Assembly: GCF_009911265.1 (NCBI RefSeq)
Contig: NZ_QXXA01000004.1
Span: forward strand, 248,001-312,000
Direction of reading: 5' to 3'
Length of the DNA: 64,000 nt
Origin: Senegalia massiliensis
Lineage (GTDB): Bacteria > Bacillota > Clostridia > Tissierellales > SIT17
Translations under genes and position numbers: made by a program
Shown here: positions 1 through 64,000 of the stretch, piece by piece
Numbering within the stretch: the first letter of the stretch is position 1
How the letters are laid out: each line of letters begins with the position of its first letter
The notes under the pieces: model-generated
Told to the model about the DNA's origin: nothing
The model's database searches: none
The model's input: the letters and a program-made list of their open reading frames with translations, nothing else

Positions 1-887
1 TACTATCTTTTATAAAATTATCCTATGATGAAACTGATATAAATAGCTTTGAAAAAATATATTATAGAATGAATGGATATATTTCTAAAAAGCAAATAAG
101 TTTTATTAAAAGTAAAAATATAGATGAATCAATATTCAACAAACTATTAAACTTTCCCGACCTAAAAATTTATCAAAAAAATAATATTAAAAGAATACGA
201 GATAAATTTAAAGTCATTAGAAAATTAAATGCAAAAACAGCAATTGATTCTATATTATATGATTTAGAATATGATGAATTCCTAAGAAAAAATTCTAAAA
301 GATATGGACAATCTTATGAAAATATAAAAATAATAATCTCTACAATAAAACTTATTTGTAGAGATCTAGAGTCTCCAATTCTTTTAATAGATAGGTTAAA
401 TTATATAAAAAAATCTCTATATGAAAATAGAGATTTTGGTGAGGAAAAAGTTAGACTATCAACTTTTCATTCAGCAAAAGGATTAGAATTTGAAAGAGTA
501 TTTATGATTGATTTAATTGACAATGAATTTCCTAATAGTAATAGTATTGATGAGTATGAAATGGGAAATAAAAAACCACTAGAAGAAGAAAGAAGACTCT
601 TTTATGTAGGTATGACTCGTGCTAAAAAAGATCTGAAGCTTCTTACATATAAATCTCGTGATGGAGAAGAAGTGTTGATATCAAGATTTGTAGCTGAATT
701 AGAAAGAATAATCTCAAATCAATCTTTAGGTATAAATAACGGGGACAATATAGTTCATAAATCTTTTGGAAAAGGAATTGTACTTGATATAGATAAAGAT
801 ATACTCACAATTAAATTTGAGAAATATGGCAAAAAGAAAGTTTCATTAAGTCTTAGCATGGAGAATAATTTATTAAAAGTAGTATAG
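1..887 (+). CDS. UvrD/PcrA-like DNA helicase, C-terminal part (cut by window edge)
   Basis: The frame is open from the first base, so the N-terminal half with Walker A and motifs I-III lies outside the window. The visible part is the second RecA-like half plus the tail. LSTFHSAKGLEFERVF matches superfamily 1A motif V, and EERRLFYVGMTRAKK is motif VI with its ATP-contacting arginine. The end (VHKSFGKGIVLDI followed by TIKFEKYGKKKV) resembles the small Tudor-like tail of PcrA/UvrD. Such enzymes unwind DNA 3' to 5' during repair and when clearing stalled complexes. PcrA itself and a paralogue cannot be told apart from this portion. The stop codon lies inside a terminator palindrome shared with the convergent neighbour. 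Confidence 0.9.
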   Translation, partial: LSFIKLSYDETDINSFEKIYYRMNGYISKKQISFIKSKNIDESIFNKLLNFPDLKIYQKNNIKRIRDKFKVIRKLNAKTAIDSILYDLEYDEFLRKNSKRYGQSYENIKIIISTIKLICRDLESPILLIDRLNYIKKSLYENRDFGEEKVRLSTFHSAKGLEFERVFMIDLIDNEFPNSNSIDEYEMGNKKPLEEERRLFYVGMTRAKKDLKLLTYKSRDGEEVLISRFVAELERIISNQSLGINNGDNIVHKSFGKGIVLDIDKDILTIKFEKYGKKKVSLSLSMENNLLKVV

Positions 888-920
888 GGCAGATATTAAT
901 ATCTGCCCTATACTACTTTT
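875..920. terminator. Bidirectional terminator between convergent genes
   Basis: This is a perfect 46-bp palindrome: the arm from 875 to 897 is the exact reverse complement of 898 to 920. It starts with AAAA and ends with TTTT, so a GC-containing stem with a U-run forms in either direction. It carries the stop codon of the helicase gene and ends four bases before the end of the TPM-domain gene. Confidence 0.9.
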
Positions 921-924
921 AATT

Positions 925-1680
925 TTACCAGCCACCGGATGCGCCGCCTCCTCCTGAAGAGCCGCCACCTCCTCTTCCTGATCCTCCTCTTCCTGATCCT
1001 CCTCTTCCTCTTCCTATACTTCTTATTATCATATAAGTCAAGAAACCACCAAAGAATCTAAAATCTATAAATATTAATATAATAATGAGTAACCCTATAA
1101 ATATTTTCTGAAGTGTACTAAAGCCATTTGATTGTTCACCAGGTTTATTTTCTTCTATATTATCTTCTTGATTTATACCTAAGTATTCATTTTCTATTTC
1201 ATTTGTTATATTGTCAAATGCTAAAAGTATACCTTTACTATAATCGCCATTTCTAAAATTAGGGTTTAAATACTCATCTCGAATACGTCCTGCTTTTCCA
1301 TCAGGAAGTGCTCCTTCTAGTCCATATCCTACTTCTATTCTAAGTCTTTTTTCATTTGGAGCTACTAATAAAAGTACTCCATTATCCTCTTCACTACTAC
1401 CAATTCCCCACTCTCTAAACAATTCATTAGCAAATTCTTCTATAGAACTCTCTTGTAGTGAATTAACAGTAACTACAACTACTTGTGCACCATATTTACT
1501 ATATAAATTCTTGTTTTTATTTATAATATGTTCTTCCACATCAGATTCTATAATATTTGCTTCATCATAAACATAGTATTCATAACTAGGTTCTGGAAGT
1601 TCAAAATCTGCGGCAATAGATATATTAAAATTAAATAATATGGAAAATAATAGTAATATAGTGAGCATCTTTTTGATCAT
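925..1680 (-). CDS. TPM-domain (YgcG-type) membrane protein with Gly-rich tail
   Basis: A 251-residue protein. Residues 1-24 form a signal peptide ending near ISIAA. A TPM domain covers about residues 35-165 (YVYDEANIIES, YGAQVVVVTV, RLRIEVGYGLEGALPDG). One membrane span follows near 190-215, and the C-terminus is glycine/serine-rich (repeats of GRGGS, ending SGGW). TPM proteins are exported and membrane-anchored; phosphatase activity and roles in membrane-protein quality control have been reported for some members. The glycine-rich tail is common in the YgcG group. It lies ten bases downstream of lemA on the same strand, a pairing seen in many bacteria. Confidence 0.85.
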   Translation of the reverse strand: MIKKMLTILLLFSILFNFNISIAADFELPEPSYEYYVYDEANIIESDVEEHIINKNKNLYSKYGAQVVVVTVNSLQESSIEEFANELFREWGIGSSEEDNGVLLLVAPNEKRLRIEVGYGLEGALPDGKAGRIRDEYLNPNFRNGDYSKGILLAFDNITNEIENEYLGINQEDNIEENKPGEQSNGFSTLQKIFIGLLIIILIFIDFRFFGGFLTYMIIRSIGRGRGGSGRGGSGRGGGGSSGGGGASGGW

Positions 1681-1690
1681 ATTCTATCAC

Positions 1691-2260
1691 CTATTCAAAT
1701 TCTACATCAGGTACTTCTTGATCTTCTTCAGATACCTCAAAATATTCTCTTTTATCTATTCCAAATATTCCTGCTACAATATTTGTTGGAAATCTCCTTA
1801 TCTTACTATTTAAAATTTTAGCTGATTCATTATAATCCTTTCTTGCAACAGCTATTCTGTTTTCTGTACCAGCTAATTCATCTTGAAGTTGAATAAAATT
1901 CTGGTTAGATTTTAACTCAGGATATCTTTCTACCACTACATTAAGTCCTTGCAAGGCATTTGTAAGCTGATTATTTGCATCAGCAAACTCCTCAGGTGAA
2001 TCTGCTTTCATAACTTTACTTCTTGCTTCAGTAACACCAATTAATACCTCTTTTTCTTGATCTGCAAAACCTTTTACTGTTTCTACTAGATTAGGTATAA
2101 GATCTGCTCTACGCTTCAATTGATTTTCTACTTGAGCCCATGAACCATTCACTTGTTCATCTAATGATACTAAGTCATTATAACTCCCAGCTAAAAACAT
2201 AATAGGAATTACTAAAATAATAATTATCACAACTAATACTATCAACAACGATTTCTTCAT
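1691..2260 (-). CDS. lemA: LemA family protein
   Basis: A 189-residue protein. It has an N-terminal membrane anchor (about residues 4-24), a short extracytoplasmic stretch and the LemA helical domain. Recognisable motifs are YNDLVSLDEQVNGSWAQVEN, LKRRADLIPNLVETVKG and YPELKSNQNF, ending with FPTNIVAGIFG. The start at 2260 is chosen because AAAGGAG lies about eight bases upstream (2269-2275); a start at 2281 would place this site inside the gene. LemA proteins have no settled biochemical function. The neighbouring TPM gene probably shares the transcript. Confidence 0.9.
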   Translation of the reverse strand: MKKSLLIVLVVIIIILVIPIMFLAGSYNDLVSLDEQVNGSWAQVENQLKRRADLIPNLVETVKGFADQEKEVLIGVTEARSKVMKADSPEEFADANNQLTNALQGLNVVVERYPELKSNQNFIQLQDELAGTENRIAVARKDYNESAKILNSKIRRFPTNIVAGIFGIDKREYFEVSEEDQEVPDVEFE

Positions 2261-2343
2261 AAAATATCTCCTTTCAATCATATATTATACAATATGTATA
2301 TTATACTCTAATTATATGCTTATACACAAATTTTTATAAAAAA

Positions 2344-2372
2344 TAACCCCTAGATTCCGTTTCTAGGGGTTA
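2344..2372 (-). terminator. Rho-independent terminator of the candidate small RNA
   Basis: AACCCCTAGA and TCTAGGGGTT pair perfectly, with a short loop between them. On the minus strand the stem is followed by TTATTTTTTATAAA, a normal U-tract. It stands far from any gene end (about 230 bases past the phosphatase stop), which supports a separate transcript ending here. Confidence 0.8.
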
Positions 2373-2527
2373 CTCCACATTGGGAGGTTTCATTAAAGTA
2401 TTATCGGCAAGATATACTTTTAAATATTACTATGGAATTGTGTAAATTATGAATTTACTTAAACGGGTAGGTATTGATAATGGGGGTAATTTATTATTCA
2501 ACACCTTAATTTACTTTATTGTTTAAT

Positions 2528-2542
2528 TGAGATTCATTCTCA
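2528..2542. promoter_or_regulatory. Second, weaker Fur-box-like repeat
   Basis: On the minus strand TGAGAATGAATCTCA fits the 7-1-7 Fur pattern at most positions, and its arms TTGAGA/TCTCAA are complementary. It lies just after the predicted transcription start, the position expected of a second repressor site. Confidence 0.45.
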
Positions 2543-2553
2543 ACTCTATAAAT

Positions 2554-2582
2554 ATAATACCACAGTTGATAATTATTATCAA
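2554..2582 (-). promoter_or_regulatory. SigmaA promoter overlapping the Fur box
   Basis: On the minus strand TTGATA (2577-2582) and TATTAT (2554-2559) are separated by exactly 17 bases. The Fur box at 2567-2581 covers the -35 and most of the spacer, so bound Fur would block RNA polymerase. The predicted start of transcription is near 2547. Confidence 0.7.
2567..2581. promoter_or_regulatory. Fur box, perfect 7-1-7 inverted repeat
   Basis: TGATAATTATTATCA is an exact match to the 7-1-7 Fur consensus TGATAATNATTATCA described in Bacillus. In Fur regulons such sites repress transcription when iron is plentiful. No iron gene is adjacent; the site belongs to the candidate small RNA promoter. Confidence 0.75.
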
Positions 2583-2605
2583 GTACTTTTTTGAAATTTT
2601 TTATT

Positions 2606-3211
2606 TTAACTAAAATGACTTGTATCCCCATACATTTTTATATCAAATTTATCATTTTCTGCTTCTACTATTGTAAGGCTAGTATTAGGTAATACTTGTT
2701 CTTTCCATAAGTTATCTATAGTTCTACCTTCAACATACATCATTATAATTGCAAGTACTATCCCATGAGCTACTATAAGTACTTTGCCATCATGTTGTTT
2801 TTTAATATCTTCTATTGCAGGAACAACTCTATTATATACATCTTCATATGATTCTCCACTATTAGGCTTGTAATCCATTGGAGAGTTCCATAAATTATCA
2901 AACATTTTAAAATGTTTTTTCTTTATTTCATCTCCTTTAATGCCTTCCCAGTCACCAAAATTCATCTCTTTTAATCTATCATCTGTGACTATATTAATTT
3001 TCCTATCTCCTTTTATTATATTTGCAGTATCATATGCACGTGGTTGAGGACTAGAATATATTGCTTCAAATTCAACTTCTTTTAACCTCTCTCTTAAATT
3101 TTCTGCATCTTTTATTCCTTTTTCTGTCAACGGAGATCCCATCTGTCCTTGAAATCGCGCCTCAATATTCCACTGAGTTTGACCATGTCTTGTTAAATAT
3201 AATTTTGTCAT
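2606..3211 (-). CDS. Histidine phosphatase family protein (phosphoglycerate mutase-like)
   Basis: About 201 residues of the branch 1 histidine phosphatase fold. The N-terminus has the catalytic LTRHGQTQWN (phospho-accepting His plus Arg), YSSPQPRAYDTA gives a second active-site arginine, EMNFGDWEG carries the general acid region and VLIVAHGIV the second histidine. It most resembles cofactor-independent small-molecule phosphatases of the PhoE/CobC type rather than glycolytic mutase. The substrate cannot be read from the sequence. The ATG at 3211 is preferred over the GTG at 3220 because AGAGGTGA is correctly spaced for the former. Confidence 0.85.
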   Translation of the reverse strand: MTKLYLTRHGQTQWNIEARFQGQMGSPLTEKGIKDAENLRERLKEVEFEAIYSSPQPRAYDTANIIKGDRKINIVTDDRLKEMNFGDWEGIKGDEIKKKHFKMFDNLWNSPMDYKPNSGESYEDVYNRVVPAIEDIKKQHDGKVLIVAHGIVLAIIMMYVEGRTIDNLWKEQVLPNTSLTIVEAENDKFDIKMYGDTSHFS

Positions 3212-3365
3212 ATAAATCACCTCTAAATTTTATTCATAATACTATATTACCCTATAATTAATAATTAATCTAATAATATACTATGATTATTTAAAATATA
3301 ATTAGGATATATATATGTTGTTAGTGTATAATATAATTGATATAAATTTATTAGGAGATGATATT

Positions 3366-3890
3366 GTGAGTGAAAAGCCAATTGTAACTATTGAAATGGA
3401 AAGTGGAGATAAAATTAAACTAGAGCTATATCCTGATATAGCTAAAAATACAGTTAATAATTTTATTTCTTTAATAAAAGAAAACTTTTATGATGGTCTT
3501 ATTTTTCATAGAATTATAAAAGGATTCATGATTCAAGGTGGTTGTCCTCAAGGTAGTGGAACAGGTGGACCTGGATATAGTATAAAAGGTGAATTTAGTG
3601 GTAATGGTATTAAAAACGATCTTAAACATGAAAAGGGAATTATTTCTATGGCAAGATCAGCTCATCCTGATTCAGCTGGTAGTCAATTTTTTATAATGCA
3701 TAAAGATTCTCCACATCTAGATGGTCAATATGCGGCATTTGGAAAAGTAATAGAAGGAATAGAAATAATAGATAAAATAGCAGAAATGGAAACCGGATAC
3801 AACGACAGACCTTTAGATGAGCCAAAAATAAATTCAATGACTATCGATTTAAATGGATATGAATTTAATGAACCAAACAAAATAAAATAA
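3366..3890 (+). CDS. Cyclophilin-type peptidyl-prolyl isomerase
   Basis: About 174 residues covering one full cyclophilin domain: FHRIIKGFMIQGG (catalytic Arg and substrate pocket), SMARSAHPDSAGSQFFIM and FGKVIEGIEIIDKI. It catalyses cis-trans isomerisation of Xaa-Pro bonds. No signal peptide is seen, so it should be cytoplasmic. The GTG at 3366 is chosen because TTAGGAGATGA precedes it at good spacing. An in-frame ATG at 3315 would add 17 residues unlike the family and has no ribosome site. It is a single-gene unit ending in a palindromic terminator shared with degV. Confidence 0.9.
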   Translation: MSEKPIVTIEMESGDKIKLELYPDIAKNTVNNFISLIKENFYDGLIFHRIIKGFMIQGGCPQGSGTGGPGYSIKGEFSGNGIKNDLKHEKGIISMARSAHPDSAGSQFFIMHKDSPHLDGQYAAFGKVIEGIEIIDKIAEMETGYNDRPLDEPKINSMTIDLNGYEFNEPNKIK

Positions 3891-3918
3891 TAGGCTAAAT
3901 TTAGCCTATTATTTTATT
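3881..3918. terminator. Bidirectional terminator between convergent genes
   Basis: A perfect 38-bp palindrome (core AATAGGCTAAA/TTTAGCCTATT) with A-rich and T-rich flanks. It contains the stop codons of both the cyclophilin gene and the convergent DegV gene. Confidence 0.9.
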
Positions 3919-4771
3919 TTGTTTTATTTAAGAAAAATATTGCAAGGGTACCTGGTCCTGAATGTGCTCCTATAGAACACCCTATCATATTAATTACAAA
4001 CTCTTTAATTCCAAACTTTTCTTTCATCATATTTTTTAATTCATTAGCTTTTTCTAAATCATCTCCATGACTTATAGCAACTGTTTGATCTTTTAAATCT
4101 ACTCCTCTTTTATCCATTATTTCTATCATTCTTTTCATAACCTTACTTGAACCTCTGACTTTTTCAATAGGTATTAGTTTACCTTCTTCTACATTTAATA
4201 TAGGCTTTATGCTTAAAAGTCCACCTACAAATGCTTGAGTTTTACTTACTCTACCACCTCTATAAAGATATTCTAAATTATCTACTGTAAAGACATGCTC
4301 CATATGATTACTGTAAAAATCAATTTGTTCTAAAATCTCATTTATAGTTTTTCCTTCTTTTGCTAAAGATGCTGCTCTATGTACTATAAGACCACAACCA
4401 AGTGAAGCAGCAAGTGTATCATAAACCTCTATTTTTGATTCAGGATATTCTTCTAATACCTCTTCTTTCATAAGATAACCGGTATTAAAAGTACCTGATA
4501 ATTGTGATGAAAATCCTATATAAATAATTTCTCTATTTTGTTTAGCATATTTAATGAAAGTATTTTTAAATGTTCCTGGAGATACTTGTGCTGTTTTTGG
4601 AGCTTTTCCATCTTTCATGAGTTTATAAAGCCCTTTAGGATTCATATCAACACCATCGCCATATTCTTTATCATCTATTATCACAGATAAAGGTAATATT
4701 TCTATATCTAATTCTTTTATTATTTCTTTTGGTAAATCACATCCACTATCTGCAATTATTTTTACAGTCAT
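3914..4771 (-). CDS. DegV family fatty-acid-binding protein
   Basis: A 285-residue DegV/FakB-type protein. The N-terminus KIIADSGCDLPKEI, the TAQVSPGTF and GFSSQLSGTFNT loops and the C-terminal IGAHSGPGTLAIFF are family signatures that line the lipid pocket. Proteins of this family present fatty acids to a FakA kinase in fatty-acid phosphorylation systems; no fakA is present here. The gene sits eleven bases after elaA on the same strand. The start at 4771 is supported by TAGGAGATGA. Confidence 0.9.
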   Translation of the reverse strand: MTVKIIADSGCDLPKEIIKELDIEILPLSVIIDDKEYGDGVDMNPKGLYKLMKDGKAPKTAQVSPGTFKNTFIKYAKQNREIIYIGFSSQLSGTFNTGYLMKEEVLEEYPESKIEVYDTLAASLGCGLIVHRAASLAKEGKTINEILEQIDFYSNHMEHVFTVDNLEYLYRGGRVSKTQAFVGGLLSIKPILNVEEGKLIPIEKVRGSSKVMKRMIEIMDKRGVDLKDQTVAISHGDDLEKANELKNMMKEKFGIKEFVINMIGCSIGAHSGPGTLAIFFLNKTK

Positions 4772-4782
4772 ATAATCATCTC

Positions 4783-5235
4783 CTATTTTTTATAGTTTTG
4801 ATACACCATTTCAACATGAGGTATATCATCTTCTAAATATACATTTGAAACTTTTTCAAATCCTAAGTTTTCGTAAAAACCAATTAAATATTCTTGAGCA
4901 GAAATTCTAATTATATTATATCTTAAATTATTTATTATAAAATCAATAGCTTTATTCATCATCTCTATAGCAAGACCATTACCCCTCTGATTTTTATCTA
5001 CTAAAACTCTTCCTATTGAAATATTTTCAAAGGATATCCCAGGCTCTAATATTCTTAAATATGCAATAACATTCATATCTTTTTTTAAAAAGATATGATA
5101 AGAGTCTTTATCTCTATTATCTATTTCATCATAAGGACAGTTTTGTTCTACAACAAAAACATCTATTCGCTTTTTTAATATTTCATATAGTTCATCTTTA
5201 GTTAATTCATCATAAGTTTTTATTATCCACTCCAT
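4783..5235 (-). CDS. GNAT family N-acetyltransferase (ElaA-like)
   Basis: A 150-residue single-domain GNAT protein. KKRIDVFVVEQNCPYDEIDNRD is characteristic of the ElaA branch. SIGRVLVDKNQRGNGLA is the acetyl-CoA-binding motif A, and GFYENLGFEKVS is motif B. The acceptor substrate is unknown. It is probably cotranscribed with the degV gene. The start at 5235 follows TAGGAGTGATG. Confidence 0.85.
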   Translation of the reverse strand: MEWIIKTYDELTKDELYEILKKRIDVFVVEQNCPYDEIDNRDKDSYHIFLKKDMNVIAYLRILEPGISFENISIGRVLVDKNQRGNGLAIEMMNKAIDFIINNLRYNIIRISAQEYLIGFYENLGFEKVSNVYLEDDIPHVEMVYQNYKK

Positions 5236-5352
5236 TTCATCACTCCTAAAAATTTATATCTTATTATTAGTAATATATATTATTGCTCTTAAATAAATTA
5301 TACTATAAGGTTATAATTCTTTCCATCATATAGATAAATAAGAGGTGATTTA

Positions 5353-5451
5353 ATGAGTAAAATTTTTTTCATTAGAAAAAAAACATTATATCTATTGATA
5401 GGTGCTTTAATACTTCTAATAGCAATATTAGCAGGTTCAGCACTAATTTAA
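5353..5451 (+). CDS. 32-residue single-span membrane miniprotein
   Basis: An ATG at 5353 follows AGAGGTGATT at ideal spacing and opens 32 codons. The peptide begins MSKIFFIRKKTLYLL and continues as one hydrophobic helix ending in AGSALI. Positive charges before the helix predict an N-in orientation. A possible promoter (TTAAAT, 17 bases, TATAAT) lies just upstream and a hairpin terminator follows at 5468-5490, so it looks like an independent gene. The N-terminus resembles the first residues of some clostridial cell-wall hydrolase/deacetylase anchors, but no catalytic domain follows. Function unknown. Confidence 0.55.
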   Translation: MSKIFFIRKKTLYLLIGALILLIAILAGSALI

Positions 5452-5467
5452 CTTAAAATCTAAAGAA

Positions 5468-5490
5468 TAAGGCCCTAATTTCGGGCCTTA
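5468..5490. terminator. Hairpin terminator between convergent transcripts
   Basis: TAAGGCCC pairs with GGGCCTTA over a seven-base loop. T-rich sequence follows on the plus strand (AAAGTTTT) and, more loosely, on the minus strand. It separates the small membrane gene from the end of the large activase-like gene. Confidence 0.7.
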
Positions 5491-5498
5491 AAGTTTTG

Positions 5499-8400
5499 CT
5501 ATTCATTTGTTTCAAAAACTTCTTTATTTTCCTTTTTAGTTTTTTCTAAATTTTTAAATGCTACAGCAAGCATAAGCTTTATACGGTTTAATTGATTTAC
5601 TTCGCTTGCTCCAGGATCATAATCTATAGCTGCTATATTTGATTTAGGATATGACTTTCTTAATTTTTTAATCATTCCTTTTCCTGTTATATGATTAGGA
5701 AGACATGCAAATGGTTGTAAACAAACTATATTTTCTACTCCTTCTTCTATCAATTCCACCATTTCAGCAGTTAAAAACCACCCTTCCCCTGTTTGATGTC
5801 CAAGTGATAAATGTTCTTTTGCTGATTCAGCAAGTTCTATTATCTTTTTAGGTTCATTAAACCTTTTACTTTTCTTCAATGCTTTTTTCATATCTTTACG
5901 TAAAAATTCAATAGCTTTTATTGAAATATTGCCTAAAAATTTATTTTTTAAACTACCAGACAATTTTTCATATTTAAAATTATTATTATATGAAGAATAT
6001 AAAAAGAAATCTAATAAATCAGGCACTACTGCTTCTGCTCCTTCTTCTTCTAGTAATTCCACTATATTATTATTTGCAGTTGGATGAAATTTAACAAGTA
6101 TTTCTCCTACCACTCCTACTTTAGGCTTAAGCATATCTTCATTTATATCTAATTTATCAAAGTCATCTACTATAGAATAAATATTATTTTTAAAATCATC
6201 TGTATCTTCACTTGATAAACTAATTTTACATTTATCCATCCAATATCTATACAACTTATCTGATGATCCTTTAACTTTTTCATATGGTCTAACTTTATAT
6301 AATACCCTCATAAGCAAATCACCATATACAAGAGATTTTACCATTTTTATAGCCATTTTTAAACTTACATTAAATCCTGGTTGTTCCTCTAATCCTGATG
6401 CATTAAGTGAAATTACTGGTATATGATTTAATCCAGCATCTTTTAAAGCCTTTCTTATAAAAGCTATATAGTTTGTAGCTCTACACCCTCCACCTGTTTG
6501 AGATATTATCACTGAAGTGTTATTTAAGTCATATTTACCAGACTTTAAAGCATTCATAATTTGACCTATTGTTATAATAGAAGGATAACATGCATCATTA
6601 TTAACATATCTAAGTCCCTCATCTATAGCTTTATAGTCCACTGATGGTAAGATCTCTAAATTATATCCTACACTTTTTACTGAAGCTTCTAATAACTCAA
6701 AATGAATAGGGGCCATTTGAGGTGCTAATATAGTATGAGTTTTTTTCATTTCTTTTGTAAACAATTTTCTCTTATCATTATCATATACTTTTTTAGGAAT
6801 GAAGTTTTGGTTGTCTCTTTCATCCATAGCAGCTATAAGTGACCTAATTCTAATTTTAATAGCACCTAAATTATTTATTTCATCTATTTTTAAAACAGTA
6901 TAAATTTTCCCATATTGTTCTAAAATCTCATTTACCTGATCAGTAGTTACTGCATCTAAACCACAACCAAAAGAATTCAATTGAACAAGTTCTAAATTCT
7001 TTGTTTTTGCTACAAACTCTGCTGCTCTATACATTCTAGAATGATATACCCATTGATCTACCACTCTAATTGGTCTTTTTACTTCTTCAATATCATCTAT
7101 AGCATCTTCTGGAATTACAGCAATACCAAAGGAATTTATCATTTGTGGTATTCCATGATTAATCTCTGGATCTATATGATAAGGTCTACCTGTTAAAACT
7201 ATTCCTTTAATATTATTTTTTTCAATGTATTCTAAAGTTCTTCTACCTTGCTTTTTAACATCCTGTTTAAATTTATCTAATTCTTTATATGCAGCTTCTA
7301 CTGCATACTTTATTTCTTTTTTAGATAAACCTTCTTCTTGTAATTCTTCTATTAATCTTTTAATTAATTTATCTTTGTTATCTAATGGTAAGAAAGGATT
7401 ATAAAATTTGATATTCTTATCATTTATATCTTCTACATTTGCCTTTAATGTTTCAGGATAAGAAATTACAATAGGACAATTATAATGATTGTCGGAATTC
7501 TTATCTTCTTTAATATTAAAAGGAATACAAGGATAAAATATTTTATCCACTCCTTTGTCTATCAAATCCATTATATGACCATGTGTTAATTTAGCTGGAT
7601 AACAAACTGATTCAGAAGGTATACTATCCATTCCCATTTCATAAACCTCTTTAGAAGATCTTCGAGATATTCTAACTCTATAACCCAATTCAGTAAATAA
7701 AGTAAACCAAAAAGGATAATCTTCATACATATTTAATGCTCGAGGTATTCCAATTTCACCTCTTATAGCTTCATCTTTTGAAAGAGGCTTATATTTAAAT
7801 AATCTTTTATATTTATATTCATATAAATTTGGAATATCATTATTCTTTTTTTCTAATCCTGCTCCTCTTTCACACCTATTTCCTGATATATATTTCCTGC
7901 CATCAGAAAAATTATTAATAGTCAGTAGACAGTTATTCCCGCAAAGTTTACATCTATCTATATTAATATCTATTTTAAAATCATCAATCTTTTCTTTTGT
8001 TATTAATGTAGATTTGTGATTAAAATTATATTTTTCTTTTGCAATAAGAGCTGCTCCAAATGCTCCCATTATACCAGCAATATCTGGCCTTACAACTTCT
8101 CTTTCTGAAATAATCTCTAAAGCCCTTAAAACTGCATCATTATAAAATGTTCCTCCTTGAACAACTATTTTTTCACCTAATTCTTCAGGTGAACGAAGTC
8201 TAATAACTTTATATAATGCATTTTTTACAACTGATATTGAAATACCTGCTGATATATCTCCTATATCTGCCCCTTCTTTTTGTGATTGTTTAACTCTTGA
8301 ATTCATAAATACTGTACATCTACTACCTAGATCTACAGGATGCTTTGAAAATAAGGCTTCTTTTGCAAAATTTTTAATATCCATATTCAAAGATTTTGCA

Positions 8401-9767
8401 AAAGTTTCTATGAAAGATCCACATCCAGAAGAACACGCTTCATTCAACATAATGGAATCTATAACACCCTTTTTAATTTTCAAACTTTTCATATCTTGAC
8501 CACCGATATCTAATATAAAATCTACACCTGGAAGGAAAAAATCAGCTGCCTTATAATGTGCTACAGTTTCTATTTCCCCTATATCGATTTTTAAAGCAGA
8601 TTTTATTAAATGTTCTCCATATCCTGTAACTGTAGAATTAACTATATGGATATTATCATTTAATTTATTATACAAGTCTTTTAAAGCTCTTATGCTGGAG
8701 TTTAAAGGACTACCTGTGTTACTTCCATAATAAGAATATAAAAGCCTTCCTTTCTCATCTATTAATGCCAATTTGGTCGTGGTAGAACCTGCATCTATTC
8801 CTAAAAATGCATTTCCTTTATAGTCTTTTAATTCTATTCTCTCAACTCTATTCTTGTCATGACGTGATTTAAAAACTTTATATTCATTTTCACTCTCAAA
8901 TAATGGCTTAATTTTTTGTACTTCTCCTCTATTCATTTTATATATTCCTGGTACTCTCTCATACAAACACTCAAATTGAACAGGTTCTTGTTTTCTAGAA
9001 GAAAGAGCCGCTCCCATTGCAACAAAGTACTGAGAATCTTCAGGAAATATTATATCTTCATCTTTTAATTTTAATGTTTCTTTAAATCTTTTTCTAAGTT
9101 CAGACATAAAATATAATGGACCACCTAAAAGAGCTACACTTCCTTTTATAGGTTTTCCTTGTGATAACCCACTTATTGTTTGATTTACTATCGCTTGAAG
9201 AACTGAAGCTGCAATATCTTCTTTTCTTGCACCTTCATTTAATAAAGGTTGTATATCAGTTTTTGCAAAAACTCCACATCTAGATGCAATAGGATAAATT
9301 GTTTTATATTTTTTTGCAAGTTCATTTAATCCAGATGCATCAGTTTCTAATAGTGAAGCCATTTGATCTATAAACGCACCTGTTCCTCCTGCACAAGTTC
9401 CATTCATCCTTTGCTCTAATCCTTCACCAAGATAAGTTATTTTAGCATCTTCACCACCTAATTCTATAGCTACATCTGCTTGTGGAATATATTTTTCTAT
9501 AGAACTAGTACATGCTACAACCTCCTGTATAAATTCAGCATTTAAGTTTTTAGATATTGAAAGACCTCCTGAACCCGTTATTAAAACTGTAATTCTTTTC
9601 TTATGTAATACTTTTTGAGCATCTGAAAACATTGATATAACTGATTTTTTAATATCAGAAAAATGCCTTATATAATTTTTATAGAGTATATTAAACTTAG
9701 AATCTAAAACTATCATTTTTATAGTAGTAGATCCTATATCTAAACCTACATTTAATATATCGTACAT
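5499..9767 (-). CDS. Giant acyl-CoA dehydratase activase-like protein (two ASKHA domains, DUF2229, HgdB-like)
   Basis: About 1,422 residues combining modules that are separate in classical 2-hydroxyacyl-CoA dehydratase systems. Two ASKHA ATPase domains of the BadF/HgdC type open the protein. The first has [16 protein letters not shown] and [13 protein letters not shown]; the second has [16 protein letters not shown] and [13 protein letters not shown], whose cysteines bind the bridging 4Fe-4S cluster in Hgd[10 protein letters not shown] stretch with a later Cys suggests another cluster. DUF2229 ([16 protein letters not shown]) and an HgdB-like region ([11 protein letters not shown]) follow. 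Family knowledge predicts ATP-driven low-potential electron transfer, but the acceptor is unknown. The start at 9767 follows GTGGAGGGC. It stands alone. Confidence 0.85.
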
Positions 9768-9903
9768 ATTAAGCCCTCCACGTACCAACATTTATTTTGT
9801 TTGTTATTATTTATATTACTATAATCAATGATTAATACTTTTTAGCTAGATTTAATTATATTAACTATACTATTTATTTTTAATTAAATTGTTCAATTTA
9901 TAT

Positions 9904-11700
9904 TTAATCTTCTACTTTTCTTTGTGGTACATTGAGATATGTTAATGATTCTTCAATTACTTCTTTAGTTATAGGTGCGGCTAATGCTCCACCATAATGA
10001 ACTCTTCCCTTTGGCTCATCTATAATAGTCAAAACAGAAAGCCTTGGATCATCCATAGGAGCAACTCCTACAAAAGAAGCTATATGTTTACCATTTACAT
10101 ATTTTCCATCAATGGCTTTTTGACTAGTTCCAGTTTTACCACCTACTCTATACCCTTCTATATACGCATTTTTTCCAGAACCATTAGAAACTACAGATTC
10201 CATCATATCCATCATAGTTGCAGCTGTTTTTTTAGATATAATCTGCCTTTTATAAGTTGACTCAAATTCTTTTATTACTTCCCCTTCATCATCTAATATG
10301 TTCTTTACAATTCTTGGAGTCATTAACTTACCATCATTTGCTATGGAAGAAACTGCATTTATAAGTTGAATAGGAGTTACAGCTATACCTTGTCCAAACG
10401 ACATGGTAGCTATATCAATATCTTTCATTGTCTTTTCACTTTTAACTAATCCTCCAATTTCAGAAGGCAACTCTACACCTGTCAAGTCTCCCATTCCAAA
10501 AGCTTTTGCATATTCTACTATTTTTTCTTTCCCTAATCGCAAACCTAATACTACTGGTACCTCATTACATGAATTTTCAAGTGCTTCCTCTAATGTTTGT
10601 TCTCCATGTGCTTTTAGACAAGTTATATTTCCAGGAACTTGAGTAACTTTACCATCACAGAAGAACTTTTCATTTGTATTTACAAGACCTTCTTCTAAAC
10701 TTGCTGCTGCAATTAATAATTTAAATGTTGAACCTGGTTCATATATATCTGATACAAGAGTGTTCTTCCACATATCATATAATGTGTTTTCTTTTTCTTC
10801 CCAACTTTTTTCACTAAATTTTTCTTTATATTCTTCTCCTAAATCTATCCAAGGAGACTGAGGATCATAATTTAAAACCATTCTATCGTTTGGATTATAT
10901 CCAGGTTTAGAAGCCATAGCAAGAATTTCACCAGTTTTAGGGTCCATTACAAGTACTGATGCTCTTTTTGCTTTATTATCTTTTAAAGCTTTTTCTGCTC
11001 CATTCTCAGCAAAATGTTGTATTCTCTCATCTATAGTTAATACTAAGTTATTACCATTTTCAGGTTCATATTTTTTTTGATAATTATATGGAAGTTCCAT
11101 CCTATTCCCATCTACTGTTTTAATCCATCTACCAGGATTACCCATCAATATTTCATTAAAATATTTTTCTATTCCATATTGACCAACTCCATCTCTATTA
11201 GTGTTTCCAATAACTTGAGATAGAAAATCATCAAAAGGATAATATCTCTTACTTGTTTCATCAACACTAACTCCTATTAAACTTTCTTGTTTCAATTTTT
11301 CTGCCTTTTCTGTTTCTACGTATCTTTTTATCTCATACCAATTTTTGTCTGATCTTAATGCCGTTTCGACCTTTTCTTTTTCTATATCTATTATTTTTGA
11401 AATCTTATTTATGTAATCTTCATGTTTTTCTTCAGATATGTTTTGAGGCATAATAGATACAGTATATAGAGAAATGCTAGTAGATAATTTTTTACCATTT
11501 CTATCATATATATCTCCTCTATTAGGCTTCAATTCTATATCTCTAGTCCATTGATGAATAGCTTTACTACTTAAGCTATCACTTTGCACAATCTGTAAAT
11601 AACCTAGTCTTATTATAAAAATAAATACTAGGGTCGACAAGATTAATGAAGATATTATTAATCTATTTTTTATAATCTTACTATACCTTTTCTTCTTCAT
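9904..11700 (-). CDS. Class B penicillin-binding protein (FtsI/SpoVD-like), no PASTA domain
   Basis: About 598 residues. One membrane anchor near residues 13-32 is followed by the dimerisation domain (KPNRGDIYDRNGKKLSTS) and a transpeptidase domain. The catalytic triad of motifs is visible: STFK at about residue 322, SCN near 376 and KTG near 520. The enzyme cross-links peptidoglycan outside the membrane. It ends soon after the transpeptidase domain, whereas Bacillus SpoVD carries a C-terminal PASTA domain, so division versus sporulation use is open. The ATG at 11700 follows CGGAGGACAATT; an upstream in-frame GTG lacks such spacing. Confidence 0.9.
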   Translation of the reverse strand: MKKKRYSKIIKNRLIISSLILSTLVFIFIIRLGYLQIVQSDSLSSKAIHQWTRDIELKPNRGDIYDRNGKKLSTSISLYTVSIMPQNISEEKHEDYINKISKIIDIEKEKVETALRSDKNWYEIKRYVETEKAEKLKQESLIGVSVDETSKRYYPFDDFLSQVIGNTNRDGVGQYGIEKYFNEILMGNPGRWIKTVDGNRMELPYNYQKKYEPENGNNLVLTIDERIQHFAENGAEKALKDNKAKRASVLVMDPKTGEILAMASKPGYNPNDRMVLNYDPQSPWIDLGEEYKEKFSEKSWEEKENTLYDMWKNTLVSDIYEPGSTFKLLIAAASLEEGLVNTNEKFFCDGKVTQVPGNITCLKAHGEQTLEEALENSCNEVPVVLGLRLGKEKIVEYAKAFGMGDLTGVELPSEIGGLVKSEKTMKDIDIATMSFGQGIAVTPIQLINAVSSIANDGKLMTPRIVKNILDDEGEVIKEFESTYKRQIISKKTAATMMDMMESVVSNGSGKNAYIEGYRVGGKTGTSQKAIDGKYVNGKHIASFVGVAPMDDPRLSVLTIIDEPKGRVHYGGALAAPITKEVIEESLTYLNVPQRKVED

Positions 11701-11756
11701 AATTGTCCTCCGTTTCTTTAAGTATATTTTACCACAGCAAGAAGAAATTTTCACCT

Positions 11757-11850
11757 TTTATGCATAAAAATAGACCAGCGTTGCTGGTCTATTTAGGGGG
11801 AGTTTAAATGAATTTAAGTTTTAAAATATCAAATATTAACTTATTATTAT
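11757..11850 (-). ncRNA. Candidate short C-rich small RNA downstream of a Fur box
   Basis: A perfect Fur box (11857-11871) is followed on the minus strand by about 90 bases without a credible gene. These contain an unpaired CTCCCCCT (opposite 11795-11802) directly before a strong terminator hairpin with a U-run. That layout (Fur site, short RNA, C-rich anti-Shine-Dalgarno patch, terminator) is the FsrA plan and repeats what is seen at 2335-2582. The promoter is less clear here: candidate -35/-10 pairs are weak. The hairpin could instead simply end the upstream propeller-protein transcript. Confidence 0.4.
11768..11794 (-). terminator. Strong rho-independent terminator
   Basis: AAATAGACCAGC and GCTGGTCTATTT form a 12-bp perfect stem with a GTT loop. 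Minus-strand transcription then runs into TTTTTATG. It ends the transcript of the upstream propeller-protein gene and/or the candidate small RNA. Confidence 0.85.
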
Positions 11851-11856
11851 TAGATG

Positions 11857-11871
11857 ATAATTATTATCATT
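11857..11871. promoter_or_regulatory. Fur box, perfect 7-1-7 inverted repeat
   Basis: TGATAATTATTATCA is identical in sequence to the Fur box at 2567-2581. It lies 45 bases beyond the stop codon of the propeller-protein gene and upstream of the C-rich segment on the minus strand. It therefore does not sit in front of any long gene. Confidence 0.65.
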
Positions 11872-11915
11872 AACATCCTATTCTTATATTACCCTTTCTT
11901 ATTTTTATTAAACAT

Positions 11916-13463
11916 TTATTTTAAATCTTTTATTTCTATGAAAGTTTTATCTTCAGAATTCATATCATATTGAACATACAATGAAACTTTTTTATAATCA
12001 GGTGATATCTTAGCATCTACATTTAAAATATTTTCCCCATAATTTTCCTTGAAATTAACCAAGTTACTTATATTTAAATTTTCATCGACAACAAATATTC
12101 CTTCATCAGTAACAATATATATATCATTATTATTAAAACTAATATCATATACATATCCTATATTTTCTGATAAAATTTTCCCTTTATTAATGTCCATAAT
12201 ATTTATATTTTTAACATCTTTATCAATATCCATGAATAAAAAAAGTCCATTCTCAAGTAATTTTAAAGGCGTGATTTTGTGCACAGGATAGTCTTCACTT
12301 ATATCAATTTGATCTTTAAGTACTGTATGTTTTTTTTCATTTAATATAGATATATGTTCTACATTACCATCTATTTTTTTTACATTTCTATTTATAATAT
12401 CATTTAGCTCTTTTATTTCTGCAGTCTCTATAATAATTGAACCACTCTCTTGTGTCCAATAAATTCTTGAAGTAGTTAATTTCCCTTCTAAATCAACTAC
12501 TTTCAATTTTTTAGTGTCAGTATTATATATTCCTATCTTATCAGATAAAAGATAATTCATCTCTAAATCATTTAATATATATTCATCATATTTAGATGAT
12601 TGAATTAAAAATGCTAGTTTTTTACCGTCATGAGACCAAGTAGGAAGAGTTAATTTACTATCTCCAAATTTTAATTCTTTTTCTATTCCTTTATTTATAT
12701 CTATTACATTTATAATATCATCTCTACCTGGTATTTGAGATACAATATGTATAGAGTCAGGACTCCAGCTAGCTGCAAGATATGAATACACATAATCAAT
12801 ATCAGGTATATAATTTGCATCTTTAAATTTATCATTTTCTAAATAGTATATAAATCTTTCATTACTTTCTAGATTACTATTTCTCGGTATTCCATTTACA
12901 ATAATTTTTTTACCATCTGGAGAAACATTATACCATTCTTGAGATTCAGATATTTTTTTCTTCTTATCTTTATCTTTCATATAAAATAATCCATCAAATC
13001 CATCATTTGAATATACTATACCTTCTTCATTTGCTCTTTTCCATTCCCAAATAACTCCATCAATATGGAATGTTTCTTCAAGCTTTTGATCTTCTGCATT
13101 ATATTTGTAAATTATATTTTTAATATTTTCATCTTCAAATGTCAAATTAAAACTAAAAGAATTATTATTAGTCCAAGATAAATCTGTTATAGGATTTATT
13201 GATTCTAATTTTGATTTTATATATGTTTTATCACCTTGTTTTTCTATATATATTTTTTCATCTTTATTTTCTTCATTTTCTTTTTTAGAATCTTTAGTTT
13301 TTTTATTTTCTTTCTCTTCATTGTTTCTACTGTTTTCTTCATCCTCTTTTTCTATTACAATTATTTTTTTTATTCCTTCTATATCTTTTTCATCTAAAGT
13401 AAGTGAAATTATAAGCGCTATAGTTATAATACAAAAAAACAAAAGAATTTTTTTGTCTTTCAT
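11916..13463 (-). CDS. Membrane-anchored WD40-like (TolB-type) beta-propeller protein
   Basis: About 515 residues. An N-terminal membrane anchor (about residues 6-22) is followed by a very charged Glu/Lys/Asn linker to about residue 75. The rest is a propeller with PD40-type signatures (YNVSPDGKKIIVNG, AASWSPDSIHIVSQ, PTWSHDGKKLAFL). The propeller should lie outside the membrane. No catalytic motif is seen, so a binding or scaffolding role is inferred. The ATG at 13463 follows GGGGGGTGAAAAT. It is monocistronic, with a terminator downstream at 11768-11794. Similar anchored propellers are common in clostridia and mostly uncharacterised. Confidence 0.7.
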   Translation of the reverse strand: MKDKKILLFFCIITIALIISLTLDEKDIEGIKKIIVIEKEDEENSRNNEEKENKKTKDSKKENEENKDEKIYIEKQGDKTYIKSKLESINPITDLSWTNNNSFSFNLTFEDENIKNIIYKYNAEDQKLEETFHIDGVIWEWKRANEEGIVYSNDGFDGLFYMKDKDKKKKISESQEWYNVSPDGKKIIVNGIPRNSNLESNERFIYYLENDKFKDANYIPDIDYVYSYLAASWSPDSIHIVSQIPGRDDIINVIDINKGIEKELKFGDSKLTLPTWSHDGKKLAFLIQSSKYDEYILNDLEMNYLLSDKIGIYNTDTKKLKVVDLEGKLTTSRIYWTQESGSIIIETAEIKELNDIINRNVKKIDGNVEHISILNEKKHTVLKDQIDISEDYPVHKITPLKLLENGLFLFMDIDKDVKNINIMDINKGKILSENIGYVYDISFNNNDIYIVTDEGIFVVDENLNISNLVNFKENYGENILNVDAKISPDYKKVSLYVQYDMNSEDKTFIEIKDLK

Positions 13464-13586
13464 ATTTTCACCCCCCATTTTATAATATTTAATCTAGTTT
13501 TACTTTATACCATACTTTATTTATACCCACTTATTATTTTGATATAGTAGATTTTTGGTTACAATAATATTACAATTATTAATAAC

Positions 13587-13624
13587 AAAAAAGAAGCATA
13601 GAAAGATTTTTCTATACTTCTTTT
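13587..13624 (-). terminator. Terminator of the zinc-finger miniprotein gene
   Basis: AAAAGAAG-ATAGAAA pairs with TTTCTAT-CTTCTTTT, with one unpaired base in each arm and a GAT loop. A T-rich stretch follows on the minus strand. It lies just after the stop codon of the 59-codon gene, which supports that gene being a real transcription unit. Confidence 0.75.
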
Positions 13625-13628
13625 AATA

Positions 13629-13808
13629 TTAAATATCATCAACTGATGTCATTGCATTTTGAATCTTTTTTATAGATTGTTCCTTGAGGCATTCCATATG
13701 ATAGGATTTTTTGATTTTTACGTCATAAATCAATTCTTTATCCAATGGATTGTCCTGGCAAATATAACATGTATTTTCATTCCCCATAAACTTCTTTAAT
13801 ATACCCAT
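13629..13808 (-). CDS. 59-residue CxxC/HxxC zinc-finger miniprotein
   Basis: An ATG at 13808 preceded by TTAGGGGGCTAAAA opens 59 codons. The product has C14-Y-I-C17 and H37-M-E-C40, a CxxC...HxxC arrangement expected to bind one zinc ion, separated by 19 residues (QDNPLDKELIYDVK within them). The N-terminus (MGILKKFMG) is a short amphipathic basic stretch and the tail is helical. No other domain is present. It has its own terminator at 13587-13624. Similar tiny zinc-ribbon proteins occur in Firmicutes without known function. Nucleic-acid or protein binding is a guess. Confidence 0.65.
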   Translation of the reverse strand: MGILKKFMGNENTCYICQDNPLDKELIYDVKIKKSYHMECLKEQSIKKIQNAMTSVDDI

Positions 13809-13908
13809 TTTTAGCCCCCTAACTTAATTCAAGTTTTTTTCTAAAGTTTTCCATTGGACTCTATATTGTAATTATATTATATTTTTCCTCAAAAAGATAA
13901 TTAATATT

Positions 13909-14652
13909 TTATTTCATTTTATTACTTTTTTGCCTCATCATTTCAAATGCAATTATTGAAGTTGCTGAAGTAACTGCAAGTGAAATTCCTTCATCCCTAC
14001 CATAAGGAATACTAATTATAGTATCTGCTTTATCTAAAAACGATCTAGTTATTCCTCTTTTTTCCCCACCAATAAGTAAAAATGTAGGTCTATCTAAATT
14101 TACATCATATAATGATTGCGAATCTTTCTTTGCAGTAGCTGCTATATTTAATCCATTTCTACTAAAAAATTCTGCAGCATAATCTATATCTTCTGCTATA
14201 GCCATAGGCATAAGTTCTGTAGTACCTGCTGAAGCTTTAGCAACAATACTAGTAGCTTCCATCCAGTTTCTTGGCTTTACTACTACCCCATCTACTCCAG
14301 CTAAATAAAGACTTCTTACTGCATATCCAAAATTATATGGATCTTCTATACCATCTAACATTACAATAAAAGGATTATTATTATCTTCAATAAGGTTTTC
14401 TAAAGTTAAAAATTTCTTTTCGCTAACCTTAGCTATAATACCACCATGAGTTTTCCCCTTTGTCATATCATCAATTACTTCACTGTCTACTTTTTTTATT
14501 TTAATACCTTTTCTATCTATCCAACTAATAAAACTTTTAATTCTTCTACTCTTTTTATTTTTATCAACATAAATCCGACTAATTCTTCTACTTTTTGCTT
14601 TTATAGCAGATTCTATAGATAATTTTCCTTCTAATATATATTCTTTTGTCAT
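13909..14652 (-). CDS. SpoU/TrmH-family RNA 2'-O-methyltransferase
   Basis: A 247-residue protein. The N-terminal substrate-binding domain (about 1-85) is followed by the SPOUT knot. Motif 1 is EDPYNFGYAVRS, keeping the Asn and catalytic Arg. Motif 2 is FLLIGGEKRGI. Motif 3 reads EGISLAVTSATSIIAFE, where the usual SLNVSVA asparagine is alanine. Enzymes of this family methylate a ribose 2'-OH in rRNA or tRNA using S-adenosylmethionine. The target base cannot be assigned, and RlmB identity is uncertain because of motif 3. A promoter-like TATAAT lies between a terminator at 14714-14737 and the start (AAAGGTGGTTAC then ATG). Confidence 0.85.
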   Translation of the reverse strand: MTKEYILEGKLSIESAIKAKSRRISRIYVDKNKKSRRIKSFISWIDRKGIKIKKVDSEVIDDMTKGKTHGGIIAKVSEKKFLTLENLIEDNNNPFIVMLDGIEDPYNFGYAVRSLYLAGVDGVVVKPRNWMEATSIVAKASAGTTELMPMAIAEDIDYAAEFFSRNGLNIAATAKKDSQSLYDVNLDRPTFLLIGGEKRGITRSFLDKADTIISIPYGRDEGISLAVTSATSIIAFEMMRQKSNKMK

Positions 14653-14713
14653 GTAACCACCTTTCTTTATTATATATTATACTTTAATTTAATAAATATT
14701 AAAATATAAAAAT

Positions 14714-14737
14714 AAAATGCGACAATTGTCGCATTTT
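14714..14737 (-). terminator. Terminator closing the mini-ORF cluster
   Basis: AAAATGCGACAA/TTGTCGCATTTT is a perfect 24-bp palindrome followed on the minus strand by ATTTTTATATTTT. It separates the cluster of tiny ORFs from the methyltransferase gene. Confidence 0.85.
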
Positions 14738-14738
14738 A

Positions 14739-14828
14739 CTAAGTTTTAATTGTAGATTCTATGATCAATTGCTCCTTCATACCAATATTTTCCTTAGTAT
14801 CAACTAAATATTTACTAATCAATATCAT
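14739..14828 (-). CDS. Mini-ORF e, 29 residues
   Basis: ATG at 14828 with AAAGGAGGTTAGTAAT upstream, one of the strongest ribosome sites in the window. The peptide begins MILISKYLVDTKENIG and ends IIESTIKT. It is neither a membrane helix nor a signal peptide. The stop codon lies immediately before the terminator at 14714-14737, so it is the last cistron of the cluster. No homologue is recognised. Confidence 0.5.
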   Translation of the reverse strand: MILISKYLVDTKENIGMKEQLIIESTIKT

Positions 14829-14854
14829 ATTACTAACCTCCTTTACCTTAAAAT

Positions 14855-14947
14855 TTATTTATTAAATTCTATTTTAATATATTCATCTAATCCACAATCT
14901 CTTTTTATAGAACTCATATTTATTAGTCTATCAATTGTATTATGCAT
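14855..14947 (-). CDS. Mini-ORF d, 30 residues
   Basis: ATG at 14947 preceded by TAGGAGGTGAAATT at ideal spacing. The peptide begins MHNTIDRLINMSSIKRDC and ends IKIEFNK, with a single Cys at position 18. It is soluble in character. It lies 26 bases upstream of mini-ORF e and 31 bases downstream of mini-ORF c on the same strand. Function unknown. Confidence 0.5.
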   Translation of the reverse strand: MHNTIDRLINMSSIKRDCGLDEYIKIEFNK

Positions 14948-14978
14948 AATTTCACCTCCTATTATATAACTTAATTTT

Positions 14979-15047
14979 TTACTTTTCTTCATAAGAATCA
15001 ATTTTATAACCTAATTCTTCTTCTATACCATCATAAACCTTAAACAT
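14979..15047 (-). CDS. Mini-ORF c, 22 residues
   Basis: ATG at 15047 preceded by AGGTGGTGATATT. The peptide is strongly acidic: it begins MFKVYDGIEEELGYK and ends SYEEK. The start context (GGTGATATT, ATG, TTT) is nearly the same as in mini-ORF b, which hints that the two translation starts are related. Function unknown. Confidence 0.45.
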   Translation of the reverse strand: MFKVYDGIEEELGYKIDSYEEK

Positions 15048-15074
15048 AATATCACCACCTATACTCTTTAATGG

Positions 15075-15170
15075 CTAATACTTACATGATTCTATTTTTT
15101 TAAATAAATCTAATTCTGTTGATTCTTTTGAAACATTTACAATATTGCTAGTTTCAAATACTAAAAACAT
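15075..15170 (-). CDS. Mini-ORF b, 31 residues
   Basis: ATG at 15170 preceded by GAGGTGATATC. The peptide begins MFLVFETSNIVNVSKE and ends KIESCKY, with one Cys near the end. It is the first cistron after the triple hairpin region and has an inverted repeat at 15199-15221 just upstream. No maturation or export genes that would mark it as a modified peptide precursor are adjacent. Confidence 0.5.
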   Translation of the reverse strand: MFLVFETSNIVNVSKESTELDLFKKIESCKY

Positions 15171-15198
15171 GATATCACCTCACCTCTTTATTAATATG

Positions 15199-15221
15199 TG
15201 TAACAACAATAGATTGTTACA
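15199..15221. promoter_or_regulatory. Inverted repeat, possible operator
   Basis: TGTAACAA and TTGTTACA are perfect inverted arms separated by seven bases. The repeat sits 29 bases upstream of the start of mini-ORF b. No U-run follows on either strand, so it is more likely a protein-binding site or RNA stem than a terminator. It matches none of the Fur, Rex, CodY or GlnR patterns checked by eye. Confidence 0.35.
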
Positions 15222-15243
15222 TTTATTACAAATAGACAACAAA

Positions 15244-15357
15244 AAACCGCAGTATTAACTGCGGTTTCTTCTAAAGACACAAAAATAGCCGCAGTTCTGC
15301 GGCTATTTAAATATCTAATTGTAAAAGTATATAAATAAATCGCAGTATTCCTGCGAT
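15244..15357 (-). promoter_or_regulatory. Tandem CTGCG hairpins: probable transcription attenuator
   Basis: Three hairpins lie in a row on the minus strand. The first (15339-15357) pairs ATCGCAG with CTGCGAT. The second (15283-15308) has 12-base arms ending in CCGCAG and CTGCGG. The third (15244-15267) pairs AAACCGCAGT with ACTGCGGTTT and runs into TTTTTTGTTG. The stems share the CGCAG/CTGCG core, so each 3' arm can also pair with the next 5' arm. An extra CCTGCGAT inside the leader ORF (15401-15408) can pair with the first 5' arm over 8 bp. The arrangement fits ribosome-controlled attenuation, which is inferred. Confidence 0.6.
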
Positions 15358-15390
15358 GTTTATTACAAATATAATTTATGTAAAGCTAAT

Positions 15391-15459
15391 TTAATTATAA
15401 ATCGCAGGTCGTTTTTTATATTCAATTTTTTTAATTTTTAATTCATTTCTTATCATCAT
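15391..15459 (-). CDS. Mini-ORF a, 22-residue probable leader peptide
   Basis: ATG at 15459 preceded by AAAGGAGGTCG, about 25 bases after a predicted transcription start. The peptide is basic: it begins MMIRNELKIKKIEYKK and ends RPAIYN. Codons 18-20 (Pro-Ala-Ile) contain CCTGCGAT, which is complementary to the 5' arm of the first downstream hairpin. A ribosome finishing this ORF would mask that segment and let the terminator hairpins form. This favours a regulatory leader peptide over a structural protein. Confidence 0.55.
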   Translation of the reverse strand: MMIRNELKIKKIEYKKRPAIYN

Positions 15460-15490
15460 CTAAACGACCTCCTTTAATTTATTTGTTATA

Positions 15491-15519
15491 ATTGTATCAC
15501 ATAAATTTTCCTATTACAA
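15491..15519 (-). promoter_or_regulatory. SigmaA promoter of the mini-ORF cluster
   Basis: On the minus strand TTGTAA (15514-15519) and TACAAT (15491-15496) are 17 bases apart. The -35 abuts the stop codon of the aminotransferase gene at 15520. The predicted start near 15484 gives a 25-base untranslated leader before mini-ORF a. Confidence 0.65.
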
Positions 15520-16353
15520 CTATTTTTTTAGAAAATTTTTATTTTTCTTTATATATTCATCTACTCTTTTATTATATTCTTTCCTTATATTTTTTATTAC
15601 TCTATTTTTAGCTGAATTATATTTTCTATCATCAACTACTTTTATCGGTAATACTCCGACAGATGTGCCACTCATAAAAATACCATCAATATTATTAAGC
15701 TCTTCTATTTTTAAATTTTTTTCAACTATATTTACATCTAAACTTTCACACGCTTTTAATATATTAGCCCTTGTAACTCCTAAAAGTACTTCTCCTTTTG
15801 GAGCTGTATAAACTTCATTTTCTTTTATAAAAAACATATTTGAACGACTTCCTTCTGTAATATATCCTTTTTCATCTATAAGTAATGCTTCATATGCATT
15901 TTTTTGTTTTAACTCTTCTTTTACTTTTGTTTTAAAAGTATTATTTACTTTCTTAACATTAGGTAAATCTCTCATAGCCTTAATTGTAATAGTAGCTACA
16001 CCTTCATCATATATTCTTTCCTCTGGATAATTACTTTTTATAAAAAGGAATACAGATTCAAAATTATCACCATAATAATTTAATATAATTTTTATATTCA
16101 TATTGAATTCATCATTTTTGCTTATAAGTTTATAAATATTTTCTCTTATGCTTTCTTCATTTATTTGAGATTCATATCCTATCAAATCAATAGATTTTTT
16201 TAATCTTTCTATATGTTCTTCTAGAAAAAGAGGTACTCCATTAATAACTCTAATAACCTCATATACTTTTTCTCCTTCTTTTAATTTTAATTCTTTATTA
16301 TTAGACACTTCATTGTTATAAATAAAGAACTCTTTGTTAGTTTCTATATTCAT
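15520..16353 (-). CDS. Class IV PLP aminotransferase
   Basis: A 277-residue fold-type IV PLP enzyme. VYEVIRVINGVPLFLEEHIERLKKS is the N-terminal signature, NTFKTKV holds the likely PLP lysine, YITEGSRSNMFFI the cofactor-binding Glu region, and GTSVGVLPI the phosphate-binding loop. The family includes branched-chain aminotransferase, D-amino acid aminotransferase and aminodeoxychorismate lyase. No pab or ilv genes are near, so the substrate is open. AAGGTGGTAGTGTGAA precedes the ATG at 16353. It is divergent from pflB. Confidence 0.85.
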   Translation of the reverse strand: MNIETNKEFFIYNNEVSNNKELKLKEGEKVYEVIRVINGVPLFLEEHIERLKKSIDLIGYESQINEESIRENIYKLISKNDEFNMNIKIILNYYGDNFESVFLFIKSNYPEERIYDEGVATITIKAMRDLPNVKKVNNTFKTKVKEELKQKNAYEALLIDEKGYITEGSRSNMFFIKENEVYTAPKGEVLLGVTRANILKACESLDVNIVEKNLKIEELNNIDGIFMSGTSVGVLPIKVVDDRKYNSAKNRVIKNIRKEYNKRVDEYIKKNKNFLKK

Positions 16354-16499
16354 TTCACACTACCACCTTTTTTACTTGATTTATACCTTTAGTATACCAA
16401 ATATATTGATAATATAAAATCTAAAACCATATATTATATTGAATAAAATAACTCTACATACACAAAATATATTATAAGTACAAAATAATAAAAATACCC

Positions 16500-16527
16500 T
16501 TTACAAATGATTTTCATATGCTATAAT
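16500..16527 (+). promoter_or_regulatory. Promoter of pflBA
   Basis: TTTACA (16500-16505) and TATAAT (16522-16527) are 16 bases apart and point toward pflB, whose start codon is about 65 bases further. No clear regulator site was recognised in the flanks. Confidence 0.6.
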
Positions 16528-16592
16528 AAAAGCAAAAGTTATTGTATACAATATTCAGTATCCAAAAAATAAATTTACTGGAGGTTTTAATA

Positions 16593-18824
16593 TTGAATAA
16601 AGAATGGCAAGATTTTAAAACTGGTAATTGGACAGATGAAATAGATGTACGAGATTTTATACAAAGTAATTATACCCCTTATCTGGGTGATGATTCATTT
16701 TTAGAAGGGGCAACAAAAAATACAATAAAACTTTGGGATAAAGTATCTGAATTTATGAAAGAAGAAAGAGAAAAAGGAATACTAGATGCAGATACAAAAA
16801 TAATTTCTACTATAACTTCCCATGATTCAGGATATATTGATAAGGGTTTGGAGCGTATTGTGGGGCTTCAAACTGAAAAACCTCTTAAAAGAGCTATTAT
16901 GCCTTTTGGTGGTATAAGAGTTGTAAAAGGATCTTTAGATGCTTATGGATATGAATTAGATAAAGAAACTTCAGCTATATTTGATAATAGATATAGAAAA
17001 ACACATAACGATGGAGTATTTGATGCTTATACTGATGAAATGAGACGTGCAAGACGTTCAGGAGTTATAACAGGTCTTCCAGATGCTTACGGTAGAGGAA
17101 GAATAATTGGAGACTACAGAAGAATAGCTCTATATGGTATAGATAGATTAATAGAAGAAAAAGAAAATGAAAAGAAACAATTAAATATGGACTTTATGTC
17201 AGCAGATGTTGTTAGACTTAGAGAAGAAATTTCCGAACAAATATATGCTTTAAAGGAACTTAAAGAAATGGCAGCTAAATATGGATTTGATATATCACGT
17301 CCTGCTAAAAATTCTATAGAAGCTGTACAGTGGACATATTTTGGTTATCTTGCAGCAGTAAAAGAACAAAATGGTGCTGCTATGTCACTTGGTAGAGTAT
17401 CTACATTTTTTGATATATATTTTGAAAGAGATTTAAAAAATAAAACTATAACAGAAAAAGAAATTCAAGAAATTATGGATCATTTTGTTATGAAATTAAG
17501 AATGGTAAGATTTTTAAGAACTCCTTCTTATGATGAGTTATTCTCAGGAGATCCTACTTGGGTTACAGAAGTTATAGGTGGTATGGGTATAGATGGAAGA
17601 ACTCTTGTAAGTAAAACAAGCTTTAGAATTCTTCATACATTATATAATATAGGCCCTGCTCCAGAACCAAACTTAACTGTACTTTGGTCAGAAAGACTAC
17701 CAGAAAACTTCAAAAAATTTGTTACTAAAGTATCTATAGATACAAGTTCGATTCAATATGAAAATGATGATTTAATGAGAGAAACTTATGGTGATGATTA
17801 TGGAATAGCATGCTGTGTTTCAGCTATGAAAATAGGCAAACAAATGCAATTCTTTGGAGCACGTGCAAATCTTGCAAAAGCTCTCCTATATGCTATAAAT
17901 GGTGGTAAAGATGAAAAAAGCGGTGCTCAAATAGGCCCAAGATTTGAACCTATTACTTCAGAATATCTAAATTATGAAGAAGTTGCAGAAAAGTTTGATC
18001 TTGTAATGGATTGGCTATCACAACTATATATAAATACTCTAAATATAATTCATTATATGCATGATAAATATTCATATGAAAGAATACAAATGGCACTTCA
18101 TGATAAAGATGTAGTAAGAACTTCAGCTTGTGGTATAGCAGGATTATCAGTTGTAGCAGATTCATTATCTGCAATTAAACATTCTAAAGTTAAGGTTATT
18201 AGAAATAGTGAAGGTCTTGCAATAGATTACGAAATAGAAGGTGAATATCCTGCATTTGGTAATAATGATGACAGAGTAGATAAAATAGCTACTTCTATAG
18301 TAAAAGATTTTATGAATAAGCTTAGAAAGCATAAAACTTATAGAAATTCTATCCCCACCTTATCTATATTAACTATTACATCAAATGTAGTATATGGTAA
18401 AAAAACAGGAAGTACTCCAGATGGTAGAAAAGCTGGAGAGCCATTTGCACCAGGTGCAAACCCAATGCATAGTAGAGATACAAATGGAGCTATAGCATCA
18501 ATGGCATCAGTTGCAAAAATACCTTATGAACATTCAGAAGATGGTATTTCTTATACTTTCTCAATTGTGCCAAAAGCTCTTGGAAAAACAATAGATGATA
18601 GAACAAATAACTTAACAGGCCTATTAGATGGATATTTCCATGATAAAGGTCATCATATAAATGTAAATGTATTTGATAGAGAAACTCTATTAGATGCAAT
18701 GGATCACCCAGAAAAATATCCTCAATTAACAATAAGAGTATCAGGATATGCAGTTAACTTTATTAAACTTACAAGAGAACAACAATTAGATGTAATAAAT
18801 AGAACATTCCATAAAAGAGCTTAA
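16593..18824 (+). CDS. pflB: Formate C-acetyltransferase (pyruvate formate-lyase)
   Basis: A 743-residue glycyl-radical enzyme converting pyruvate and CoA to acetyl-CoA and formate in anaerobes. The adjacent catalytic cysteines are Cys407-Cys408 ([10 protein letters not shown]), and the radical glycine is Gly718 in RVSGYAV, 26 residues from the end, as in known PFLs. The full-length domain is intact. Translation starts at TTG 16593 preceded by GGAGG; the in-frame ATG at 16542 has no ribosome site and adds a hydrophobic extension. The activase gene follows after 36 bases in one operon. Confidence 0.97.
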
Positions 18825-18860
18825 AGTTAATATCTTTATCTCTTAATAGGAGGTGTAAGT

Positions 18861-19595
18861 TTGAATATAGAAGGCAACATTCATTCAATAGAAACATGTG
18901 GTACAGTAGATGGACCTGGTGTAAGATTTGTAGTATTTACTCAAGGTTGTCCTTTAAGATGTCAGTATTGTCATAATCCAGATACATGGAAAGTAAATGA
19001 TGGCAAAAAAATATCAGTAGATGAACTTATGGAAAAAATAATTAAATATAAATCATATATGAAATATTCTGGTGGTGGTGTCACTTTAACAGGTGGCGAA
19101 CCACTACTCCAACCAGAATTTTCAAAAGAATTATTTAAAAGATGTAAAGAAGAAGGAATTCATACAGCCATAGATACATCAGGGTTTATTCCACTTGATA
19201 AAACAAAAGAAGTCTTTGAATATACTGACTTAGTATTACTTGATATTAAATCATTTAATCCTATTTTATATAAAGATTTAACAGGGGTAAATAATGACCC
19301 TACTATAAAACTAGCTAAGTATTTATCAGAAATAAATAAACCTACTTGGATTAGATATGTATTAGTTCCAGGTCTTACTGATAAGGATGAAGATATAAAA
19401 AATTCAGCTAAATTCCTCTCCCCTCTTAAAAATATAGAAAGAGTAGAACTACTTCCCTTTCATAAAATGGGAGAATATAAATGGGAAGAGCTTGGATATG
19501 AATATAAATTAAAGAATACCCCTACCCCATCAGATGAAATGGTAGAAAGAGCAGCTCATATATTTAAAAGTAAAGATGTAAATGTAGTTTATTAA
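18861..19595 (+). CDS. pflA: Pyruvate formate-lyase activating enzyme
   Basis: A 244-residue radical SAM protein. GCPLRCQYCHNPDTW carries the CxxxCxxC motif binding the 4Fe-4S cluster, VTLTGGEPLLQ binds the methionine moiety, and IDTSGFI and VLLDIKSFNP are typical of PFL activases. It abstracts hydrogen from Gly718 of the neighbouring PflB. Translation starts at TTG 18861 after AGGAGGTGTAAG; both genes of the operon use TTG. A strong terminator follows. Confidence 0.96.
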   Translation: MNIEGNIHSIETCGTVDGPGVRFVVFTQGCPLRCQYCHNPDTWKVNDGKKISVDELMEKIIKYKSYMKYSGGGVTLTGGEPLLQPEFSKELFKRCKEEGIHTAIDTSGFIPLDKTKEVFEYTDLVLLDIKSFNPILYKDLTGVNNDPTIKLAKYLSEINKPTWIRYVLVPGLTDKDEDIKNSAKFLSPLKNIERVELLPFHKMGEYKWEELGYEYKLKNTPTPSDEMVERAAHIFKSKDVNVVY

Positions 19596-19629
19596 AGAAC
19601 CTGTGGTCAATTTTGACCACAGGTTCTTT
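19594..19629 (+). terminator. Terminator of pflBA
   Basis: AAAGAACCTGTGGTCA pairs perfectly with TGACCACAGGTTCTTT (16 bp, four-base loop), with T-rich flanks. It overlaps the last base pairs of pflA's stop region and also faces the convergent minus-strand units. Confidence 0.9.
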
Positions 19630-19635
19630 AATATA

Positions 19636-19826
19636 TTATTTAAACTCTTTTCTTAAATCATATTCCACCTGAGCTATTAAAGATATAACGAATATAACAA
19701 ATAAAACAATATTATATTCAAATAAAAATTCTATATCTTTTTCTATATAACGACCTTATTTTCATTAATTTTATTAGTTTTATTATTTTTATGATTAAAT
19801 AACTTATATAATAGATTTTTTATCAT
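19636..19826 (-). pseudogene. Frameshifted small membrane-protein gene
   Basis: An ATG at 19826, preceded by GGGATGTGATC, begins 27 codons (MIKNLLYKLFNHKNN...). These end at a TAG at 19743-19745. In the -1 frame the sequence continues for about 35 codons with a membrane helix (IVLFVIFVISLIAQ) and the end YDLRKEFK, to a stop at 19636-19638. Joined, the two parts make a sensible single-span protein of about 62 residues. This could be a recent one-base insertion, a sequencing error or, less likely, programmed frameshifting. Confidence 0.35.
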
Positions 19827-19847
19827 AATAGATCACATCCCGGCATA

Positions 19848-20033
19848 CTATTTCCTTTTATTTAACTTTAAAAACCATATTCCTATAGCAGATGATAAGA
19901 TTAATATAGCATATACAAAGTATTTTATTTCATCATATGTGATATAATTAAGGGTTACTGCTATAAATGATGTTATGAATGATAACCCTAAAATTATTTC
20001 TAAGCTCAATATAATTTTTTTTGGTTTTATCAT
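19848..20033 (-). CDS. Small two-span membrane protein
   Basis: 61 residues: a short basic start (MIKPKKII), two hydrophobic helices (about 8-29 and 37-54) and a basic end (LKLNKRK). AAGGGAAGTG precedes the ATG. It begins about 20 bases after the end of the MacB-like permease gene and is probably the last or next-to-last cistron of that operon. No homologue is recognised; an accessory role to the transporter is a guess. Confidence 0.5.
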   Translation of the reverse strand: MIKPKKIILSLEIILGLSFITSFIAVTLNYITYDEIKYFVYAILILSSAIGIWFLKLNKRK

Positions 20034-20053
20034 AGTATCACTTCCCTTTATAA

Positions 20054-21283
20054 TTACTCTTGTCTAAGTGCCTCTAACACACTTATTTTTGCTGCTTTGT
20101 TTGCTGGGTATAATCCTGATAATACTCCTACAATTACAGAAAAAATAATTGCAAATAATGCTAGCCATATTGGAATAGATGTAATATTATTTTCAAGACC
20201 ATTCATGAATATTTTAGCTACAGTATTGATTATAAATGATAATATATAACTTAGAATTAGCCCTGCTATTCCACCTAATAATCCTATAAACGTAGCTTCA
20301 TATAAAAATTGTTTTCGTATATCTTTTACTGACGCTCCTATTACTTTGTTTACCCCTATTTCTTTTGTTCTTTCATAAGTACTCATTATCATTGTATTAG
20401 TTATACCTACAGCTGCTACAATAAGAGCTATACTTCCTATTCCTCCAAGAAACAGTTGTAAAAATTTAAACACACTACCTACTTGTTCTATCATATCTTT
20501 TGTAGAATAAGCCATATAACCTTTATCATTGATTTCTTTTGATAGTCTATCTATCTCATCCATATCATTAGCTACTACTCTAATATTAGAATAGCCTTCT
20601 TTTTCTATTATATCTCTAGCATTTTGCTTTTCTTCTACAATATCTACTAGTTCATCTATATCCATTACAGCAGAATAATCTTCTGCTCCTCCAGTAGATT
20701 TTAATATTCCTGTAATTCTAGTTCTATATTTCTTTGAAGTTTCCTCTTCTACTTCTGAGATGCGATCTGAAAAGCTAATGGAAGAAGAACTTCTAAGTAA
20801 ATCTTTTTCACTTTCATTAGATATTTGTTCTGAAAGGCTTGAGCCTAATAGAATAGAGTTATTCCTTGGAAAACGTCCTTCTTCTAATTCATATCCTAAT
20901 TCATCTATCTCCTTTGTATCTATACCTGTAAAAGTAGCTGATATAGTTTCTCTACCTATATTTAATTCACCATAAGTCTGATATATGGGAGTAACTGCTT
21001 TTACTCCTTCTAACTGCTTTAATTCATTTACATGTTCTTTTTTTAATATCTTTACACTATCTCCTTCATTAGGTCCCATATTAACTCCAGGATAAACTTC
21101 AATATTAGTCATATTTCCACTTTCAAATTCTCCTGTAACACTTTCCTCTAGTCCTACTCCTAAAGAAACCATAGTTATTATTCCTGCTGTACCTATCATA
21201 ATCCCTATAAGAGTTAATATAGTTCTAAGTTTTCTTCTCCACAAACTCGTCCATGCAAATTTTATTATATCTTTATCTATCAT
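20054..21283 (-). CDS. MacB-type ABC transporter permease
   Basis: About 409 residues. One membrane helix (about 20-42, LTLIGIMIGTAGIITMVSLG) is followed by a large periplasmic-type core domain and a C-terminal FtsX domain with three helices (from SIALIVAAVGITNTMIMSTYERTKEIGVNKVIGA). Ends with LSGLYPANKAAKISVLEALR, a signature of the family. MacB-type permeases act by mechanotransmission rather than classical import. The start at 21283 follows AGTGGTGG; an in-frame GTG at 21295 overlaps the previous stop. Operon partners are a LolD-like ATPase, a NEW3/CARDB-like exported protein and a Yip1 protein. Confidence 0.9.
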   Translation of the reverse strand: MIDKDIIKFAWTSLWRRKLRTILTLIGIMIGTAGIITMVSLGVGLEESVTGEFESGNMTNIEVYPGVNMGPNEGDSVKILKKEHVNELKQLEGVKAVTPIYQTYGELNIGRETISATFTGIDTKEIDELGYELEEGRFPRNNSILLGSSLSEQISNESEKDLLRSSSSISFSDRISEVEEETSKKYRTRITGILKSTGGAEDYSAVMDIDELVDIVEEKQNARDIIEKEGYSNIRVVANDMDEIDRLSKEINDKGYMAYSTKDMIEQVGSVFKFLQLFLGGIGSIALIVAAVGITNTMIMSTYERTKEIGVNKVIGASVKDIRKQFLYEATFIGLLGGIAGLILSYILSFIINTVAKIFMNGLENNITSIPIWLALFAIIFSVIVGVLSGLYPANKAAKISVLEALRQE

Positions 21284-21294
21284 ATTATCCACCA

Positions 21295-22182
21295 CTAAAA
21301 TCCAAATAATCCTTTGATAAATCTAATAAATGCATTACCTTCTTCTTTGTTATTAGAATTATCAATATTTTCCCCTGATTTCACATTATATTTTATCTTT
21401 TTTTCTATTTCTGTATTTTTATTAAGTCCATCAATATAGCTTACTTTTACATTTATATTCTTTTTACCCTCTTTATCAAATACTGTATTAAAAGTATAAC
21501 TATCAAAATCACCACTATTAAAATTACCTAGATATTCTGTATAGTTATTTTGTCCTTCTCCTTCTACAGATACAGTTACTCCTTTAACTTCAGTTATAGA
21601 ATTGTTTACTATATTTATAGTTGATTCTACTTCTTCTCCTATAGATATATCTCCATAATCACCTTTACCTAAAACTTTTATACTTTCTTTTTCAGATAAT
21701 AATATCCCTATAATTTGATCTTCAGTATAAACTTTCCCATTAGAATCCATATAAGATAAAGAGACCACTAAATTATAATTTCCTGGTTTCATATTAGGTG
21801 AAGAATATAAATCATACACTACTTCTTCTTTTTTATCAGCCTTTATGAGAGAAATATATTTTACATTACTTTGATTTATAGGAGAAAAATTATTTAATTT
21901 CACTTGTTCTTCTTTTGATTGTATTTCTCCTGATTGCATATCTTGTATTTCTTCTTCTACTTTATCTTTTAATGTTAATTTAACTTTTCTTGCATGATAT
22001 TCACCATAATTATTTAATGTTAGTTTTATTTTAAAATTTTCTCCTGGGCTAATTTCCTCAGGTTCTATTTTATATTCTGAAATTACTACTGCAGGACTTT
22101 TAGGTGCTGCATATATATTAGTTGATACTAAAAGAATTGTCATTAAAATTATTAAAATAGTTACTACATTTCTTTTCAACAT
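21295..22182 (-). CDS. Exported protein with CARDB/NEW3-like Ig domains
   Basis: About 295 residues. A signal peptide covers residues 1-25 (ILIILMTILLVSTNIYA, cleavage near the APKSPAV). Two beta-sandwich modules follow (SEYKIEPEEISPGENFKIKL and GDISIGEEVESTINIVNN), resembling CARDB/NEW3 domains. The C-terminus is a short amphipathic segment (FIRFIKGLFGF) that could rest on the membrane. Such proteins are often encoded beside MacB/LolD transporters and probably act as an extracytoplasmic partner. The start overlaps tightly with the ATPase stop (TGA, one base, ATG), with AAAGGAAATG as ribosome site, indicating translational coupling. Confidence 0.7.
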   Translation of the reverse strand: MLKRNVVTILIILMTILLVSTNIYAAPKSPAVVISEYKIEPEEISPGENFKIKLTLNNYGEYHARKVKLTLKDKVEEEIQDMQSGEIQSKEEQVKLNNFSPINQSNVKYISLIKADKKEEVVYDLYSSPNMKPGNYNLVVSLSYMDSNGKVYTEDQIIGILLSEKESIKVLGKGDYGDISIGEEVESTINIVNNSITEVKGVTVSVEGEGQNNYTEYLGNFNSGDFDSYTFNTVFDKEGKKNINVKVSYIDGLNKNTEIEKKIKYNVKSGENIDNSNNKEEGNAFIRFIKGLFGF

Positions 22183-22183
22183 A

Positions 22184-22870
22184 TCATTTCCTTTCATCTT
22201 TTATTATTTTTCCATCATGAATAGATATGATTCTATCACAATTATTTGCAACATTTATATCATGAGTTACAATAATAAAAGTAACTTTATTTTCTTTATT
22301 CATTTTAGTTATAAGAGATAATATTTCCTTACCTGTTTCTGAATCTAAATTTCCCGTAGGCTCATCACATAAAACTATTTCAGGATTATTTACAATTGCC
22401 CTGGCAATACTCACTCTTTGCTGTTGCCCTCCTGATAGTTCACCAGGTTTATGACTTTTTCTATCATCTAGTCCTACAAGTTTTAAAGCATGAGTTGCCA
22501 TATCTTTTCTTTTATCTTGTTTTACTCTTGCATATATAAGAGGCATCATCACATTTTCAAGAGCTGATAATGTAGGATTTAAATTAAAGGATTGAAATAT
22601 AAAACCTATATTATTTCTACGAAATAAACATAAATCATTTTCAGAGTAATTTGTAATATCTTTATTTCTAATTTTAGCTTTACCTTTTGTAGGCTTTACT
22701 AGCCCTCCTGTCACATTTAATAATGTAGACTTTCCTGATCCAGAAGGACCTATTAATGCTGTAAGTTCACCTTTAATTATATTTAAATCTACCTCATCAA
22801 GTGCTTTTACTATGCTTTTTCCCATCTTATAATGCTGAGATACATTTTTAAGTTCTATTATATTTTCCAC
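22184..22870 (-). CDS. LolD/MacB-type ABC transporter ATPase
   Basis: About 228 residues with a complete nucleotide-binding domain: Walker A GPSGSGKSTLLN, Q-loop FIFQSFNLNPTLSA, signature LSGGQQQRVSIARAI, Walker B IVLCDEPTGNLD and the H-loop IIVTHD. It belongs to the group that pairs with FtsX/MacB permeases, which matches the gene two places downstream. A GTG start at 22870 fits AAAGGTGA; TTG at 22873 is also possible. Confidence 0.93.
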   Translation of the reverse strand: MENIIELKNVSQHYKMGKSIVKALDEVDLNIIKGELTALIGPSGSGKSTLLNVTGGLVKPTKGKAKIRNKDITNYSENDLCLFRRNNIGFIFQSFNLNPTLSALENVMMPLIYARVKQDKRKDMATHALKLVGLDDRKSHKPGELSGGQQQRVSIARAIVNNPEIVLCDEPTGNLDSETGKEILSLITKMNKENKVTFIIVTHDINVANNCDRIISIHDGKIIKDERK

Positions 22871-22880
22871 CAAATCACCT

Positions 22881-23558
22881 TTACTGAACCATATTAGATA
22901 AATTACTATTTATCATTGCAGATCCTACTGTAAATAATGTAGTAACAATAAATATTCCTACATTTATTATTAGACTTTTTTTCATTGATAAATTAAACAT
23001 CACTTTTATACCTATGATTAAAAGAACTAATTGCCAAATAGACCAAATGTTAACTACAGATAATATACTATCCATAGTAGTAGTATCTGCAGATGGATTT
23101 AAAAACAAACTTTGAATTAATCCAGCTATTGATACTGGATAAGATGCTACTATAACTACTGCAAACATTTCTTTAAATTTTCCTTCACCTTTAAATAACT
23201 TAATAAATACATATCTAAAAAAAGCAGAAATTAAATATGTAAGTCCGAGTATTAGAACTGCACCAAGTATAACAAAAACTGGTGAAGAAAAAAAACCAAC
23301 AATATTTTCTGTAATTTCTAATTCTTCTCCACTCAATCCTTCTAAAGCTTGATTTTTTATTTCATCCGTTTTTGAATTTGTAATCATAGCAGTAATCGCT
23401 GATAAAATAGTAATCATTATAAAGTGAATCAAAGCCTTAGGATTTTTCTTAAATTCCTCAAAAAATCTGCTTGGCTTTACTATGTACCATTTAATCTTTT
23501 GTACTAAACTAACTTTCTCATCCTCCATCATTAATTCTCTCTCATTTTCTTCATTCAT
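22881..23558 (-). CDS. Yip1-family membrane protein
   Basis: A 225-residue protein: a charged N-terminus (MNEENERELMMEDEK), then KWYIVKPSRFFEEFKKNPKALIHF and five predicted membrane helices. The domain matches the YIP1 family seen beside ABC transporters in clostridia. Its biochemical role is unknown. GGGAGTG precedes the ATG. It is the first long gene of the transporter operon, about 250 bases downstream of the LytTR-type site and promoter. Confidence 0.75.
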   Translation of the reverse strand: MNEENERELMMEDEKVSLVQKIKWYIVKPSRFFEEFKKNPKALIHFIMITILSAITAMITNSKTDEIKNQALEGLSGEELEITENIVGFFSSPVFVILGAVLILGLTYLISAFFRYVFIKLFKGEGKFKEMFAVVIVASYPVSIAGLIQSLFLNPSADTTTMDSILSVVNIWSIWQLVLLIIGIKVMFNLSMKKSLIINVGIFIVTTLFTVGSAMINSNLSNMVQ

Positions 23559-23674
23559 ACCAATACACTCCCTTTAATTTTTATTAACAATTTATTACTA
23601 TATATTAGTTCTATAATTATTCCATTATTCCTTTAATTTGTTATCTTTTTAATATAATTGTAATATAATGTATT

Positions 23675-23770
23675 TTACAGATGGAATATAAATATAACTA
23701 ATAGAAATACTGCAAATATGCTTAACAACTTTATTAAAATACTTATGATATCGTGATTTTTAAAATTCAA
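23675..23770 (-). CDS. 31-residue hydrophobic miniprotein
   Basis: A TTG at 23770, with AAGGA ten bases upstream, opens 31 codons: a short polar start (NFKNHDIIS) and one membrane helix (ILIKLLSIFAVFLLVIFIF). It lies directly after the predicted start of transcription from the LytTR-controlled promoter, so it would be the first cistron. No cysteine is present, so it is not a normal AgrD precursor. The spacing of the ribosome site is longer than usual, which keeps confidence low. Confidence 0.35.
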   Translation of the reverse strand: MNFKNHDIISILIKLLSIFAVFLLVIFIFHL

Positions 23771-23809
23771 ATTTAGCACATCCTTATTTTTCCTATATAT
23801 AGTCATAGT

Positions 23810-23878
23810 ATTATATTGATATATATTTTACAATAGATAATGGACGAACGACAATTTTATCAGTATGAATGACAATTT
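23810..23878 (-). promoter_or_regulatory. LytTR-type direct-repeat site with promoter (site 1)
   Basis: GAACGACAATTT (23846-23857) and GAATGACAATTT (23867-23878) are direct repeats with an exact 21-bp period, the layout bound by LytTR regulators such as AgrA and ComE. On the minus strand a TATAAT (23810-23815) lies downstream, with no good -35, as expected for an activator-dependent promoter. It faces the ABC-transporter operon. A diverged copy is at 24852-24884. Confidence 0.6.
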
Positions 23879-23884
23879 GAGTAT

Positions 23885-23920
23885 AAAAACACTCCAAACT
23901 TTTTATTTTGGAGTGTTTTT
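23885..23920 (-). terminator. Terminator of the small membrane-protein unit
   Basis: ACACTCCAAA pairs with TTTGGAGTGT, flanked by A and T runs. On the minus strand the stem is followed by TTTTTATAC. It contains the stop codon of the 52-residue gene and isolates it from the transporter operon downstream. Confidence 0.85.
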
Positions 23921-24061
23921 TCTTTTTTCTATTAAATCATATATGAAATTATAAAGCACAACTCCACCCATGACTACAATTGCCCTTGGAATAAATGACT
24001 CTGGAGCTATAAAAGCTAGAAATCCAATATAAGGAATAAAAATTATATCACTCTTTTTCAT
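23903..24061 (-). CDS. 52-residue membrane miniprotein (copy 1)
   Basis: ATG at 24061 after TGGAGGATAAAC. The peptide starts MKKSDIIFIPYIGFLAF, has two hydrophobic stretches (about 6-20 and 26-44) and ends DLIEKRKNTPK. It has the same length, a similar start (MKK, polar residue, hydrophobic) and a similar basic end to the next gene, so the two may be diverged duplicates. Immunity or small-membrane-partner roles are possible in this peptide-system remnant; nothing in the sequence proves one. Confidence 0.55.
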   Translation of the reverse strand: MKKSDIIFIPYIGFLAFIAPESFIPRAIVVMGGVVLYNFIYDLIEKRKNTPK

Positions 24062-24112
24062 GTTTATCCTCCATATTTTATTAATTTAAATCCTCATCTA
24101 TCATATTTAATC

Positions 24113-24271
24113 CTACTTTCTACTCCTATCTTTTATCAAATATTCTATTATCAAATACAATGGAAGAAATAAAATTAATAATTTAAGTCTAGATTGTAGA
24201 GTAATTGAAGAAATTATTATTAATACTATTAGAAACAATTTAAAAAATATATCATAATTATTCTTTTTCAT
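24113..24271 (-). CDS. 52-residue membrane miniprotein (copy 2)
   Basis: ATG at 24271 after ATAGGTGGTATTTG. The peptide starts MKKNNYDIFFKLFLIVL, is hydrophobic over about residues 9-43 and ends EYLIKDRSRK. It is one of a pair with the 23903-24061 gene, 51 bases further on. It has no cysteine and no peptidase leader motif. Function unknown. Confidence 0.55.
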   Translation of the reverse strand: MKKNNYDIFFKLFLIVLIIISSITLQSRLKLLILFLPLYLIIEYLIKDRSRK

Positions 24272-24310
24272 TCAAATACCACCTATATTAAGCTTTTATA
24301 AAAAATTAAC

Positions 24311-24760
24311 CTACCTTTTATTTTCAAGTATATCTTTATTAACTGTATGGAATTCTTTAGAAATCATTTTATTTGTTAAAATAGAAGGTAAGATAAATAA
24401 AGCTGAAAATATAAAGCTTTTTATATTAAATTCACTCATATTTATATAGATTATAGCTTCAGATACATATAGAATAGATAATCCAATTGTGAGTAAAATA
24501 CCATCTCTAAAATATACTTTATTAGCTAATTTATTATCTTTGTAAAAAAGATTCAATTTAATATAATTCAAGTATTGATATATTATAATGCTATAAAAAT
24601 GATAATATAATATATTATATTTAATACTATCTGTAATTATATGAGCTATTGTTGGCAGGGTAAATTTACTTATAAAAGCTTCTCTATCTACTCTTATTGC
24701 TTTAGATTCTAATCCTAATTTTTCTGCCCCTTCAACTATACCCTTTATATTTGTTCCTTT
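24311..24760 (-). pseudogene. Remnant of a C39-peptidase bacteriocin-type protein fused to a membrane segment
   Basis: After a stop at 24761-24763 the minus frame reads KGTNIKGIVEGAEKLGLESK, then FTLPTIAHIIT and YYHFY. This is the typical second half of a C39 peptidase domain, the leader-cleaving domain of peptide exporters. The first third with the catalytic cysteine is missing and there is no proper start. The same frame continues into a two-helix hydrophobic region ending NKDILENKR. It therefore looks like a decayed exporter or processing protein beside the AgrC/AgrA pair. The last 86 codons could in principle be a separate gene from a TTG without a ribosome site. Confidence 0.5.
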
Positions 24761-24851
24761 TTACATCTTAACTATAAACAATTACATAACTTTTAATTTC
24801 TTATCTATACATATCCTACCAATTTAAAAATAACTTGTACATAGGAAATGG

Positions 24852-24884
24852 ATAAATAGTAATCTAATCCGTATAAATAACATT
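24852..24884 (-). promoter_or_regulatory. LytTR-type direct-repeat site (site 2)
   Basis: ATAAATAGTAAT (24852-24863) and ATAAATAACATT (24873-24884) repeat with a 21-bp period. The whole neighbourhood aligns with site 1: AATGGA upstream and ATCNGTATNAATNACA across the second repeat are shared. It lies between the sensor kinase gene and the decayed C39/small-gene unit, facing the latter on the minus strand. The -10 is not clear. Confidence 0.45.
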
Positions 24885-24994
24885 TCTAAAGAGTAAAAAA
24901 TGTCATCTATAGATTTTTCATATTTATGGAGTGAACCCAAAACTTTTGAAATATTAGATAAGAATATTAACAATTATTGATTTTTCCCTTTCAT

Positions 24995-25038
24995 ATAAAT
25001 ATTGAGACTGCTATAGCTATAGCAGTCTCAATATTTAT
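24995..25038. terminator. Palindromic terminator after the sensor kinase gene
   Basis: A perfect 44-bp palindrome centred on CTATAG|CTATAG, with arms containing TATTGAGACTGC. A and T tracts flank it. It ends the kinase/regulator transcript 12 bases past the stop codon. Confidence 0.85.
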
Positions 25039-25049
25039 AAAATTTTCTA

Positions 25050-26324
25050 TTAAAACATAATCCTAAATTTAATGAAATTAGAAGTATATTCATTCCTATA
25101 TTCATTTTCAACTAAAATTCTTATATTATATTTATTTAATCTCTTTTTCACATTATAAAGACCATATCCCCTACCCTTTTTCTTTTTAGTGGAGAATTCT
25201 TTTTCAAAGAATTTTTCTATTTTTTCTTTTTCTACTTTAGGATGTTTGTTACTAACTTCTATAATATCATTACCATATTTTCTTAAAAATTTCACTACAA
25301 CTACATTGTCTTCTACTTCTGTTTCAAATGCATTATCAATTAAATTTCCTAATACTTGAATCAATTCATAGCTTTTTAATTTTGTATCTATCATAGGATT
25401 TTCTATTACAATGTTAAATTGAATATTATTTTTTTCTGATTCTTTTTGTTTACTGAACAAAAATCCTGCTAATATTTTATCTTTTAATTTTATAAGATTT
25501 CCTAAGTCATTTATATTTTCAATTTCTGAAGTATATTGTTTAAGAGATTCAACTACTTCATTATTATTACTATTAGAATATATAATTGAGTTTATAGCTT
25601 GGATATGATTGTCAAATTCATGTTGCTTTCTTCTTACCTCACTAATTAGATTATCTATAATAGGCAAATTTCTCTTATACATTTCTAGTTCTCTAGCTTC
25701 ATATTCATTTCTTATACCATTTTTAATTACTATAAAATATATAAATATTATACTTAAAGATAAAATAGAAAGATCAAGAAAATTATTTAATAAATTATCT
25801 ATATCTAATCTCCAATACATTAAAATAATAATTAAAATCATAAATATATTTGCTAATAAAATTATAGCAATTTTCTTTTGTTGATTTATATATGTTAATA
25901 ATACATGTATTTTAATCTTATAAAAAGTAAATATCACTATAAAAATAAATATTATCTGAGAAATTAATCCATAAAAAAACTTATATTCTATATTACCAAT
26001 AATTATATTTAAAATTATTAATGATATGTATTGTATAGTTAATATTAATACAGTAGATAGAAACCAAATTTTAAATGTAAATACTAACCCCTTTCTATAA
26101 GTTAAATATATAACGATGTATAAAAATATAAGAACAAGAATTGGAATATATTCAATAGGAATAATAATTTCTATAACTGACATAATTAAAGAGTATAAAA
26201 AAATATAAATAAGTGATTTTTTAAATATTTTATATTGATTTTCTTCTCTAAGTAAACCCAAGGAAATAATTATAAACCCTAAAACATCAAAAATAGATAA
26301 TATAAATGATTCAAAAACTGTCAT
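25050..26324 (-). CDS. AgrC-like sensor histidine kinase
   Basis: A 424-residue protein. About six membrane helices occupy residues 1-200. The kinase part has KQHEFDNHIQAI (phospho-accepting His of the HPK10 type), LGNLIDNAFE (N box) and GRGYGLYNVKKRL (G box), with a GHKL ATPase. This is the AgrC/FsrC architecture that senses secreted peptides. Its start overlaps the regulator's stop by four bases (ATGA), so the two are translationally coupled. No intact agrB or agrD is present in the window, so the ligand is unknown. Confidence 0.88.
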   Translation of the reverse strand: MTVFESFILSIFDVLGFIIISLGLLREENQYKIFKKSLIYIFLYSLIMSVIEIIIPIEYIPILVLIFLYIVIYLTYRKGLVFTFKIWFLSTVLILTIQYISLIILNIIIGNIEYKFFYGLISQIIFIFIVIFTFYKIKIHVLLTYINQQKKIAIILLANIFMILIIILMYWRLDIDNLLNNFLDLSILSLSIIFIYFIVIKNGIRNEYEARELEMYKRNLPIIDNLISEVRRKQHEFDNHIQAINSIIYSNSNNNEVVESLKQYTSEIENINDLGNLIKLKDKILAGFLFSKQKESEKNNIQFNIVIENPMIDTKLKSYELIQVLGNLIDNAFETEVEDNVVVVKFLRKYGNDIIEVSNKHPKVEKEKIEKFFEKEFSTKKKKGRGYGLYNVKKRLNKYNIRILVENEYRNEYTSNFIKFRIMF

Positions 26325-27022
26325 TGTAATAACTCCATTACTTGGTTTTTATATTTTCTGCTTACAGGCATATATTTAGCGATATTTTTAAAATGTAAAA
26401 CCCATTTAGTTCTATCTATTTTAGTAATATATTTTTTATTTATAATATAGGACCTATGGACCCTAATAAAATCATCATTTAATATTTCTATTAATTTATT
26501 TAATGTATAGGTCTTAATTTCATATTCATCATTTAAAGTATGTATATATATTCTTTTAAGTTGAGATTCTATATAAATAATTTCATTCATTGGTATAATA
26601 TATGTTTCTTCTTTTTGATTTATAGTTAAATTATTTTCTTGGTGATTTTCTGTGAAGCTTTGTATAATAGGGGCAAAAATGTTCTTTACTTTCTCTTTCT
26701 TAAAAGGCTTTGTAATAAAAGCATACGAATGAATTTCTCTAAATGCTTCTAATTCTTCATTTATCATAGATGTTATAAATATTATAGGAGTAATTATGTA
26801 TTTATTTAATTTTCTTAGCTCTTGTCCTAATTTAATACCAGAATAGTCTTTTAAACCTATATCTAATATAAATATATCTATGTTACTCCTTATAGAAATA
26901 TCAAGAGCTTTAGATGAATATTCTGTAGATATAATTTCTATGGAATCATCTATCTCTCTTATTATTTTTATTATTGAACTTCTAATTAATTCATTATCTT
27001 CTACGATTAATATTTTACTCAT
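26321..27022 (-). CDS. AgrA-like LytTR response regulator
   Basis: About 233 residues. The receiver domain has ILIVEDNE (acidic pocket), the phospho-acceptor in FILDIGLKDYSG, and the conserved lysine in FITKPFKKEK. The C-terminal LytTR domain (about 140-230, EIIYIESQLKRIYIHTLNDEYEIKTYTL, HRSYIINKKYI) binds direct repeats about 21 bp apart. Two such sites occur at 23846-23878 and 24852-24884. The ATG at 27022 follows AAAGGGGGATAGC; an in-frame start at 27049 is less likely. Confidence 0.9.
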   Translation of the reverse strand: MSKILIVEDNELIRSSIIKIIREIDDSIEIISTEYSSKALDISIRSNIDIFILDIGLKDYSGIKLGQELRKLNKYIITPIIFITSMINEELEAFREIHSYAFITKPFKKEKVKNIFAPIIQSFTENHQENNLTINQKEETYIIPMNEIIYIESQLKRIYIHTLNDEYEIKTYTLNKLIEILNDDFIRVHRSYIINKKYITKIDRTKWVLHFKNIAKYMPVSRKYKNQVMELLQ

Positions 27023-27172
27023 AACAGCTATCCCCCTTTTGTTAAACATTAATCTATATCACCATACAAATTATAACAAAAATTAGTATTATAAGCAATT
27101 AACTTTATTAATTAACAAATTATATTTTTATTATCATGAATAAATTTCATTCTTTTTAAAATTAACTATAAA

Positions 27173-27203
27173 AAAACTTTGAAGACAGTATCTTCAAAGT
27201 TTT
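27173..27203 (-). terminator. Terminator of the CDF transporter gene
   Basis: AAAACTTTGAAGA and TCTTCAAAGTTTT form a 13-bp perfect stem with a five-base loop. On the minus strand the U-run follows directly (TTTTTTATAG). Confidence 0.88.
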
Positions 27204-28389
27204 ATCTAACAATATCTTGATAATCTATTGTTATATTTATTTTACAATAGAAATCTCTATCTATATTCTTAATAACATCTATTAAATCATTTTTAAATTC
27301 TTCTTCAAAAAAGTTTTTTCCTATTTTATTACCATCAAGTGATACATCAAATATAATACATTTATAATTACCTTTATCTATTATATTAAAATCATGTATT
27401 GAATTTATAAGGTAATTATCTTTTAATTCTTTTCTTATTTCCTCTATTATTTTTTCTCTTGTTTCTGTTTCTAGACCTATTGGGTCCATATGAATAACAA
27501 GATCAATATCATATTTTTCTCCTAGTTCCCTTTCAGCTTGATCTATTATATTATGAATTGTAACTACGTCTATATCAGGTGGTATCTCTGCATCAATTGT
27601 AGCCATTGTTTTTCCTGCTCCATATTGATGAACTTTTAAATCATGTACCCCTAATATATTATCATATGATAATACTCCTTCTAATATTTTTTCTATTAGA
27701 TCTTCACTTGGAGCTTCTCCTATAAGTTCACTTACTGCTTCTTTTATAAGGGTAAATCCTGAATAAAATATCATAATTGCTACAACTATTCCAATATATC
27801 CATCTATGGGAAAGTCAGTTACAAATGATAATGCAAGTGATAATACTACTATAAGTGTTACAAGTGAATCCCAAAGTGAATCTATTGATACTGCTTTTAG
27901 AGCATTAGATTTTATTTTTTTACCTAAATATTTGTTAAATGAACTCAACCATACTTTTACTACAATAGATATAATAAGAAATACAAATAATAATAATCTA
28001 AATTCTACTGGTTTTGGATCAATTATTCTATCAAATGATGATTTTACAAATTGAACACCTACAAACATTATAAGTATTGCAATAGTAAGAGTAGTTATAT
28101 GTTCTACTCTTCCATGACCATAGGGATGATTCTTATCAGGTGGCGTATTTGAAAGTTTAAATCCTACTATTGTCATAATGGAAGAAGCTGCATCTGCTAA
28201 ATTGTTAAATGCATCTGCTGTTACAGCTATTGATGATATTATTATGCCTATTACAAGTTTTAATATTGCAAGTAGTGTATTTACAATTACTCCTACTATT
28301 CCAGAAATATAACCTACTTTTTCTCTTGTATATTTATTGTTATAATTATTATTTTTCAATGTTTTTTTTAATATGTATTCTGTTATCAT
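27202..28389 (-). CDS. Cation diffusion facilitator (CDF) metal transporter
   Basis: A 395-residue protein with six membrane helices. AVTADAFNNLADAASS carries the helix II metal site (AlaAsp/Asn-Asp), HPYGHGRVEH is the family motif in the loop, and the cytoplasmic C-terminal domain has VHDLKVHQYGAGKTMATIDAEI and VIHMDPIGLETE. It exports divalent cations (Zn, Fe, Co, Mn or Ni) in exchange for protons. The helix II residue is Asn-Asn rather than the more common His/Asp pair, so metal choice is uncertain. GGAGGAGAA precedes the ATG. Confidence 0.93.
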   Translation of the reverse strand: MITEYILKKTLKNNNYNNKYTREKVGYISGIVGVIVNTLLAILKLVIGIIISSIAVTADAFNNLADAASSIMTIVGFKLSNTPPDKNHPYGHGRVEHITTLTIAILIMFVGVQFVKSSFDRIIDPKPVEFRLLLFVFLIISIVVKVWLSSFNKYLGKKIKSNALKAVSIDSLWDSLVTLIVVLSLALSFVTDFPIDGYIGIVVAIMIFYSGFTLIKEAVSELIGEAPSEDLIEKILEGVLSYDNILGVHDLKVHQYGAGKTMATIDAEIPPDIDVVTIHNIIDQAERELGEKYDIDLVIHMDPIGLETETREKIIEEIRKELKDNYLINSIHDFNIIDKGNYKCIIFDVSLDGNKIGKNFFEEEFKNDLIDVIKNIDRDFYCKINITIDYQDIVR

Positions 28390-28450
28390 TTCTCCTCCAA
28401 TAAATCCTTTTTATAATCAAATAACATTATAATATAATTGAGAATTTTTA

Positions 28451-30073
28451 TCAATTATATTGCTGAGTATAATTTTTATCTTCTTTTAACCCATATTTCC
28501 AAGCAAAAATATTAGCTATTAATAATATTATTATATAAACATATTTTCCATAAACTACCTTTCCTGATAAGTAATGTAATCCTGCTAATATTCCAATTGT
28601 TAGAAAAAGTTTGAAAGCATCTAATATAGATCCCTTTTCTTTTACAGCCCCAAATTGTTCTGAAAATGGCAATGTCTTTTTTCCTGTTTTAAATAATATA
28701 AATAATCCTAAATAAAGTCCAGTATATGCTATTATTAAATCTATTATAATATTTTCTTTAAGTATTATAAAAAATATTATACTTACCAAAATGAATATTG
28801 GAGTTATAAAATTTACATATACTGACTTAAGTGTAGCTTTATAAATAATTTCTTTGTCTATTCTAAAATAATTATAAATCCAAGATGCTTTATAGCTATC
28901 TGAGTATTTTAATAATTGTAATATAGTGACTAACGAGAAACCTATAAAGTATATACTTAAAATAGATGATATCCCAGAACCAAATGACATTATAAACGGA
29001 AATATAATACTAAATCCCAAGTTGGGATATACTCTTAACTTAAAATTTCTTTCATTTCTCATTATATTACTAGCAAAATTAAAGAAGTTTTTTTCAGATC
29101 TTGTTTTACATATAATATTACTTATTAAATGAGTAAATCTATGTTTTTTCTTTGTATTTGTATCTTCTGCATTTAATTTTTGTAGATTTCTTTCAAAGGA
29201 TGGTATTAATTTTATATATATTATTATTGAAATTATAGGAATTACTATGGCAAATATTGAATATAAAATTATAATCGGATCTCTACTATTATTAAATATA
29301 AATTCAAAAAGTGAAGCAAACCATACTGGAGGTAAAAATCCACTCCACCATGTAGGGTCAAAATTTATCTCTAATAATTCTGTTATACTAAATAACCTTC
29401 CTATTATTTGATATGAAAGTGTTATTGTTATTGCAAGCCCTATTTGAACATAATTAATTATATCTTTTAATTTTTCTCCACTAAATAATTTAAGTATTAC
29501 TAGATATAAAAGAGCTGTAATCATTATTATAAATAAATCTAATAGTATTAGAGTAAATAGATATAATAGAAAAAAAGCTATTCCTCTTCTAAATATTGAA
29601 ACTACAAGTGAAGGTAATACTAATGCTCCTGTCACCATTGAAACATAATATGATATATGAAGAACCTTTGCCATATTAAGTGTTATACTATTTACTGGCT
29701 TTGTAAGAATTATATTTTTATCTCTAACATCTAAAAGCACAGAAGAAAAATCAGATATTAATGATGTCATCATAAAAAACATAAAAAGTCCAAACACTAT
29801 ACTCATTGGAAATAAATAATATGAATCTACAAATATAAAAAATATTATAGGTAATCCTAATAGTACATATACAGGGAGTGAACGTAAAAATTGATTTTTT
29901 CCTTCATTATCCGCGTTTGATGTATTATTTGATTGACTTATTCCTGTTTGTCTTCTTGTATCTAGAGTAAGTTTTATCTTTAGTATTTCTCTCATTATAG
30001 AATAATCTATACCCATTTTTGTAAATAATATCTTAAACTTATCTAAAATCTTAAGTATATTATATTCTTTCAT
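28451..30073 (-). CDS. ABC exporter membrane subunit
   Basis: About 540 residues with roughly ten to twelve hydrophobic segments. It resembles large putative ABC exporter permeases of clostridia, ending with YGLKEDKNYTQQYN. The ATPase gene immediately upstream overlaps it by 14 bases, so they form one system. The ATG at 30073 is chosen because AGAGGTGAAG precedes it, itself inside the end of the ATPase gene. Substrate unknown. Confidence 0.8.
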   Translation of the reverse strand: MKEYNILKILDKFKILFTKMGIDYSIMREILKIKLTLDTRRQTGISQSNNTSNADNEGKNQFLRSLPVYVLLGLPIIFFIFVDSYYLFPMSIVFGLFMFFMMTSLISDFSSVLLDVRDKNIILTKPVNSITLNMAKVLHISYYVSMVTGALVLPSLVVSIFRRGIAFFLLYLFTLILLDLFIIMITALLYLVILKLFSGEKLKDIINYVQIGLAITITLSYQIIGRLFSITELLEINFDPTWWSGFLPPVWFASLFEFIFNNSRDPIIILYSIFAIVIPIISIIIYIKLIPSFERNLQKLNAEDTNTKKKHRFTHLISNIICKTRSEKNFFNFASNIMRNERNFKLRVYPNLGFSIIFPFIMSFGSGISSILSIYFIGFSLVTILQLLKYSDSYKASWIYNYFRIDKEIIYKATLKSVYVNFITPIFILVSIIFFIILKENIIIDLIIAYTGLYLGLFILFKTGKKTLPFSEQFGAVKEKGSILDAFKLFLTIGILAGLHYLSGKVVYGKYVYIIILLIANIFAWKYGLKEDKNYTQQYN

Positions 30074-30854
30074 TAACTTCACCTCTAGAGATAGTATTTA
30101 CTATTTCTTTTGCTATATTTTCATGTTCATTGAAGCCAGTTAATTTATTAAATATCTGTTCAAGAGATCCTTCTTTAAGTTCCGTATTCAAGCTTTCCAT
30201 ATTTCCATCTGCAACTATTTCTCCATCATTTAAAAGTATAATTCTATCACTTAACTTCTCAACTACTTCCATAATATGAGATGAATAAAAAATAGTTTTA
30301 CCTTTTTTTGCAAGTTCTTTTAATACTTCTTTAAATACAAGTACACTATTTGCATCTATACCACTTAATGGTTCATCTAAAAATAATATGTCAGGATCAT
30401 TTATTATGCTTGATATTATAAGAACCTTTTGTTTCATTCCTTTTGAGAAAGAGTTTATTCTTCCGTCATATACATCTTTTATACTAAATAAATCCATTAA
30501 TTTTTGTGCTTTTTCATCTGCTTCACTATAATCCATACCATAAAGACTTCCTATAAAAGTAAGATATTCACGAGCAGTCAAATTTTCATACATATCTGCT
30601 GTTTCAGGTACATATCCAATTCTTTTTTTATAATCTACAGGATTTTCTACTATGTTTTCTCCAAAAATTTCTATACTGCCACTATATTCTTCTACAAGTC
30701 CTAACATGATTTTTACTGTAGTGGATTTCCCAGCACCATTTGCTCCTATATAACCTATTATTTCACCTTTATTTATATTTAAATTAATATCATTTAATAC
30801 CCTTTTACCCCCATAATATTTATTTAAATTTTTTATTTTTATTATATTTTCCAT
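30060..30854 (-). CDS. ABC transporter ATPase
   Basis: About 264 residues. Walker A GANGAGKSTTVKI, signature NSFSKGMKQKVLI (diverged from LSGGQ, as in many ABC-2 exporters), Walker B ILFLDEPLSGID and H-loop FYSSHIME are all intact. It pairs with the overlapping permease gene. AAGGGGTGAG precedes the ATG at 30854. Confidence 0.92.
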   Translation of the reverse strand: MENIIKIKNLNKYYGGKRVLNDINLNINKGEIIGYIGANGAGKSTTVKIMLGLVEEYSGSIEIFGENIVENPVDYKKRIGYVPETADMYENLTAREYLTFIGSLYGMDYSEADEKAQKLMDLFSIKDVYDGRINSFSKGMKQKVLIISSIINDPDILFLDEPLSGIDANSVLVFKEVLKELAKKGKTIFYSSHIMEVVEKLSDRIILLNDGEIVADGNMESLNTELKEGSLEQIFNKLTGFNEHENIAKEIVNTISRGEVNERI

Positions 30855-30913
30855 TTTACTCACCCCTTTTAAACGTTGATAATATTATATCATATATATT
30901 CTATACATTTACC

Positions 30914-30939
30914 AAAGCATAGACAAATGCCTATGCTTT
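30914..30939. terminator. Hairpin after the aldehyde dehydrogenase gene
   Basis: AAAGCATAG pairs with CTATGCTTT over an eight-base loop. The T-run lies on the plus-strand side (TTTTATTTT); on the minus strand the following bases are GGTAAATG. Its strength for the dehydrogenase transcript is therefore doubtful, though it sits exactly at the gene end. Confidence 0.55.
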
Positions 30940-32312
30940 TATTTTAAAACTTTCTTAATTAATTTTAAAGCAGTTTTTGAATAGGGTGGATACCTAAAGT
31001 TAAAATCAAATGACTTTGAATTTTTAAATATACTTTTTTCATGTGTAAAAGTATCAAAGCTAGCCTTACCATGATAATGTCCCATCCCACTATTTCCCAC
31101 TCCACCAAATGGAAGCTCAGATGATGACAAATGAAGTATTGTATCATTTACACATCCTCCCCCATAGGAGACTTCTTTTATAACTTTTTTCTCTATGTAT
31201 TCATTATCTGTAAATAAATATAGTGCTAATGGTTTAGGATGAGAATTTATCATATTTATAGCATCTTCAATATTTTCATATGTTAATATTGGAAGAATAG
31301 GCCCAAATATTTCTTGTTTCATTATATTATCATCCCAAGAAACGTCATCCATTATTGTAGGTGCTATATATAAATCCAATTTATCTGTTTTTCCTCCATG
31401 TAATATATTACCATCTAACAATAATTTAGACACTTTATTAAAGTGATCTTCATTTACTATTCTAGGATAATCATTACTTTCTATTGGATTTTCACCATAA
31501 AATTTCTCTATATAATATTTTAGTTTTTCTATTAATTTTGCTTTTAACTTTTTTTGAACTAATATATAATCAGGTGCAATACAAGTTTGACCAGAATTCA
31601 AAAACTTTCCCCAAACTATTCTTTCAGCTGCTATATCTATATCTGCATCTTTATCAACTATTGTAGGAGATTTTCCACCAAGTTCTAGCGTTACAGGAGT
31701 CAAGGTTTTGCTTGCAGCCTCCATTATTTTCTTACCTATATTTACGCTCCCTGTAAAAAATATATAGTCAAACTTTTCTCTCAAAAGTTCCTTGGATACA
31801 GTACTCCCTCCAGGAATAAACTTTACATGATTTTCATTAAATGTTTCCTTTATTATTTTTTCTAGTATTTCTGTTGTATTAGGTACTTTTTGGGACACTG
31901 TAAGTATAGCACAATTCCCTGCTGCCACTGCTCCAAGTAATGGTTCAAGTGTAAGTTGAAATGGATAGTTCCATGGAGATATTATAAATACTACTCCCAA
32001 TGGTTCTTTATATATATAACTCTTTGCTTGAAATTGGAATAGTGGAGATTTTACTTTTTTAGGCTTTGCCCATTTTCTTAAATTAGATGTTATATGATCA
32101 ATCTCACTTAAGGTAATTCCTATTTCCGTTGCATAAGATTCAAATTTTGACTTACCCAAATCTTTATATAATGCATCAGATATATCATCTTCATATTTCT
32201 TAATATTTTGTTTTAATATATTTAATAGTCCTATTCTAAACTCTATATCTTTAGTATGACCTGTAGCAAAATATTCTCTTTGTTTTTTTAATATATATTT
32301 ATATTCAGTCAT
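30939..32312 (-). CDS. NAD(P)-dependent aldehyde dehydrogenase (ALDH3-like)
   Basis: A 457-residue protein in the size range of class 3 aldehyde dehydrogenases, which lack the N-terminal tail of class 1/2. SPWNYPFQLTLEPLLGAVAAGN, FTGSVNIGKKIM, LELGGKSP (general base Glu) and NSGQTCIAPDY (catalytic Cys) are intact. It oxidises aliphatic or aromatic aldehydes to acids. AAGGGGTGTAAATACC precedes the ATG. It follows the lipoprotein gene after 58 bases and may be in the same transcript. Confidence 0.9.
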   Translation of the reverse strand: MTEYKYILKKQREYFATGHTKDIEFRIGLLNILKQNIKKYEDDISDALYKDLGKSKFESYATEIGITLSEIDHITSNLRKWAKPKKVKSPLFQFQAKSYIYKEPLGVVFIISPWNYPFQLTLEPLLGAVAAGNCAILTVSQKVPNTTEILEKIIKETFNENHVKFIPGGSTVSKELLREKFDYIFFTGSVNIGKKIMEAASKTLTPVTLELGGKSPTIVDKDADIDIAAERIVWGKFLNSGQTCIAPDYILVQKKLKAKLIEKLKYYIEKFYGENPIESNDYPRIVNEDHFNKVSKLLLDGNILHGGKTDKLDLYIAPTIMDDVSWDDNIMKQEIFGPILPILTYENIEDAINMINSHPKPLALYLFTDNEYIEKKVIKEVSYGGGCVNDTILHLSSSELPFGGVGNSGMGHYHGKASFDTFTHEKSIFKNSKSFDFNFRYPPYSKTALKLIKKVLK

Positions 32313-32370
32313 GGTATTTACACCCCTTTTTTACCTTTTAATCATAAATACCCGAAAATTTATAGTAATA

Positions 32371-33306
32371 TCAATTTGCTACTTCTTTTATTTTTTCAAT
32401 ATTATCTAATACTACATCTCTTTTTATTTTTACTAAATTAATATCTTTATAATTAAGAGAATTTATCAGATCTTTTATTGATATTTCAAGTGTGTATAAA
32501 TGCTTCTCATCTTTTTTTTCAATATTTATTTTTTGTCTTAACATAGAAAAATAACTTTCATATTCTTTTGATACTTGTTTAGCCTTTTCAAAATCTTCTT
32601 CTAAGGCATAAAGATATATTTCACGAGCAATATATGTTATTCTATTTAAGTCCCCCTCTATATTTCCTTTATATAAATCAAAATAATTACCTAAAGAAAA
32701 TATTAACTTATCTGATTGTTTAAGTGAATTTATTTTTTCTTTTTTTCCTACAGCTATTGTTAGATTGTTTAAATGGTTTTCAGTTTGACTTATAGTATCA
32801 GTATTTATACCTTTCTCCATGGCCTTTACCTTGTATTTACCCCAATTAGTATGTATCTTTTCTATTGTCTTTGATAAATCCATCCAATTTTTCTCTATTT
32901 TTTCATATTTCTTTATCTTTTCTTCTTCTTTTTTTTCTTCGTAAGTTTTTTCTTCAGGTGGTATTACTGACTGGGGATTTTCTGAACCTTGTGAGCCTCC
33001 TGACTGCCCCTCTGATTGTCCTCCCGAGCTTGAGTCTGAGCCTTGGCCTTGTTGTTGAGAATCTTGTTCTTTTTCAGAGTCTTCTTCTTCTTTTTTGTCT
33101 TTTTCTTCTACAAATATAGGTTTTTCTTCCTCTTTCATTATTTTTTCTATCTCTTCTATGACTTTACCAACATTCTCTTGAACCTGTGTTAATTCTTCAG
33201 GTATTTTTTCTTTATTTTCTTTCATTTCAGTGCTTTCTTCTTTTTTTGTACAAGAAGAAAGTAAAAACAAAATTATTAAACACAATATTAATACTTTTCT
33301 TTTCAT
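32371..33306 (-). CDS. Lipoprotein with Ser/Gly/Gln-rich linker and helical domain
   Basis: A 311-residue protein. The lipobox LLSSC puts the lipid-modified cysteine near residue 19. A Glu/Lys-rich region follows, then a low-complexity linker of Ser, Gly, Gln (about 82-115), then an all-helical domain to the end. No enzymatic motif is seen. Its ribosome site is folded into a 15-bp hairpin with the end of the upstream hydrolase gene, suggesting that translation depends on the upstream ribosome. Role unknown. Confidence 0.75.
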   Translation of the reverse strand: MKRKVLILCLIILFLLSSCTKKEESTEMKENKEKIPEELTQVQENVGKVIEEIEKIMKEEEKPIFVEEKDKKEEEDSEKEQDSQQQGQGSDSSSGGQSEGQSGGSQGSENPQSVIPPEEKTYEEKKEEEKIKKYEKIEKNWMDLSKTIEKIHTNWGKYKVKAMEKGINTDTISQTENHLNNLTIAVGKKEKINSLKQSDKLIFSLGNYFDLYKGNIEGDLNRITYIAREIYLYALEEDFEKAKQVSKEYESYFSMLRQKINIEKKDEKHLYTLEISIKDLINSLNYKDINLVKIKRDVVLDNIEKIKEVAN

Positions 33307-33350
33307 AAATAATCACCTCAAAACTAGTATTTCCAGAGGTGATTATTTAT
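33305..33350 (-). promoter_or_regulatory. 15-bp hairpin hiding the lipoprotein ribosome site
   Basis: ATAAATAATCACCTC and GAGGTGATTATTTAT pair perfectly over a 16-base loop. The downstream arm on the minus strand contains the GAGGTGATT Shine-Dalgarno and the first bases of the lipoprotein start codon. The upstream arm contains the stop codon of the hydrolase gene. No U-run follows, so it is not a normal terminator; a coupling device is inferred. Confidence 0.55.
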
Positions 33351-34000
33351 ATCCTAAAACGACTATATTCTATAAAATTTGAAATATATTTTGCTGTTTT
33401 TCTTCTTTTATGAATTTCAAAATGATTGTATGGTAAAACAATAAAATCATCAATATCTTCATATTTAACAGAGTCTACACTTACTTTACCATCATTTTCA
33501 CTTTTAAAAAATGGTTTCGTAATGATTCCAGGTTCATTTCCTGCTATTGCTCCTATATTTATATGAGTACCGTCTAGTGAGCTTATTTTCTTTACATTTT
33601 CAGGATGTAAAGATCGTAGAGTCTTAAATATTCGTGGAATGATATAGAAGTACTCAGTAATAAATTCTGCTAGTTCATTACCAGTATTAGGGGTAGCTAT
33701 TAGTATTATTTTATCTATATATTTTGATAGTTTAGGGTAATCTATTATAAATTTTCTTATAACAAGTCCCCCTGTACTATGACCTGCAAGTGTTATCTTT
33801 TCTTCGTTTTTTAATTTCATAATTTTCTCTTCTAAAAACAACTTAAATTCTTCAACTGCCTTATCTATTTCATCGAAAGTAAGTGGAAGATTCACACAAA
33901 TAGCATCGTATCCTAATTCTTTCATATACTTTTTTAGTCTTCTCATATCTCTATGAGTTCTAAGATAGCCATGTACCAATACTATTTTTTTTTCACTCAA
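33347..34000 (-). CDS. Alpha/beta hydrolase (esterase/lipase-like)
   Basis: A 217-residue protein. VLVHGYLRTHRDM gives the oxyanion loop, LAGHSTGGLV the nucleophilic serine in GHSTGG, and the C-terminal YNHFEIH the catalytic histidine. It has no signal peptide. It starts at a TTG four bases after the ATP-grasp stop codon, with a weak ribosome site (GGAAAG), pointing to translational coupling. A substrate linked to the neighbouring ligases is possible but not shown. Confidence 0.8.
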   Translation of the reverse strand: MSEKKIVLVHGYLRTHRDMRRLKKYMKELGYDAICVNLPLTFDEIDKAVEEFKLFLEEKIMKLKNEEKITLAGHSTGGLVIRKFIIDYPKLSKYIDKIILIATPNTGNELAEFITEYFYIIPRIFKTLRSLHPENVKKISSLDGTHINIGAIAGNEPGIITKPFFKSENDGKVSVDSVKYEDIDDFIVLPYNHFEIHKRRKTAKYISNFIEYSRFRI

Positions 34001-34004
34001 ATTA

Positions 34005-35327
34005 TCACTGCTTTCCTATATGAAGTGTTGGTAAAGTATATCCATCATGAATACCAGATATTATTGACTTTTTGCCTACACGTGAATATACTCCGTAAAA
34101 ATTCTCATTATATATATATAACCCTGTAATATTTTTAAAGTATCTTTCTCGTTTTTCTGATTCAAAATCAATCATTAACGTTTCTGGAGGATTAAAATAT
34201 TCTTGTAATAAATAGTTATTATTATTATTTTCTTTAATTAGATTTTCCCATTCTTGTTCACTATAATCCTTCCCTACATATACTCCTTTTGAAGCGTATA
34301 AATCCATTGGTTTTATGATAAAATTATCTTTATTTTTAATTACTTCATGAACATCTAAATTATCTAAGATAAGCTCTTTAGTATATGGAATATGCTTTTT
34401 GATAAATTCTCTTTCATTTTCATCTAAAAATTCTAAAGTTTCCTTCTCTTGTAATATTTTAAATACTATTTTATTATGAATTATTTGTGATTTTATAGGT
34501 CCTATTATTTCTGTTTTTCCTTTTTTTATTCCTTTTATAAAATCTTTTATTTTATCTTTATTGTCTAATAAATCTTTTGTTACAAGTCTTCTATATACTA
34601 TATCAATTTTTTCATTTTCAAAGTATAAATATCCATCTTCATTATATTCTATCTTATCTGGACTTATTATTTCACACCATAACCCTCTTTTTCTAAATCT
34701 ATCTCGAAATTCAATAAATTCATCCATTGAAGATTTACTTATAAAGTCCACAATAGCTATAGAAGGCTTTTCTTCATGATGATTCTCCATATAAATATTT
34801 AAAATTTCATCAATCCATGTTTCAAATAATTCAAATGGATGAAATTCATATCCCCCCCCAAATTGTTTTGCTGCTTTTGTTTCTAAATATATACGAGATA
34901 ATTCTCTTTCCTCATTCATAGCAGAAGTACCATCTGTATTTATTTCACAAAATTTAAAATAACCATTATAATCATAAAATATATCGAACCTTGCCATAGG
35001 AAAAGGGGAACTATAGTTTGTAGGTAAAAGTATAAGTTCATTTAACCACTTAGGAAATCCAAATTTTTTCCTATACTCAGGATCATTTAAAAATTTTTCT
35101 ATAATCTTTCTAAATATTTGGCTCATTGTTTTTGTTAATTTTTTAAAATTTTCTATATCATTATCTGTATAAAATTTAGGCATATATAAAAAGGGAACTG
35201 GTTCCCCTTTATACGTAGCCTTAGAATTTCTTACTTTTTCTTTCATATCAAAATAATCTTTTTGATATTCATCAATATTTTCTAAAATCATATCTCTATA
35301 TTCTTTGTCTATTATCTTTCTATTCAT
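34005..35327 (-). CDS. Circularly permuted ATP-grasp ligase
   Basis: A 440-residue protein resembling the circularly permuted ATP-grasp/glutathionylspermidine-synthase-like group. FCEINTDGTSAMNEE, NKDNFIIKPMDLYASKGVYVG and YLLQEYFNPPETL are the nucleotide- and metal-binding segments. Such enzymes join a carboxylate to an amine with ATP. The start overlaps the end of the GCS2-type ligase gene by eight bases (ATGAATAG). The pairing suggests sequential steps: gamma-glutamyl amide formation, then a second ligation. The product cannot be deduced from the sequence alone. Confidence 0.75.
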   Translation of the reverse strand: MNRKIIDKEYRDMILENIDEYQKDYFDMKEKVRNSKATYKGEPVPFLYMPKFYTDNDIENFKKLTKTMSQIFRKIIEKFLNDPEYRKKFGFPKWLNELILLPTNYSSPFPMARFDIFYDYNGYFKFCEINTDGTSAMNEERELSRIYLETKAAKQFGGGYEFHPFELFETWIDEILNIYMENHHEEKPSIAIVDFISKSSMDEFIEFRDRFRKRGLWCEIISPDKIEYNEDGYLYFENEKIDIVYRRLVTKDLLDNKDKIKDFIKGIKKGKTEIIGPIKSQIIHNKIVFKILQEKETLEFLDENEREFIKKHIPYTKELILDNLDVHEVIKNKDNFIIKPMDLYASKGVYVGKDYSEQEWENLIKENNNNNYLLQEYFNPPETLMIDFESEKRERYFKNITGLYIYNENFYGVYSRVGKKSIISGIHDGYTLPTLHIGKQ

Positions 35328-36639
35328 TTTTCGCCTCCAAAACTATATCATTTAATATATTTTCTTTTATTGCTTGATATAATCCATAATTCATATTTTC
35401 TTTTATATTCATAGCTGGTGTTTTTTTCTCACTTATTAATTTTTTTAACGGCATTAAATATCTTTTTTCATATTCATTTAATGAATTATAAGCTAAATTA
35501 TATATCTTATTTACTATATTATTTAAATTAAAGTCTTCTACATCAGCATTATAACCATATTCCATTATTCTTTTTTTCATTATGCTAATTTTTTTATCAT
35601 CAAAATCCTTAAAAACATCTAATAATTCATCAATATTTGAATCACTATACATTATTCCCTTCACAAGTGCAACCCCTGCTAAATTCAAAGGAAAAGGTAC
35701 TGAATCCATCATTCTAACCTCTATAAATCCTTTAACTCTAACATCTGGAAAAAACATAGTTAATATATGTTCAAATTCATCTTTTGAGATATTACATACA
35801 TCAAAGATATCTTTTGTTTTTTTCTCTTTAGTAAATATAAATTCTCCTTCTTTTTTAATTATTATTGGAGGATTATTTAATATATATTTTGCATAGTCAC
35901 TATATCCAAAATCTTTATCTAAAGCACCAGTCACAATTTTCGATCTATCATTATCACATTTATTCCATATATCTGTTCTAAGTATATTATTAGGATAGAT
36001 CTCTTCTTCAAATATAGGACTATTATCAAACATTAAAGAAAGTATAGGAGATAATAAATTTGAAAGTCTAAATTTTCTTTTAAAATCTACTTCATCTCTA
36101 TAATCTATGGCAACTTGTAGAGCTGCAGTACCTTTCATCATATTATGTGCATACTTCCCTTTGTCTTTAAAATACTCTGACATATATTTATATCTTTCCT
36201 TTGGAATAAATTGAATATCTTCTATTTTAGTATTTGGCTGGTATCCCATACACACTATATACTGATTTTTCGTTTCAAGTATAGGTACTATATCATTTAA
36301 AAAATTCATATAAATATCTTCTATTTTTTTGATGTCTTTAAAAGGATTAATACTTACTTCAAACTGTGCTCCTGGTTCTAAGGTTATATTTATATTCTTT
36401 TTATAAAGTCCCATAAGATAATTATCAGTATAAACTTCATTCCAACCTTTTTCCTTTAACTTAATTAGAGTATCTTCAACTCCTTTTTGTCCAAAATATG
36501 GAATTGATTTCAGTGTCTCTTTATCTATTATAAAATGCTCAAACTCTGCACCTATTTTCAATTCTTCTTCTTTTGTATGATTATTATTAAAATACTCTTC
36601 GAAATACTTAATTTGTTTGTCTATAAAAAAACTATCCAA
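35320..36639 (-). CDS. GCS2-type glutamate-cysteine ligase family protein
   Basis: A 439-residue protein of the GCS2/EgtA-like glutamate-amine ligase group. LKIGAEFEHFIID (metal- and glutamate-binding strand), NITLEPGAQFEVS, GTAALQVAIDY and VRVKGFIEVRMMDS are conserved parts of the fold. Known members join glutamate by its gamma-carboxyl to cysteine or another amine. It starts at TTG 36639 with GAGGTGGAAAG upstream, directly after the CsaA-like stop. The ATP-grasp gene overlaps its end. It is not the bifunctional GshAB known from some Firmicutes. Confidence 0.82.
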   Translation of the reverse strand: MDSFFIDKQIKYFEEYFNNNHTKEEELKIGAEFEHFIIDKETLKSIPYFGQKGVEDTLIKLKEKGWNEVYTDNYLMGLYKKNINITLEPGAQFEVSINPFKDIKKIEDIYMNFLNDIVPILETKNQYIVCMGYQPNTKIEDIQFIPKERYKYMSEYFKDKGKYAHNMMKGTAALQVAIDYRDEVDFKRKFRLSNLLSPILSLMFDNSPIFEEEIYPNNILRTDIWNKCDNDRSKIVTGALDKDFGYSDYAKYILNNPPIIIKKEGEFIFTKEKKTKDIFDVCNISKDEFEHILTMFFPDVRVKGFIEVRMMDSVPFPLNLAGVALVKGIMYSDSNIDELLDVFKDFDDKKISIMKKRIMEYGYNADVEDFNLNNIVNKIYNLAYNSLNEYEKRYLMPLKKLISEKKTPAMNIKENMNYGLYQAIKENILNDIVLEAKNE

Positions 36640-36652
36640 CTTTCCACCTCAT

Positions 36653-36982
36653 TTAACCCAATTTATCTCCTTTTTCTGTTTCTTTATCTGGAGATATTAA
36701 CACTACACCATCTTTAGTATATACCCCTAAAACTAATACTTCAGACATAAAATTTGCAATTTGTCTTTTGGGAAAATTTACTACTCCAAGGACATCTTTC
36801 CCTATTAAATCATCAAGTGAATATTTTTCTGTAATTTGAGCACTAGATTTTTTTATTCCTATTTTTTCTCCAAAATCTACCCATAATTTATATGATGGAT
36901 TTCTTGCCTCCTTAAATTCTTCTGCTCTTATTATTTCTCCCACTCTTATATCTAGTTTTAAAAAATCATCTATATTAGCCAA
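36653..36982 (-). CDS. csaA: CsaA-like tRNA-binding domain protein
   Basis: About 109 residues: FLKLDIRVGEIIRAEEF, KLWVDFGEKIGIKKSSAQITEKY and GVVNFPKRQIANFMSEVLVLGV match the tRNA-binding OB fold of CsaA. CsaA is described as an export-related chaperone in Bacillus. TTG at 36982 after GGGGTGATTTTT is preferred over the ATG at 37000, which has almost no spacing from its AAAGGA. It appears to lead the five-gene operon with the two ligases; a TATAAT lies about 30 bases before it. Confidence 0.88.
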   Translation of the reverse strand: MANIDDFLKLDIRVGEIIRAEEFKEARNPSYKLWVDFGEKIGIKKSSAQITEKYSLDDLIGKDVLGVVNFPKRQIANFMSEVLVLGVYTKDGVVLISPDKETEKGDKLG

Positions 36983-37092
36983 AAAAATCACCCCTATCAT
37001 TTCCTTTTATTATACCAAAATTTATAGTTAATAGAAAATATTATATATAAATGATAGAATATAATTAAATATATTTTGTAAGGAGGAAAGTT

Positions 37093-38709
37093 ATGAATAA
37101 GATTTTTGTCAATGGAAATATAGTTACAATGGATCCTAATCAACCTAAGGTGGAAGCAATATATATAGAAAATGATATTATAAAAAATATTGGATCAAAT
37201 AAAGAAATATTAAATTCAAAAGATAATTCAACAGAAATAATTGATTTAGAAGGAAAAACTATGTTGCCTGGTTTTAATGATAGTCATATGCATCTTATAG
37301 ATCATGGGTTAAGTTTAAATAAATGCTCTTTAGTAAATATTTATAGTATAGAGGAATTAATCAATAAAATAATCTCTTTTACAAAAGATAATTGTAGTGA
37401 TTGGATTTTAGCCGAAGGGTTTAATCAGGATAAGTTCAAAGATAAGAAACTTCCTAATAGATATGATTTAGATAAGATTTCAACTGATAAACCAATATTT
37501 ATTACTAGAACTTGTTTACATCTTGGGGTAGCAAATTCTAAAGCACTCAAGTTAGCTGGTATTTTAGATCATATTCCTGAAATAAAAGGTGGAGAGATAG
37601 ACTTAGACAATAATGGAAATCCTACAGGAATTCTAAAAGAAAATGCTATGAAGCTAATTACAGAAAAAATACCTACTCCTTCAAAGTCAGAAATAAAAAA
37701 TCTCATAATTAAAAGTGCGAATATATTATTATCTAAAGGTATTACAAGTATTCAAACAGATGATTTAAATAGTGTCAATGGACTAGATTACAAAGATATT
37801 ATAAAAATATATAAAGAATTGATAAATGAAAACAAACTACCTATTAAGATCTATGAACAATGTAGGATGAATACAATAGATCATTTAAATGACTTTATAA
37901 ACAATAATTATAACAATTATAATGGTAATGAGTTTTTTAAATTAGGACCAATAAAATTATTTACAGATGGTTCCCTTGGCTCAAGAACTGCTAATTTAAG
38001 AGAACCTTATCATGATGATAATTCCACTAAAGGGATCTCTACTTGTAATCAAAATGAATTAGACAAATTTGTTATGAAGTCACATAATATAGGATTAAGT
38101 GTAGCTATTCATGCTATAGGTGATAAAGCAATGGATAAGGTTTTTAATAGCATTAAAAAAGCTTATGCTAGAAATCCAAGAAGGGATGTCCGTCATGGTA
38201 TAGTTCATGCACAAATTACAGATGAAAAGTTGATAAATGAGTTCAAACTCTATAATGTCATTGCATATGTTCAACCTATATTTTTAAATTATGATGTACA
38301 TATTGTAGATGATAGAATAGGAAAAAATAGAGCTAAAACAAGCTATGCTTACAAAACTATGATAGATAATAACATAAAAATTTCATTTGGTTCTGATGCA
38401 CCTGTAGAAACATTTGACGTTATGAAAGGGATTTACTCTGCAGTTACTCGTTGTGATTTACAAGGAAATCCTAAGGGTGGATGGTTATCTAAAGAAAAAA
38501 TTTCTATAGAAGAATCAATTTATAACTATACTATGGCTGGTAGTTATTCTAGTTTTGAAGAAAATATTAAAGGAAGTATTTCAAAAAATAAAAAAGCTGA
38601 TTTAGTAGTACTTGAAGAAAATATATTTGAAATTGATAAAGATAAAATTAAAGATATTAAAATTTCTATGACATTTGTTAATGGAATTTTAAAATATAAA
38701 AACAACTGA
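37093..38709 (+). CDS. YtcJ-type amidohydrolase
   Basis: A 538-residue amidohydrolase-superfamily protein. The HxH metal site is NDSHMHLID, later ligands lie in HAIGDKA and HGIVHAQ, and the catalytic Asp in GSDAPVE. The beta-sandwich domain closes with KKADLVVLEEN. It hydrolyses C-N bonds in unknown substrates. AAGGAGGAAAG precedes the ATG. It is monocistronic, divergent from csaA, and ends in a palindromic terminator. Confidence 0.92.
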   Translation: MNKIFVNGNIVTMDPNQPKVEAIYIENDIIKNIGSNKEILNSKDNSTEIIDLEGKTMLPGFNDSHMHLIDHGLSLNKCSLVNIYSIEELINKIISFTKDNCSDWILAEGFNQDKFKDKKLPNRYDLDKISTDKPIFITRTCLHLGVANSKALKLAGILDHIPEIKGGEIDLDNNGNPTGILKENAMKLITEKIPTPSKSEIKNLIIKSANILLSKGITSIQTDDLNSVNGLDYKDIIKIYKELINENKLPIKIYEQCRMNTIDHLNDFINNNYNNYNGNEFFKLGPIKLFTDGSLGSRTANLREPYHDDNSTKGISTCNQNELDKFVMKSHNIGLSVAIHAIGDKAMDKVFNSIKKAYARNPRRDVRHGIVHAQITDEKLINEFKLYNVIAYVQPIFLNYDVHIVDDRIGKNRAKTSYAYKTMIDNNIKISFGSDAPVETFDVMKGIYSAVTRCDLQGNPKGGWLSKEKISIEESIYNYTMAGSYSSFEENIKGSISKNKKADLVVLEENIFEIDKDKIKDIKISMTFVNGILKYKNN

Positions 38710-38735
38710 TAATTAAATTTAATTATCAGTTGTTT
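38700..38735. terminator. Bidirectional terminator between convergent genes
   Basis: A perfect 36-bp palindrome with arms starting AAACAACTGATAATT. It includes the stop codon of the amidohydrolase and the last codons of the convergent MATE gene. Confidence 0.88.
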
Positions 38736-40107
38736 CTCTACCTATATCTGTTTGTTCCTTTTTAAATGTTTTTTTATAGAATATAACAAATGTTATTGTG
38801 GTTGCTAATGCTGCTATTATATCTGCAATTGGCTCTGCAAGTAATACGCCAAATAATTTATCATCCATAAAGTTTGGAAGAATAAATATAAGTGGTATAA
38901 GAAGTATTATTTTTCTAAGAAGTGCTAAAATTAAAGAAACTTTAGCTTTTCCAAGTGCAAGGAATGTTTGTTGAAATGCTACTTGAGCACCAAATGCAAA
39001 TATACCTGCAAAATAAATCCTTATACTCCATGTAGTCATATTTAATAGTTCAGGATCATTATTAAATATAGATACAAATACCTGTGGTATAATCATAAGC
39101 ATTGCCCACATGATTGTTGTATATGAAAAGCACAGTTTTGCCAAAAGAATAAAAGTTTCTTTTACTCTTTTTATGTTTTTAGCTCCAAAATTATAACTTA
39201 TAATTGGTTGTGCACCTTGTGTTAATCCCATCATTGGTAATATTATAATTTGCATAATACTACTCATTATTGTCATTGCACTAACTGCAATATCTCCACC
39301 ATAATTCATAAGCATATTATTTAAAGATATTAAAACTAAACTTTCTGTAGACTGCATTATAAATGGTGATACACCTAATCCCATTGTTTTTTTTATTATA
39401 CCTAGATCTGGAATCATATATTCTTTTCTTATCTTTATCTTTGTTTTTTTACCAAATAAAAATATAAGTACCCATATAGCAGAAACAGTTTGAGAAATTA
39501 TTGTTGCTAATGCTGCACCTTTTACTCCCATATCAAACCCAAATATAAATATAGGATCTAATACAATATTGATTATTGCACCTATTATTACAGTCATCAT
39601 TCCAAATTTAGCAAACCCTTGTGTATTTATAAAAGGGTTCATTCCTAATGCAATTTGAACTGCAATTGTACCAATGGCATATATACTTAAATAATCAAGT
39701 GAATAAGAAATTGTTGTTTCACTTGCCCCAAAAGCCCAAAGTATTGGTTCTTTAAATATCAACACAATTGTAGTTAGTATTAAACCAACAATTACAACAC
39801 TAGAAAAACTGTTACTTACAATTTTTTCTGCTCCATCATTATCCTTTTGTCCCATCTTTATAGCAGCAAGGGGTGCGCCACCCATTCCTACAAGAGAACT
39901 AAATGCCATAACTATCATAATTATGGGAAATGCTACCCCAATTCCTGCCATAGCTATTTCTCCATTATCAATTCTTCCAATATAAATTCTATCAACAATA
40001 TTATATAATAAATTAACTAATTGAGCTATTATGGCTGGTAATGATAATTTAAATAATAATGAAGACACTTTCTCTTTTCCTAAGTCCGTTCCTTCTTTTT
40101 TTATCAT
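38719..40107 (-). CDS. MATE family efflux transporter
   Basis: About 462 residues and twelve membrane helices in two MatE repeats (SLPAIIAQLVNLLYNIVDRIYIG and MGLGVSPFIMQSTESLVLISLN). These proteins export drugs or metabolites using Na+ or H+ gradients. It belongs to the large NorM/MepA-like group; the substrate is not predictable. The start at 40107 follows CGGAGATGATT. Confidence 0.92.
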   Translation of the reverse strand: MIKKEGTDLGKEKVSSLLFKLSLPAIIAQLVNLLYNIVDRIYIGRIDNGEIAMAGIGVAFPIIMIVMAFSSLVGMGGAPLAAIKMGQKDNDGAEKIVSNSFSSVVIVGLILTTIVLIFKEPILWAFGASETTISYSLDYLSIYAIGTIAVQIALGMNPFINTQGFAKFGMMTVIIGAIINIVLDPIFIFGFDMGVKGAALATIISQTVSAIWVLIFLFGKKTKIKIRKEYMIPDLGIIKKTMGLGVSPFIMQSTESLVLISLNNMLMNYGGDIAVSAMTIMSSIMQIIILPMMGLTQGAQPIISYNFGAKNIKRVKETFILLAKLCFSYTTIMWAMLMIIPQVFVSIFNNDPELLNMTTWSIRIYFAGIFAFGAQVAFQQTFLALGKAKVSLILALLRKIILLIPLIFILPNFMDDKLFGVLLAEPIADIIAALATTITFVIFYKKTFKKEQTDIGRETTDN

Positions 40108-40137
40108 ATTAATCATCTCCGTTAAATTTATAAAAGC

Positions 40138-40157
40138 GGGCCTAAAATATTAGACCC
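40138..40157 (-). terminator. Terminator of the phage-like gene
   Basis: GGGTCTAA and TTAGGCCC pair with one G-U wobble on the minus strand and a four-base loop, then CGCTTTTATAAATTT follows. It lies between the phage-like gene and the MATE gene. Confidence 0.6.
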
Positions 40158-40224
40158 ACTAAATAATTATTATATACCTATTTTGACTATTTTAAAAGTT
40201 AAGTTTATTTTATAATAATATTAT

Positions 40225-40977
40225 TTATTCTGGAGGTAATTTATTTGCTTTTTGCTGAACTTCTTCTGTCTCAAAATCAGGTGATAAAATTAATTTACAA
40301 GCTCTAGATATTCCATCCTCTCTTGACTTTTCAGCAAGCCATCTAATATACCCCTTGTCTTTATTATAAATTTCACCAAGTGTATTGCCATTATATTTTC
40401 CAAATGTAACTTTTATATTTTGAGCATCCTTTAATGTCATAGTCTCTACTCTTTCTTCTTCTTCAAATTGAGTCATATCTTCCATATCTTGAGTAAATAT
40501 ATCTGAAAGTGAAGCAACTGTCAATGTTGCATCAACAAGTGCTCTTTTCTTAGCCATTTTAAGACAAGTATTTCCTAACATATATATATCTTGTCTACCA
40601 CCTAGATATTTTCTCTCCCTACTATTAGAATGCCCTAAGCCTTCTGTAACTATCTTTTCATTTTTCTTTAATATAGACTTTACACTAAATGCAAAAAAAC
40701 CATCCTCATAATTTTGTACTTTATCAATTATTTCATACTCACTAGATATTCCTAATAACATAAGTATTTTTTCAGCACCAGGTTTTAATAGAGAAGGTTT
40801 TGATGAACCATAAAATGTTTTTCCATAATCATGCCCTTCAACAAGTGTCTTTTGTATTACTTGTTGAAATCTATATATCTTTTGCATAGAATTTTCAACA
40901 TTTTCTATATCCATATTTTCTATGATTGATAAAGCGTAATTGTAATTATCTTCTTTTACTTTAAAGTCATCACTCAT
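40225..40977 (-). CDS. Orphan phage-like protein with DUF3820-type tail
   Basis: A 250-residue protein. The central part (VEGHDYGKTFYGSSKPSLLKPGAEK, then NTCLKMAKKRALVDATL) is typical of uncharacterised phage or prophage proteins near recombination functions. The end (VTFGKYNGNTLGEIYNKDKGYIRWL) resembles the DUF3820/exonuclease-X C-terminal module. No other phage gene is nearby, so it stands as a single captured gene with its own promoter and terminator. AAGGTGGTGAAAAT precedes the ATG. Confidence 0.65.
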   Translation of the reverse strand: MSDDFKVKEDNYNYALSIIENMDIENVENSMQKIYRFQQVIQKTLVEGHDYGKTFYGSSKPSLLKPGAEKILMLLGISSEYEIIDKVQNYEDGFFAFSVKSILKKNEKIVTEGLGHSNSRERKYLGGRQDIYMLGNTCLKMAKKRALVDATLTVASLSDIFTQDMEDMTQFEEEERVETMTLKDAQNIKVTFGKYNGNTLGEIYNKDKGYIRWLAEKSREDGISRACKLILSPDFETEEVQQKANKLPPE

Positions 40978-41119
40978 ATTTTCACCACCTTGTTTATTTT
41001 AATTTATCCAATATTTTTTTATTTATTACTTATATACTTCAATTTATACTTTATCTTTATTGAGTATATTAGTTATTACTGCTAATTTATAAAAAAGATA
41101 TTAAATAACAAAAAACCTC

Positions 41120-41168
41120 TTTCTTATAGAATATATTCCCTATGCAAAAGAGAATAAACTATAAGAAA
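41120..41168 (-). terminator. Structured terminator after the ECF S component
   Basis: TTTCTTATAG pairs with CTATAAGAAA over a 29-base region that can itself fold partly, and GAGGTTTTTTGTT follows on the minus strand. It lies just past the stop codon of the transporter gene. Confidence 0.65.
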
Positions 41169-41175
41169 AAGATTT

Positions 41176-41673
41176 TTAATTAAATCTAGCACCTTGTTTC
41201 TCTATAATATTTTTTATAGGCTTAAATAATATTAGTACTAATATAAAGTTTGAAAAACCATGTATAATATCAAATAATAGCCCTCTTATCCAATAAGTTA
41301 TTCCATAACCAACTCCATAAAATACAGATTCTGTTAAAGCAAAAAACAAACCGAATGAGAGACCAAATATACCAGCTAAAACTGCATATATATATTCATT
41401 TTGGGTTTTATAATTAATAACTGATGTTATTATAACTAATATTGGCCATATCAAATAATAACCTATTAGCCAAGTATTAAAACCCCATACAAATATTTCA
41501 GTTGTAGAAAATATTATTGAAACTAAAATAGCTCTTTTAAATCCAAAAACTACAGTATAAATTATAAAAAGTAAAGTAACAATTTCTACATTAGGCACAA
41601 AGGACAATGCCATTTTAGATGCAGTTAAAGTGGCACTTAATATAGCTATTAATACAAGATCTCTTACTTTCAT
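41176..41673 (-). CDS. ECF transporter S component, probably for a corrinoid
   Basis: A 165-residue integral membrane protein with five to six helices (VRDLVLIAILSATLTASKMALSF at the start is typical of S components). S components bind a vitamin and use shared EcfA/EcfT energising subunits, which are not nearby. Its gene follows the DUF4430 gene by one base after the stop, and both lie behind a cobalamin riboswitch, so cobalamin or a precursor is the likely ligand. That assignment rests on context. Confidence 0.75.
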   Translation of the reverse strand: MKVRDLVLIAILSATLTASKMALSFVPNVEIVTLLFIIYTVVFGFKRAILVSIIFSTTEIFVWGFNTWLIGYYLIWPILVIITSVINYKTQNEYIYAVLAGIFGLSFGLFFALTESVFYGVGYGITYWIRGLLFDIIHGFSNFILVLILFKPIKNIIEKQGARFN

Positions 41674-41674
41674 A

Positions 41675-42073
41675 TTAATAACTAGTTAACTCAAATTTAT
41701 ATTTATCTCCATCTGTAAGTGGTATTTCAGCTACACCTGTTTCTGCATCTTTACCATTTACTTGAATTTGCCAAAATTCTTGTTCACTTTCTTTTGCTTC
41801 ATAATCCATCATAGCAGTAACCATTTTTCCAAAATCTGAATCTGTAAGAGTTACACCAATCTCATCTTTATTATTTTCTAATAAATCTAATAAATATTCA
41901 TCATCAGTGTTATAGGTAAACGTCTTATCTACATCCTCTTTTTCATTTATTACTTGTATCTTTACTTCCTTAGCTCCTTCTACTGATTCTGGAGATAAAA
42001 AAGTCTGATATGCAAATACAAGCCCTAATGCTAAAACTAAAGCTATAACAATTATTAAACTTTTTTTACTCAC
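41675..42073 (-). CDS. DUF4430 (transcobalamin-like) membrane-anchored protein
   Basis: A 132-residue protein: one N-terminal helix (about 4-23) and a DUF4430 domain (KEVKIQVINEKEDVDKTFTY, YLLDLLENNKDEIGV, FWQIQVNGKDAETGVAEIPL). No lipobox is seen, so the helix is the anchor. DUF4430 resembles the beta domain of animal cobalamin carriers and is often near ECF genes in Firmicutes. A GTG start at 42073 follows AAGGAGGAATT. The riboswitch upstream supports a corrinoid-capture role. Confidence 0.8.
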   Translation of the reverse strand: MSKKSLIIVIALVLALGLVFAYQTFLSPESVEGAKEVKIQVINEKEDVDKTFTYNTDDEYLLDLLENNKDEIGVTLTDSDFGKMVTAMMDYEAKESEQEFWQIQVNGKDAETGVAEIPLTDGDKYKFELTSY

Positions 42074-42115
42074 TATAATTCCTCCTTATATTTATGTGTT
42101 TAATGTGTCTAAAAA

Positions 42116-42300
42116 AACCCTTCCACTATCGAAGTGGAAGGGTTAATAAAATCATTTTATATACCACACCACTTCATTTCCACGTGAAGTTTCAAGTGCT
42201 TTTATATAATTTAAGGTATTCCGACTTAGTATATATTTATACCATACGGCGGCGGGCCCGTACAGGATTTTAACCTGTTTCCCCTCAAATTATACTTCAT
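42116..42300 (-). promoter_or_regulatory. Cobalamin riboswitch with terminator platform
   Basis: On the minus strand GAGGGGAAACAGG, AAAATCCTGTACGGGCCCGC, CGCCGTAT and AAGTCGGAATACC occur in the order expected of the cobalamin aptamer; the last is the B12 box. The expression platform is a 12-bp terminator (42116-42144, ACCCTTCCACT/AGTGGAAGGGT) followed by TTTTTTT. A good promoter (TTGCTT, 17 bases, TATTAT, at 42318-42346) lies upstream. Transcription would stop when cobalamin is bound, and the DUF4430 and ECF genes follow. Confidence 0.88.
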
Positions 42301-42317
42301 ATTATTTAACTAATTAT

Positions 42318-42346
42318 ATAATACTACAATTTATATAAAAAAGCAA
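42318..42346 (-). promoter_or_regulatory. Promoter of the cobalamin riboswitch transcript
   Basis: TTGCTT (42341-42346) and TATTAT (42318-42323) are 17 bases apart on the minus strand. It begins within three bases of the end of the RND transporter gene. Confidence 0.6.
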
Positions 42347-42348
42347 TT

Positions 42349-45300
42349 CTAATTTTCTTTCACAAGACTATTATATGCTATTGGTATTACAATAAGAGTA
42401 AGAAGTGTTGAGAATATAAGACCTACCATGAGTCCTACAGCTAGTGGTGTGAAAAATGAACTGCCAGATAAAACTAATGGAATAAGACCTATTACCGTTG
42501 TAATACTACTTAATAATATTGGTCTTAACCTTTTTTTCGCTGATTCTATACAAGCCTCTTTTATACTTCTTCCATTCTCTCTCTCTCTATTTATATATTC
42601 TATTATTAATATTGCATTATTAACAACAATACCTATAAGACTTGCAGCTCCAAGTCCTACTGTAAATGTAAGAGGTAGTCTAAATATAAACACTCCAAAA
42701 ACTACTCCTATTACAGATAATGGTACGGTTATAAGTATTATAAGTGGTTGAAGTATGGATCTAAATTGAAGAAGTAATATTAAATATACTCCTACAAGTG
42801 CTATAAGTGCGGCTATACCAAGTCCACTTAAATATTTTTTAAAGATTTCTTTTTCTCCTCCAAATGTAACTTTAATATCATCTGTTTTTTTATTATTTAT
42901 TATTTCTTCAACCTTGTTTTGTTCTACTAAAGTAGATTTATCAGGATCTACTTCAGCTGTTATTTTGATAAATGGCTTTCTATTAAATCTATTTAATTCT
43001 TCTAACCTGGTATCCTCTTCTATTTCTACTACATCTTTTAAAAGTAATATTTGTTGACTATTAGGTGATTTAATAGGTGTATTTTGTAATTCATCTATAC
43101 TATTTGGATTTGCATATAACAAAATACTTTTACTTTCGTCATCTATATTTACTTCACCAATCTGAGTTTTATTCAATGCAAGATTTACTTGTCTTTGTAT
43201 ATCATAACTAGTAAGTCCTAATATTGACATTTCTTCTTTATTTGGAATAATCTCATATTCTTTTATTACAGAGGATTCTTCTAAAGTAATATTATATAAA
43301 CTCTTCATATCATCCATTTCTTCCCTTATATTACTTGCTACATTTTCTATATCTTTAAATTCATCAGAAGAAAGGGTTATATCAATATCAGGTCCTGGGT
43401 TTGTAAGTGCAAGTAGATTAACTGTCACTGTTCCATCTTCTATTTTATCATTTAGCTTATTTTGGAGTTCATATGCAAAATACTTCTTATTTTTATATTC
43501 AGCAATTTTTTCTTCATTAAATCTAAACATTACTTGCCCTAAATCAGGAGATTTAAAATAAGGAGGATTTGTTATATAAAATTTAGGTATTGGCCCTCCT
43601 ATTGATGATGTATATTCCTTTATATCATCTCTATTATTTAATACTTCTTTTACATCTTCTACAATTTGCTGTGTTTGATCTATGTTATTTTCTTCTGCTT
43701 TTATATCAATATATGCTATATTATTATCTGCATAAGGAAATACTTCAAGCCTCATATTTACAAGCATAAAACCTACTATGATTATTAATACTAATACAAT
43801 TAAAAATGTAGTTTTAGTATATTTCATGCTTTTTAAAAGTGTATTTTCTAATAATCCTTTAAAGTGTTTTCGTTCTCTTACTTTTCTATGACTATTCTTA
43901 AGAAGTAAACTTGCAAGTACAGGAGTTACTGTTATAGAAACTATATATGATGCAATTAAAGCTATAATAACTACTTGTGGTAAAGATTTTGCAAACTCTC
44001 CCGCCTCACCAGGTAGTGTTATAAGTGGTGCAAATGCCATTATAGTAGTAAGCGTTGATGTAAGTACTGGAATACTTGATTCTTTAGTTCCTAAATAAAC
44101 TGCTTCCATAATAGATACATTTTCATCTAATTTTACTTGTATTGCATCAGTTATAACTATTGAGTTATCTACCAATATACCAAGAGATATAATAAGTGCT
44201 GCAATAGATATTTGTTGTATATTGATATTTAAAAATGACATAGATATAATAGTAATCATTATAGAAAGTGGAATAGTAACAGACACTACAAATGCATTTT
44301 TATAACCCATACCTATAAAAACTACTATAAGCACTAAAACTATTGCTTGCAGTAAATTTATCATAAAATCATTTACAGAATGTTTAACATCTTCTGGCTG
44401 AAATATTATTTTATCTATTTGAATATTTTTATCTAATTTTTTTTCAAATGAAGATATTATATCATTTATTTCCTCTTCTGCTAATAATATATTACTATCT
44501 TTATCAAAATAAGATGTAATAAGTATAGATGAATTTCCATTATGCATAAATCTTGTATCATCCGTATATTCATATTTAATTTCAGAAATACTACCTAGAG
44601 TTATAGGAGTATTTGTCTGTGGATTTAATCCTAACACTATATTTTTTATATCTTCAATACTATCTTCTTCTTTATTATATGAAATGCTTATATTACCTTC
44701 TTTTGTTTTTAAGCTTCCTAATGGTATATCAATGTTTTGAGCTGTTAAAATATCGTTTATATTTTCCAGAGTTAGATTTGCAGATCTTAATTTTTCTAAA
44801 TCTATATCTATTATTATATTTTCTTCTAATATACCTAATATATTTGTTTCGCTTATTTGCTCTATATCATTTAATTTTGATTTTATATCTGTTGATAGCT
44901 TTTCAATATTTTTCATTTCGTTTATTTCATTATCAGAAGTATTGATGCTTAACATTACCCCTGTTGTATTTATAAGATCTGTATCAAGTGAGGGAGATTG
45001 AACATCACTTGGTAATTCTATGGTTTCAAGTTCTGAACGAAGTATTTCCCATTGTTTTTCTTTATCTACTTCATAGCTAAGTTGTACTATTACTAACGAC
45101 ACATTATCTCTAGAAACAGATTGTATCTTTTCTACACCATCTATGCCAGTAATAGCATTTTCTATATTTTCTGTAATGTCTTCTTTAACTTCTTCAGTCC
45201 TAGCTCCTGGATAAATTGTTGTTATCATACCTACTGGACTAATTGCTTCTGGATTTTCTTGTTTTGGCATTTCAAAATAAGTATATACTCCAAATGCTAT

Positions 45301-45366
45301 TATTGCTAAAATAAGTATTATTACAAATTTTCTTTGAAATAATGCTGACTTTATAAGTTTATTCAT
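42349..45366 (-). CDS. RND-family efflux permease (AcrB/SwrC-like)
   Basis: A 1,005-residue protein with the twelve-helix RND layout: one N-terminal helix, a large extracytoplasmic loop, helices II-VI, then a repeat. NIQQISIAALIISLGILVDNSIVITDAI is the helix IV segment with the proton-relay aspartate, and TLTTIMAFAPLITLPGEAGEF follows. The second half repeats it (VGLGAASLIGIVVNNAILI). It is a single-membrane RND pump like SwrC of Bacillus. No membrane-fusion partner gene is adjacent. GAGGGAGATAT precedes the ATG. Confidence 0.95.
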   Translation of the reverse strand: MNKLIKSALFQRKFVIILILAIIAFGVYTYFEMPKQENPEAISPVGMITTIYPGARTEEVKEDITENIENAITGIDGVEKIQSVSRDNVSLVIVQLSYEVDKEKQWEILRSELETIELPSDVQSPSLDTDLINTTGVMLSINTSDNEINEMKNIEKLSTDIKSKLNDIEQISETNILGILEENIIIDIDLEKLRSANLTLENINDILTAQNIDIPLGSLKTKEGNISISYNKEEDSIEDIKNIVLGLNPQTNTPITLGSISEIKYEYTDDTRFMHNGNSSILITSYFDKDSNILLAEEEINDIISSFEKKLDKNIQIDKIIFQPEDVKHSVNDFMINLLQAIVLVLIVVFIGMGYKNAFVVSVTIPLSIMITIISMSFLNINIQQISIAALIISLGILVDNSIVITDAIQVKLDENVSIMEAVYLGTKESSIPVLTSTLTTIMAFAPLITLPGEAGEFAKSLPQVVIIALIASYIVSITVTPVLASLLLKNSHRKVRERKHFKGLLENTLLKSMKYTKTTFLIVLVLIIIVGFMLVNMRLEVFPYADNNIAYIDIKAEENNIDQTQQIVEDVKEVLNNRDDIKEYTSSIGGPIPKFYITNPPYFKSPDLGQVMFRFNEEKIAEYKNKKYFAYELQNKLNDKIEDGTVTVNLLALTNPGPDIDITLSSDEFKDIENVASNIREEMDDMKSLYNITLEESSVIKEYEIIPNKEEMSILGLTSYDIQRQVNLALNKTQIGEVNIDDESKSILLYANPNSIDELQNTPIKSPNSQQILLLKDVVEIEEDTRLEELNRFNRKPFIKITAEVDPDKSTLVEQNKVEEIINNKKTDDIKVTFGGEKEIFKKYLSGLGIAALIALVGVYLILLLQFRSILQPLIILITVPLSVIGVVFGVFIFRLPLTFTVGLGAASLIGIVVNNAILIIEYINRERENGRSIKEACIESAKKRLRPILLSSITTVIGLIPLVLSGSSFFTPLAVGLMVGLIFSTLLTLIVIPIAYNSLVKEN

Positions 45367-45466
45367 ATATATCTCCCTCTCATTGAGTTTATATGTAATT
45401 ATATACCCCTGTTCTATACTATATAATATTATAATTAATCAAATATTAAAAGTAAATTTACATAAT

Positions 45467-45502
45467 AAAAAATAGTCTGATTCTAAATTCAGACTATTTT
45501 TT
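45467..45502 (-). terminator. Terminator of the surface-fibre operon
   Basis: AAAAAATAGTCTGA pairs with TCAGACTATTTTTT (14 bp, eight-base loop). On the minus strand the U-run follows. It contains the stop codon of the MPKTG protein, the last gene of the locus. Confidence 0.9.
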
Positions 45503-46171
45503 GAATTTCAATATTATTCCTATTAATAAAGAACTTATTCCTACTCCATATAATAAATATGGAACCACTTCTCCTGTTTTTGGCATCTTTGGTATATAAG
45601 TAGCTCCATCATCAACTACTTCTTGTTCATCTACTACTTCCTCATTTGGTCCATCAGATTCACCTAATACTCTTTCAGTTTGTGCTGTGAAAATCCATTT
45701 TACATCTACTTTTTTGCCTTGAAATTCATTTCCAGTTTCAGGTCCTGGAAGTTTTACAGTAGCATCAAGTTTGTAAACATCTCCTATTTCTAACTTTCCT
45801 AAATAAATATTTTCTTTTGCAAAGTTATTCATAGGACCCTCAAACATCAATTCTCCATCATAATTAATTTGAAGAATAAGTTGATTTAATAAATCTACAT
45901 TATCTACTTCACCAATTCTTTCTGCTCTCATATATAAATTAAAAGGATGTTCATAATTATTTTTTACTGTTATTGAACCTTTTTTAATATCCCCAGGATT
46001 TAAAATTTGAAGATCAAAGAATTTTTCTCCAGAAGGTTCTATAACTAATCCTAAGTCTTTTCCTATTACTTCAATATCATCAGCATAGCTATTATTAGAT
46101 ACTATCAATATAGTAAAACTTATAAAAAAAGTAATTATCATTACCAAAATAAATTTATTGTTATTTCTCAT
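45494..46171 (-). CDS. Exported protein with MPKTG sortase-like sorting signal
   Basis: A 225-residue protein. A signal peptide covers residues 1-30 (ends NNSYADD), then a beta-rich domain with VIEPSGEKFFDLQILNPGDIKKGSITVKN. The C-terminus has PKMPKTGE, a membrane helix (VVPYLLYGVGISSLLIGIIL) and KFKK, the three-part cell-wall sorting signal, with Met replacing the usual Leu of LPXTG. No sortase gene lies in the window. It is the last gene of the TasA/SipW locus and may anchor the fibre. GGAGGCAGGTG precedes the ATG. Confidence 0.75.
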   Translation of the reverse strand: MRNNNKFILVMIITFFISFTILIVSNNSYADDIEVIGKDLGLVIEPSGEKFFDLQILNPGDIKKGSITVKNNYEHPFNLYMRAERIGEVDNVDLLNQLILQINYDGELMFEGPMNNFAKENIYLGKLEIGDVYKLDATVKLPGPETGNEFQGKKVDVKWIFTAQTERVLGESDGPNEEVVDEQEVVDDGATYIPKMPKTGEVVPYLLYGVGISSLLIGIILKFKK

Positions 46172-46200
46172 ATCACCTGCCTCCTTCTTTAAATTTATTG

Positions 46201-46233
46201 TAAAGGCATATGGAATAATAACATATGCCTTTA
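46201..46233 (-). other. Intercistronic hairpin between TasA-like and anchor genes
   Basis: TAAAGGCATATG pairs with CATATGCCTTTA over a nine-base loop. It lies about 24 bases past the TasA-like stop codon and has a poor U-run on the minus strand. It may protect the 3' end of the fibre-protein mRNA or partially terminate, so that more of the subunit than the anchor is made. Confidence 0.5.
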
Positions 46234-46256
46234 TTTATTATTATACATATTAATTA

Positions 46257-46796
46257 TTAATATTCTTCTACTCCTGAAGGAAGTGCTGTTAATCCCCAAA
46301 CATCTTTATATGCATCATTTGATGCTTGAACTGATTCTGCCTTTACATTTAATGTAAATGTTGCACCTTGGTAATCATTACTTGTTTCTTCTCCTAAAAG
46401 TTTAACACTATCTAATAATTTACTTGTTTCTTCATTTTCTTCTAAAATATACTTGTAATAATACCATCCATCATGTAATATCCAATCATTATCGTTTATC
46501 ATTAATTCTATATTATCTATTGACATTTCATTACTCCAAGTAGGTGTTAACTGAACTCTTACATAAGTTTTTTTAGTTCCTTTACTAATTACAGTTACAT
46601 CTTTATTTGTTTCATCTCCAGGGTTCCAATTAGTTATATTTTCAAATCCATTTTCATTAACTTCTATATCTACCGTTCCAGCTTTAAAAGTATTATCAAT
46701 TGCTTCTGGTGTGCTTGTAAACCAAGCCATTGTTCCTCCTATTGCAAGTATAGCTATAGCTACTAATGATAAAGTAATTATTAATCTTTTTTTCAT
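46257..46796 (-). CDS. TasA/camelysin-like fibre-forming protein
   Basis: A 179-residue protein. The signal peptide (MKKRLIITLSLVAIAILAIGGTMAWFT) includes the TMAWFT motif typical of TasA/CalY proteins processed by SipW. The mature part is a beta-sandwich (FKAGTVDIEVNENGFENITNWNPGD, KTYVRVQLTPTW). Such proteins assemble into extracellular fibres of biofilms. It is shorter than Bacillus TasA. A c-di-GMP riboswitch lies directly upstream, and the signal peptidase gene precedes it. GAGGAGGTATTG is the ribosome site. Confidence 0.85.
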   Translation of the reverse strand: MKKRLIITLSLVAIAILAIGGTMAWFTSTPEAIDNTFKAGTVDIEVNENGFENITNWNPGDETNKDVTVISKGTKKTYVRVQLTPTWSNEMSIDNIELMINDNDWILHDGWYYYKYILEENEETSKLLDSVKLLGEETSNDYQGATFTLNVKAESVQASNDAYKDVWGLTALPSGVEEY

Positions 46797-46819
46797 TTAC
46801 AATACCTCCTCAAATTTTT

Positions 46820-46910
46820 AATTGATTCGGTAACTGGCTGCCATTTAAAAGGCCCTTTAGTTTTGCGTCCTCTAAGTTTACCTAAAGTTTGCCCTTGTCG
46901 TTTAGAACTT
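46820..46910 (-). promoter_or_regulatory. c-di-GMP-I (GEMM-I) riboswitch before the TasA-like gene
   Basis: On the minus strand AAGGGCAAAC, a GTAA tetraloop stem, GGACGCAAAACTAAAGGGCC, and TGGCAGCCAGTTACCGA occur in order. These are the conserved segments of the class I cyclic di-GMP aptamer. It lies between the signal peptidase stop and the TasA-like start. No terminator follows the aptamer, and the ribosome site begins about 20 bases later, so control of translation is the simplest idea. Whether it turns the gene on or off cannot be read here. Confidence 0.8.
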
Positions 46911-46951
46911 ATTTGACTTAAACTTTTAATAAATTTAAATTGATTCACCTC

Positions 46952-47491
46952 CTATAAAGACTTCTTATTAACTTGCTTTTTTATATAAATAAAAGTTAAA
47001 ATTATTAAAAGAATTATTGATATAATAAAATATATATTAGTCTTCAAAAAATTCAATATATATCCTATTATTGGTATGCTAAATATAACTTTTCCAAAAA
47101 CATCTTCTCCTCTTACAACTAATGGGTCTGGAGTTGTATTTGCATCACCTTTAGTAACGAAATTAAATTCTTCTTTTTTTTGTATATCAACTACTCTATG
47201 AGTTACTAGTGATTGTGTTGAACCTTTATAAGTTATTATGTCATTTGTTTTTATATCTTTAGGATTAATTTGTTTTACTATTATTAAACTTCCCACATTT
47301 ATAGTTGGATTCATGCTTCCACTCTGTACTTCATATATTTTATATCCAAATATAGAGGGCTGTTCTCCTTTAAAACGACTTCTCACTGTAACTATAATCA
47401 AAATTACAGTTATAACTAATACCATATAAAGGAATATGTTTTCTATAATTTTAAAAATATTCTTAATTTTATAGTCATTATGTCCCTCCAT
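46952..47491 (-). CDS. sipW: SipW-type signal peptidase I
   Basis: A 179-residue protein with a membrane helix at each end. EVQSGSMNPTINVGSLIIV holds the nucleophile serine, and SLVTHRVVDI shows the Ser-His catalytic pair of the ER-type group, unlike the Ser-Lys of ordinary bacterial enzymes. SipW enzymes cut TasA-type precursors. Two genes on either side encode fibre-related exported proteins. GAGGGGATGAAAAT precedes the ATG. Confidence 0.9.
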   Translation of the reverse strand: MEGHNDYKIKNIFKIIENIFLYMVLVITVILIIVTVRSRFKGEQPSIFGYKIYEVQSGSMNPTINVGSLIIVKQINPKDIKTNDIITYKGSTQSLVTHRVVDIQKKEEFNFVTKGDANTTPDPLVVRGEDVFGKVIFSIPIIGYILNFLKTNIYFIISIILLIILTFIYIKKQVNKKSL

Positions 47492-47522
47492 ATTTTCATC
47501 CCCTCATATTATAGATATTAAG

Positions 47523-49907
47523 TTATTGTTCTAGCTGAACTTTAAACTTATTAGGCTTTTCATCATCATCATAAAACCAACTATCATTAATTCTTTTATT
47601 AGTTATAGTAACTGTTTGATGAAGATTTTCAGAACTTATAGTAACTATTTGCTGACTATAACCTACTAATTCATAATTCATAGGTACAATTTCATTAATA
47701 TTGTAATTTCCTGGTTTTAAATTTTCTATAGTTTTCGTTTCTCCTTCTTTTATATATAATGCCCATTGTTTTTCTTCAGGTCCATCTATCCATATAGAAA
47801 ATTTGGTACTAGGGTCTTCATTAATTACTATCTTTTCTATTGTTATACTTCCCCTTATTACCTTTACCACTATTTCATCCTCTGCTATACATGCACTACA
47901 TCCTTCTTCACCATATTTATCTTTTAATACTAATTTGTAAGTGGTATCTTCATTAGGACTTACTTGAGGATTAGCATCATATGATACCCATGTTGGATCA
48001 CTACTACTAGTCCAAATATAAGTATATGGTGGATGACCAGAGTTTATCTGAATATTATCTGCAAGATTAACAGTGTCACCTGTCATTTCTAAATCTGGTC
48101 CTAAATCTACTTTTAATGGTTCTATTACATCTACTTTAGGTACAGGAAAATCTTTAGTCTTTTCTTCATCATTTACATCTATATAATTTAATTTTGCCCA
48201 ATCATTTGTAGGTATATCATTTCCTCCTTCAAATGAACATTTAGCTTTTATTTTATATGTTAAAGTTGTTTTTTCCGTTATTGTTCCGGCATTCCAAGTA
48301 ATTTCATGAGTATTTTCATCATATGTTGCTTCATTACTTGAAAGACTTCCTTCTACATATACAAAGTTATCATTAATTTTATCTTTTACTACTGCATCTT
48401 TTGCAATATAATTTAAATTTTCTGATATTTCATTGTATATTTGTGTCAAATCTGCTGCTGAAAAAGTTTCATAATATCCTGAATCTTGAGCTTGTTGTAA
48501 TACACTTCTGGCAACTCCTAAACTTTGTGCTGGTACTCCATTTAACAATCCTACTGTAAATACTCTAGCTACATTTTGTGAATTTTGTCCTTCATTTATA
48601 GCAGCTTGTGCATGATTATTTATATAAGTAGGTTCACTAGGACCATACCAATTACCAATACTTACTGTAGGTACTCCATCTGTTAAAAATACTATAGCTT
48701 TATTTGCTTCTGGTCTAGAATTATTAGCCATAGTAATTCTAGCTGTTCTAAAACCCGCTTCCGCATTTGTTCCTCCATTTGCAACTAATGAATTGATTTC
48801 ATTAGATATTAAGTTATAATTATTGGTAAAATTAGTATCTAATGTTGCATCATTTATACTACCCCAACCATATATGCTTCCTGAATATGCATACGATACT
48901 AATGCTACTCTACTGTTAGGATTTTGTAATACTGTCTGAGAAAAACTTTTAGCCGCATTTTTAGCATAAGTTATAGCTGAACCATCATTCATACTTCCTG
49001 ATCTATCTATTACAAGTATTACATCTATTGGTTTTTGTGGTATTTCACCATCAATTTCTAATGTAACTAAATATTCTCTACATCCTTCTACACTTTCAGC
49101 AGTTTTATCCACTGTTATTGTATCTTCAAATTGAGGATCAGGATTTCGATAAGTAGATAATGCACTAAATATACTACTTTTAGCAATGCTTTCTTTAAAT
49201 AACTCATCTAAAAATTTTTGATACTCTTTAGGGAATTTTTCAATCTCATGTTCTTCAATAAATGCTGAACTAGAATTCTTTTTCTTTATTATTTCTGGTT
49301 TTAATAATTTAACTTCCACTTTTTTATTTTGAGTTATAGATTCATTATTAAATTTAGTGCTTGCTATAAATGTATTTACTTTTACTCTTTTTTCTAATGA
49401 AGAAAATTTATTATAAATGGTCTTTATTTCTTTTGTTTCTCCAATTTTTAATAGTTTTATATTTTGATTTAAATTTGTAATACTATCCTTTACTATTACA
49501 TTTTTCAAATCTACATTTCCTTCATTTTTAACTTGAACTGTATATACTATATTTTCCCATGGCTTATATGAATTTTTATCTGTCTTAATTTCAAGTGATA
49601 AATTAGCTTTCAACATTTCTTTTTTTTGTTCCTTTTCTTCTGGTTCTGGTTTTGATTTTGTATTTTCTTCTAGCTTCTCTTCTGGTTTTGATTCTTTAGG
49701 ATCTTCTTTAGATTTATCTTCTTGAGTTAATGATTCATTTTTTATATTTTCCTTATTTAATGGTTCTAAGTTTGATTCTTTTTGGTTTGATTCTTCCTTT
49801 TGAACCTCTTCAGAATCACCATAAACTATAGGTAAAAAACCATTTACAAATACTAAAGATAAAATTAATATATATATAATTAAACCTTTGTTGCGAAAAT
49901 TCTTCAT
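47523..49907 (-). CDS. Large exported von Willebrand A-domain surface protein
   Basis: A 794-residue protein. A signal peptide (about 1-31) is followed by a Glu/Lys/Pro/Ser-rich stretch and a DUF11-like region (LSLEIKTDKNSYKPWENIVYTVQVKNEG). A VWA domain has the metal-site motif DVILVIDRSGSMNDGSA and FLTDGVPTVS. Further beta modules follow, and a SpaA-like end (GNYNINEIVPMNYELVGYSQ). There is no LPXTG; the C-terminus FKVQLEQ suggests non-covalent attachment. It probably takes part in the fibre or adhesion machinery. GGAGGTGAAAG precedes the ATG. Confidence 0.8.
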   Translation of the reverse strand: MKNFRNKGLIIYILILSLVFVNGFLPIVYGDSEEVQKEESNQKESNLEPLNKENIKNESLTQEDKSKEDPKESKPEEKLEENTKSKPEPEEKEQKKEMLKANLSLEIKTDKNSYKPWENIVYTVQVKNEGNVDLKNVIVKDSITNLNQNIKLLKIGETKEIKTIYNKFSSLEKRVKVNTFIASTKFNNESITQNKKVEVKLLKPEIIKKKNSSSAFIEEHEIEKFPKEYQKFLDELFKESIAKSSIFSALSTYRNPDPQFEDTITVDKTAESVEGCREYLVTLEIDGEIPQKPIDVILVIDRSGSMNDGSAITYAKNAAKSFSQTVLQNPNSRVALVSYAYSGSIYGWGSINDATLDTNFTNNYNLISNEINSLVANGGTNAEAGFRTARITMANNSRPEANKAIVFLTDGVPTVSIGNWYGPSEPTYINNHAQAAINEGQNSQNVARVFTVGLLNGVPAQSLGVARSVLQQAQDSGYYETFSAADLTQIYNEISENLNYIAKDAVVKDKINDNFVYVEGSLSSNEATYDENTHEITWNAGTITEKTTLTYKIKAKCSFEGGNDIPTNDWAKLNYIDVNDEEKTKDFPVPKVDVIEPLKVDLGPDLEMTGDTVNLADNIQINSGHPPYTYIWTSSSDPTWVSYDANPQVSPNEDTTYKLVLKDKYGEEGCSACIAEDEIVVKVIRGSITIEKIVINEDPSTKFSIWIDGPEEKQWALYIKEGETKTIENLKPGNYNINEIVPMNYELVGYSQQIVTISSENLHQTVTITNKRINDSWFYDDDEKPNKFKVQLEQ

Positions 49908-49988
49908 CTAAACTTTCACCTCCATTATTTATTTTACGTTATTATAAAGATACCCTAGTATAATTTTAGAGTAAGTTCAAATAAGTTT

Positions 49989-50027
49989 TATATTGATTTT
50001 TTATGTATTATATATTAATTTTTTATG
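49989..50027. repeat. Two 17-bp direct repeats, period 22 bp, upstream of the fibre operon
   Basis: TATATTGATTTTTTATG (49989-50005) and TATATTAATTTTTTATG (50011-50027) differ at one position and repeat at 22 bp, two helical turns. They lie about 80-120 bases upstream of the VWA gene, beyond a TATAAT at 49941-49946. BTAD/SARP regulators bind direct repeats spaced by whole turns, and a BTAD gene is adjacent, so an activator site is inferred. Confidence 0.5.
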
Positions 50028-50061
50028 CATTACATTTTAATTACAAAATAAAATAACATAA

Positions 50062-50091
50062 AAAAACTTCAGAATAAAATCTGAAGTTTTT
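50062..50091 (-). terminator. Terminator of the BTAD regulator gene
   Basis: AAAAACTTCAGA pairs with TCTGAAGTTTTT (12 bp, six-base loop), with a U-run on the minus strand. It sits directly after the regulator stop codon and keeps its transcript separate from the VWA gene. Confidence 0.88.
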
Positions 50092-50095
50092 AAAT

Positions 50096-51328
50096 CTATA
50101 TAATGCTATTTGAAATTTTATTAAATTTAAACTCTAAATTACAATTACCTTTTAAATACTTTCTAAACTGCTTTTGTATTCTATCTTCTATTAAATATAA
50201 AAACTCTGATTTTATTTCTGTAATCATTATAATTGCTTGATCTTCATTCCAAAATGTTATTACATCACCTTTTCTTAAACTTTTTAACAAAATAGCTTTC
50301 AATACATTTCTTGATTGTTTAAGATTATCTGTTGTTCTTTTTTTATGATTTAAAGTGATTAAACTAATATAAGTGTCTACATTTCCACGTATACTTTTTC
50401 TTTTTTCAAGATTATATAAAAACTTGAAATACTCTAAATCACAATACATAGCCCCTTGAACCTCACTATCCTTTAATCTTTTTTCAATAAAATATAAATC
50501 TGTTATTATTTTTTCTCCATTTGCTATTTGTAATTTCCTATATAAATCCTTCATTGCAATTGAAGGTTTCATATCATAATCTTTATACATTTTATAGGTA
50601 GTATACTCATAATAACTCAAAGCATGCTTAATTTGACCCATTTCCTTTAATGCTTCCATATAATATATATGAAATGTTTCATCAAATGGTTGTATTTCTA
50701 TAACCTTTTCACATATATCAGCTATTTCTTTAAACATACTATTTTCTTTATATATACTTATTAATTTATTTGCTGAATGAATAAATATTCTATTATATCT
50801 ATTTCTAATAGGTATTATCCAATCTCCACAGCTACATTCTCCCATATATTCACCAATATATACTTTTAAAGCTTTTTCATAATAATTAGCTACTTTTAGA
50901 GAGTTTAAATTCATCATATTAGCTTTTTCGATGCTTAATTCAAATATATCATTGTCTATTTTTAAGTTATCACTTATCTTTAATATGTAATATCCATTTA
51001 TAAATTCTATATCAAATAATAATTCATTTATATTAATTTGTCTTTTTATTTCTTCTATAAACTTTCTAAGTCTAAATATTTGAGTTCTTAATACATTTTT
51101 CAAATCATCAGATTCATTATATTCAAATAAATTTTCTATAATTATTTCTGGGAGCAACTTTTTATTTTTATGAGAGATGAAAAACTTAAATAATTCTAAG
51201 ATCTTATATTTTCTACCTAAACCTTCAATTATAGATTTATTACCTATACGAATATCAAAATCACCAAAAGTAAATATTTCTATATCATTTTTATAATCAT
51301 GATTCAGGTTTTCTCCCTTTTCAAACAT
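50096..51328 (-). CDS. BTAD-type transcriptional regulator
   Basis: A 410-residue protein. A winged-helix DNA-binding domain covers about residues 15-110 (IFTFGDFDIRIGNKSI, VLRTQIFRLRKFIEEI). A BTAD TPR-like helical region follows (about 125-270, YYEKALKVYIGEYMGECSCGDWI). The last third resembles a degenerate GGDEF-like domain (YNLEKRKSIRGNVDTYISLITL) without the GGDEF motif. Such regulators activate adjacent operons, here the fibre locus. AGGAGGAAATT precedes the ATG. Confidence 0.8.
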   Translation of the reverse strand: MFEKGENLNHDYKNDIEIFTFGDFDIRIGNKSIIEGLGRKYKILELFKFFISHKNKKLLPEIIIENLFEYNESDDLKNVLRTQIFRLRKFIEEIKRQININELLFDIEFINGYYILKISDNLKIDNDIFELSIEKANMMNLNSLKVANYYEKALKVYIGEYMGECSCGDWIIPIRNRYNRIFIHSANKLISIYKENSMFKEIADICEKVIEIQPFDETFHIYYMEALKEMGQIKHALSYYEYTTYKMYKDYDMKPSIAMKDLYRKLQIANGEKIITDLYFIEKRLKDSEVQGAMYCDLEYFKFLYNLEKRKSIRGNVDTYISLITLNHKKRTTDNLKQSRNVLKAILLKSLRKGDVITFWNEDQAIIMITEIKSEFLYLIEDRIQKQFRKYLKGNCNLEFKFNKISNSII

Positions 51329-51420
51329 TTTAATTTCCTCCTAGAATCTATTTTGTTATTTAATTTATTTACCCTAACATTAAACTTATTAACAAATTTT
51401 AATATTTAATACATGAAAAT

Positions 51421-51452
51421 AGCACATTTAAATTTAAAAATTTAAATGTGCT
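51421..51452 (-). terminator. Terminator after the electron-transfer operon
   Basis: AGCACATTTAAATTT pairs with AAATTTAAATGTGCT, and ATTTTCAT follows on the minus strand. It lies eight bases past the stop codon of the NuoG-like gene. Confidence 0.75.
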
Positions 51453-51459
51453 TATCTCA

Positions 51460-54400
51460 TTATATTAAATTTTCTTTTTTAAGATATTTAGTAAAGCTCT
51501 TTGTTAAATTATTTGTATTTATGTCCTCAATAAAGAATATTCCATTTTCTACATTTTTCAATTCTGCTTTTTTACTTTTAGTATTAAAGCCGTCTATATA
51601 AAGTACTCTATTACTCCCTATTGGCCAATATACATCTTTATCATCTGTTTTTGTAAGTCCAAAGTAATTAAAATTTGATTTTTCAATATCAAGTAATATT
51701 TCTCTAGCACTTGAATAATCAAAATTCTTACCTAATATATTTGAAAGCTTCATTATTACTTGCCAATTTTCATAGTTTACCAAAGGTTTTATAGCTTTCT
51801 TTAAACTTTGAATCTTTCTTTCAGTATTAGTTATTGTACCACTTGTTTCAGCAAATCCAACTGCTGGTAGTACTACATCAGCTCTTTTAGCTGTATCAGT
51901 AAGATGTGTATCTTGAACCATTAAAAATTCTAAATTTTCAAGATTCACATTCAACATATCTTCTCCAAATACTAATAATCCTTTTATATTCTTATTTTCA
52001 ATATTATCTTTTAGATAATCATACCCTTTAGTTATTCCCATATCTTTAAGACCTTGACTATTAGTATTTTGTTTTAATTGAATTATACCATTTCTAGGTC
52101 TTGCAATATGTCCAGTAATAGCTGCCATATTTGCAAGTAAAATTGCTGCATCTGATGTAATTGTTTTTTGTTCAAATACTATCATAGCATTTTTTGATTT
52201 CCCATAAAAACTAGCTATCTTTTTAGCCTCATTACTCACCTCTATATCAGATAAATTTTCTTTTAAATCATCCAATCCTATATAATTATCTTTATCAGAT
52301 ATTAAATTCTCATCAATAATTGATTTTAATATCTCTTTTAAAAACTTTACATCATTTTTAGTATGAACAGCAATACTAGATAACTTAGTAAGACCAGTTT
52401 CATTAGGACTTATAGATAGTAGTTTTGCACCTTGTTCTACTACTTTTTTTATCTTAAATCCTGCTATAGGGTGTTTTTTCATAACATTTGATTCAACTAA
52501 TAATATAGTATCAACACCTGAAAGTTCATCAAATGTATTTGTAGATGCATCATATCCAAATACTTCCTCAATTCCACCTCTATGACTATTAAATGATCCT
52601 ATATTGCTAGTATTCAATACTTCTTTACCTAATTTAGATGCTAAATACATATCTTCATTTGTATATCTATCTGAAATAGATATTGCTACTGTATCATTAC
52701 CATACAATAATCCTAAACTTTGAGTTTTCTTTGCTGTAAAAAGTAATGCTTCTTCCCATGATGCTTCTTCTAATTTCCCTTTTTTTCTAATTAAAGGTTT
52801 TGTGATTCTTTTTCCTATATTTTTTAAATCAAATCCAAATCTTCCTTTTGCACAAAGAAGACCATTATCAATAGATGAATCATTTTTAGGTAATGATTTA
52901 ACTAATAAATCGCCTTTAGTATTTAAATCTAAGTTACATCCTATACTACAATGTGAACATACAGTAGAAGTTGATTTTGTTTTAAGTGGAACTGACTTTT
53001 CAATTGAAAGCCTTTCTTGAAGTGCCCCAGTAGGACATACACTTATACACATGCCACAACTCACACAATCTGTTTCTTGTAGTGTCTTACCAAATGCAGG
53101 TTGTACTATTGTATCAAATCCTCTATCTATTAATCCTAAAGCATTTGATTTTACTACATCTTCACAAATTCTAACACATAAACCACATAATATACATTTA
53201 TCTGAATTTCTAATTATAAAGGGATGATTATCATTATTTTGTCTGTTATGCATTTCACCTGATAATCTTTCAGGTTCTACTTTATATTCATTAGAATAAT
53301 GAAGTAACTTACATTCAAATAAATCACCACACCCACATTCTAAACAACGCATAGCTTCTCTTTTTGCATCTTCCTCTGAATAACCTTTTACTATTTCTTC
53401 AAAGTTTCTCTTTCTTATATCTGGTTCTAAAGATTCCATTCTTGGCCTATGCTCTATTTCTCTATCAGAGAATTCTTCTATATTTACTTCTTCTCTTGTA
53501 ACATAAAAAGGCTTTTTATAACTAATAGTTTTCCCTTCAAGATAGCTATTTATAACTTCTACAGCTTTTTTAGCTTCACCAATAGCTGCTATTGCAATAT
53601 CTGGTCCTTTATTTGTAGCATCCCCACCTGCAAACACACCTTCTATATTTGTAAGAAATGAATTTTCATCTGCAGAAATAGTACCTCTTTTAGTAAATTC
53701 TAAATCTTCAAATCCCTCTATATCTACAGACTGACCAATTGATGCTATTACAGAATCCACTTCTATTATTTCTTCTTCACCTTCTATTGGAATTGGTCGC
53801 CTTCTTCCTCTTGAATCTTTTTCTCCAAGTTCCATTTTTTGAAGACGTATTTTTGATGCTTTCCCATTATTCCCAATAATCTCTATAGGACTTACTAAAA
53901 ATTTAAAATTAACCCCTTCTTCTAATGCTTCTTCTACTTCTACTGCTTCTGCTGGCATTTGTACTTTTGTTCTTCTATATAATGCATATACCTCTTTTGC
54001 ACCTAATCTAATAGCTGTTCTACAAGCATCCATAGCAGTGTTACCTCCACCAACTACTGCTATTTTATCACCAGTTCTAATAGGTTTATTCAATGCAAAT
54101 TTATTTAAAAATTCTATTCCCCCAACTACTCCTTCTAAATCTTCTCCTGGACAGTTTAATTTTGTACTATTCCAAGCACCTATTGCAATATATACTGCAT
54201 CATATTTTTCCCTTAAATGTTCTAACTTTATGTCTCTGCCTACCTTTATATTTGTAAGCATTTCTACCCCCATATTATTTATAAGCTCTATTTCTTTGTT
54301 TAATACTTCTTTTGGGAGTCTATATTGAGGTATTCCATATCTAAGCATACCTCCAAGTTTTGGCATAGATTCATATATAGTTGCTTTATGTCCTTCTTTA

Positions 54401-55038
54401 GCCAAAAAATATGCAGCTGTAAGTCCACTAGGTCCTCCTCCAATTATTGCTACTGATTTTCCTGTAGATGACTTTATTTCTGGCATAAATTGTTCTTTAT
54501 CATTTAAATCAATATCTCCTACAAAACTCTTCAAAAATGCAATTGAGACTGGATCATCTAGTGTTTCTCTTCTACATGCTGTCTCACATGGATGAGGACA
54601 CACTCTACCTATACTTGCAGGAAGTGGTAACTTTTCTTTTATAAGTTCTACTGCCTCTTTATACTGTCCATTAGCAATAAGTCCTACATAGCCTTGACAA
54701 TCTGTATCCCCAGGGCAAGCCAAAGTACAAGGTGCCTTACAATCACCAGTATGATCAGAAAGTAATAATTCAAGAGCTATTTTTCTTGACTCTCTTACTT
54801 TTTTTGTATTTGTAGAAATTATCATTCCATCTGATGCTACTGTGGCACAAGACCTTAACAATTTATTCATTCCTTCTAATTCCACCATACATAATCCACA
54901 TGATCCATATGGTTCAACTCTTTCATCATGACAAAGTGTTGGTATTTCAATATTATTAGATTTAGCTATTTCTAAAATTGTTTGTCCACTATGACCCATT
55001 ACTTCAATTCCATTTATATTCAGCCTAATTTTATTCAT
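51460..55038 (-). CDS. NuoG-like large subunit with GltD/NfnB-type flavin domain
   Basis: 1,192 residues in four modules. 1-75 is a 2Fe-2S ferredoxin (Cys36, 47, 50, 64). A cysteine-rich linker (HTGDCKAPCTLAC) leads to a GltD/NfnB-like FAD/NAD(P)H domain (about 190-500: GGGPSGLTAAYFLAKEGH, VVGGGNTAMDACR). Two 4Fe-4S sites follow (CILCGLCVRIC, CVSCGMCISVC). The last third is a molybdopterin-oxidoreductase fold starting with CSHCSIGC and LCAKGRFG. Where formate dehydrogenases carry a catalytic Cys or Sec, it reads SFNSHRGG, so this part may be structural, as in NuoG. With the two next genes it probably forms an electron-bifurcating or transhydrogenase complex. Confidence 0.8.
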   Translation of the reverse strand: MNKIRLNINGIEVMGHSGQTILEIAKSNNIEIPTLCHDERVEPYGSCGLCMVELEGMNKLLRSCATVASDGMIISTNTKKVRESRKIALELLLSDHTGDCKAPCTLACPGDTDCQGYVGLIANGQYKEAVELIKEKLPLPASIGRVCPHPCETACRRETLDDPVSIAFLKSFVGDIDLNDKEQFMPEIKSSTGKSVAIIGGGPSGLTAAYFLAKEGHKATIYESMPKLGGMLRYGIPQYRLPKEVLNKEIELINNMGVEMLTNIKVGRDIKLEHLREKYDAVYIAIGAWNSTKLNCPGEDLEGVVGGIEFLNKFALNKPIRTGDKIAVVGGGNTAMDACRTAIRLGAKEVYALYRRTKVQMPAEAVEVEEALEEGVNFKFLVSPIEIIGNNGKASKIRLQKMELGEKDSRGRRRPIPIEGEEEIIEVDSVIASIGQSVDIEGFEDLEFTKRGTISADENSFLTNIEGVFAGGDATNKGPDIAIAAIGEAKKAVEVINSYLEGKTISYKKPFYVTREEVNIEEFSDREIEHRPRMESLEPDIRKRNFEEIVKGYSEEDAKREAMRCLECGCGDLFECKLLHYSNEYKVEPERLSGEMHNRQNNDNHPFIIRNSDKCILCGLCVRICEDVVKSNALGLIDRGFDTIVQPAFGKTLQETDCVSCGMCISVCPTGALQERLSIEKSVPLKTKSTSTVCSHCSIGCNLDLNTKGDLLVKSLPKNDSSIDNGLLCAKGRFGFDLKNIGKRITKPLIRKKGKLEEASWEEALLFTAKKTQSLGLLYGNDTVAISISDRYTNEDMYLASKLGKEVLNTSNIGSFNSHRGGIEEVFGYDASTNTFDELSGVDTILLVESNVMKKHPIAGFKIKKVVEQGAKLLSISPNETGLTKLSSIAVHTKNDVKFLKEILKSIIDENLISDKDNYIGLDDLKENLSDIEVSNEAKKIASFYGKSKNAMIVFEQKTITSDAAILLANMAAITGHIARPRNGIIQLKQNTNSQGLKDMGITKGYDYLKDNIENKNIKGLLVFGEDMLNVNLENLEFLMVQDTHLTDTAKRADVVLPAVGFAETSGTITNTERKIQSLKKAIKPLVNYENWQVIMKLSNILGKNFDYSSAREILLDIEKSNFNYFGLTKTDDKDVYWPIGSNRVLYIDGFNTKSKKAELKNVENGIFFIEDINTNNLTKSFTKYLKKENLI

Positions 55039-55059
55039 AATTTACGCCCCCTTCACAAA

Positions 55060-56808
55060 CTAACCAATTTTTATAGCACTAAATTTACACATTTCCATAC
55101 ATTTTCCACATTTAATACATTTATCTAAATCTATTATATGAACTAATTTTTTCTCTCCAGATATAGCTTCTACAGGACAATTTCTTTTACAAAGTCCACA
55201 TCCAATACATTTATTTTCTGAAATACTATATTCAACTAATTCCTTACATGCTTTTGAAGGACATTTTTTATCATGAATGTGAGCTTCATATTCATCACGG
55301 AAATATCTTATAGTGCTAAGTACTGGATTTGGTGCAGTTTGTCCTAGTCCACACAGTGAACCTTCTTTTATTTTTGTACCTAATTCTTCTAAAAGTTCTA
55401 TATCTCCAATTTTCCCTTTCCCTTCACAAATTCTAGTTAATATTTCAAGCATTCTTTTAGTACCTAATCTGCATTGAATACACTTACCACATGATTCTTT
55501 TCTAGTAAAATCTAAGAAAAATCTTGCCATATCTACCATACAAGTTGTTTCATCCATTACTACCATTCCACCTGAACCCATTATAGCGCCAATTTTAGAT
55601 ATTGATTCATAGTCAACGGAAGTATCTAAAAGGTGTTTTGGTATACAGCCTCCTGATGGTCCTCCCATTTGTACAGCTTTAAATTCTCTATCTTCTTTTA
55701 TTCCTCCACCTATTTCATGTATTACATCTCTTAAAGTTATTCCCATAGGAACTTCTACAAGTCCACCTTTTTTTATTTTTCCAGTTAAAGCAAATACTTT
55801 TGTACCTTTACTATTTTCAGTCCCAAGGTTTGCAAAGGTTTTCCCTCCGTTTAATATTATATAAGCTACATTTGCCAATGTTTCAACATTATTTATATTA
55901 GTTGGTTTATTCCAATATCCCTTTTGTGCTGGAAAAGGTGGTTTTAATCTAGGCATTCCACGTTCACCTTGAAGAGATTCTAAAAGTGCAGTTTCTTCAC
56001 CACAAACAAAAGCTCCTGCACCAGCTTTTATTCTTAAACTGAATTTAAAATTTTCTCCAAATATATTTTCACCTAAATAACCCTTTTTTTCTGCCTCATT
56101 AATTGCATTACTAAGACGCTTTATAGCAAGTGGATACTCTGCTCTTACATATACTATACCTTCATCTGCACCCATGGCATATCCATTTATTATCATACCT
56201 TCAATTAATCTATGTGGATCTCCTTCTAATATGCTTCTATCCATAAATGCACCAGGATCTCCTTCATCTGCATTACATACTACATATTTTTTATTTCCAG
56301 GGGAATTTTTTGCTGCGTTCCATTTAAACCAAGTAGGAAATCCAGCTCCACCTCTCCCTTTTAAGCCTGATATTTTAATCTCATCAATTACCTCATCAGG
56401 ACTCATATCCTTTAAAACCTTTTCAAGAGCTTTGTACCCGTCTGTATTTATATATTCATCTATGCTTTCAGGATTTATATTACCACAATTTTTAAGAGCA
56501 ACACGATTTTGTTTTGATAGTATTTCTATATCTTTTTTATCAATAGTAAATTCATTCACAGAAATGTTATCTGTATATATATTATTAAGTAGTATACTAA
56601 CTTTATTTTCATCCATATTAACAAATGTAATTTTTTTACCTTCATGTATAACATCTATAATAGGCTCTAAATAACACATTCCTATACAACCAGTAGATGA
56701 TAATTCTATATCTAAATTATTATTTTTTATCTCGTATGATAATTTATCATATACCTTATTTGCACCAGCAGCTATACCACAACTACCTTGCCCTACTATT
56801 ATCTTCAT
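55060..56808 (-). CDS. NuoF/HydB-like NADH-binding flavoprotein subunit
   Basis: A 582-residue protein. An N-terminal thioredoxin-like 2Fe-2S domain (SCGIAAGANK, STGCIGMC) is followed by the NuoF core (SGLKGRGGAGFPTWFKW for FMN/NADH, GAGAFVCGEETALLESLQG). KESCGKCIQCRLGTKRML holds the 4Fe-4S ligands. A C-terminal two-cluster ferredoxin (CIGCGLCKRNC, CIKCGKCMEMC) ends it. This HydB-type layout occurs in bifurcating hydrogenases and transhydrogenases. GGGGGCATAAAA precedes the ATG. No hydrogenase catalytic subunit is nearby. Confidence 0.9.
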   Translation of the reverse strand: MKIIVGQGSCGIAAGANKVYDKLSYEIKNNNLDIELSSTGCIGMCYLEPIIDVIHEGKKITFVNMDENKVSILLNNIYTDNISVNEFTIDKKDIEILSKQNRVALKNCGNINPESIDEYINTDGYKALEKVLKDMSPDEVIDEIKISGLKGRGGAGFPTWFKWNAAKNSPGNKKYVVCNADEGDPGAFMDRSILEGDPHRLIEGMIINGYAMGADEGIVYVRAEYPLAIKRLSNAINEAEKKGYLGENIFGENFKFSLRIKAGAGAFVCGEETALLESLQGERGMPRLKPPFPAQKGYWNKPTNINNVETLANVAYIILNGGKTFANLGTENSKGTKVFALTGKIKKGGLVEVPMGITLRDVIHEIGGGIKEDREFKAVQMGGPSGGCIPKHLLDTSVDYESISKIGAIMGSGGMVVMDETTCMVDMARFFLDFTRKESCGKCIQCRLGTKRMLEILTRICEGKGKIGDIELLEELGTKIKEGSLCGLGQTAPNPVLSTIRYFRDEYEAHIHDKKCPSKACKELVEYSISENKCIGCGLCKRNCPVEAISGEKKLVHIIDLDKCIKCGKCMEMCKFSAIKIG

Positions 56809-56810
56809 TT

Positions 56811-57335
56811 TTATGCCCCCTTTCTTTTGCTCTTTTCCTTTATACTTCTAATAATTTGTTTTGCTTTTTCAGCAGTTAGATTTCCAAATGTATCATCATT
56901 TATCATCATAACTGGAGACAAGCTACAACATCCAAGACAAGCTACATTTATAAGTGTAAAAAGTCCATCATCAGTAGTTTCTCCATCTTTTATATTTAAT
57001 TCATCAAATATTGATTCTTCTATTGTTTTAGAACCATTTACATGACAAGCTGTTCCCTGACAAAGCATTATCATATTCTCTCCTACAGGATTTAATCTAA
57101 ACTGTGTATAAAATGTAGCAACCCCATGAATTTTGGCAGGCTTTACACCTGTTTTAAGTGATATATAATTTAATATATCAATAGGAAGATAATTATATTT
57201 TTCTTGAACTTCTTGAAGTATGCTAATAAGAGTGCCTTTTCTACCATCATATTTCTTTAAAATTAAATCAATATTATTCTTGTCTTCTTTTGAAATGTCT
57301 GTAAAAATAAATTTTTCTTTTTGACAACAACCCAT
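56811..57335 (-). CDS. NuoE-like 2Fe-2S subunit
   Basis: About 174 residues. LISILQEVQEKYNYLP and KIHGVATFYTQFRL match the N-terminal helical part of NuoE. CQGTACHVNG and NVACLGCCSLSPVM hold the four cysteines of the 2Fe-2S cluster. It passes electrons between the NuoF-like and NuoG-like partners. The start at 57335 is preferred because AAGGGGATG is at proper spacing; the ATG at 57344 has none. It is the first gene of the three-subunit operon. Confidence 0.92.
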   Translation of the reverse strand: MGCCQKEKFIFTDISKEDKNNIDLILKKYDGRKGTLISILQEVQEKYNYLPIDILNYISLKTGVKPAKIHGVATFYTQFRLNPVGENMIMLCQGTACHVNGSKTIEESIFDELNIKDGETTDDGLFTLINVACLGCCSLSPVMMINDDTFGNLTAEKAKQIIRSIKEKSKRKGA

Positions 57336-57359
57336 TTTATACATCCCCTTTATATAATT

Positions 57360-58241
57360 TTAATTATTACCTAGAATATCTTTTGCAATTTTTTTACCAG
57401 TAGGAGTAGCAGCAAGTCCTCCCAAAGCAGTTTCTCTTAGAGAAACTGGAAGAGACCTTCCAACATTATACATTGCTTCTACTACTTCATCAAAAGGTAT
57501 GATACTTTTTATTCCAGCCAGAGCCATATCAGCTGATATAAGTGCATTTGTAGCTCCAATTGCATTCCTCTTAACACATGGACTTTCTACAAGACCTGCT
57601 ATAGGATCACATACTAATCCTAATATATTTTTTATAGTCATAGATGCAGCTTCTAAAGATTCACTTGGTTCCCCTCCTTCAATTTCAACAAGAGCCGCTG
57701 CTGCCATAGCTGCTGCTGATCCTGTTTCTGCTTGACATCCTCCATCTGCTCCTGCTACTGTAGCATTTTTTGTAATAATATATCCTATAGCAGAAGCTGT
57801 AAAGAGAGCTTTTATTAACTTATCATCTTCTACCCTGTATTCATCTTTCATCATATATAATACTCCTGGTACTATTCCAGATGATCCAGCTGTAGGAGCT
57901 GCCACAATTTGCCCCATAGTAACATTTACTTCTAAAACTGCCATAGCTGCTGCCACTGCTTTCATTGTTCTTTTACCAGAAAGAGTATTTGAATTCATAT
58001 ATCTTTCTCTAAGTTTTTTAGCATCTCCACCAACAAGTCCCCCCATTGATTTCAAACTGCTATTCAAACCTTTTTCTACTGAATTAATCATAGTAATTAA
58101 ATTTTCTCTCATAATTTCAAAAATTTCATCATATTTTTTTTCAGAATTTTCAACTTCTCTTTCTATCATTACTTCCCAAATTTTTTTATCTTCTTTTTTA
58201 CATATATTTAAAAGTTCTTTTCCATCTTTAAAATTATACAT
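57360..58241 (-). CDS. sdaAA: L-serine dehydratase, alpha subunit
   Basis: A 293-residue 4Fe-4S enzyme subunit. GADGGCQAETGSAAAMAAAALVE and VCDPIAGLVESPCVKRN carry the cluster cysteines. GGLVGGDAKKLRERY is the N-terminal signature. With SdaAB it converts L-serine to pyruvate and ammonia, feeding the pyruvate formate-lyase route. AATGAGGTAAG precedes the ATG; the beta gene ends 15 bases earlier. Confidence 0.96.
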   Translation of the reverse strand: MYNFKDGKELLNICKKEDKKIWEVMIEREVENSEKKYDEIFEIMRENLITMINSVEKGLNSSLKSMGGLVGGDAKKLRERYMNSNTLSGKRTMKAVAAAMAVLEVNVTMGQIVAAPTAGSSGIVPGVLYMMKDEYRVEDDKLIKALFTASAIGYIITKNATVAGADGGCQAETGSAAAMAAAALVEIEGGEPSESLEAASMTIKNILGLVCDPIAGLVESPCVKRNAIGATNALISADMALAGIKSIIPFDEVVEAMYNVGRSLPVSLRETALGGLAATPTGKKIAKDILGNN

Positions 58242-58256
58242 TTACTTACCTCATTT

Positions 58257-58928
58257 CTATAAAGAATCTATAACATAAACATCTTCCACATTTCCCGAGG
58301 AATCTTTTATAGATTTTATAAGTTTATCTGAAAGTTTATTATCACATTCTAAAACCATAAGTGCATCTTTTCCTTTACTTTGTCTGTATACACTCATAAA
58401 GGCTATATTTATATCTTCATCAGCTAATACTTTTGTTATTTTTGTAATTACACCAGGACCATCTATATGTTTAACTATAAGTGTTGGATATTCTCCTACA
58501 AACTCTAATTTCATACCATTTATTTCAGTAATTTTTATATTACCACCACCTATAGAAGAACCCATAAGTTCTACTATTTTACCATTGGATTGATATATTA
58601 AAAATTTTACTGTATTAGGATGAGCATCTCCTAAATCAGTAGGTATAAAATTATAATTAATTCCTTTTTTATTTGCAATTTCTAAGGAATTTTTTAGATT
58701 TTCATCATATTCTGTAAATCCCAATAATCCAGCCATTAATGCTCTATCTGTTCCATGACCTCTATAAGTATTTGCAAAAGATCCATGAAGTAAAAAATCC
58801 ACCTTTATTATATCTGCCTTTATAAGCTTTGAAGCAATTCTTGCAAGTCTTGCAGCACCTGCTGTATGAGAACTAGATGGTCCTATCATCTTAGGACCTA
58901 TTACATCAAATGCACTATAATTTTTCAT
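58257..58928 (-). CDS. sdaAB: L-serine dehydratase, beta subunit
   Basis: A 223-residue protein. YSAFDVIGPKMIGPSSSHTAGAARLARIA is the diagnostic N-terminus, and an ACT domain (about 148-220, PTLIVKHIDGPGVITKITKVL) closes it. It is the partner of the next gene. AAGGATGGTG precedes the ATG. Confidence 0.95.
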   Translation of the reverse strand: MKNYSAFDVIGPKMIGPSSSHTAGAARLARIASKLIKADIIKVDFLLHGSFANTYRGHGTDRALMAGLLGFTEYDENLKNSLEIANKKGINYNFIPTDLGDAHPNTVKFLIYQSNGKIVELMGSSIGGGNIKITEINGMKLEFVGEYPTLIVKHIDGPGVITKITKVLADEDINIAFMSVYRQSKGKDALMVLECDNKLSDKLIKSIKDSSGNVEDVYVIDSL

Positions 58929-59111
58929 TTACACCATCCTTATTAGTTAATTATCTCTATTAGTATAACATATTAAACTTTATGCAATAAAGTTATTATT
59001 TTATTAATTATATTTATTGATTTAATTATATTATAATAGTTACTAAAAGTAACAAAAAACATCCTACTAAAGCTACTATCTGTATCCCCTCATACTATAT
59101 ACATATAAAAA

Positions 59112-59135
59112 AGTATACCAAAAAATCAGTATACT
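59112..59135 (-). terminator. Terminator after the TudS-like gene
   Basis: AGTATAC pairs with GTATACT over a ten-base loop, followed on the minus strand by TTTTTTATATG. It lies just past the stop codon of the TudS-like gene and in front of the serine dehydratase operon. Confidence 0.65.
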
Positions 59136-59143
59136 CTTTTATA

Positions 59144-59629
59144 TCATATTTTTATAAAATTTTTAAAGCTTTGTAATATATTTATATCTTTTCCTTCTTC
59201 ATAATTTTCTGGTATATCAAATGTTTTAATGTAAATTTGATTATTCTCCATAGATTTATATAATTCTTCCATGAAAATACCCTTATCTTTTATAGAGTCA
59301 CAAGATGGACTACCTTCTATGCCTAATATTCCAATTATTTCATAGCCATTATTTAAATATTCATCCATTTGTTTAACAATATCATTCACCAAGTTTTTAC
59401 ATAAATTCCTATAATCATATGTATCATATTCTTTCTTAGTCATAGGTGGTCTATTCTCACCTAAAAAAATAAATTCTGGACAAGGAAACTGGATAATTGA
59501 TATATCATTATCTATTATAATTTTTACTATATCATTAAAAGCTCCCTTTGACCTTTCCCAATCTCGAATAACTGAATTTTGATTTAATATACAATGAGCC
59601 GTATATATTATTTGTTTTTTTCTATGCAT
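59144..59629 (-). CDS. TudS/DUF523-related putative desulfidase (CD3072-like)
   Basis: A 161-residue protein. YTAHCILNQNSV, FPCPEFIFLGENRPPMTKKEYDTYDYRNLC and GIEGSPSCDS carry conserved cysteines matching the TudS-related group named after Clostridioides CD3072. TudS removes sulfur from thiouracil with a 4Fe-4S cluster; the substrate here is unknown. The start overlaps the end of the ECF S component gene by eight bases, so they are translated together, as for CD3073. Confidence 0.72.
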   Translation of the reverse strand: MHRKKQIIYTAHCILNQNSVIRDWERSKGAFNDIVKIIIDNDISIIQFPCPEFIFLGENRPPMTKKEYDTYDYRNLCKNLVNDIVKQMDEYLNNGYEIIGILGIEGSPSCDSIKDKGIFMEELYKSMENNQIYIKTFDIPENYEEGKDINILQSFKNFIKI

Positions 59630-60200
59630 TTTGATTACTCTTTTGATATGCTCTTAAATTCAAAGGTAAATACTGAATTACAAATACAACTAATATACAA
59701 CTAGCTATTTTGTCAATAATATTACCCGTAATTCTAGGAATAAATGCAGCTGTAAAAATCTTCTGTCCACTTGCAAGTAGCCATGCAAATATAACATCTG
59801 TGCCTCCACCTGTTACTCCTCCATAAACTAAAACTGCAATTGGAGTTCCTATTAAAGGGGCTATAATTGATAATATAATACCTGTCACAATTGCAATTTT
59901 AAGATTAAATCTATATTTTTTAGCTATAAGTCCCACAATTAATCCTATAGCTATATTTACAATTGCAAAGGGGATATTTTTAGGGTTTGTTATCATTCCT
60001 TGTATTATATTTGTAAGTCCTCCTGTCATTGCACCAGCAAATGGCCCAAGTACAACTGCTACAAAAATTGTACCTATAGTATCTAAAAATAATAAAGGTA
60101 TTTGTATGAATTGTATTACTGTACCAAAAACAATATTTATTACGATTCCTAATGATGCAATAACCATAGAATTTGTTGAATTAAACACATTACTTTTCAT
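59622..60200 (-). CDS. ECF transporter S component (CD3073-like)
   Basis: A 192-residue protein with six hydrophobic segments: MVIASLGIVINIVFGTVIQF, TIGTIFVAVVLGPFAGAMTGGLTNIIQG, and GTPIAVLVYGGVTGGGTDVIFAWLLASG. The sequence fits S components of the CD3073 type. It lies directly upstream of the TudS-like gene. Together they may import and desulfurate a thiolated base or vitamin, which is inferred from pairing. Confidence 0.75.
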   Translation of the reverse strand: MKSNVFNSTNSMVIASLGIVINIVFGTVIQFIQIPLLFLDTIGTIFVAVVLGPFAGAMTGGLTNIIQGMITNPKNIPFAIVNIAIGLIVGLIAKKYRFNLKIAIVTGIILSIIAPLIGTPIAVLVYGGVTGGGTDVIFAWLLASGQKIFTAAFIPRITGNIIDKIASCILVVFVIQYLPLNLRAYQKSNQNA

Positions 60201-60317
60201 TAAACTCCCTCCTAAATTTTTGATAGTTAAACTAATATCATTATAAATTTAGGATAAATAATAGTAAAATAGAAAATATCTATAATTAGTAGACTTATTA
60301 TACAATTTATAAATAAA

Positions 60318-61169
60318 TTATATCCATTCGTCACTATAATCTTTTATAAAATCATCTATAGTTCTAGGTTTTCTTTTTAATATGTTTTCTGCTGTATCTG
60401 TTACTTTCCTTGCCATTCCAAGTTTAGTAGTTAAATAAAGTACAGTCATTACATTAGCAAATTCCTTTTTAACTCCTCTATTTATCATCTCTTTTCTAAA
60501 TTGTAATAGGCTAGGATTTGAATATTTTATATCCTTTCCTAAAACATTACTCATTTTATTTGCAACTTCATAATAACTTATGGCTTCACATCCTGTTATT
60601 GTATAGGCTCTTTTTCTATGTCCTTTTTCTGTAAGAGTTATACCTATTACTTCACCAATGTCTCTAGTATCAATAAAGCTTACCCTTGCATTTCCACCAG
60701 GAATAAAAATATCATTTCTTTCCTTTATATCTTCTTTATGAGTAGTTGATAGATTTTGCATAAAAAAACTTGGTCTTATAAAGGTATATGGTATATTTGA
60801 TTCTAATATAATTTTTTCTATTTTATGGTGAGGCGGGAAAGGATTTTTTTCTATTCCAAGTAAAGATAGAAATACTATTCTCCTAACAAATTTTTGCTTG
60901 CATCTGTTTATAAATGGTTTAAATATCCTGTTTACATCTGTAAGTTGCGGAGGTCGAACTAAAAAGACTTTATCCATTCCTTCTAATGCACGATTAAATG
61001 TATCCTTTTTTTCAAAATCTAAATGAACTAAATTAATCCCAGGGAATTTTTCTTTATATTTTTCAACATTTCTTACACCAGCTGTAAAATCAATGTTATT
61101 CTTTATAAAATAATCCATTACTGCACTACCTACATTTCCAGATATGCCTGTAAGTAAAATATTTGCCAT
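60318..61169 (-). CDS. NmrA/azoreductase-like NAD(P)-binding protein
   Basis: A 283-residue Rossmann-fold protein: LLTGISGNVGSAVMDYFI binds the dinucleotide, and YTFIRPSFFMQNL and FIDTRDIGEVIG are typical of the NmrA-like atypical SDR group. Without the YxxxK pair, its enzymatic role is uncertain; quinone/azo reductase and redox-sensing members are known. It is monocistronic. Confidence 0.8.
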   Translation of the reverse strand: MANILLTGISGNVGSAVMDYFIKNNIDFTAGVRNVEKYKEKFPGINLVHLDFEKKDTFNRALEGMDKVFLVRPPQLTDVNRIFKPFINRCKQKFVRRIVFLSLLGIEKNPFPPHHKIEKIILESNIPYTFIRPSFFMQNLSTTHKEDIKERNDIFIPGGNARVSFIDTRDIGEVIGITLTEKGHRKRAYTITGCEAISYYEVANKMSNVLGKDIKYSNPSLLQFRKEMINRGVKKEFANVMTVLYLTTKLGMARKVTDTAENILKRKPRTIDDFIKDYSDEWI

Positions 61170-61365
61170 TATATCATCTCCATTTGCTAATAATATGAAT
61201 AATTCTTACCCATTTTATATTGTTTTATTATTTCCTATTATATAAACTTCTGTCAAGTATAACTTTATTTATTATAGGAGGGATTTAATATTATTTTGAA
61301 AAACAAAGACTTTAATTCTAAATTTATAAAACTTCATTTTAGATACAATGAACAAATAACAAAAA

Positions 61366-62451
61366 CTATTTACCTTTAATTTTTTGTGTAAATAATAATA
61401 TTAAAGGCAATATTAACCCAAAAGTAAGTGATAAATTTATCCAGTTAGGGTTATCCCATTCAATAGAATATATTGTATCAGGATAAACTATTGTAGATAA
61501 TATTATCATTATCATAGCTATTGGTAATATCAGTATTTTATAATCATTTAATTTTAAAAACTGAGATACACTAAGTGTAAGTCCATAAAAGTAAATAAAT
61601 AATTTATAGAATACAGATAAAAACCAAACCATTGCAAATAATATTTCTAACCGTTGTATATATTCACCTACTTTTGCTTTTTTTGACAATATATGTGTAG
61701 GATAAAGATGCCTTGATGTAATTTCTGCACCTAGTACAAGAGTACACATATCAATAGCTATTATTAAAACTATTGATGCAATTATTGTAGATATTAAAAA
61801 ATCCTTTTTAATTCCTTTTACATTATTTACATTTGATGGACAAAACATTAATAATGCTATAAAAGTAAAAGAAGTGGATCCCATAAATGGTAAAATACCC
61901 TTAAATACAGGATTAAATCCTTTTTCTAATATTGGATACATATTATTAATATCTATTTGTGGAATTAATAATATATTTGGTATAAAAAAACCTATAAGAA
62001 TTATTGGTATAATTATTTCTGAAGATCTAGCTACTACTTCTAAACCTAGCTTTGCTGCTATTATTACTACTATCATAAAAAGAGTCTTTAACACATAAGG
62101 AGGGGTATCATGCATTATATGTGTACTTAGAAAATTTCCCATAATCCATATTTGAGTAGAACATGCTAATATTAAAAAAAATATAAATAATAATTTAATC
62201 AAATTACCTATATATTTACCAAATAAGTATTCAATATATTCTATCAAGTTTTTTTCTCCCATTTTATCTATTAGATTATAATAAATTAAAGCAAGAATTA
62301 TACTAAGCATACTTCCTAAAAGTGCAGACAACCATGCATCTTGCTTTGCAATACTAGAAAGCATAGATGGAAATAATACAACGGAAGTTGCAACATATTG
62401 TAAAAATATAAAATTCCTTAATTGATTGTTATTTATAATAGTTTTAGTCAT
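61366..62451 (-). CDS. Spore germinant receptor permease subunit (GerB family)
   Basis: A 361-residue protein with ten membrane helices of the endospore germination permease family, related to amino-acid transporters. LQYVATSVVLFPSMLSSIA, FLSTHIMHDTPPYVLK and AEITSRHLYPTHILSK are characteristic. It binds germinant in the inner spore membrane together with GerA- and GerC-type subunits encoded next to it. AAAGGATATAT precedes the ATG. Confidence 0.93.
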   Translation of the reverse strand: MTKTIINNNQLRNFIFLQYVATSVVLFPSMLSSIAKQDAWLSALLGSMLSIILALIYYNLIDKMGEKNLIEYIEYLFGKYIGNLIKLLFIFFLILACSTQIWIMGNFLSTHIMHDTPPYVLKTLFMIVVIIAAKLGLEVVARSSEIIIPIILIGFFIPNILLIPQIDINNMYPILEKGFNPVFKGILPFMGSTSFTFIALLMFCPSNVNNVKGIKKDFLISTIIASIVLIIAIDMCTLVLGAEITSRHLYPTHILSKKAKVGEYIQRLEILFAMVWFLSVFYKLFIYFYGLTLSVSQFLKLNDYKILILPIAMIMIILSTIVYPDTIYSIEWDNPNWINLSLTFGLILPLILLFTQKIKGK

Positions 62452-62474
62452 ATATATATATCCTTTCTTAATAT

Positions 62475-62696
62475 TTAATGTAGTATATTATTTATCGGAG
62501 AATAAATAATAGAAACTAGATCCAATGGATTTGGTATATTTATATCAAGAACTTTCATAATTCCTAATATCGTTGCAAATAATAATAATATAGAAAATGA
62601 CCATACTTCTTTTTTAGAATCACTTTCTTTAAGAGACTTAAATTCATATATGACAATTATAATTGAAATCATTATAATACCTATACTATTCTTCAT
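62475..62696 (-). CDS. Small two-span membrane protein of the ger operon
   Basis: 73 residues with two hydrophobic helices (about 5-17 and 33-49) and the end LVSIIYSPINNILH. It overlaps the end of the GerC gene by eleven bases and precedes the GerB gene by 23. Small extra genes in ger operons (such as gerD-like fourth subunits) are known, and this may be one. Homology is not recognised. Confidence 0.65.
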   Translation of the reverse strand: MKNSIGIIMISIIIVIYEFKSLKESDSKKEVWSFSILLLFATILGIMKVLDINIPNPLDLVSIIYSPINNILH

Positions 62697-63897
62697 TCTT
62701 GTTTACTCCATCATCTATTTTATCTATAAAAGTATCTTTTGTAGTTCCTGTTCCTCTAATTTTTGATTTTACTTTTATATTTATATCTAAATGTGAAAAC
62801 TCATCTTCCCAATTATCTCTTAACTCTTTAAATTCTTTTGGATGTTTTCTATGTAATTCTAATCCAAATCCAAATATATCACTTTTAAGTTTTTTAGCTT
62901 TTTTAATAGATAAATTCATATAACTTTCAACTTGATTTTCTAAATTTTTTTCTAATTCTTTTATATTATCTGTCTTTTTTATGTCTATATTACACCCTAC
63001 ATCAGCAATATTAACTTCTAGATCAATTTTCACAGTAATATTAGGTATCCCCTGTTTAATTTCAGATTTCATTTTAGACTTTGATTTTAATAATTCTACT
63101 GCTAAATTATTTTTTTCATTACAAGGGATAGTTATAACAGTATTCTTAAGATTGTCTACTATGGCATTATATCCTCTACTTTCATTTTGAGTTAACCAGC
63201 CTACTAATTTATCTCCATTAAATACAGCTATATCTTCTGATCTAATAATATTTTTAGGTTTTACTTCATTTACATTTTCCATACTATTGTTGTCTTGCTT
63301 CTGTCCTATTAATGAAACTCCTGTAAGAATAGCATCTTTCCCTGTATTTATTAAATCAGATATAAGTTGATCTAATTGAACAGCTCTCACATTTCCCCAA
63401 GATTTCTCAGCCATTTCCAAACTATCATATAATTTTTCAGCAGGTATCTTTTCAATAGCAGTAAGTACATTTAAAACATCTGTTGCCATTGAATCTTTTG
63501 TAACAACAATATAAAAATCTGTCCTTAATTCATGATCTCTAGAAAAGAAATCTAATACATCTATAATTCCTTCCTTTGCCAATTCTTCTCCAATCATTAA
63601 AATCATTAAATGTCCTAAATAAACCTTTCTTGGAACATCTCTTGTTAATTTTCTTAAAGCTTCAAATACTGTTTTACCTTTTACCCTATATGTTGAAACT
63701 TCAGATCTCCCTGTTAATTCTCTCCCTGCTATTTCACTTGGATTTATAATTTGAACTGTAACTAAATATTCATCTTCTACTTTATCTATACCTACAGCTG
63801 AGGCAATAGTAATTTCTGAGAGTTCTCTTTTATCCCAACACCCTATTAAAAAATTAGTTAGAATTATTATAATTAGAAATAGTATTCTTTTCTTCAT
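62686..63897 (-). CDS. Spore germination lipoprotein (Ger(x)C family)
   Basis: A 403-residue protein. The lipobox LIGC gives the lipidated cysteine near residue 20, followed by WDKRELSEITIASAVGIDKVEDEY, the family start. STYRVKGKTVFEALRKLTRDVPRKVYLGHLMILMIGEELA is typical. It is the peripheral subunit of the receptor. GAAAGGGTTT precedes the ATG. Confidence 0.94.
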   Translation of the reverse strand: MKKRILFLIIIILTNFLIGCWDKRELSEITIASAVGIDKVEDEYLVTVQIINPSEIAGRELTGRSEVSTYRVKGKTVFEALRKLTRDVPRKVYLGHLMILMIGEELAKEGIIDVLDFFSRDHELRTDFYIVVTKDSMATDVLNVLTAIEKIPAEKLYDSLEMAEKSWGNVRAVQLDQLISDLINTGKDAILTGVSLIGQKQDNNSMENVNEVKPKNIIRSEDIAVFNGDKLVGWLTQNESRGYNAIVDNLKNTVITIPCNEKNNLAVELLKSKSKMKSEIKQGIPNITVKIDLEVNIADVGCNIDIKKTDNIKELEKNLENQVESYMNLSIKKAKKLKSDIFGFGLELHRKHPKEFKELRDNWEDEFSHLDINIKVKSKIRGTGTTKDTFIDKIDDGVNKNEE

Positions 63898-63913
63898 AGT
63901 TAAACCCTTTCTA

Positions 63914-64000
63914 TTATGGTTTCTTTGGCTTTGCGTCTGTAGGATTTTGCTGACGTACAGAATTTTTACTTGAAATAAGTTTAGGTCTTTTAAACATTCT
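63914..64000 (-). CDS. GerA-family germinant receptor subunit, C-terminal end (cut by window edge)
   Basis: The last 28 codons of a frame that runs off the right edge. It reads RMFKRPKLISSKNSVRQQNP, then a Lys/Pro-rich end (KPKKP). Location directly before gerC, and a basic, proline-rich tail, fit the GerA/GerKA subunit. The gene body is outside the window. Confidence 0.65.
   Translation of the reverse strand, partial: RMFKRPKLISSKNSVRQQNPTDAKPKKP

Follow-up and report, generated by a model that had tools for sequence, protein, structure and literature searches.

The minus strand of the window, by which we mean the whole 64,000-nucleotide stretch of Senegalia massiliensis DNA analyzed here, carries a leader that is very probably a real regulatory element, and that we consider likely to be a ribosome-mediated transcription attenuator sensing impaired translation, most likely when ribosomes are targeted by drugs. 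At the level of sequence, the parts of this leader, their pairings, the compensatory changes within them, the recurrence of the arrangement in relatives and the coding selection acting on the tiny ORFs downstream are established. The kind of switch is already known (the upstream ORF/anti-SD attenuators of BmrB, VmlR and CplR); on our best reading, the new elements are the series of terminators with the same core and the target, an array of tiny genes. An unannotated family of tiny peptides (22-31 aa in the window) would be controlled by a switch that elsewhere stands guard over genes for drug efflux, and a role of these peptides in translation stress is thus directly testable. Both the leader and the tiny peptides are missed by gene-family libraries and Rfam.

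Anatomy of the leader

The leader is adjoined upstream by an Aminotran_4 gene (15520-16353) and has on its other flank a gene for a putative TrmH-like rRNA methyltransferase, named from its sequence (13909-14652). A promoter-like TTGTAA-17-TACAAT (15491..15519, minus strand) is weak, matching the consensus at 9 of 12 positions in a scan that returned fewer sites than shuffled sequences did; the upstream sequences of two relatives, G001 and G003 (the latter genome from the same genus), resemble this stretch. A short ORF with a good SD sits between the promoter-like site and the terminators. This ORF, mini-ORF a (15391..15459, minus), encodes a 22-aa leader peptide, MMIRNELKIKKIEYKKRPAIYN, and its SD, GGAGG (15472-15468), lies within segment 1, GGAGGTCGTTT (15462..15472, minus). 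The amino acids of the peptide are not conserved, and the peptides are entirely different between species.

Predicted intrinsic terminators precede the target genes. Three hairpins follow mini-ORF a on the minus strand, as the earlier note had described: T1 (15339..15357; 7 bp, -9.8 kcal/mol), a weak terminator with a poor U-tract, TTATTTAT; T2 (15283..15308; 11 bp, -15.3 kcal/mol); and T3 (15241..15270; 13 bp, -17.1 kcal/mol). The CGCAG/CTGCG core common to all three and the complementarity of each arm to the next (5 and 6 bp) are also as that note reported, and so is the complementarity between CCTGCGAT (15408-15401) and ATCGCAGG, in the 5' arm of T1 (15357-15350). To these we add a 9-bp pairing that had gone unreported, between AGGTCGTTT in the SD of mini-ORF a (15470-15462) and AAACGACCT in the 3'-terminal part of that ORF (segment 2a, the anti-SD; 15406..15414, minus). 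With -15.6 kcal/mol, it is among the strongest pairings of the leader. Since the SD pairs with AAACGACCT at the end of mini-ORF a, CCTGCGAT (segment 2b, the candidate antiterminator; 15401..15408, minus; -9.8 kcal/mol with the T1 5' arm) turns out to be the latter half of an anti-SD segment. Mutually exclusive anti-antiterminator, antiterminator and terminator pairings are present, the T1 switch of the window not being reproduced at equilibrium (see below).

Between 14500 and 16600 there are six terminator-like matches, versus 0.1 (s.d. 0.3) in shuffled sequences, and the folding of the 250-nt leader has a z of -7.7. Rfam, at gathering and at permissive thresholds, gave no credible match at the leader; elsewhere in the window, a cobalamin riboswitch (42162-42307, minus) and a c-di-GMP-I riboswitch (46826-46903, minus) reach the gathering score. 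Between T3 and the first of the tiny ORFs lies an inverted repeat, TGTAACAA/TTGTTACA (15198-15222), and a similar stretch, TTGTAACAA, is found between T3 and T4 of the relative in G039 (L086, about 2380-2410).

Relatives of the leader and their covariation

A search of 150 relatives with the pattern GGAGGTCGT-N35-65-ACGACC found matches in 29, and a reversed-pattern control matched more rarely; two of the 32 places found are chance matches inside coding genes (L034, L038). In total, the order Tissierellales yielded some 33 relatives of the leader. Downstream lie ABC exporters of the MsbA/BmrC kind (22 loci), an MFS transporter (L061), a GNAT acetyltransferase (L097, found with a looser pattern) or an array of ORFs of about 30 aa (eight loci, the window included). 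The count of ABC loci includes once a second copy of the leader in the window's own genome, upstream of a 602-aa ABC exporter, and leaves L035, L046 and L047 outside the target classes. Described attenuators of the BmrB, VmlR and CplR kind usually, though not by definition, control a resistance gene. Efflux genes are the target at the 22 ABC loci and the MFS locus, and in the window the target is a set of tiny ORFs. In L036 and L037, the ABC gene is preceded by an ORF of four codons (MFKS) that has a good SD. The eight array loci (window, G001, G003, G011, G027, G039, G014 and G041) share one order, leader, three to four terminators with the same core and tiny ORF array, and in seven of them the leader is preceded by an Aminotran_4-like gene.

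The search pattern that recovered most leaders itself prescribes the SD/anti-SD core; independent evidence for this pairing therefore comes only from changes outside the core and from G039, G014 and G041, which were found through their tiny ORFs, independently of the pattern. These three carry compensatory changes: GGCCG/CGGCC, GTCGC/GCGAC and GCTGTA/TACAGC, respectively. Moreover, the pair immediately outside the search pattern is GC in 21 cases, TA in five, AT in four and GU in two, with only three non-pairs. The core of the onward pairing of segment 2 with the 5' arm of T1 likewise changes together with its partner: it is CCTATG/CATAGG in most ABC leaders, CCTGCG/CGCAGG in array leaders, CCTACA/TGTAGG in L003 and L062, and CCTGCGG/CTGTAGG in G033. 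In a permutation over 18 loci, about one per genus, the pairing of segment 2 with the T1 5' arm beats the permuted loci (p 1.5e-4), as does the pairing of the T1 3' arm with the T2 5' arm (p 5e-5). The signal comes mostly from differences between leader classes and the excess inside each class is small, and we therefore count it as a few events. The earlier proposal of an attenuator with a translated leader is supported, and in relatives both the segment complementary to the T1 5' arm, co-varying with its partner, and the multiple terminators with one core recur.

The tiny ORF array

Downstream of T3 the minus strand carries four tiny ORFs, each with its own SD, that the earlier note had not described: b (31 aa; 15075..15170), c (22 aa; 14979..15047), d (30 aa, with the motif D.GL.EY...E; 14855..14947) and e (29 aa, the last of the array; 14739..14828). 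A terminator-like hairpin (14711..14740, minus, also scored on the plus strand) closes the array. The tiny ORFs have in common the tail (K/R)D.GLEEY.KLE(F/L)(K/R) and have no match in Pfam or NCBIfam. Their pN/pS is 0.24 between G000 and G001, from few changes (19), and 0.13 between G011 and G027; by this measure, they are under coding constraint. A profile of the family, run over 249 genomes of the order Tissierellales, matches in 8 of them; a weak match lies next to an HTH+TPR regulator in a class-level genome. The array of G011 has 10-11 tiny ORFs of two alternating types, and in that of G003 an ATG-TAG start-stop pair follows the first SD (L030, about 2946-2955).

A search within a library of papers open without subscription found none on these peptide arrays. 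Because the leader elsewhere precedes genes for efflux or for an acetyltransferase, a role in the stress caused by translation inhibitors would be the first to consider for the tiny ORFs. Two other settings were observed. Two tiny ORFs from another order of the class, whose tail reads GLEEYKK(I/L)E (L095, minus, 3793-3986), are divergent from the gene of an HTH_3 + TPR regulator (L091, 2424-3728, plus); this layout is seen with peptide-responsive regulators, and by analogy the peptides may have a signalling role. Tiny ORFs of the same family also repeatedly precede genes for M29 aminopeptidases (L092, 2363-2720; L093, 2288-2374; L086, 2924-4033; L087, from 3634 on), in L092 and L093 without the attenuator leader.

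Proposed mechanism, alternatives and known systems

From this anatomy we infer transcription, termination, the sensing of drugs, the direction of the switch and any relay between terminators. Transcription would start near 15484. When mini-ORF a is freely translated and the ribosome has gone, the SD would pair with the anti-SD segment in the final part of mini-ORF a; this segment, being sequestered, would make no onward pairing; T1-T3 would form and the transcript would end. A ribosome detained on the start codon or close to it would instead cover the SD and leave the anti-SD segment, GACCTGCGAT, free for the 5' arm of T1; T1 would then fail, and some polymerases would proceed into the tiny ORF array. 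The series of same-core terminators would give a tight off state. In several genera, and not clearly in the window, a freed 3' arm could in turn occupy the next 5' arm, and relief may travel down the chain.

The earlier note suggested that a ribosome stalled early in the leader sets off the dissolution of the terminators. We folded the leaders at equilibrium under a constraint that mimics a ribosome on the start codon. The mask lowers T1 from 0.76 to 0.29 in G003, from 0.89 to 0.00 in G039, from 0.95 to 0.02 in G033 and from 0.96 to 0.19 in L003. No drop is seen in G011, G014, most ABC leaders tested or the window itself, where T1 goes from 0.55 to 0.62 and T2 and T3 stay at 0.92-0.93. Part of the reason why T1 is not lowered in the window is a small local hairpin that segment 2b makes as well (about 15405-15385). 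Equilibrium folding thus supports the T1 switch for part of the family; elsewhere, this switch would have to be kinetic.

A more ambitious reading, which we regard as doubtful, is that one stalled ribosome triggers a strand exchange in which segment 2 takes the T1 5' arm, the T1 3' arm that of T2 and the T2 3' arm that of T3, so that all terminators fail together. In the window, where the earlier note had proposed such a chain, it finds no support: the T1 3' arm pairs with the T2 5' arm at -5.4 kcal/mol versus -15.3 for T2, no stronger than expected of terminators paired at random (p 0.16), and cannot compete, and the T2 3' arm pairs with the T3 5' arm at -8.5 versus -17.1 kcal/mol for T3, marginal against random pairs (p 0.026). 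Folding and pairing energies give no route past T2 and T3 there. The null consists of 342 pairings of 19 unrelated window terminators (mean -3.0, s.d. 2.4 kcal/mol), and 33 of the 41 successive pairs of leader terminators, neither window pair among them, lie beyond its 1% point (p<0.01), which keeps a relay a live hypothesis for the family. Cross-duplex and terminator energies are -10.7/-13.7, -11.7/-12.8 and -14.9/-16.9 in G011/G027, and in ABC leaders such as L039, L055 and L057-L060 the cross-duplexes come near or go beyond the terminators; where cross-pairing rivals the terminators in this way (G011, G027 and many ABC leaders) a chain is possible. In G039, T4 lies some 23 nt upstream of the first SD of the array, so that transcription of this array has to pass T4 or to start at a promoter within the leader. 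The common core usually seen in successive terminators of relatives could, however, also come from duplication of a terminator. Moreover, all three terminators persisted in the stalled run of a crude simulation of co-transcriptional folding, although this counts for little, the unmasked run being trapped some 22 kcal/mol above the minimum. Equally doubtful is the fullest form of this reading, in which one ribosome-sensing leader controls 2-4 successive terminators by strand exchange between their common arms and one branch of the family drives arrays of 2-11 genes for peptides of about 30 aa, a new family with the tail given above, in a translation-stress response without described counterpart. 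Serial terminators with one core under one leader, if they do work as a relay, would offer a novel design for a steep, all-or-none RNA switch.

T1-T3 could also be back-up terminators without regulation, keeping transcription from upstream out of the tiny ORFs, the array having its promoter downstream of T3. The strength of T2 and T3, which do not respond to the ribosome mask, would fit this, as would the distance from T3 to the first tiny ORF, about 70 nt in the window and 250 nt in G003. Yet a scan of 15240-15180 (minus) found no promoter-like site, only about 23 nt follow T4 in G039, and this explanation would account neither for the conserved upstream ORF with its co-varying SD/anti-SD pairing nor for the occurrence of such a leader upstream of efflux genes; we consider this explanation unlikely. 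An attenuator of the trp/his type, serving the pathway of the neighboring aminotransferase, might be suggested by the Aminotran_4-like gene before the leader at seven of the eight array loci. That gene lies upstream, however, outside the regulated transcript, the leader peptides differ entirely between species, and the same leader precedes ABC, MFS and GNAT genes. With such mixed targets, and with no run of one codon in mini-ORF a, we reject amino-acid attenuation as highly improbable.

The attenuator that responds to impaired translation, the reading we prefer, has well-described counterparts. In BmrB (PMC4191407), VmlR (PMC9226507) and CplR (PMC10201436), a ribosome slowed on an upstream ORF blocks the anti-antiterminator, the antiterminator forms and the terminator fails. 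The anatomy of the leader matches this logic, and we would place it among these systems by predicted mechanism. Like the leader described here, that of bmrCD in Bacillus subtilis, bmrB, is translated and combines terminator, antiterminator and anti-antiterminator, and its target is an ABC exporter, as in most of the relatives; it has, however, a single terminator inside the leader ORF (PMC4191407), whereas 2-4 follow the ORF here, and in the window the exporter is replaced by the tiny ORF array. In the vmlR (PMC9226507), cplR (PMC10201436) and Lmo0919 leaders, the hairpin of the upstream ORF likewise serves as the anti-antiterminator, and an anti-SD element has been reported for CplR (PMC10201436) and Lmo0919. 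Unlike the present leader, these three have upstream ORFs of 3 codons, a single terminator and ABC-F targets, and the target's own SD is additionally hidden. A literature search, again confined to a library of papers open without subscription, found none on serial terminators under one antibiotic leader. In the attenuators of mefA and msrD, ribosome stalling relieves an intrinsic terminator, as proposed here, and there are two attenuators in one operon, but each comes with a leader peptide and a gene of its own (PMC10314930), unlike the serial terminators that stand here under one leader.
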